From contig JARKPE010000061.1 in assembly GCA_029975415.1 (NCBI GenBank), positions 1 through 34,949 of the forward strand: a stretch of 34,949 nucleotides of DNA. Direction: 5' to 3'. The DNA is from Dysgonamonadaceae bacterium (GTDB lineage: Bacteria > Bacteroidota > Bacteroidia > Bacteroidales > Dysgonomonadaceae). Shown here piece by piece: positions 1 through 34,949 of the stretch. A program made the position numbers and the translations under genes. The notes under the pieces are model-generated. The model was not told where the DNA came from. It did not search any database and was given only the letters and a program-made list of their open reading frames with translations. Positions within the stretch are counted from its first letter, which is position 1. Each line of letters starts with the position of its first letter.

Positions 1-133
1 GAACATCTGTACTGGATTTTTTTACTGATTATGTCATCAATTTACTTAAGAAGCGGAAAATGGAAAAACAGACAGATTTGAAGAAAACTCTTAATGGTTT
101 TATTTATCTTTATTGCCGAAAACGTATTTGTTT

Positions 134-3235
<3,102 letters not shown>

Positions 3236-3308
3236 TGCATAAGCATCAAATGAACTATTTTCATTCATTCGCTGTTAAGATAAAGTATGTTTAATAAAAA
3301 AGAAGTAT

Positions 3309-3926
3309 ATGAAAACCAAAATCTTAAATGTAAAGTTAGGCGCTATTGCCATATTAATAACAAGTACGCTATCATTTGTTGCGTGTAACGGACAAAAGAA
3401 AAACGATGCCGGCCAAGTGACGGAAGATGTCGTAATCGAGAGAGATTCGGATGGTTATGTAACAAATTTCGACGTTTATACTTTCGAACAAAAAGACAAG
3501 GTGGTGAATGCCGCACAAGAGGAATTAGACAAAATGAATGCTAAGATCGACGAAATGAAAGCGGATTTGAATGCCAAAGGCGACAAGATTTCTGCCGAAT
3601 CGAAAGCTGCTTACGAGAAAGCCATTTCAGATCTCGAACATTCGAGAGACAATTTCAAGGCCAAATTGGATGCACTCAAAAACAGTAGCGAAAACAATTG
3701 GGATCAGGCAAAATCCGATATGAGCAGCGCCTATAATGAAGCAGAACAAAACGTGAAAACAAATTGGTCGAACTTCAAAGAAAATGCAGGAGAAGCAACT
3801 CAAAATGTGAAGGGAAACATCGAGAATGCGGCTTCAAATGTAAAAAAAGATGTAAGCAAAGCTGCGTCCGATGTGAAAAAAGAAGCCGATAAGGCTGCAA
3901 AATCTGTGAAAGATGCAGTGAAATAA
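3309..3926 (+). CDS. Predicted lipoprotein with LEA/apolipophorin-like amphipathic helical repeats
   Basis: N-terminal signal with lipobox-like SFVAC; C-terminus of repeating A/K/N/V helical segments (NVKGNIENAASNVKKDVSKAASDVKKEADKAAKSVKDAVK). Confidence 0.75.
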   Translation: MKTKILNVKLGAIAILITSTLSFVACNGQKKNDAGQVTEDVVIERDSDGYVTNFDVYTFEQKDKVVNAAQEELDKMNAKIDEMKADLNAKGDKISAESKAAYEKAISDLEHSRDNFKAKLDALKNSSENNWDQAKSDMSSAYNEAEQNVKTNWSNFKENAGEATQNVKGNIENAASNVKKDVSKAASDVKKEADKAAKSVKDAVK

Positions 3927-3946
3927 GTTTCCGATCGAAAATTTAT

Positions 3947-3987
3947 AAAACGCTATTCGGCAATTTCAAAGTCGGATGGCGTTTTTT
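3947..3987 (+). terminator. Intrinsic terminator after the LEA-like lipoprotein gene
   Basis: AAAACGC ... GCGTTTT arms followed by a T tract (gcgttttttata). Confidence 0.6.
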
Positions 3988-4148
3988 ATACCTAAAATGC
4001 CGTCGAAAAAGGCGATGAGTGTTTTATATTCCCTATACTTATTATGGAGTTGCCTTAGAGGAAACAAGGAGGAGCATGGGAGTTGCCTCGGAGCTATGTC
4101 GGAGCTATAGCGTAGAAAGGTTAAAGAAAGTTGGGCGTTAGGTGAAGG

Positions 4149-4180
4149 ATAGGAGGAAAGTTTCGTCTATTTCCTCCTAT
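4149..4180. terminator. Hairpin between convergent genes, possible terminator for the minus-strand DUF362 operon
   Basis: ATAGGAGGAAA-10 nt-TTTCCTCCTAT, perfect 11-bp stem in the convergent intergenic region. Confidence 0.45.
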
Positions 4181-4221
4181 TCGATGTTGATATAAATTTG
4201 CTATGATTTTTTGTATTATGA

Positions 4222-5232
4222 TTATCCAATATTCACAAGATTGTATTTTTGATTTCCGACTCCGATTTTCTCAGCATGATTCAGCGTGTGAATTCCGTTA
4301 CGTGATTCCATTCGCTCGATTAAATGAATCTTCCCGGGATCGGATGAAGCGTACACAAGATCTACACATGCCTTATCGAGCGCTACGGGATCAAGGGAGG
4401 CCAAAATCCCCACATCTGCCATTTCGGGTGCAGCCGGACTTGAGTCGCAATCACAATCTACTGACAATTTATTCATAACGCTAATGTAAATAATATTATC
4501 TTTAGCATGATCGGCTATGGCGCTTGCTGCTTCGGCCATTGCTTCGAGCCATTCTTCCTGTTTTGGATTGCCCCACTCTGTGGTACTTGTACCAGCGGAA
4601 TGAATCAACCTTTTACCATTGGATGAGGCAATGCCTATAGCCATGTTTTTGATCGCTCCTCCAAATCCAGCCATTGCATGTCCTTTGAAATGTGAAAGGA
4701 TAACCGTAAAATCGTAGTTCAGGTAATCCTTTCCTACGATATCATAACTAAGGCGAGTTCCGTTTTTTACGGGAAGTTTCACTTCACCTTCTGCATCCAT
4801 AATATCAACTTTTGCAATCTTTGTGAAACCATGATCAACAACAACCTTTCGGTGGCTTTCTGTGTTAGCTCGTTTCCCTTCGTAGGCAGTGTTACATTCA
4901 ATAATTGTTCCTTTGACCGAATGGACAAAGTCAGCAATAAAAGAGGGTTGCAGGAAATTGTTTCCTCCCGGTTCGCCGGTTGTAACCTTTACGGCGACGT
5001 TTTTCCCCTCTGCTTTACGTCCCAATGCTTCATAGATTTTCATCAAGGCATAGGACGAAATTTCCTTTGTGAAATAAACTTTTGGTAAATTGTTTTTCCC
5101 TGTTTTCAGTAAACCGGGATCGAGTGTAATTTTTCCAAAATTTGAGCCAAAAGATGATTTTGTTAAAAGGGGAACAGCTGCTGAGCCTAAAATTATTTGA
5201 GTCCCTTTTTTTATAAATTTTCTTCTGTCCAT
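4222..5232 (-). CDS. DUF362 domain-containing protein with Tat-like signal
   Basis: N-terminus MDRRKFIKKGTQIILGSAAVPLL; DUF362-like body (FTVILSHFKGHAMAGFGGAIKNMAIGIAS...). Confidence 0.8.
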   Translation of the reverse strand: MDRRKFIKKGTQIILGSAAVPLLTKSSFGSNFGKITLDPGLLKTGKNNLPKVYFTKEISSYALMKIYEALGRKAEGKNVAVKVTTGEPGGNNFLQPSFIADFVHSVKGTIIECNTAYEGKRANTESHRKVVVDHGFTKIAKVDIMDAEGEVKLPVKNGTRLSYDIVGKDYLNYDFTVILSHFKGHAMAGFGGAIKNMAIGIASSNGKRLIHSAGTSTTEWGNPKQEEWLEAMAEAASAIADHAKDNIIYISVMNKLSVDCDCDSSPAAPEMADVGILASLDPVALDKACVDLVYASSDPGKIHLIERMESRNGIHTLNHAEKIGVGNQKYNLVNIG

Positions 5233-5281
5233 AAGAATAAGTGTTTAAGGATTATTATATGATTTTTATTCCTTCTGTACG

Positions 5282-5794
5282 CTATTTGTAAATAATGTAC
5301 CTTAATAGAGCAAATCCTCCAAATATTTGTAAAAGCATGCCGGGAATGGCAATGCGAAAATCTTGACTAGCGGTAAAAAAGTTACCGGTAAGTGCCCACT
5401 CTCCAAGTGTTCCTATAGTTTGATATGCCAGGACGACACCAAAAAGGATGGCAATAGATATTCGTTTGAAATAATTTGCAGCCAATCCGGCGACACCGGC
5501 AAGCAGCATCGATTTCATCAGGATAGCGGGAAGTAGAGCCAATGATGGCATTCCAAACAGTGCGCAATTTAGAACAGGTGAAAATATTGCAGTAAGTAAT
5601 CCCACTCTCCATCCGTATTTATAAGCAGCAATCAATGTAAAAAAATAAATTGGAAGAAAAGTGATTCCTCCGTTCGGTATAAGATGAAAAAGTTGAGGAA
5701 AGACAATATTGCCTGCCACGAGGACAGTTGCAGCCAAATAAGCTTTAAGTTCCCGGTAATTTAGAGAATGCAATGTTAACGGTGTTGTTTTCAT
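5282..5794 (-). CDS. ECF transporter S component-like integral membrane protein
   Basis: 170 aa, about 5-6 hydrophobic helices, with an N-terminal ECF-S-like pattern (YLAATVLVAGNIVFPQLFHLIPNGGITFLPIYFFTLIAAYKYGWRVGLLTAI). Confidence 0.65.
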   Translation of the reverse strand: MKTTPLTLHSLNYRELKAYLAATVLVAGNIVFPQLFHLIPNGGITFLPIYFFTLIAAYKYGWRVGLLTAIFSPVLNCALFGMPSLALLPAILMKSMLLAGVAGLAANYFKRISIAILFGVVLAYQTIGTLGEWALTGNFFTASQDFRIAIPGMLLQIFGGFALLRYIIYK

Positions 5795-5875
5795 ATACTT
5801 TTGTATTAAAAGATTTTCCTCATAGGAGAAATTATTACAAATAACAGTAAATACTTTTAGAAAAGATGATATATT

Positions 5876-6268
5876 TCAGTAACTTTCGTATTCTTCCTCC
5901 GATACTGGGCCAAGCCAAACAGCATTATTCCTGCTTGCTTGCGGAGTAATGCCAATGTGTACAAAGTCGCTATGAGGAGTAGCGCCATGCCAATGCACGA
6001 CGTTCGGTTTGATTTCAATTATGTCTCCTGCTTTTAAGCGTCTTTTCGGTTGACCTTTTTCCTGATAATAACCTTCGCCTGAAGTACAAAGCAAAATTTG
6101 TCCATAAGGGTGCGAGTGCCAATGGTTGCGACTACCAGGAGCAAAGGTTACGTTATAAACTGTAGTATCGAGATTTTTTATATCTTCAGATAACATGGAT
6201 AGCCAAGCTTCGCCTGTGAAATTAATTGAAACCTTTTGTCCTTTGGAAAAAATTTCTGTTGTTTTCAT
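5876..6268 (-). CDS. Cupin domain-containing protein
   Basis: Cupin motifs GSRNHWHSHPYGQILLCTSGEGYYQEKG and GDIIEIKPNVVHWHGATPHSDFVHIGI. Confidence 0.88.
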   Translation of the reverse strand: MKTTEIFSKGQKVSINFTGEAWLSMLSEDIKNLDTTVYNVTFAPGSRNHWHSHPYGQILLCTSGEGYYQEKGQPKRRLKAGDIIEIKPNVVHWHGATPHSDFVHIGITPQASRNNAVWLGPVSEEEYESY

Positions 6269-6291
6269 TTTGTCATTTATATTTTAGAAAA

Positions 6292-7440
6292 CTATTTAGC
6301 ATATTCCAAAATTGTTCTGATCATTTCTTCTGTATAAACGGATTCTGCGCCTGTCATGCGTGATATTCCGAATAGTTTTTCGACCAGTGTTGGAATGTCT
6401 TTTTCGGGAATGTTACCCTCTATGAGCGTTGTGGGAGTACCGATTTTCTGATACCATTGTTTTAACGCAAGGATGCCATTGTCTACTCCTTGTACATTAA
6501 AAACGTTTTTAGCAAATCGTTCCAATCTTTCCGAGAATTGACTTTTTTGCCACATCATCCACGCCGGAACGATAATCGAAAGGCCTGCTCCGTGAGGAAT
6601 GTCATATTCCGCCGAAAGTGTATGTTCAATGAAATGCGTATCGTAACGATTGCCTTCCACGCCACAGAAGGTAGAGCCATTCAATGCTTGCGTAGCAGCC
6701 CATGCAAACTCGCCTCTTGCTTCATAATCAGTTGGATTATGCAATAAAATTTCTGTAGTTCGAATTACTGTTTTCAGGATATTCTCCACATAACCGGCAA
6801 TGTATTCAGGAAAATAAGTTGCTGAAAAATAAAGGTCGAGACTGTGCGCGAAAATATCGGCAGCTGAATAGGCCAGGTATTCGTTGGTAACGGTGGCTTG
6901 TAATTCCGGATTGATCACTGAAACGGTAGGGAAAGTGGCTGGACCAGCCAAGCTGAATTTCTGTTTCGTTTTGTCATTAGTTACAACAGCAAAATTATTC
7001 ATCTCGCTTCCGGTAGCAGCCAGCGTCATAATGTCGAAGATTCGCAAGGCTTTCGTTGGAACAGTTTTTCCGATAAAGAAATCCCATACGTCGCCTTCAT
7101 ACAAAGCTCCGGCTGCTATAGATTTGGAAGAGTCAAGAACGGAACCTCCCCCAATGGCTAATACCGCCTCTATATTTTTTGCTTTGGCTATTTCAACACC
7201 TTCATATACCTTACTCAAAATGGGATTACTTTTTACGCCGCCCAATGTTTCGAAACGGATGCCATTTTCGGCTAATGATTGAGCTACGGTGTCGAACAAT
7301 CCGTTTTTTCGAATTCGATCAGAGCCGTATACAATTAATACGTTCGAAATGCCAAATTCTGAAATGTATTTTCCGATATTTTTTTCTTTACCTCTTCCGA
7401 ATTCAATTCGGGTTGGATTGTAATAAGTGAAGTTTTTCAT
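6292..7440 (-). CDS. Iron-containing alcohol dehydrogenase (BDH/YqhD-like)
   Basis: NAD(P)-binding GGGSVLDSSKSIAAGA; LAATGSEMNNFAV; metal-ligand regions AADIFAHSLDLY and THFIEHTLSAEYDIPHGAGLSI. Confidence 0.93.
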   Translation of the reverse strand: MKNFTYYNPTRIEFGRGKEKNIGKYISEFGISNVLIVYGSDRIRKNGLFDTVAQSLAENGIRFETLGGVKSNPILSKVYEGVEIAKAKNIEAVLAIGGGSVLDSSKSIAAGALYEGDVWDFFIGKTVPTKALRIFDIMTLAATGSEMNNFAVVTNDKTKQKFSLAGPATFPTVSVINPELQATVTNEYLAYSAADIFAHSLDLYFSATYFPEYIAGYVENILKTVIRTTEILLHNPTDYEARGEFAWAATQALNGSTFCGVEGNRYDTHFIEHTLSAEYDIPHGAGLSIIVPAWMMWQKSQFSERLERFAKNVFNVQGVDNGILALKQWYQKIGTPTTLIEGNIPEKDIPTLVEKLFGISRMTGAESVYTEEMIRTILEYAK

Positions 7441-7460
7441 ATTCGTTGTCGTTTAAAATT

Positions 7461-7997
7461 TTATTTAATCAATTGTAATTTAGTGAGCCACGATTTTATA
7501 GCGGTTTCGGAGTTATTTGCCATACTTCCTCGAATGGTCAAACAGGGAAGAACTATTGCTTGAGGGTACAATTTTTGAATATCCTGAACACTTCTCCCTG
7601 CTCCACTTCCTTCGTGTGTACAAAAAGGAGCGATTGTTTTTGCTGAAAAATCATACGATTCCAGAAAATTAAAAACAGCCATGGGAAAAGTATCCCACCA
7701 AATCGGATACCCAAGAACAATGAGATCATATTCCTCCATATTTTTTACGTTATTCACCAATTCAGGACGCAGATTATTCTCCAGTTCTGTTTTTGCCACT
7801 TCTGTAGCTTCATAATAATCTAAAGGGTACGAATAAGAAGTTTTGATCTCAAACAAATCGCCACCTGTTAAATTTTTAATCTTTTGTGCCACTATTTCCG
7901 TATTTCCAACAGGAAGATTTACTATTCTTCCATTTACATAATTATTCCCCTTTCTCGAGAAATAGGCAATGAGGCTTTTGCTGTATGATGTATTCAT
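7461..7997 (-). CDS. Flavodoxin family protein
   Basis: SLIAYFSRKGNNYVNG (P-loop-like FMN site), YDLIVLGYPIWWDTFPMAVFNFLESYDFSAKTIAPFCTHEGSG. Confidence 0.9.
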   Translation of the reverse strand: MNTSYSKSLIAYFSRKGNNYVNGRIVNLPVGNTEIVAQKIKNLTGGDLFEIKTSYSYPLDYYEATEVAKTELENNLRPELVNNVKNMEEYDLIVLGYPIWWDTFPMAVFNFLESYDFSAKTIAPFCTHEGSGAGRSVQDIQKLYPQAIVLPCLTIRGSMANNSETAIKSWLTKLQLIK

Positions 7998-8996
<999 letters not shown>

Positions 8997-9015
8997 TTAT
9001 TGTTCTTTGTCAATG

Positions 9016-9023
9016 CAAAGGTA
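9016..9023 (-). promoter_or_regulatory. Bacteroidetes-type -7 box upstream of the aldo/keto reductase operon
   Basis: CAAAGGTA on + is TACCTTTG on - (TAnnTTTG), 41 nt upstream of the AKR start. Confidence 0.45.
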
Positions 9024-9121
9024 AATGGACTTACAAGTAACTACCTTACTCAAATTACGGATTTACATACCAAAATTACTGCAATCCAATCATATCATTT
9101 ATCTTATTGAAAAATATGCTT

Positions 9122-9129
9122 TATCTTTG
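9122..9129 (+). promoter_or_regulatory. Bacteroidetes-type -7 box upstream of the AraC regulator
   Basis: TATCTTTG, 16 nt before the ATG at 9146. Confidence 0.45.
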
Positions 9130-9145
9130 AAACAAAAAAAAGATC

Positions 9146-10039
9146 ATGAAAGATATAGTTAAAATCGATACGATAGCAGCATATAATTCCTTAAGAGGAG
9201 TTGAAACGTTGCATCCATTGGTAAGTGTAATAGAAATGTCGAAGACAAAACCGATACCGGGAATGCGTACACTTTTTGGTTTTTACTGTGTGTTTTTAAA
9301 AGAAGTAAAGTGTGGAGATTTGATGTATGGACGAAATACTTACGATTATCAGGAAGGAACACTTGTTTTTCTGGCTCCCGGGCAGATTTTGGGCGTCAAT
9401 ACAAAAGAAGTGATTCAACCCAAAGGCTGGGCTTTGCTTTTTCATCCCGATTTAATCAAAGGGACTTCGTTGGGACGCAATATCAAGAACTATACTTTTT
9501 TTTCGTACGAAGTAAATGAGGCTTTGCATTTATCGGAGAAAGAAAGACAAATTATCATTGATTGTCTGAAGAAAATTGAATACGAAATTAGCCAACCTAT
9601 CGACAAACATAGTAAAACGCTTATTACCAATAATATCGAGTTATTCCTCAATTATTGTATGCGTTTTTACGACCGTCAATTCATTACTCGAAGCAATGTC
9701 AACAGCGATATTTTAACACAATTTGAAAGGTTGCTCGATGAATATTTTCAAGCGGGATTGACGCAAACCCTTGGTCTGCCTTCGGTGAAATATTTTGCCG
9801 ATCAGTTTCATCTTTCACCAAATTATTTTGGCGATATGATCAAAAAAGAGACCGGGAAATCCGCACAAGAACATATTCAGCTAAAATTGATCGATGTGGC
9901 AAAGGAGAAAATTTTCGATCCCGAAAAGTCCATCAGTGAAATAGCCTATGAACTCGGTTTTGCCTATCCTCAACATTTTACACGAATGTTTAAAAAGCAA
10001 GTAGGAATGTCGCCGGCAGAATATAGGGCTGTGAAGTAG
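9146..10039 (+). CDS. AraC family transcriptional regulator
   Basis: C-terminal HTH_18 pattern: LPSVKYFADQFHLSPNYFGDMIKKETGKSAQEHIQLKLIDVAKEKIFDPEKSISEIAYELGFAYPQHFTRMFKKQVGMSPAEYR. Confidence 0.96.
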   Translation: MKDIVKIDTIAAYNSLRGVETLHPLVSVIEMSKTKPIPGMRTLFGFYCVFLKEVKCGDLMYGRNTYDYQEGTLVFLAPGQILGVNTKEVIQPKGWALLFHPDLIKGTSLGRNIKNYTFFSYEVNEALHLSEKERQIIIDCLKKIEYEISQPIDKHSKTLITNNIELFLNYCMRFYDRQFITRSNVNSDILTQFERLLDEYFQAGLTQTLGLPSVKYFADQFHLSPNYFGDMIKKETGKSAQEHIQLKLIDVAKEKIFDPEKSISEIAYELGFAYPQHFTRMFKKQVGMSPAEYRAVK

Positions 10040-10108
10040 ATGCAAAAGGTAGCGTAAATTAAACTGTGTAAAGATTTATTTTCTTAAAAAACTCTCTTCT
10101 TTTTATTA

Positions 10109-10437
10109 ATAGGGTCATCCCTACGGGATTTTGTATTTTGGTTCGATATTTTTTTCTACCAAAAGGTTGTCCCTACGGGACAAAAATCAATTTTGCAATC
10201 TCCGTAAGAGCGTATATTTACGGTATGATTACATTTCCCATGTTCTATTAATCATACCCTACGGGACAAAACAAATTTCGTAAGCTCCGTAAGAGAACGC
10301 ATACCTACGGGACAATTACATTCCCATGCTTTGTAAAATTACATCCGTGGAATAATATTTCATAAGCTCCGTAGGAGCATATAATCATACAATCATTTTA
10401 CATAGCCCAGCAGGGCGACCGTTCTTTAATTATAAAA
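10109..10437. repeat. Direct repeat unit, copy 1 (~330 bp, palindrome-rich)
   Basis: gggtcatccctacgggattttgtattttggttcgatatttttttctaccaaaaggttgtccctacgggac... through gggcgaccgttctttaattataaaa; near-identical to 10446-10787 at 337-bp spacing. Confidence 0.93.
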
Positions 10438-10445
10438 CTGTTATC

Positions 10446-10787
10446 ATAGGGTCATCCCTACGGGATTTTGTGTTTTGGTTCGATATTTTTTTCTACCAAA
10501 AGGTTGTCCCTACGGAACAAAATCAATTTCGCAATCTCCGTTGGAGCGCATATTTACGGTATGATTACATTTCCCATGTTCTGTTAATTACCCTACGGGA
10601 CAAAACACATTTCGTAAGCTCCGTAAGAGCGTATACCTACGGGACAATTATATTCCCATGCTTCGTAAAATTACATCCGTAGAATAATATTTCATACGCT
10701 CCGTAGGAGCATGCTTATGGTAGAATAATATAATCACGCAACCATTTTATAAAGCCCCCGCGGGGCGACCGTTCTTTAATCGTAAAA
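10446..10787. repeat. Direct repeat unit, copy 2 (~340 bp, palindrome-rich), abutting the transposase 3' end
   Basis: Same unit as 10109-10437 with scattered substitutions and one ~15-nt insertion-like difference. Contains perfect palindromes such as GCTCCGTAGGAGC (10698-10710) and GCCCCCGCGGGGC (10754-10766). Confidence 0.93.
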
Positions 10788-11238
10788 ATCAAATACATAT
10801 TCGTCCTTATATTCAATTTCAAATTTCATCAACATATCCAAATATTCTTCTTTGAATGTTTTCAACTGATGATGCTTTTCCTGATTCATAATGTATTGAA
10901 TTACTTCATTCCGTTGAGAACGCGAATAAGAAAATGCTCCGTATCCTTCTTGCCACTGAAACTTCCCCTTGACGAAACGATTATCATTAATCCATTTGGA
11001 AGATACAGCTTTTAAATCTCGCATCACATCGGAAACCCTCAAGCTCGAAAGTAATTCAAAAAACACATGAACATGGTCTCTCCATCCTCCAATAGATAAA
11101 GGAAACACATTGTCATTCTTTAAAATTCCCGACATATATTTATGCAAGTTGTCACGAAAACTGTCAGTTATTATATTTTCTTAGCCTTTAACGGCAAAAA
11201 ACGCAATGGATATTGATTTGTGAGTAAGTATTAGCCAT
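10776..11238 (-). pseudogene. IS200-like / RAYT-like Y1 (HUH) transposase, decayed
   Basis: C-terminal ORF 10776-11147 keeps GGWRDHVHVFFEL (HUH) and SYSRSQRNEVIQYIMNQEKHH. Upstream ATG at 11238 gives MANTYSQINIHCVF, then a +1 T frameshift in a T6 run. The corrected frame reads FAVKG-stop-ENIITDSFRDNLHKYMSGILKN. Confidence 0.85.
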
Positions 11239-11419
11239 TTATGCAACAAATTTATTGAGTGAAACATTACCTTTTATGTACTCAGTATCGCGAAACGCAA
11301 TTTAGAAACGAGCGCTAAAAAAATGATTTTATAAAAAAATCCCTCTGAACTTACAAAACAATTTAAATATTTCAAGACGAATCAAAGGAATATTTATTGG
11401 CTAACAGACTTCGTTTAAC

Positions 11420-12037
11420 TCAGTTATTCACATCTTCGTAAGCTTGTTTTATTTTGTCCACCTGTTCTTTGTGTTTTTTGGCCTTGTAACGTTGGATATT
11501 TCTCACCGGATCGAGGTCGATGTCGCGATAGCGGGGCGTAATGAAATTTCGCAAGGAACGCATCCATTCGGGCGAATCGTCATCGGCATAGAGGCCTAAG
11601 TCGTAATCGTTACGGGTGTGTTGGGTGAATTGAGAAATGCTTCGTGCGTCGGGGACAGGATGAATTTTTCCGTCGGAATAGTCGATGGCTGCTCTGTCGG
11701 GTTGCGAAGATCCCGGAATTCTTGCTTTTTCGGCTATCTCTTTTTCCGTTTTTACGATTTCTTCGGGAGTGACCGGCCAGTTTGAAATGACATTGTCGTA
11801 GCGAGAGGGTAATTTGGTAGTAGGAGAAACTTTTAAAACTCCGGAATTCTGATTTTGAGATTGTTGAGGGTTTTTGTATTGAAGTTTGGGTGCTGAATCG
11901 AGTCCCGAATTTTTAATCGATTCTTTCAACCTGTTTTTAAAAAGTTCGTCGGTTTTTTGAGCATCTACCTGCTGAGTGATCGCCAGAAGAACAACGATCA
12001 ACACAAAATACGTTGCAGTATGGAGCAGATGATCCAT
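11420..12037 (-). CDS. Secreted/periplasmic hypothetical protein
   Basis: 205 aa with N-terminal hydrophobic signal (TYFVLIVVLLAITQQVDAQ); 35 nt downstream of the coiled-coil gene, same strand. Confidence 0.65.
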   Translation of the reverse strand: MDHLLHTATYFVLIVVLLAITQQVDAQKTDELFKNRLKESIKNSGLDSAPKLQYKNPQQSQNQNSGVLKVSPTTKLPSRYDNVISNWPVTPEEIVKTEKEIAEKARIPGSSQPDRAAIDYSDGKIHPVPDARSISQFTQHTRNDYDLGLYADDDSPEWMRSLRNFITPRYRDIDLDPVRNIQRYKAKKHKEQVDKIKQAYEDVNN

Positions 12038-12072
12038 TTTTATTATGGTAAACTTCTTACCGTCGGAAATAT

Positions 12073-12963
12073 TTATAGCTCCATCTCAAAACTATAGGAG
12101 CCAATAAGATTGCCGTCGGCAAAAAGATCGGTTTTGTAGGTGCCGGGCATTAAATATTCCTGAATATCCCAATACATCGTAACGGGAGTTTCCTCACCAC
12201 CATATTCGATGGTTCGTTTCACGGAATATTGAATATCGCGATTTTCGTACCGAAAAGTATTGGCCGAGCTTTTTGTCAGCACATTTCCGTCCGGAGCGAG
12301 TATTCGTGCGTAAATAGTTCGTTCACCGGGTTCGGCCGTGATGTTGCGAGCTATGGTGAATGAAATAACAAATCGGGTACTCCGACTAAGACGTTTCTGC
12401 TCTTTACCCCGATCATTTACCGCTTTCACACTTATGTTCACCGCATTTAACTGTGCGGCAAGCGATACTTTTTCCGACAACTGTTCTCGTTCCTTCGCTA
12501 TCTGATTCAAGGTGCGGCTTGTTTCCTGATATTGTTGGGTGATTTGCCTATTTTCGGCACGCAACTGTTCGTTTAGTTGGTTGAGCGAATCGATTTGAAC
12601 AATATATGAGCGCAACACTTTTCGAAGAGTAGTCAATTCGTCTTTCAGTCTTTTAATTTCCTTCTGATTAGAGGCCTTAGTCATGCGTAACTCTTCTTGC
12701 AGCCGTTGAACTTTGGCTTGTTCGTTCTGGAGTTTGTAAAGAAGAGAATCGTTTTGTACGCTGAACTTAAACCCTTCATATTGAAGCAAAATAGCTTCGT
12801 ACTCGTCTTCCAGTTCTTGTTTTTCGATCGTGTATTGTTCTTTCAAATCGTTCACCTGCCGGCTTTTGCTTACGGCAAATCCTATCACAATTGCCAAGAC
12901 CACGATCAATACTCCAACAAGAGCTATGAGCTGCGGGGTTCGTTCTTTGAAATCGATTTTCAT
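12073..12963 (-). CDS. Membrane-anchored coiled-coil protein, hypothetical
   Basis: Likely start MKIDFKERTPQL (12963), not the ORF start at 13023. One TM helix (LIALVGVLIVVLAIVIGFAVS), long coiled coil, then a beta-rich C-terminal domain. Confidence 0.7.
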   Translation of the reverse strand: MKIDFKERTPQLIALVGVLIVVLAIVIGFAVSKSRQVNDLKEQYTIEKQELEDEYEAILLQYEGFKFSVQNDSLLYKLQNEQAKVQRLQEELRMTKASNQKEIKRLKDELTTLRKVLRSYIVQIDSLNQLNEQLRAENRQITQQYQETSRTLNQIAKEREQLSEKVSLAAQLNAVNISVKAVNDRGKEQKRLSRSTRFVISFTIARNITAEPGERTIYARILAPDGNVLTKSSANTFRYENRDIQYSVKRTIEYGGEETPVTMYWDIQEYLMPGTYKTDLFADGNLIGSYSFEMEL

Positions 12964-13166
12964 GAAAAACAGTCGTTTCGTTGTAATGCAGACAAAAGTA
13001 ATCCATTTTGAATAAAAAGCCAATTGTTAAAACCTCTTTTTGTTTAATTTAAGATTACATTTACCCAATCAGTAATACAAATCTTTCTGCAGAGATTTAG
13101 GGACAATAAAAGCATAAGACCGATCAGACGAAATACTTGTAATATCCGGCCTTCGGGTGCGGTGAT

Positions 13167-14081
13167 TTAAAAAATAGACTGAAGTGTTTGCGTAGTAAAT
13201 TCTTCCAGAAACAACATTCCTTTAAAAGAGTTTCCTTTGGGATTAAGACGTGGGCTCCAAACGGAAATGGCATATTTGCCGGGTAAAACGGCAACGATGC
13301 CGCCTCCAACGCCACTTTTGCCCGGCAATCCGACTTTGAAGGCAAATTGGCCGGCTTCGTCGTAAAAGCCACAAGTCTGCATCAATGCATTGGTGCGTTT
13401 GGTACGGCTCGACGATAGAATTTGTTTGCCCGAATAGGGTACAATGCCATTGTTGGCCAGGAAAAGAAAACTATCGCTCAATTCGCGACAACTCATTTCG
13501 AGCGAACAAAGATGAAAATACAGGTCCATCACTACATCGATGTCGTTACGAATGTTCCCGAACGATTTCATCAGATTGATTAGGGCATAGTTGCGAAAGC
13601 CTGTTTTCTTCTCCGAATAGGCGACGAGCGGATTGTAATCGATGGTGTGATTGCCGCACAAATCGCGTACGAACGAGCGAATATTGTCTTTTGGCGAAGC
13701 CAGTTCGCCGGCAAGAATGTCGCAAACCACAATGGCGCCCGCGTTGATGAACGGATTGCGTGGAATGCCTTTGTCGTATTCGAGTTGAACCAATGAATTG
13801 AAGGGCGTTCCGGCAGGCTCCACATCCATTCGTTCCCAAATCGTGCTTTTAATTTGCGAGTAGGCCATGACAAACGAAAAGACTTTGGCAATACTTTGTA
13901 CGGAAAAACGAATATCGGAATCGCCAAAATCATAATGTTGTCCATCCACCGTAGACAGGTGTACTCCGAAATGATCCGGATTTACGTTTGCCAATTCGGG
14001 AATATAATCGGCAACTTTGCCGGTATCTTCCATATCGTTGAGGGAATCGTATATTTCGCTGAAAATTTTTTTCAAATCCAT
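13167..14081 (-). CDS. glsA: Glutaminase A
   Basis: FSVQSIAKVFSFVMA (serine-dependent S-x-x-K), PRNPFINAGAIVVCDIL, GLPGKSGVGGGIVAVLPGKYAISVWSPRLNPKGNS. Confidence 0.96.
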   Translation of the reverse strand: MDLKKIFSEIYDSLNDMEDTGKVADYIPELANVNPDHFGVHLSTVDGQHYDFGDSDIRFSVQSIAKVFSFVMAYSQIKSTIWERMDVEPAGTPFNSLVQLEYDKGIPRNPFINAGAIVVCDILAGELASPKDNIRSFVRDLCGNHTIDYNPLVAYSEKKTGFRNYALINLMKSFGNIRNDIDVVMDLYFHLCSLEMSCRELSDSFLFLANNGIVPYSGKQILSSSRTKRTNALMQTCGFYDEAGQFAFKVGLPGKSGVGGGIVAVLPGKYAISVWSPRLNPKGNSFKGMLFLEEFTTQTLQSIF

Positions 14082-14093
14082 CGTCTTTTCTGT

Positions 14094-15137
14094 TTATTGA
14101 TACTGAATATAAATCGGTTGAGGCTTCAGATGTAAAAGCTCATCGGGAGTAAGCATCCTGTGCGGAGGACGTTTCAGGTCGTTTTTATAGAAAAGTTTGA
14201 ATCCAGTAAACTGGACAGGCTCGTTTTGGATATAGCGTTTGTAAGTGTCCAATTTTAGTTGCGGTGCTCCCCATCCGTCCATGTTAATTACGATTTGCAC
14301 TTCGGGCTGAAGCCGAATGTTCCGATAGTTGGTGATCATTCCCTGTGTAAATCTGTGAACGACGAGTATTTTGGGCGATAAATGGTTTTCGCGAACGAGT
14401 TTCGCCAAATAGTCGACGCAAAAGTTGATATCCTTTGCGTCCAGTGTACCGATTTTTTCTCCGGGCAGACCACCGTTTTTCATCGAGAACTCGGGGTCGA
14501 TTGCGAGGTGAACATTCGATTTTTTCAGATAGTTTTCCAACAACGGAACTTCTTCTTCCACACTACTCAATCCTACCTGAACATCAAGGAACACGATGGC
14601 ATCGCCCATTTTTGCTATCGCCAATGCCGAATCGATCTGCGAAGACGGCATGCGCATCCGGTATGAATTATCTTTCATCGGTACACTTTGTGCAACGACG
14701 GCGATATAGTGAATGGCCGGCTGAACAGGCGTGGTCGGATCGGCTTTTTCCCATTTGTCGATTTCCCCGTTCAGTTTTGTCCATAAATCATTCGGGGGCA
14801 ATTCTCCCAATATACCCATGTTTTTGGAATAAAGGTTGCCGTAGTAAGCTATGATACGTTTGAAGGGCAGGATAGCCCCTTCCAGGGGTAACGGTTGATT
14901 GGCTACCGGCCATAGTCCGGTTGTGTCGCCATTGGCTATTTGCATGAGCTTATTTTGATAGGACGCGGAATCGACGTATGAAATCTTTTTTAATTCTTCT
15001 TTTGAGGTATATTTTGCTAATGGACTTGGTTGTGAATCCGTAGGATCGCTTTGCATTTTTCCCGATTTTGATGTGCATGAAAATACGGACAAAAAAATAA
15101 GAAATATGAGAAACGGCTTAAGGCGACTTGCTTTCAT
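14094..15137 (-). CDS. Uncharacterised lipoprotein, possible TIM-barrel-like fold
   Basis: Lipobox FLSVFSC; conserved-looking blocks RIIAYYGNLYSKNMGILGE, FLDVQVGLSSVEEE, LAIDPEFSM, LVVHRFTQGMI. Confidence 0.65.
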   Translation of the reverse strand: MKASRLKPFLIFLIFLSVFSCTSKSGKMQSDPTDSQPSPLAKYTSKEELKKISYVDSASYQNKLMQIANGDTTGLWPVANQPLPLEGAILPFKRIIAYYGNLYSKNMGILGELPPNDLWTKLNGEIDKWEKADPTTPVQPAIHYIAVVAQSVPMKDNSYRMRMPSSQIDSALAIAKMGDAIVFLDVQVGLSSVEEEVPLLENYLKKSNVHLAIDPEFSMKNGGLPGEKIGTLDAKDINFCVDYLAKLVRENHLSPKILVVHRFTQGMITNYRNIRLQPEVQIVINMDGWGAPQLKLDTYKRYIQNEPVQFTGFKLFYKNDLKRPPHRMLTPDELLHLKPQPIYIQYQ

Positions 15138-15317
15138 TCGGTTGAAGTAAGTATATGTTGGATATTTTTACAAAAGTACATGATAATTCTTAAATGATAT
15201 ACAGATAAATAAAAATATCTAATAAAAGGAGTAGCAAATCTTCGATTCAGGGATGTTTTTGTCGGGATATTTCCGTTTTTTTAAGTATCTTTATCCCCTG
15301 TAAGATTTTATTTAAAT

Positions 15318-17513
15318 ATGATGAATTTGATGAATTATATGATAAAAAAGAAAATTTTTTTGACGGCTTTTTTCGCTTCTATTGCATTTCATCTTTCGGC
15401 CGACGAGGGAATGTGGATGCTTCAATTACTCCAGCAGCAAAAATATCCTGAAATGAAGTCACTTGGATTGAAATTGACGGATTATGATATTTATAATCCT
15501 GACGGTTCGTCCATAAAAGATGCCGTAGTGCAGTTTGGAAACGGTTGTACGGGGGAGGTGATTTCGTCGCATGGATTGGTACTTACCAATCATCATTGTG
15601 GATACGCATCAATTCAAAACCACAGTTCATTGAAGAACAATTATCTCGAAGAAGGATTCTGGGCGATGTCTCGAGAGCAGGAATTACCCAATCCCGGACT
15701 TACTGTAACCTTCATCGAACGAATCGACGATGTTACCGATTTCGTGAAACAATGCCTTGAGCGTGATGCCGCAAAAGATTCGTTAGGCGTGTTCTATCTT
15801 TCCCCGTCATATCTGAAAAGCATTGCGAGCGAACGAGTTGGCGAAGTTGTACTGAAAAACATACAGGGTCTCGATTTCGAAATAAAGCCTTTTTACAACG
15901 GGAATCGGTATTATATGTTCACAAAAAAAATATATTCCGATATTCGATTGGTTGGAGCTCCGCCCAGTTCTATAGGAAAGTTTGGAGCCGATACCGACAA
16001 TTGGATGTGGCCTCGACATACCGGCGATTTTTGCGTTTTCCGCATCTATGCAGATAAAGACGGGAATCCCGCACCTTATTCTCCATCTAACGTTCCTCTC
16101 AAGCCCAAACGTTGGCTCACCATTTCCTCGCGTGGTATTAACGAAAACGATTTTGCTATGATTATCGGCTTTCCAGGAACAACTTATCAGTATTTTACAT
16201 CGTGGGAGGTGCAGGAGCGTCGTGATATTGATAATGCCGTACGCATCAATATACGAAACATACGACAAAAAGCGATGCTTGAAGAGATGTTGAAAGATCC
16301 AGCCGTCAAAATACAGTATTCTTCAAAGTATGCCGCATCAACTAATGGGTATAAAAGTGCGATCGGGGCTAATTGGGCTATCGATAAGCACAATTTTGTA
16401 GATGTCAAGCGTCGGAAACAACTTCAATTGCATCAATGGGCACTAAATAATAACTGCGGTGAATATATAAGTGCCATCGATGCGATTCGCAGTGCAGTTG
16501 ATCAAAGAGCCAATCTCCGTTTTCGCGAGCGAATGCTTTCGGAAGCCATTCTTATGGGAATAGAATTTTCAAAAGTGCGTTACTCCAATGCCGACTCTCT
16601 TCTCCAAGCGCTTTCGAAGGAAGACAAAGCTGCTATCGGAAAATTTACCGACGCTTTGCAATCTGATTATCGACTTTTTGCAAACAAAGACTATAATCCG
16701 ATGGTGGATCAAAAAGTTTCAAAGGCTCTTTTGTCCGAATATGTACGCCTTATACCGCGCAACGAACAGCCCTTGATTTTCGAGGAACTTTATTCGCGTT
16801 TCGATGGAGATATCGATGCATTTGTACATGCAATTTTCGCTACATCAATCTTTGGGAGCGAACAAAACTTGCAGCGCTTTCTTGCAGGCAAGCGAAAAGA
16901 CAAACAGCTAAAATCTGATCTCATGTTTCGTTTCGCTCAGTCTGTCAATTCGGAATATGATAGATTGCAAATGCAACTTAATGCGCTGAAACGACCCTAC
17001 GATGAGGCTCGCAAGAAATACGTAGAAGGAATTCTGGCAATGGATGGCGAGTTAAATCTTTTTCCCGATGCCAATCTCACACTGCGATTAACTTACGGGA
17101 AAGTGAAAGGGTACAGGCCGCGCGATGCGGTATTTTACGATTATCAAACTACAATGGATGGTATTATCGAAAAAGAAGATTCGACCAATTGGGAATTTGT
17201 GGTGCCTGAAAAATTGAAACATTTATACCAAAATTCGGATTTTGGAACTTATGCAATGTCTAACGGCAAAATGCCTGTTGCATTTATAGCCGATACACAT
17301 ACTACGGGTGGAAATTCAGGAAGTCCCGTAATGAATGGGAGTGGGGAGCTTGTTGGCGTCAATTTCGATAGAAACTGGGAGGGCGTTGGTGGTGATATAC
17401 AATACCTTCCCGATTTTCAGAGGAGTATTATTGTGGACATTCGTTATGTGCTATTTGTCATTGAGCATTATGCCGGCGCCAAGCACCTGATTGATGAAAT
17501 GGATATCCATTAA
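15318..17513 (+). CDS. S46 family dipeptidyl-peptidase, DPP11-type (Asp/Glu-specific) predicted
   Basis: GEVISSHGLVLTNHHCGY (His), WPRHTGDF (Asp region), TGGNSGSPVMNGSGELVGVNFDRNWEG (Ser plus Arg 18 residues later). Confidence 0.94.
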   Translation: MMNLMNYMIKKKIFLTAFFASIAFHLSADEGMWMLQLLQQQKYPEMKSLGLKLTDYDIYNPDGSSIKDAVVQFGNGCTGEVISSHGLVLTNHHCGYASIQNHSSLKNNYLEEGFWAMSREQELPNPGLTVTFIERIDDVTDFVKQCLERDAAKDSLGVFYLSPSYLKSIASERVGEVVLKNIQGLDFEIKPFYNGNRYYMFTKKIYSDIRLVGAPPSSIGKFGADTDNWMWPRHTGDFCVFRIYADKDGNPAPYSPSNVPLKPKRWLTISSRGINENDFAMIIGFPGTTYQYFTSWEVQERRDIDNAVRINIRNIRQKAMLEEMLKDPAVKIQYSSKYAASTNGYKSAIGANWAIDKHNFVDVKRRKQLQLHQWALNNNCGEYISAIDAIRSAVDQRANLRFRERMLSEAILMGIEFSKVRYSNADSLLQALSKEDKAAIGKFTDALQSDYRLFANKDYNPMVDQKVSKALLSEYVRLIPRNEQPLIFEELYSRFDGDIDAFVHAIFATSIFGSEQNLQRFLAGKRKDKQLKSDLMFRFAQSVNSEYDRLQMQLNALKRPYDEARKKYVEGILAMDGELNLFPDANLTLRLTYGKVKGYRPRDAVFYDYQTTMDGIIEKEDSTNWEFVVPEKLKHLYQNSDFGTYAMSNGKMPVAFIADTHTTGGNSGSPVMNGSGELVGVNFDRNWEGVGGDIQYLPDFQRSIIVDIRYVLFVIEHYAGAKHLIDEMDIH

Positions 17514-17585
17514 AAATTTCAGAAATCTAAAAGAGTTGATAGTCGAAAAAAATTCTCGAAAGTTTTTAATTTTCAGAAAATTCCT

Positions 17586-17593
17586 TATTTTTG
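17586..17593 (+). promoter_or_regulatory. Bacteroidetes-type -7 box for the small lipoprotein gene
   Basis: TATTTTTG (TAnnTTTG), about 40 nt upstream of the likely ATG at 17633. Confidence 0.4.
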
Positions 17594-17632
17594 TATTATC
17601 GACAGGGGTCGATAACTAAACTGAAAAAAGTC

Positions 17633-18181
17633 ATGAAAACAAAAATTATCTACGGTTTGGTCATCTGTAGTATTGTGCTTCTTGTTCAGAGTTGCGCATC
17701 GCAGAAGTCAACATCATCCAATCCTACTGCTGCTCGTTTGGTTGGCCTATGGGAAGTGAAAGCCGAGCATCGCAGTGATGAAAAAGGCTACAAACGCATG
17801 CCTCACGGAATGTTTAAACTGATTTTGCCTAACGGCAAATTTGTGAATTTTATGACTACAAACAGAGGAGCTATCATTACAGTTGATGGTACGTATGTCG
17901 TCAAAGGGGATTCTCTCTATATCGAGAAGATTGATCATTCCTTTAACAAAAGCCAAATCGGAATGGACAATCCACTCTATTTGAGATTATCGAATGATAA
18001 TTTTATGTATTTAAAGTGGTTTCAAGCCATTGACGAATTCAATCAGCAACAAAATCGATGGATTGAAGAGATTTGGCAGCGGGTAAAACGAGAAGGGATG
18101 AATAGAAGTACTTTTGCGCTGCAACAGGAGTTGAGAACTATTCTCGAAGACCAGGAAGTTATTGACTATATCATCCAATGA
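17633..18181 (+). CDS. Small lipoprotein, DUF4488-like
   Basis: Likely start MKTKIIYGLVICSIVLLVQSCAS (lipobox LVQSC); body LVGLWEVKAEHR...MFKLILPNGKFVNFMT, lipocalin-like. Confidence 0.7.
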   Translation: MKTKIIYGLVICSIVLLVQSCASQKSTSSNPTAARLVGLWEVKAEHRSDEKGYKRMPHGMFKLILPNGKFVNFMTTNRGAIITVDGTYVVKGDSLYIEKIDHSFNKSQIGMDNPLYLRLSNDNFMYLKWFQAIDEFNQQQNRWIEEIWQRVKREGMNRSTFALQQELRTILEDQEVIDYIIQ

Positions 18182-18860
18182 GATTCTTTCTCGCGGATTT
18201 GGGTAACGAGGTATGTCAAATTTGATTGGAAAACAACTTTTTGTGCAGCGAATAAAGGGAATTATGTGATAACCAATAAAATATGTGCTAATATTTCAAT
18301 ATCGGGCAATCTAAAAGGAAAATGTGGATTTATGGTTTTTGGAATCTGTTTCCTATAGTGATAATGTCCTGAAAATGAAACCTCTCGTTTGTTTGATTTT
18401 AGAGGGGGAACACGATTATGAGAGTTGCGTAGGTAAAACAAGAGCGATGTATGGAGAAGGTACGGCGCAAATACGACGAGAGTGGGATTCGAACAACTGA
18501 GAAATAGCGAAATGAAAAAATATCATAATCACGGCACTACCTAATACTCATGCTTGTTCATTTAAGAGAAGGATCTCTTACGAAAAGAGTGATTTTCTAA
18601 ACAACTCTGCTCTCTATATAAAGGGTACTATTCAATGTGTGCCGGAGAAGATATGAAGGTAGAGAAACTTGGAAATGAGTGTGTCATCGGAAATTTGTGA
18701 GGCAAACTCAATTTGATTACCATAATATTTTACATAGAGCCGTTTGTTTATTACTAAACGTAGTTTTAACGAGCAGCTTCTCTTAACAGGCATTGTCCTG
18801 TTTTTTTTTGTTAAATAATTTCTTTTGTTAATTATTTTAAGCAATTTTGCATTTAAAGAA

Positions 18861-18888
18861 ATTGCGATTATTATCGGGTAATCGCGAT
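18861..18888 (+). promoter_or_regulatory. Palindrome/hairpin in the hppA leader region
   Basis: ATTGCGATTA-TTATCGGG-TAATCGCGAT: 10-bp stem with one wobble, about 41 nt before hppA. Confidence 0.4.
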
Positions 18889-18929
18889 TTTTCGGTAATT
18901 TTACTTAAACATCTATTAATCAATATGCT

Positions 18930-21131
18930 ATGAATTATTTCTATTTAGTACCTTTTGCTTCCCTTTCTGCGCTTGGTTTTGCTATGTATTTTTTTAAAAA
19001 GATGATGCGTGAAGGAGAAGGCACCGAAAGAATGAAGACCATCGCTCAATTTGTGCGCGAAGGAGCTATGTCGTATCTCAAACAGCAGTATAAGGTTGTA
19101 GTCATCGTTTTTGTCATACTCTCTATTATTTTTGGGATTATGGCATATTTTGGACTACAAAACAATTGGGTGCCATTCGCATTTCTCACCGGCGGTTTTT
19201 TTTCGGGTCTGGCCGGCTTTTTTGGTATGAAAACGGCCACCTATGCATCTGCTCGTACGGCGAACGCAGCAAAAACGTCCCTGAATAAAGGTTTGCAGGT
19301 TGCTTTTCGTTCGGGAGCAGTGATGGGACTTGTCGTGGTCGGGTTGGCATTGCTCGATATCTCGATTTGGTACCTCATCCTCGACTATTTTGTAGAGGAT
19401 GCCGAGCCGGGACATAAGCTCATCATGATAACAACCACCATGCTTACTTTTGGTATGGGAGCCTCCACACAGGCACTATTTGCTCGCGTTGGCGGAGGCA
19501 TATACACTAAAGCTGCCGACGTTGGAGCTGATTTGGTGGGGAAAGTTGAAGCCGGAATACCAGAAGATGATCCGCGCAATCCGGCTACCATTGCCGACAA
19601 TGTTGGAGATAATGTAGGCGACGTCGCCGGAATGGGCGCCGATCTTTACGAATCTTACTGCGGTTCGATTCTCTCTACTGCCGCACTTGGTGCATCGGCT
19701 TTTATTTCCAATCCTCAAATGCAATCGAATGCTGTGTTTGCGCCCATGATTATTGCCTCGATTGGCGTCTTTCTTTCTATTCTTGGAATTTTTCTGGTCA
19801 GAACAAAAGAAGATGCAACGATCAAAACGCTCATGTCCGCCCTTAATCGAGGAGTCAATACGAGCGCTGTTCTCATTGCGGGGAGTGCCATGCTCATACT
19901 TTATTTGCTCGGATTCGAAAACTGGCTTGGTCTTTCGTTTTCGGTGATTGCAGGGCTGCTTGCCGGTATTATTATCGGACAGGGCACCGAATATTTTACT
20001 TCGCATGCCTATCGCCCGACTCAAAATATTGCAAAAAGTGCCCAGACAGGTCCGGCTACAGTCATCATAGCCGGTATGGGATCCGGAATGATTTCGACGG
20101 TAATTCCTGTGATAACAATTGTTATAGCTATTTTGGTTTCATATCTCAGTCCGATTGGTTTCGATGTCAAAAATATGCTTACGGGTAATAATCTCAGTAT
20201 GGGTTTGTATGGCATTGCCATTGCGGCTGTAGGCATGTTGTCCACGCTTGGGATTACTCTTGCAACCGATGCTTATGGGCCCATTGCCGATAATGCCGGG
20301 GGAAATGCCGAGATGAGCGGGCTCGATCCCGAAGTACGTCGCCGTACGGATGCGCTTGATGCGCTTGGAAACACGACGGCCGCAACGGGGAAGGGATTTG
20401 CCATAGGTTCTGCGGCTCTCACAGCATTGGCGTTGTTAGCTTCGTATATGGAAGAAATTCGCATGGGAATGTTACGTCTTGGGAACAATATCATGCAATT
20501 TGCAAATGGTGATACCGTGGAAGTTGCGAGAGCGAGTTTTCTCGATTTTATGGATTATTATCAGGTTACACTGATGAATCCTAAGGTTTTATCCGGAGTT
20601 TTCGTTGGATCGATGATGGCCTTTCTTTTTTGCGGCTTAACGATGAATGCAGTAGGACGCGCTGCCCAGAAAATGGTGGAAGAGGTTCGGCGTCAGTTTC
20701 GCGAAATAAAAGGTATTCTCACCGGCGAAGGAACTCCCGATTATGCACGTTGTGTGGCTATCTCCACAAAAGGAGCGCAGAAGGAAATGCTTCTTCCCTC
20801 CATTTTAGCCATTTTGACACCTATTCTCACCGGAATTTTACTGGGAGTTTCGGGTGTTATGGGTTTGCTCGCAGGCGGATTAGGATCGGGATTCGTGTTG
20901 GCCGTTTTCATGGCCAATTCAGGCGGAGCTTGGGATAATGCCAAGAAATATATCGAAGAAGGCAATCTGGGAGGTAAGGGTGCTGATGCTCACAAAGCTG
21001 CTGTTGTAGGAGATACAGTGGGCGATCCGTTTAAGGACACATCGGGCCCTTCACTCAATATACTCATCAAACTTATGAGTATGGTATCTATTGTGATGGC
21101 GGGACTTACCGTATCGTGGAGCTTGCTTTGA
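18930..21131 (+). CDS. hppA: Membrane-bound ion-translocating pyrophosphatase (K+-dependent type)
   Basis: KAADVGADLVGKVEAGIPEDDPRNPATIADNVGDNVGDVAGMGADLYESY; DALGNTTAATGKGFAIGSAALTAL; DTVGDPFKDTSGPSLNILIKLM. Confidence 0.98.
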   Translation: MNYFYLVPFASLSALGFAMYFFKKMMREGEGTERMKTIAQFVREGAMSYLKQQYKVVVIVFVILSIIFGIMAYFGLQNNWVPFAFLTGGFFSGLAGFFGMKTATYASARTANAAKTSLNKGLQVAFRSGAVMGLVVVGLALLDISIWYLILDYFVEDAEPGHKLIMITTTMLTFGMGASTQALFARVGGGIYTKAADVGADLVGKVEAGIPEDDPRNPATIADNVGDNVGDVAGMGADLYESYCGSILSTAALGASAFISNPQMQSNAVFAPMIIASIGVFLSILGIFLVRTKEDATIKTLMSALNRGVNTSAVLIAGSAMLILYLLGFENWLGLSFSVIAGLLAGIIIGQGTEYFTSHAYRPTQNIAKSAQTGPATVIIAGMGSGMISTVIPVITIVIAILVSYLSPIGFDVKNMLTGNNLSMGLYGIAIAAVGMLSTLGITLATDAYGPIADNAGGNAEMSGLDPEVRRRTDALDALGNTTAATGKGFAIGSAALTALALLASYMEEIRMGMLRLGNNIMQFANGDTVEVARASFLDFMDYYQVTLMNPKVLSGVFVGSMMAFLFCGLTMNAVGRAAQKMVEEVRRQFREIKGILTGEGTPDYARCVAISTKGAQKEMLLPSILAILTPILTGILLGVSGVMGLLAGGLGSGFVLAVFMANSGGAWDNAKKYIEEGNLGGKGADAHKAAVVGDTVGDPFKDTSGPSLNILIKLMSMVSIVMAGLTVSWSLL

Positions 21132-21168
21132 TAGAGTAAAGGTTTTATAAGAATTAGAAGAATAATTC

Positions 21169-21204
21169 CTGGCGCATATAGGCTTTATAGTCAATGTGCG
21201 CCAG
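21169..21204 (+). terminator. Hairpin after hppA
   Basis: CTGGCGCA-20 nt-TGCGCCAG followed by tttattagtttt. Confidence 0.5.
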
Positions 21205-21284
21205 TTTATTAGTTTTGTGTATAGTTTTTTTTAGGAAGCAATTGCTATTTGTAATCGTTCTATTTTTTTAATGAATAGAAAGGT

Positions 21285-21309
21285 TGCTCGCTTTATCGAG
21301 CATTTTTTA
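21285..21309 (+). terminator. Intrinsic terminator in the hppA-nqrA intergenic region
   Basis: TGCTCG-CTTTAT-CGAGCA followed by TTTTTTA. Confidence 0.65.
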
Positions 21310-21457
21310 TTTATGTCCTACATTATGAGGATTTTGATCATACAGCTTTTCCCTAAGATACTTATCTGTTTTTTGGGTAAAAATGGATCAAAACTTAATT
21401 ACGGATTTTTTTCCATAATTTTCTGAAGATTTATGACGAGATCATTCCAAAAAAATG

Positions 21458-21465
21458 TATCTTTG
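21458..21465 (+). promoter_or_regulatory. -7 box for the nqr operon
   Basis: TATCTTTG (TAnnTTTG), about 110 nt upstream of the nqrA ATG. Confidence 0.5.
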
Positions 21466-21575
21466 CGGCACAAAAAACGTGCTTTAATTTCACAGCAATA
21501 TACATATATTTCGAAAAAGCTGATTGAAAACAGGTTGATCAAAAAAACATATAAGCTACTTTATTAAAAATAGAT

Positions 21576-22922
21576 ATGGCTAATCGCATCACTATTAAAA
21601 AAGGCTTACAAATTCCTCTGGCCGGAAGAGCTGAAGAAGTTTTTCGCGGGACAGTAACCAGCGAATTTGTAAAAGTCTGTCCTGATGATTTTCACGGGAT
21701 CATTCCAAAATTAGCAGTGAAGGTGAATGATCGGATCGAAGCCGGAAGTGCACTGTTTTACGACAAACAGCATCCCGACATGTTGTTCGCTTCTCCTGTA
21801 AGTGGTGTTGTGACCGAGATCGTAAGAGGCGAAAAACGTAAAATTCTCCACGTTGACATTAAGGCCGATAAGGATATTCAATACGAAGATTTCGGGAAAA
21901 AACAAATTTCGGCTCTTTCGACAGATGAAATCAAAAGTGCTCTTCTGAGAGCCGGTATTTGGTTTCTGATCAAGCAACGACCTTACGATATTGTTGCCAA
22001 TCCCGACAAGTTGCCTCGCGATATTTTCGTGACGGGTTTTGATACGGCTCCTTTGGCACCTTCCTACGACTTTATCCTTCAGGGACAGGAAGATGATCTT
22101 CAAACAGGTTTTGATGCTCTTTCCAAACTTACCAAAGGCAAGGTTTATCTTTCCATAAGCACGAAGACCTCCAATAAAGGATTGCGTGAAGCGCGAAACG
22201 TGATACTTACCGAATTTGAAGGCCCACATCCGGCAGGAAATGTCGGAGTGCAGATCAATCACATTAAACCTGTAAACAAGGGGGAAACAGTTTGGACGCT
22301 TTCGGCATTGGATGTTGTCATCATCGGCCGTTTATTTAATAAGGGTATTGTCGATCTAACTCGTACGGTTGCATTGACAGGCTCTGAGGTTAAGAAGACA
22401 GGGTATTACAAAATGACAATCGGTACCGGATTGAAATCTATCTTCAAAAACAATGTAACCGAAGGAATACCGTTGAGGTACATCAGTGGCAATCCTCTCA
22501 CCGGTATAAAGATTGACGAAGATGGCTTTCTCCATGCTTACGATTCGCAAATCACCGTAATACCGGAGGGTGTAGGTGTTCATGAGATGTTTGGATGGGC
22601 TTCACTGTCACCCAATCGCTATAGTGCTGGATGCACCTATCCGAAACTTCGAAAGGAATATCGATTGGATGCTCGGATTTTGGGTGGCCAAAGAGCTATT
22701 ATAGTTTCCAATGAATACGATCAGGTTTTTCCCATGGATATTTATCCGGAACAGTTGATCAAAGCCACAATCGCTTTCAATATCGATAAGATGGAGCAAC
22801 TCGGAATTTATGAGGTAGCTCCCGAAGATTTCGCATTGTGTGAATTTGTGGATACTTCGAAGCTTGAAATACAGAAAATTATTCGAACCGGCTTAGATTT
22901 GCTTCGCAAAGAGATGGAATAG
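21576..22922 (+). CDS. nqrA: Na+-translocating NADH:quinone reductase subunit A
   Basis: KKGLQIPLAGRAEE..., VCPDDFHGIIPKLAVKVND, ISGNPLTG; first of a six-gene nqrABCDEF series. Confidence 0.97.
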   Translation: MANRITIKKGLQIPLAGRAEEVFRGTVTSEFVKVCPDDFHGIIPKLAVKVNDRIEAGSALFYDKQHPDMLFASPVSGVVTEIVRGEKRKILHVDIKADKDIQYEDFGKKQISALSTDEIKSALLRAGIWFLIKQRPYDIVANPDKLPRDIFVTGFDTAPLAPSYDFILQGQEDDLQTGFDALSKLTKGKVYLSISTKTSNKGLREARNVILTEFEGPHPAGNVGVQINHIKPVNKGETVWTLSALDVVIIGRLFNKGIVDLTRTVALTGSEVKKTGYYKMTIGTGLKSIFKNNVTEGIPLRYISGNPLTGIKIDEDGFLHAYDSQITVIPEGVGVHEMFGWASLSPNRYSAGCTYPKLRKEYRLDARILGGQRAIIVSNEYDQVFPMDIYPEQLIKATIAFNIDKMEQLGIYEVAPEDFALCEFVDTSKLEIQKIIRTGLDLLRKEME

Positions 22923-23042
22923 AAATGATTTTCGTAAGAATAGAAACTTTCGACCGATTTTTTGTGCTTCCGGTCTTCTATTCAACATTGTTTTCATTGT
23001 CTTAATTAAAGTAAGAAAAATAACAAATAAATATCTTGATTC

Positions 23043-24248
23043 ATGTCTTTAAGAAATTATATCGATAAGATAAAGCCCAATTTCGAAGAAGGCGGAAAGT
23101 TTTATTGGCTGCATTCTACCTTTGATGCTTTCGAAACTTTCTTGTATGTGCCTGATACTACTTCGAAATCGGGAGTGCATATTCACGATGCGAGAGACTC
23201 GAAGCGAACGATGATTATCGTTGTCTTCGCGCTTATGCCTGCATTGCTGTTTGGGATGTATAATGTCGGACTTCAGCACTATCTTGCTATTGGTCAAGAT
23301 GTCGGTTTCTGGACAAAATTCTTTTACGGATTGCTATCCGTATTGCCACAAATCGTAGTTTCTTACGTTGTGGGATTGGGGATTGAGTTTGCGATGGCAC
23401 AAATAAAGCATGAAGAGGTATCGGAAGGTTTTTTGGTCACGGGAATACTTATCCCTATGATCTTGCCTGTTGATACTCCGTTATGGATGATTGCCGTTGC
23501 CACTGCGTTTGCAGTAGTATTCGCTAAAGAAGTGTTTGGAGGTACCGGGTATAACATATTCAATGTTGCTCTCATTGCTCGTGCATTTTTGTTCTTTTCC
23601 TATCCGTCCAAGATGTCGGGTGATCAGGTTTGGGTTCGCACCGGTAGTACTTTTGGAATGGGTAAGGGAACTGTAGTTGATGGATTTTCGGGAGCTACGC
23701 CTCTCGGCCAGTTGGCTACTACAGATGCTCATAGTTTTGCGGATTTCTCTTTCAGAGGAATTTCAGGACAACCACTAACGACCAGTGATATGTTTTTTGG
23801 TTTTATACCCGGTTCTGTAGGTGAAGTATCTACTCTTGCCATATTGTTGGGCGCCATTCTTCTGATTGCTACCAATGTCGGAAGTTGGAAAACCATGCTC
23901 TCCGTATTTTTGGGAGGATTGTTCACCGTCACTCTCGTGAATTTATTCGCGGTAAATGCGGCAATGGAGATGACTGCCAACTATCACTTTTTACTCGGAG
24001 GATTTGCATTTGGCGCAGTTTTTATGGCCACCGATCCTGTAACCTCTGCGCGAACAGAAACCGGTAAATGGATATACGGTTTTCTTATTGGATTGATCGC
24101 CATTACCATTCGCATTTTCAATCCGGGTTATCCGGAAGGAATGATGCTCTCTATATTGTTTATGAACGCTTTTGCTCCGCTCATCGACTTCTACGTGGTG
24201 GATGCCAATATCAAAAAACGACTGAAACGCGTTGAAGTGAAAAAATAG
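23043..24248 (+). CDS. nqrB: Na+-NQR subunit B
   Basis: HIHDARDSKRTMIIVVFALMPALLFGMYNVG; flavinylation motif GFSGATPLG. Confidence 0.97.
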   Translation: MSLRNYIDKIKPNFEEGGKFYWLHSTFDAFETFLYVPDTTSKSGVHIHDARDSKRTMIIVVFALMPALLFGMYNVGLQHYLAIGQDVGFWTKFFYGLLSVLPQIVVSYVVGLGIEFAMAQIKHEEVSEGFLVTGILIPMILPVDTPLWMIAVATAFAVVFAKEVFGGTGYNIFNVALIARAFLFFSYPSKMSGDQVWVRTGSTFGMGKGTVVDGFSGATPLGQLATTDAHSFADFSFRGISGQPLTTSDMFFGFIPGSVGEVSTLAILLGAILLIATNVGSWKTMLSVFLGGLFTVTLVNLFAVNAAMEMTANYHFLLGGFAFGAVFMATDPVTSARTETGKWIYGFLIGLIAITIRIFNPGYPEGMMLSILFMNAFAPLIDFYVVDANIKKRLKRVEVKK

Positions 24249-24277
24249 AGAAAAATAATTAGGAAAGGAACGATGTT

Positions 24278-24991
24278 ATGAATAGAGAAAATAATGTTTA
24301 TACCATTCTATATGCCTCGATTATGGTGATTATCGTCGCCATTGTTCTGGCATTTACCCACCAATCGTTGAGTGAGCAGCAGACCAAGAATGTGAACATC
24401 GATAAAATGCAACAAATTCTTCGCTCGCTGCATATCAATGTATCTGCCAACGAAGCCGAATCTAAATATAACGAGTTGATAAAAAATTCTTATTTGGTTA
24501 CTCCTCAAGGAGAAAAAGTGGAAGGATCGGAGGGTACAAAAACTACAGATCCGGCCTTTGCAACAGACATAGCGGTAGATGCCAGCAAGGGGTTGCCCGT
24601 TTTCGAAGCAGAAATCGATGGCAGGACAATTTATATTTTGCCCATGTCCGGTAAAGGTTTATGGGGGCCGATATGGGGATATATAGCAATAGAGTCGGAT
24701 GGCAGTACTGTGTATGGCGCAGATTTCAGCCATCAGGGTGAGACTCCGGGTTTGGGTGCTGAAATAGCAACACCCCGATTTGGTGGTCAATTTGATGGCA
24801 AGCACTTGTTTAGAGATAATACTTTTACCTCTATTGCAGTAGTGAAACCCGGTCAATCAGTCAACGACAGAGATTACGTAGATGGAATTTCGGGGGGCAC
24901 CATCACCAGCAAAGGTGTAAATGCGATGTTGCTCGAAAGTGTCGGACAGTATAAAAACTTTTTAATGAATCTGAATGCCGCTAAAAAATAG
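24278..24991 (+). CDS. nqrC: Na+-NQR subunit C
   Basis: N-terminal TM helix; GKGLWGPIWGYIA; SHQGETPGLGAEI; DGISGGTITSKGV flavinylation region. Confidence 0.97.
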   Translation: MNRENNVYTILYASIMVIIVAIVLAFTHQSLSEQQTKNVNIDKMQQILRSLHINVSANEAESKYNELIKNSYLVTPQGEKVEGSEGTKTTDPAFATDIAVDASKGLPVFEAEIDGRTIYILPMSGKGLWGPIWGYIAIESDGSTVYGADFSHQGETPGLGAEIATPRFGGQFDGKHLFRDNTFTSIAVVKPGQSVNDRDYVDGISGGTITSKGVNAMLLESVGQYKNFLMNLNAAKK

Positions 24992-25014
24992 CGGTCAAAA
25001 AAAAATAATGTACT

Positions 25015-25644
25015 ATGGCATTATCAAACAAGACCAAAGCGGTGTTATTAGGCCCGCTCAATAAAAATAACCCTATTATAATTCAGGTTTTGGGTATTTG
25101 TTCAGCTCTGGCTGTAACATCCAAACTCGAACCGGCTCTCGTAATGGCGATTGCTGTAACAATTGTAACGGCTTTCAGTAATGTTATTATTTCGATGTTG
25201 CGAAATACTATTCCCAACCGAATAAGAATCATTGTTCAACTTGTGGTGGTTGCCACACTTGTAACTTTGGTAAGTGAAGTTTTAAAAGCCTTTGCTTATG
25301 ATGTCAACAAACAACTTTCGGTTTTTGTGGGATTGATCGTTACCAACTGTATTCTGATGGGACGTCTCGAAGCATTTGCCCTCGGCAATGGACCTTGGCC
25401 TTCGTTTCTCGACGGCATAGGTAACGGACTCGGCTACGGATGGATTTTAGTAGTAGTTGGGTTTGTCCGTGAATTGTTTGGGTCGGGCTCGCTTTTGGGT
25501 TATCCGATCATTCCTAAATCGTTTTATGAGGCAGGATATCAAAACAACGGATTGATGATGCTTGCGCCAATGGCATTATTGCTTATCGGTGTCATCATTT
25601 GGATACACAGATCCCAAAATAAGGAATTGCAGGAAGCCGCATAA
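25015..25644 (+). CDS. nqrD: Na+-NQR subunit D
   Basis: [58 protein letters not shown]. Confidence 0.97.
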
Positions 25645-25731
25645 CAACGCTATTGATTTTGGAATAATAATTCTTGCATTTTTTTCGGTTTATTTCATTA
25701 AGCAGAAACATTAAATATAACTAAATAAATA

Positions 25732-26346
25732 ATGGAAGCTATTAGTTTAATTGTTAGGTCGATATTTGTCGATAATATGATTTTTGCATACTTTTTGGGT
25801 ATGTGCTCTTTCCTGGCAGTATCGAAAAACGTTAAAACAGCACTTGGATTGGGTATTGCCGTAACGTTTGTTTTGTCGCTGACAGTACCTATTAACTATA
25901 TGCTCGAAAATTATGTGCTCAAAGCAGGTGCGCTGAGGTGGTTGGGCGATCAGTTTGCTGAAGTTGATTTAAGCGTGTTCAGCCTTCTTATATTCATTGC
26001 GGTAATTGCTTCTTTCGTTCAGCTTGTCGAAATGGTTATTGAACGTTTCAGCCCATCTCTTTATGCTTCTCTCGGAATTTTTCTTCCTTTGATTGCGGTT
26101 AACTGTGCAATATTAGGAGGATCGTTGTTTATGCAGCAACGCGAATTTGCAGACGTAGGTATTGCTACAGCATACGGTTTTGGTTCGGGTATTGGATGGT
26201 TGCTTGCAATAGTGGGCATGGCAGCTATTCGTGAAAAGCTTGAATATTCGAATGTTCCCAAACCTTTGAAAGGGCTGGGTATCACGTTTATTCTTACGGG
26301 ATTGATGGCTTTCGGATTTATGAGTTTTTCGGGAATCAACATATAA
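25732..26346 (+). CDS. nqrE: Na+-NQR subunit E
   Basis: [52 protein letters not shown]. Confidence 0.97.
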
Positions 26347-26405
26347 CTAATCTTTTATTAAGATAAAGACAAGATAAATTTTCTGAATAAATTAATTAAT
26401 CAAAT

Positions 26406-27683
26406 ATGAGTTTGCTACTAAATGCCGGCGGGTTGACAATTATTACAAGTGTTGTCGTATTTTTGGTTATTATTTTGATTTTGGTAGTCGTTATATTGGC
26501 TGCAAAAGCAAAACTGATGCCTTCGGGCAATGTTGTGATTACCATAAACGAAAAGAAGAAACTGGAAGTTCCAATGGGAGGAACGTTACTGACCACGTTG
26601 CAATCACAAAATATTTATCTTTCGTCGGCATGCGGTGGAAGTGGTACATGTGGACAATGTCGTTGCCAAATATTTGAAGGCGGTGGAGAGATATTGCCAA
26701 CCGAAAAAGGCCATTTCAATCGCAAACAACAGTTGGATCACTGGCGATTGAGTTGTCAGGTGAAGGTGAAGGAAAATATGTCTATCAGGGTGCCTGAAGA
26801 AGTATTCGGAATTAAAGAATGGGAATGCAAAGTGATATCCAATCACAATGTCGCGTCCTTTATCAAGGAATTCGTCGTAAGATTGCCTGAAGGCGAAAAA
26901 TTGGAATTTATACCTGGTTCCTATAGTCAAATCAGAGTTCCGGCTTATGATACTATTAAATATTCCGATTTTGTCATTGACGAGGAATACAAACCGGAAT
27001 GGGACAGGATGAAAATGTGGGATCTGCAAGTTAAAAATGACGAGGAGACGATTCGAGCGTACTCCATGGCGAATTATCCTGCGGAAGGGAACGATATTAT
27101 TAAGTTGAACGTGCGTATAGCTACACCTCCTTTTGATCGGGCAAAAAATACGTGGATGAATGTGAAACCGGGTATAGCTTCTTCTTATATTTTCAGTCTA
27201 AAGCCTGGTGACAAGGTGCTTATGTCGGGTCCTTATGGCGAATTTCATCCTATTTTCGACAGCAAGCGTGAAATGATGTGGATTGGTGGTGGTGCCGGTA
27301 TGGCTCCCTTGCGTGCGCAAATCATGTATATGACGAAGACACTCAAAACTACCGATCGTAAGATGTCTTTTTTCTATGGCGCACGTGCACTTATAGAAGC
27401 GTTTTACCTCGAAGATTTTTACGAACTCGAGAGAGAATTCCCCAATTTTACATTTCATTTGGCTCTCGACCGTCCCGATCCGGCAGCCGATGCAGCCGGC
27501 ATAAAATTTACACCGGGATTTGTTCATCAGGTGATTTACGAAACTTATCTTAAGAATCATGAGACTCCCGAAGATATCGAGTACTACATGTGCGGACCCG
27601 GTCCGATGGCAAATGCCGTCAAGCGTATGCTCGACGATCTCGGTGTTCCTCCCGAAATGTTGATGTTCGACGATTTCGGATAA
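26406..27683 (+). CDS. nqrF: Na+-NQR subunit F (2Fe-2S and FAD)
   Basis: SSACGGSGTCGQCRCQIFEGG (2Fe-2S), RAYSMANYPAEG (FAD), YMCGPGPMANAVKRML. Confidence 0.98.
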   Translation: MSLLLNAGGLTIITSVVVFLVIILILVVVILAAKAKLMPSGNVVITINEKKKLEVPMGGTLLTTLQSQNIYLSSACGGSGTCGQCRCQIFEGGGEILPTEKGHFNRKQQLDHWRLSCQVKVKENMSIRVPEEVFGIKEWECKVISNHNVASFIKEFVVRLPEGEKLEFIPGSYSQIRVPAYDTIKYSDFVIDEEYKPEWDRMKMWDLQVKNDEETIRAYSMANYPAEGNDIIKLNVRIATPPFDRAKNTWMNVKPGIASSYIFSLKPGDKVLMSGPYGEFHPIFDSKREMMWIGGGAGMAPLRAQIMYMTKTLKTTDRKMSFFYGARALIEAFYLEDFYELEREFPNFTFHLALDRPDPAADAAGIKFTPGFVHQVIYETYLKNHETPEDIEYYMCGPGPMANAVKRMLDDLGVPPEMLMFDDFG

Positions 27684-27714
27684 CAGATTTGTACTTGTTT
27701 CAAATCTAATGTGA

Positions 27715-27753
27715 AAGCGGCAGGCTCATGAAAATGGAATGAGCCTGCCGCTT
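27715..27753 (+). terminator. Strong hairpin after nqrF (operon terminator or 3'-end stabiliser)
   Basis: AAGCGGCAGGCTCAT-9 nt-ATGAGCCTGCCGCTT, perfect 15-bp stem; weak downstream T tract. Confidence 0.6.
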
Positions 27754-27943
27754 GCGATTTACAATATCTGCAGTTGTGATATTTTCCTTATATTTTTCCT
27801 TTTCAATGGTTATTTCGGACACGATCTGAATATACTTTCAATGAATTCTATACTGCATATTTTCATTGCCAAATATGTATGTGATTTTTTGATGTTTTAC
27901 GCAGAAAAATAAATGGAAAAGCAGAATGTTCGCCAAAAAACAT

Positions 27944-27951
27944 TAATTTTG
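27944..27951 (+). promoter_or_regulatory. -7 box upstream of the polysaccharide export gene
   Basis: TAATTTTG (TAnnTTTG), about 98 nt before the ATG at 28049. Confidence 0.4.
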
Positions 27952-28048
27952 CAAAATATAGCCGATATGCAGTCTTCGGCGCCATTTTGAAAGATATTAT
28001 ATTCACGCTAAAAAAATTATAACCTTCCATTAACGGAGAATAGTTACT

Positions 28049-30439
28049 ATGTCTAAAAAAAATCCAATAGCTACAACGGCTTTCATTCTGTTTATGTTTT
28101 TAATGCCTTGCCTTTTTGCCCAAATGAGCGATCAACAAGTGATGCAGGAGGTAATCAAATATTCAGGGCAGGGAATGTCTCAACAACAAATCTTCGTCGA
28201 ATTAAGCAGGCAAGGAGTTAGTGCGGCACAGCTACAGAGGATTCAAGAACAAATTACAAGTCAACAAAGCGGAGCAGCCGATCAGCTCGGTTCAAATTAT
28301 AATCCTCAAAATGAAATAGGTCGCACACTCCCTATAGTTGTCCCCGATCGATCGATTCCAAGTCCTGTAGATGCAATTCCTCCGCACAATCGGATCTATG
28401 GGCAGGACTTCTTTTCGAAGGAAAATCTTTCCTTTGCACCAAGTGAAAATATGCCGACACCAGCCAACTATGTATTGGGGCCGGGCGACGAAATCATCAT
28501 TGATGTGTGGGGCAATTCCGAAATCCATCTCCAATATACCATCACTCCAGACGGTTACATCACCGTGCCGGGTTTGGGGCGTATCCAATTGAGCGGACTC
28601 AAAGTGGAACAGGCCACCAGTCGCATTCGAACTGAATTCTCTTCTATCTATTCTGATCTTGATTCTCCAGAACCCCGTACTTTTTTGGGAGTATCCGTTG
28701 GCAATACCCGTACAATCAAAGTTAACGTGATGGGTGAAGTTGTTACACCGGGCACCTACACTCTTTCATCCTTCTCATCGGCGTTCAATGCCCTGTATGC
28801 TGCAGGAGGAATCACCCCTATCGGAAGTTTGCGCAACATTCGTGTTTTCAGAAATGGAAAAGTAGCCGCCACCATCGATATGTACGAATATCTGATGAAA
28901 GGGAACAACATGGCCGATATCACGCTGCATGACGGCGATATTGTAATGATTGATCCCAATGGCATTGTTGCCCAAATATTGGGTGAAGTGAAGCGCCCGA
29001 TGAAGTATGAGCTGCTTCCTTCTGAAACGCTAAGTGATCTGTTGCGCTTTGCCGGAGGATTTTCGGGCGAAGCTTACAGACAAAACCTGCAGGTAGATCG
29101 TAAGGGCGCAACCGAAAAAGAAACTTATACGGTAGATCAGTCAAAATATCCTTCGTTTCATCTGCAAAACGGGGATTCTATCAGCGTTTCCAAAATATTA
29201 AACCGCTTTGCCAACATGGTAAAAATTGGAGGTGCCATAAATCGACCGGGAGAATATGCGATTAGCAACCAGCTACGTACGATAAAAGATTTGGTGGAAA
29301 TTGCTCAAGGTCCAAAAGGAGATGCTTTTTTGAACAGAGCACTACTTTATCGCGAAAAAGATGATCTTACCAGACAAGTTGAATCTTTAAATTTGGAAGC
29401 TATTCTCCAAAATAATCAAGCAGATATTTCTCTTCGTAAAAACGATTCACTTTTTATTCCCTCGCAATTCAACATGAAGGACAGCCTCACTCTTTCTATC
29501 AGTGGCGAAGTACGTTTTCCAAAAGAATATCCCTATGCTTCTAATATGGCAATAGAGGATCTTATCCTTCAGGCCGGAGGATTAAAGGAATCGGCTTCCG
29601 TAGCAAGAGTTGATGTTTACAGACGAATCAAAAATCCAAAAAGTACTGTTGCAAGTAACATAACGAGCGAAGTATTCAGTTTTGCACTGAAGGACAGTCT
29701 TATTGTCGAAGGGGATAAATCGTTTACCCTGCAACCTTTCGATCGGGTTGTCGTACGTCGTTCGCCCGGATATGAACCGCAACAGATGATTACCGTTCAG
29801 GGAGAAGTATTGTTCGACGGGCCTTATGCCAAAAAGACCAAAGACGAGCGCCTTTCGTCCGTTATACAACGGGCAGGAGGTCTTACCGACTACGCCTATG
29901 TCAAAGGAGCCCGTTTACAACGCCGACTTTCCGATGAAGAAATAAAGCGGGCTAAGCAAGCACTCAAGACCAAATTGCAAATAGATACACAAAAAAACGA
30001 TTCGCTTAATCTTGATTCCATAGATCTTTCACATCAATACGTGGGTATTGATCTCGAGAAAGCGCTCAAGCATCCCGGCGGTGAAGACGATATCGTGTTG
30101 TTGGATGGGGATGTTATCATGGTGCCCCAGTATAATGGCACCGTCCGCATTTCGGGTGGAGTGCTTTATCCGAACACGGTAACCTATAATAAACGGATGA
30201 ATCTTGAAAGCTACATCAGGCAAGCTGGCGGCTATTCTCGCAACGCTATCAAAAGTAAACCTTTCGTTATCTACATGAATGGTAATGTTGCCACCGGACG
30301 ATGGGCAAAAATTGAGCCCGGCTGCGAGATCGTCGTTCCCGAACATCCCGAACGCCAGCCCTTCAATCTGCAAAGTTTGTTAGGTATCGGCACATCTTTG
30401 GCATCACTGGCGCTCATTATAAATTCTATCGTGAAGTAA
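28049..30439 (+). CDS. Polysaccharide export outer-membrane protein (Wza-like, multiple SLBB domains)
   Basis: NYVLGPGDEIIIDVWGNSEIHLQYTITPDGYITVPGLGRIQLSGLKVEQA; repeated SLBB segments (VMGEVVTPGTY, IGGAINRPGEY, ISGEVRFPKEY, VQGEVLFDGPY, ISGGVLYPNTV). Confidence 0.93.
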   Translation: MSKKNPIATTAFILFMFLMPCLFAQMSDQQVMQEVIKYSGQGMSQQQIFVELSRQGVSAAQLQRIQEQITSQQSGAADQLGSNYNPQNEIGRTLPIVVPDRSIPSPVDAIPPHNRIYGQDFFSKENLSFAPSENMPTPANYVLGPGDEIIIDVWGNSEIHLQYTITPDGYITVPGLGRIQLSGLKVEQATSRIRTEFSSIYSDLDSPEPRTFLGVSVGNTRTIKVNVMGEVVTPGTYTLSSFSSAFNALYAAGGITPIGSLRNIRVFRNGKVAATIDMYEYLMKGNNMADITLHDGDIVMIDPNGIVAQILGEVKRPMKYELLPSETLSDLLRFAGGFSGEAYRQNLQVDRKGATEKETYTVDQSKYPSFHLQNGDSISVSKILNRFANMVKIGGAINRPGEYAISNQLRTIKDLVEIAQGPKGDAFLNRALLYREKDDLTRQVESLNLEAILQNNQADISLRKNDSLFIPSQFNMKDSLTLSISGEVRFPKEYPYASNMAIEDLILQAGGLKESASVARVDVYRRIKNPKSTVASNITSEVFSFALKDSLIVEGDKSFTLQPFDRVVVRRSPGYEPQQMITVQGEVLFDGPYAKKTKDERLSSVIQRAGGLTDYAYVKGARLQRRLSDEEIKRAKQALKTKLQIDTQKNDSLNLDSIDLSHQYVGIDLEKALKHPGGEDDIVLLDGDVIMVPQYNGTVRISGGVLYPNTVTYNKRMNLESYIRQAGGYSRNAIKSKPFVIYMNGNVATGRWAKIEPGCEIVVPEHPERQPFNLQSLLGIGTSLASLALIINSIVK

Positions 30440-30490
30440 CGACAGTTGAAAGTGATCAACAATATTTGTTTCAAATAATTAAGCGAAAAT

Positions 30491-31702
30491 ATGGACACAG
30501 CTCCTCAAGCCCCACAAAACTCGGGAAATAATACTAATTCTTCAATTCCTAAACAACCGATAGAATCGGACGAGATAGATTTGAAAGATCTATTCATCAA
30601 AATTTGGGCTCAACGAAAACTGATTCTTATTGTTACCGGCATAGCCATCGTTATCGGATTGCTGGTAGCGTTTCTTTCTCCTGTTGAATATTCCGCATCA
30701 TGTACTGTAGTTCCTCAGCAAACCGAGAAAAGCGGAGGTAACTTGGCCGGCATCGCTTCGATGATGGGTGTGAATCTGGGCTCCGGCATGTCCGGCGAAA
30801 CACTTTCGCCAACTGTATATCCCAATATTGTGAAGAGTGCTCCTTATTGTAGCGATATTATGCAAACGAAAATCATAACGGAAAAATCGTCTATTCCTAT
30901 CACGCTTTACGAATATTACACAGATGATAAATATAAAAATAAAAATCTGCTTTCTATTATTGCCAAATATACAATAGGTCTTCCCGGTACAATACTCGCG
31001 GCAATAATGCCCAATGATTCTAAACACTTGGCTCAGACTGTTTATAGTGATACAATTACGGGAAAAGTCATTTCTCTTTCTGAAGACGAACGAAAAGTGT
31101 ATGAAATTATCAGTAAGAATATTCAATTGGAGTTAAATTCCAAAGATGGATACATCGTTTTGGGATATTCATTTGGTGAACCAGAAGCTGTTGCTCAGAT
31201 AACCCAAAATCTTTATACTACACTTGATAAGTATGTACGCAATTACAAAGCCCAAAAGGCTCAAGACAACCTGAATTTTGTTCAATCGAGTTACGAAGAA
31301 GCACGAGCAGATTTTCTTCGGAAACAATCCGAATTAGCTGCTTTTCAAGATGCAAACCGCGATTTATCTACAGCCAGTGCTCGTGCCATCTTACGTCGTC
31401 TTAACAGTGAATACGATATCGCTTTTACGGTCTATAACGAGCTAGCTAAACAGTTGGAACAAGCCAAACTTGCCGTCAAACAATCTACTCCTGTTCTTAC
31501 GGTCATCGATCCCGTTGTAGTTCCTAATCAAAAAAGCGCTCCTCGCAGAGCAATGATTTTAATAGTGTTCACCTTTTTAGGATTCATTATCGGCGTCGGA
31601 TGGGTGTTTGTAAAACCTTTCATTGACGATTTGAGATATTCTGTTCAAACGGCTCAACATCCCCAATCCGAACAATCGATTTTGAACAAACAAAATGAAT
31701 GA
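30491..31702 (+). CDS. Chain-length determinant (Wzz/GNVR family)
   Basis: IDLKDLFIKIWAQRKLILIVTGIAIVIGLLVAFLSPVEYSASCTVVPQ; C-terminal VIDPVVVPNQKSAPRRAMILIVFTFLGFIIGVGWVF. Confidence 0.9.
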   Translation: MDTAPQAPQNSGNNTNSSIPKQPIESDEIDLKDLFIKIWAQRKLILIVTGIAIVIGLLVAFLSPVEYSASCTVVPQQTEKSGGNLAGIASMMGVNLGSGMSGETLSPTVYPNIVKSAPYCSDIMQTKIITEKSSIPITLYEYYTDDKYKNKNLLSIIAKYTIGLPGTILAAIMPNDSKHLAQTVYSDTITGKVISLSEDERKVYEIISKNIQLELNSKDGYIVLGYSFGEPEAVAQITQNLYTTLDKYVRNYKAQKAQDNLNFVQSSYEEARADFLRKQSELAAFQDANRDLSTASARAILRRLNSEYDIAFTVYNELAKQLEQAKLAVKQSTPVLTVIDPVVVPNQKSAPRRAMILIVFTFLGFIIGVGWVFVKPFIDDLRYSVQTAQHPQSEQSILNKQNE

Positions 31703-31750
31703 TTGAAGAATTTACTTCATGATTACTCTTGCTTCATGGAGATGGATTAA

Positions 31751-31801
31751 TACAATAAAAAAAGAGACTTTTCAGTAGGAAAAGTCTCTTTTTTTATTGT
31801 A
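31751..31801. terminator. Bidirectional intrinsic terminator between convergent wzz-like gene and ftsH
   Basis: TACAATAAAAAAAGAGACTTTTC-AGTAG-GAAAAGTCTCTTTTTTTATTGTA, perfect 23-bp stem with A/T tracts on both sides. Confidence 0.9.
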
Positions 31802-31852
31802 TCACTTACTCCGAATAAGTTCATTTTCGAACCCACCTTCGTCATTTTAGAA

Positions 31853-33988
31853 TCATTGTTTATCTTTTGTTTCAGAAATGATGTTTCCTCCTTCCGAAGT
31901 ATTTGATTCAGCGCCCATATCATTGGCTTCGGACGTTTGATTTTGATCGGGTGCTGCTATGGTGGTGTTGTCTTCAGCAGGCTGCTGTTGAGGTTTGCTC
32001 CCGACCGTGATGTTATCTTTCGTTTTGTTAGTGACATTGTTCACTTGCAATATTTCTTGCGATCGCGATACCCATGGGCGTTTGCCAAAAATTCGTTCCA
32101 GATCTTCGGCGAAAAGAATTTCTTTTTCGAGTAATATTGAAGCGAGCTGCTGATGTCCTTCACGATGCTCCAACAATATCGATTTTGCACGTTCATATTG
32201 TTCGGATATCATAGCTTTGGCTTCGCTGTCTATCAATTCGGCAGTCGATTCGCTGTAAGGTTTCGAAAAAGTATATTCTTGTCCGGTTGAGTCGTAGTAA
32301 CTCAGATTGGGTAGTTTTTCGCTCATTCCCATATATATGATCATCGCATAAGCTTGTTTGGTCACACGTTCCAAATCGTTCATCGCACCGGACGATATTT
32401 TACCGACAAATACTTCTTCAGCTGCTCGTCCTCCCAGCAAGGCGCACATTTCGTCGAGCATTTGGTCTTTGGTGCTTATTTGCCGCTCTTCGGGAAGATA
32501 CCAAGCAGCACCGAGCGCTTTTCCGCGAGGGACTATAGTAACTTTCACCAATGGATTGGCATGTTCGAGAAACCAGCTGAGTGTGGCGTGTCCGGCCTCG
32601 TGGATGGCTATCGATTTTTTTTCATCCTGAGTGATGATTTTATTCTTTTTCTCCAGTCCGCCGATGATGCGGTCTACCGCATCAAGAAAATCTTCTTTTT
32701 GAACGAACTTCTTGCTCTTTCGGGCGGCAATAAGTGCTGCTTCGTTGCACACATTGGCGATGTCTGCTCCTGAAAATCCGGGAGTTTGACGGGCGAGAAA
32801 TTCTACATCGACGGTCTCGTCGATTTTGATTGGTCGTAAATGTACTTTGAATATTTCGATCCGATCATTTAAGTCCGGAAGTTCTACATAGATTTGACGA
32901 TCGAAACGTCCTGCACGGAGGAGCGCTTTGTCTAAAACATCGGCACGGTTTGTTGCTGCAAGAATGATAACACCGCTGTTCGATCCAAAACCGTCCATTT
33001 CGGTCAAAAGTTGATTAAGCGTGTTTTCACGCTCATCGTTCGATCCAAAGTTGGCGTTTTTGCCACGAGCGCGACCTACGGCATCTATCTCGTCGATAAA
33101 CACAATGCAAGGTGCTTTTTCTTTTGCTTGGCGAAATAAATCGCGTACACGAGACGCTCCCACACCCACAAACATTTCAACGAAATCGGATCCCGAGATA
33201 GAAAAGAATGGGACATTAGCTTCGCCTGCAACAGCTTTTGCCAGTAAGGTTTTACCCGTTCCCGGAGGACCTACAAGCAAAGCGCCCTTTGGAATTTTTC
33301 CTCCTAAGGCGGTGTAAGTGGAGGGATTCTTGAGAAATTCCACGATTTCTTGCACTTCCTGTTTGGCTTCTGACAATCCGGCAACATCTCGGAAAGTTAC
33401 CTTCACATTGGAATCTTTATCGAAGAGTTGTGCTTTAGATTTTCCGACACTAAAAATGCCTCCGCCACCACCGGCAGGTCCGCCTTGTGCCATTCTGCGC
33501 ATCCACCATATCCAGAAGACAATGAGAAAGATAAATGGGAGTGAACTAAGTATAATTCCCCAAATTTCGGATGATCTATCGAAACGGACTTCTATGTCGT
33601 ATCCTTTCTCGGCTTTCACCTTGTCAAGAAATTCGGCTGCCACTTCAGTGGATGGTATATGCACCGTTATGATAGGATTTTTATTTGCATTAGGTATCTG
33701 ATCGCCAAAAATTACTCCGACGGATTCTGACCGAACTTTTGCTTCTGCTGTTTCTTTATTACTGAAAACAACCACATTTTCGATGCGGTCTTCGTTTACG
33801 TAGCGTTGAAAATCCGACCACGATATTTCTTTTTTAGTAGTGTCGCCTCCAAAAAAATAGAGTCCCATCAAGGCCAGAAAAATGATGGTATAAATCCAAT
33901 ATGGATTAAACGGTTGCTTTGGCAAATTTCCTGCACCTTTGGGTTTGGGTGATGGTTGTTTGTTTGATTGGTTTGTATTGTTGTCCAT
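31853..33988 (-). CDS. ftsH: ATP-dependent zinc metalloprotease FtsH
   Basis: [18 protein letters not shown] (Walker A), [13 protein letters not shown] (Walker B), [23 protein letters not shown] (SRH), HEAGH (Zn site). Confidence 0.98.
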
Positions 33989-34082
33989 TTGAGTGTGTAA
34001 CCTCCGGATAAAATTAATCGTTTATAATTGTTTTGTTTAGTCGGGATGAAAAAGAAACAATTTTGTAAGAAATAAGTTTAAA

Positions 34083-34439
34083 CTACAGTGACGGAATGTT
34101 TTCCAATGGAGCATCTTCCCACAAATGGTCAATATTGTAATAACTGCGCAGTTCCGGAACGAAGATATGGACAATAACTGATCCGTAATCCATTCCGATC
34201 CACTCCGATCGTTGTTTCCCTTGAATTCGCAAGGGGCTTTCCGACGTGTTTCTTTTCACTATATCTTCGATGGATTCGGCTACGGCCGAAACTTGTGTCG
34301 GAGTATTTCCTTCGCAAATCACGAAATGGTCGCAAATGGTACCGGAAATTCCTTTTAATTCGATTGTAGTGATATTTTTACCTTTCTTTTCTTGAATTCC
34401 TTCTATAATACTTTCTAATAATTCGTTTTTTTCTTTCAT
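34083..34439 (-). CDS. rsfS: Ribosome silencing factor RsfS
   Basis: MKEKNELLESIIEGIQEKKGKNITTIELKGISGTICDHFVICEGNTPTQVSAVAESIEDIVK...WIGMDYGSVIVHIFVPELRSYYNIDHLWEDAP. Likely start 34439 rather than 34517; upstream of ftsH as is common. Confidence 0.95.
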   Translation of the reverse strand: MKEKNELLESIIEGIQEKKGKNITTIELKGISGTICDHFVICEGNTPTQVSAVAESIEDIVKRNTSESPLRIQGKQRSEWIGMDYGSVIVHIFVPELRSYYNIDHLWEDAPLENIPSL

Positions 34440-34464
34440 TCGTAGTTTTAGTGAGTTAATCGTA

Positions 34465-34472
34465 CAAAGATA
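34465..34472 (-). promoter_or_regulatory. -7 box for rsfS-ftsH
   Basis: CAAAGATA on + is TATCTTTG on -, 26 nt upstream of the rsfS ATG. Confidence 0.45.
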
Positions 34473-34565
34473 TAGACTTTTTTGAGATAAATTCTTACAG
34501 AAAATCGAACTTTGCACTTTTTTTAGTAGAGAGGCAAAAATTGTGCCAAATTGTCGTGTCGAAAA

Positions 34566-34602
34566 ACAAACCCGTCGGTATTTTGATCACAGACGGGTTT
34601 GT
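34566..34602. terminator. Hairpin terminator between the DUF1080 gene and rsfS
   Basis: ACAAACCCGTC-15 nt-GACGGGTTTGT, perfect 11-bp stem immediately past the DUF1080 stop. Confidence 0.55.
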
Positions 34603-34627
34603 AAGTGCGAAACATTTTTTTATGCGA

Positions 34628-34948
34628 TTATAATGTTTTTAGTTTCAGATTTTTCCATTGCACTTTAATGCCACCGCCATCATGTATTTGAAGGGCTATT
34701 CTTCCTTGAGCCTTACCTATTTGGGCATCACTCAAGTCAACCATTTGTTCTCCGTTCAGCCATGTTTTTACGTTATCTCCTTTCACCAAAATCCGAAGCG
34801 TATTCCAATCGCCGGGTTTGAGAATATTCTCTTTTTCATCGGGAATTTGAGCGAGCCATCCTCGACCATAAGATTCGTAAATTCCACCGGTATCCATTCC
34901 TTTGGGTGCAACTTCTACTTGCCAACCGTTGATAATGAGCCCCGGTTC
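34628..34948 (-). CDS. DUF1080 (3-keto-disaccharide hydrolase-like) protein, C-terminal part, truncated by the window edge
   Basis: Open frame runs to the edge: EPGLIINGWQVEVAPKGMDTGGIYESYGRGWLAQIPDEKENILKPGDWNTLRILVKGDNVKTWLNGEQMVDL...GRIALQIHDGGGIKVQWKNLKLKTL. Confidence 0.88.
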   Translation of the reverse strand, partial: EPGLIINGWQVEVAPKGMDTGGIYESYGRGWLAQIPDEKENILKPGDWNTLRILVKGDNVKTWLNGEQMVDLSDAQIGKAQGRIALQIHDGGGIKVQWKNLKLKTL

Positions 34949-34949
34949 G

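Follow-up and report, generated by a model that had tools for sequence, protein, structure and literature searches.

Two-hairpin repeats beside a broken Y1 transposase gene: probable partner DNA of subclass 1.2 enzymes in Bacteroidales

The window analyzed here, a stretch of 34,949 nucleotides (contig C92 of a Bacteroidales genome, 2.03 Mb, 84% complete), contains a tandem repeat array abutting a Y1 HUH transposase gene. We consider it likely that this array is a REPtron-like locus, in which the neighbouring class-1 (IS200-like) transposase of subclass 1.2 has non-coding two-hairpin elements as its cognate DNA, i.e., that an apparently orphan enzyme probably has partner DNA. The best reading is a new REP type together with its cognate class-1 transposase, decaying in the window genome, with a mobility and a cleavage site that we infer. 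Given that subclass 1.2 has been known as a group close to IS200 transposases, with neither IS ends nor REPs, it had no known substrate, and the covarying two-hairpin element is a concrete candidate for one.

The array and the adjacent transposase gene

The element consists of a foot (KKTC), a first hairpin (HP1), a T-rich spacer, CTAYM, 8 nt and a second hairpin (HP2). Each hairpin has a 5-bp stem and a 3-4-nt loop, and the two follow each other in the same orientation at a distance of ~38 nt (36-40). TACC, TATA or TACA stands 8 nt upstream of HP2, and HP1 is usually without TACC. The features in the window are the following:

10109..10183, plus strand: unit 1 forward two-hairpin element, in the order foot ATAGGGTC region, HP1 (10117-10129), T-rich spacer, TTTTCTACC, 8-nt gap, HP2 (the inner 5 bp inside 10167-10183); covariance-model match of 69.8 bits, E 1.8e-11 in its own genome
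10184..10365, no strand: unit 1 centre with decayed hairpins (e.g., 10200-10210 and 10284-10295), from sequence
10366..10420, minus strand: unit 1 reverse element with R-HP2 (10366-10378), R-HP1 GCCCagcaGGGC (10405-10416) and foot GACC, from the unit alignment
10421..10445, no strand: inter-unit connector beginning with CGTTCTTTAAT, from sequence
10446..10520, plus strand: unit 2 forward element with HP1 (10454-10466) and HP2 (10504-10520); covariance-model match of 63.1 bits, E 4.9e-10
10521..10697, no strand: unit 2 centre with decayed hairpins (TRF period 83 at 10508-10674)
10698..10770, minus strand: unit 2 reverse element with R-HP2 (10698-10710), 8 nt, GGTAG (10719-10723), R-HP1 GCCCCcgcGGGGC (10754-10766) and foot GACC, called from the sequence, the unit alignment and the general spacing rule
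10776-11238, minus strand: tnpA, Y1 HUH transposase of subclass 1.2 type (Pfam PF01797, Y1_Tnp, E 3.6e-16)
11239..11301, minus strand: relic of the 3' end of hsdR (type I restriction subunit), directly upstream of tnpA, from blastn boundaries, protein tails and the Pfam matches of neighbours

The direct repeat is made of two units (10109-10441 and 10446-10787) at a spacing of 337 bp, with covariance-model matches starting at 10109 and 10446. In the unit-to-unit alignment 304 of the 331 aligned positions (~92%) are identical, and blast of unit 1 against unit 2 (10446-10787) gives an identity of 87%, so that the two near-identical units described by an earlier, sequence-only reading are borne out. 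Perfect mini-hairpins (arms of at least 5 bp with at least 3 GC pairs) occur six times in the array, i.e., ATCCCtacGGGAT at 10117-10129 and 10454-10466, TTGTCCCtacGGGACAA at 10167-10183, GCTCCgtaGGAGC at 10366-10378 and 10698-10710, and GCCCCcgcGGGGC at 10754-10766, against 0.53 +/- 0.70 expected (maximum 3) from 300 dinucleotide shuffles. When folded as single-stranded DNA, unit 1 is likewise more stable than its shuffles on either strand (z -4.5 and -4.2). Both comparisons agree with that reading, which had counted about nine inverted repeats per unit; this count proved too high, as even with a perfect stem of 4 bp only ~5 hairpins per unit are found and the others (10284-10295, 10504-10520 and more) carry mismatches. 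The HP2 of the unit 2 forward element (10504-10520) has decayed by one mismatch, the unit 1 reverse element has lost GGTAG where its alignment with unit 2 shows a 17-nt gap, and the centre of unit 1 holds an internal repeat of ~85 bp (TRF period 85 at 10171-10328). The pair once taken to be compensated, CTCCGTAAGAG and CTCCGTTGGAG, turned out to be one mismatched and one intact stem, with no double compensation. The mini-palindromes do alternate in orientation, as was noticed, owing to the arrangement of two-hairpin units in inverted pairs; the true repeat, however, is the two-hairpin unit with TAYM 8 nt before its second hairpin. The claim that no ORF explains the region holds for the repeat itself, but it overlooked the Y1 transposase gene, past whose stop codon the array starts at a distance of 5 bp. 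The proposed likeness to REP/BIME mosaics was right in that the array is REP-like and transposase-associated, but it missed the neighbouring gene and took decayed copies as intact. A structured transcript, also suggested, found no backing in Rfam, which returned no match for the window; ARAGORN found nothing in it either, and the logic of the element fits single-stranded DNA better than RNA.

The TnpA of the window carries the motifs DHVH, WQ and YIMNQEKHH, i.e., the signature of TnpAY1 subclass 1.2 (PMC6006769), and H55, H57, W95-Q96, Y115, Q119 and H123 are invariant in 36 relatives. Its closest solved relatives by sequence and fold are the transposases of ISDra2 and IS608 (Foldseek E ~5e-8), the REP transposase (TnpAREP) 4er8 being farther (3.6e-5). 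It is the only PF01797 match found in its genome, and no tnpB was seen beside it. An intact, syntenic orthologue of the locus is present in Seramator thermalis (L063; 88.5% over 2.4 kb), and relative to it the window tnpA is broken: a T run holds one additional base, and near the 5' end a TAA interrupts the frame. The S. thermalis locus has one unit only, after the intact gene, so we attribute the second unit in the window to tandem duplication; the connector starts with the letters of the tnpA end (CGTTCTTTAAT), and the duplicated segment therefore took in the 3' tip of the gene. With its transposase broken and its hairpins decaying, the window array most likely represents a fossil enlarged by tandem duplication. 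An array has also grown recently on contig C2 of genome G073 (L162, 675-1548), where a 437-bp segment with a reverse-forward unit pair occurs as a tandem duplicate at 96% identity.

S. thermalis has a further tnpA copy (L064), flanked by hsdR and hsdM genes of type I that are both intact, and intact hsdR lies directly upstream of tnpA at L064, L068 and L073. The orthologue L063 keeps a 62-nt hsdR tail upstream of its tnpA, and L063 and L064 have the gene, the array and these 62 nt of hsdR tail in common. The tail at L063 and in the window is probably the mark of a relocated tnpA copy.

Hairpins around subclass 1.2 genes

For a wider view, 115 distinct subclass 1.2-type genes were gathered by protein similarity alone, ignoring repeats. 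Mini-hairpins are ~25x enriched beside them: their density reaches 8.7/kb within 100 bp downstream of the stop codon and 5.3/kb ahead of the start, and drops to ~0.3/kb beyond 1 kb; 150 hairpins fall 0-200 bp downstream of the genes, compared with 4.9 +/- 2.0 in shuffles. As hairpins must not be picked by their own symmetry, the sequence-only anchor TACCAWWA was chosen, and a perfect 5-bp hairpin was found exactly 8 nt after TACC at 129 of 230 anchors near the genes vs. 1 of 195 far anchors (1.5-6 kb from the gene), offsets other than 8 nt being at background level. The stems at offset 8 comprise ~20 different complementary sequences, i.e., the covariation anticipated for homologous elements is strong; pair counts from the alignment, which was chosen for pairing, illustrate this variety of stems and are no independent proof. 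A pattern without any pairing requirement gave 44 matches in 16 genomes vs. 1 for the reversed pattern.

Of the 115 loci, 104 have one or more elements (far controls, 29/94) and 65 a proper two-hairpin pair (far controls, 1/94). The same picture emerged from a hold-out of 41 genes that were fetched later and unused in defining the motif: elements near 32 and pairs near 15 of them, against 8 and 1, respectively, in the control zone at 0.9-1.5 kb, with downstream elements forward 19:1 and upstream elements reverse 20:6. In the main sample, the nearest element downstream of tnpA is forward at 66 of 78 loci and the nearest upstream one reverse at 60 of 76, so that tnpA is enclosed by two-hairpin units in inverted orientation whose HP1 faces the gene; about a fifth of the nearest upstream elements (16/76) depart from this inverted rule. 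Between the 4-nt foot and TAYM no clear mutual information was detected, i.e., guide-target pairing of the IS608/REP type is not visible.

Association of elements with transposase lineages

A covariance model trained on TACC elements was run on 393 Bacteroidales genomes, one per species, with at most 12 matches counted per genome. The unit does recur, as the earlier reading had proposed to check: related modules lie on contigs C73 and C62 of the window genome, and the model finds elements in 151 of the 393 genomes. Given that 210 of these species have a TnpA protein match, a large share of Bacteroidales is concerned. Elements occur in 99 of 142 genomes with a strong match, 25 of 68 with a weak one and 27 of 183 with none (Fisher p = 3e-20), leaving 43 of the 142 strong-match genomes with no element by the TACC-trained model. 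Seven of the 27 genomes with elements and no TnpA match at E <= 1e-8 (G031, G043, G048, G123, G134, G188 and G299) have at least 8 elements; in these, the TnpA gene may have been lost, may have diverged or may be absent from the assembly.

On a TnpA tree with 62 labelled genes, the TACC and TATA/TACA classes require only 2 changes, compared with a mean of 15.7 and a minimum of 9 for shuffled labels. Since the species phylogeny could produce such agreement as well, paralogues within genomes were compared. Around a single TnpA, the left flank has a stem in common with the right one in 45 of 60 cases; for flanks belonging to different TnpAs of one genome this holds in 16 of 86 (p = 8e-12). The two tetranucleotides are of one class in 36 of 38 comparisons between flanks of the same gene and in 17 of 45 between different genes of one genome. 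In genome G159, for instance, three paralogues come with the families TATA/ACCCC, TACA/GCCGC and TACC/GTTCC. Element families are private to each paralogue in a genome, and such paralogues mostly diverge, both in identity to the query and in element family.

Elements without the gene and alternative explanations

Units with the layout HP2-HP1-connector-HP1-HP2 were found at several sites in genomes G262 and G073, some of them with unrelated flanks beyond HP2, and of 20 dispersed copies that were inspected, none falls within an ORF of at least 120 aa. Searches with the transposase (tblastn) gave no match on phages and two Bacteroidota replicons among plasmids. Among the genomes compared, one per species, no pair of a filled and an empty site came to light. 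The units in G262 and G073 have the layout of a tnpA locus minus the gene, as would be expected if tnpA and its inverted two-hairpin ends were a compact IS and the units without tnpA its internal-deletion derivatives, a MITE/PATE-like pair with no REP system at all. The last bases of tnpA retained in the window connector point the same way, as do the gene, array and hsdR tail common to the two S. thermalis loci. However, gene copies within a genome are mostly divergent paralogues, as also found by Quentin et al. (PMC6006769), the ends of IS200/IS605 elements are not inverted, and the upstream elements that break the inverted rule (16/76) do not suit such ends; on balance we regard a compact IS as rather unlikely.

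Genome G145 (L145-L154) holds at least 9 dispersed elements of ~345 bp, in which the two-hairpin core is bounded by 25-bp inverted ends (TTATACT...), with no clear target duplication. These ends could belong to another transposase, and it is conceivable that an unrelated enzyme using terminal inverted repeats moves the elements, with the hairpins as passengers. This is improbable, as one or both of the ends are missing from copies L149 and L150, the other genomes examined have no such ends, and both the exact TAYM-8-hairpin rule and the paralogue specificity would be left unexplained.

The GC stems followed by T-rich DNA, and their site directly after a stop codon, could also indicate host regulatory or transcription-terminating structures kept downstream of genes, the more so as effects of REPs on transcription and mRNA are on record elsewhere (PMC6006769). 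Yet the hairpins occupy either strand and either side of tnpA, stems of 5 bp with triloops are weak, Rfam gave no match, hairpin density depends on the proximity of tnpA and is back at background level within 1 kb, and the lineage tracks the transposase, all of which gives this explanation a very low probability. That chance palindromes in AT-rich intergenic DNA were multiplied by tandem duplication can be dismissed, for although the duplication of the 337-bp unit is real, the enrichment, covariation, hold-out and co-occurrence tests refute it.

Comparison with known systems

In Table 1 of Quentin et al. 2018, TnpAY1 subclass 1.2 is listed with REP "no"; for copies within a genome the same study found a mean of 1.7, at 36% identity (PMC6006769). 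The genes studied here match this subclass in DHVH, WQ, Y---Q--HH, a length of ~150 aa, occurrence in Bacteroidetes and low copy number, and differ from its description, which reports no REP sequences, in having elements at most loci (104/115). Their membership stands, and the elements correct the published "no REP" description. Searches of the literature for the motif letters found no relevant paper and, for REPs in Bacteroidetes, only Quentin 2018 and Di Nocera 2013; a REP-like class for subclass 1.2 enzymes, one that works like a REP system, was found described nowhere in the literature searched.

The likeness to REP/REPIN sequences and their TnpAREP (RAYT) enzymes of subclasses 2.2-2.8 (PMC6006769, PMC8266576, PMC3116915) lies in small hairpins at extragenic sites around a Y1 HUH gene of low copy number, in their inverted pairs, tandem clusters and dispersed copies, and in a hairpin family of its own for each paralogue. 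In contrast, the transposase here is of class 1 (Y---Q--HH) and theirs of class 2 (Y---NP), their hairpins have GTAG/GTGG at the 5' foot and ours a KKTC foot with TAYM 8 nt before HP2, and here the stem is only 5 bp and the basic unit is two hairpins of the same orientation, 38 nt apart. Given that tests for the class-2 motif and the GTAG/GTGG foot were negative, the system falls outside the class-2 TnpAREP/GTAG families. The element is not a typical IS200 either. IS200/IS605 elements (IS608, ISDra2; subclass 1.1) provide the nearest solved protein relatives and have small-loop hairpins with sequence 5' of the hairpin, but their subterminal hairpins have the same strand orientation at both ends and they occur in multiple near-identical copies, whereas here the ends are inverted with two hairpins each, no tnpB was seen beside the window gene, copy number is low and paralogues are divergent. 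The haloarchaeal PATEs (PMC3119063) are similar in being transposase-free, with palindromes near their ends and a relationship to IS605-type elements, yet they are without terminal inverted repeats, unlike the inverted two-hairpin units that form the ends here. The CGTC-tagged palindromes (PMC3733652), reported from Bacteroidetes among other phyla, recall the foot found here, which often ends in GTC or TGTC, but their stems measure 8-9 bp, their loops 4-5 nt, and no transposase is associated with them.

For the REPtron-like reading that we favour, we postulate by analogy (PMC8266576, PMC6006769) that a TnpA dimer would bind both hairpins on single-stranded (lagging-strand) DNA, that the TnpA tyrosine would cleave near the TAYM motif, and that strand transfer would spread and tandemly multiply the elements, as has been proposed for TnpAREP/REPIN and shown for IS608/ISDra2. 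Such a system would extend the REP type to enzymes of class 1 and is relevant to the origin of REPINs from IS200-like ancestors. Tentatively, subclass 1.2 and its inverted two-hairpin ends could even be a third mode between IS200-type IS and REP/REPIN, in which an IS200-like enzyme has independently acquired REPIN-like partner DNA, with a fixed two-hairpin synapse and a TAYM cleavage site, in about half of Bacteroidales species.

Several other observations concern neighbouring sequences. The position of tnpA directly downstream of a type I restriction gene was seen at L064 (3379-9048), L068 (3385-9488) and L073 (3373-6375), and at L064 and L068 tnpA is also upstream of an hsdM-like gene. On contig C73 of the window genome (L010), a second palindrome family (CCGCAGGTCgttGACCTGCGG, TTGCCTTTCAGGCAA and CCGCAGAATttATTCTGCGG; ~1441-1540, 2395-2500 and 2630-2700) adjoins TCCCTACGGGA modules; its members may be the repeats of a different Y1 or RAYT lineage. 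In a MAG labelled Methylovulum (Gammaproteobacteria), a tnpA of subclass 1.2 is accompanied by a long array of units resembling TGCA-N8-GCCCCgccGGGGC (L122, NZ_JAQTZU010000048.1), a case of either transfer between phyla or bin contamination.
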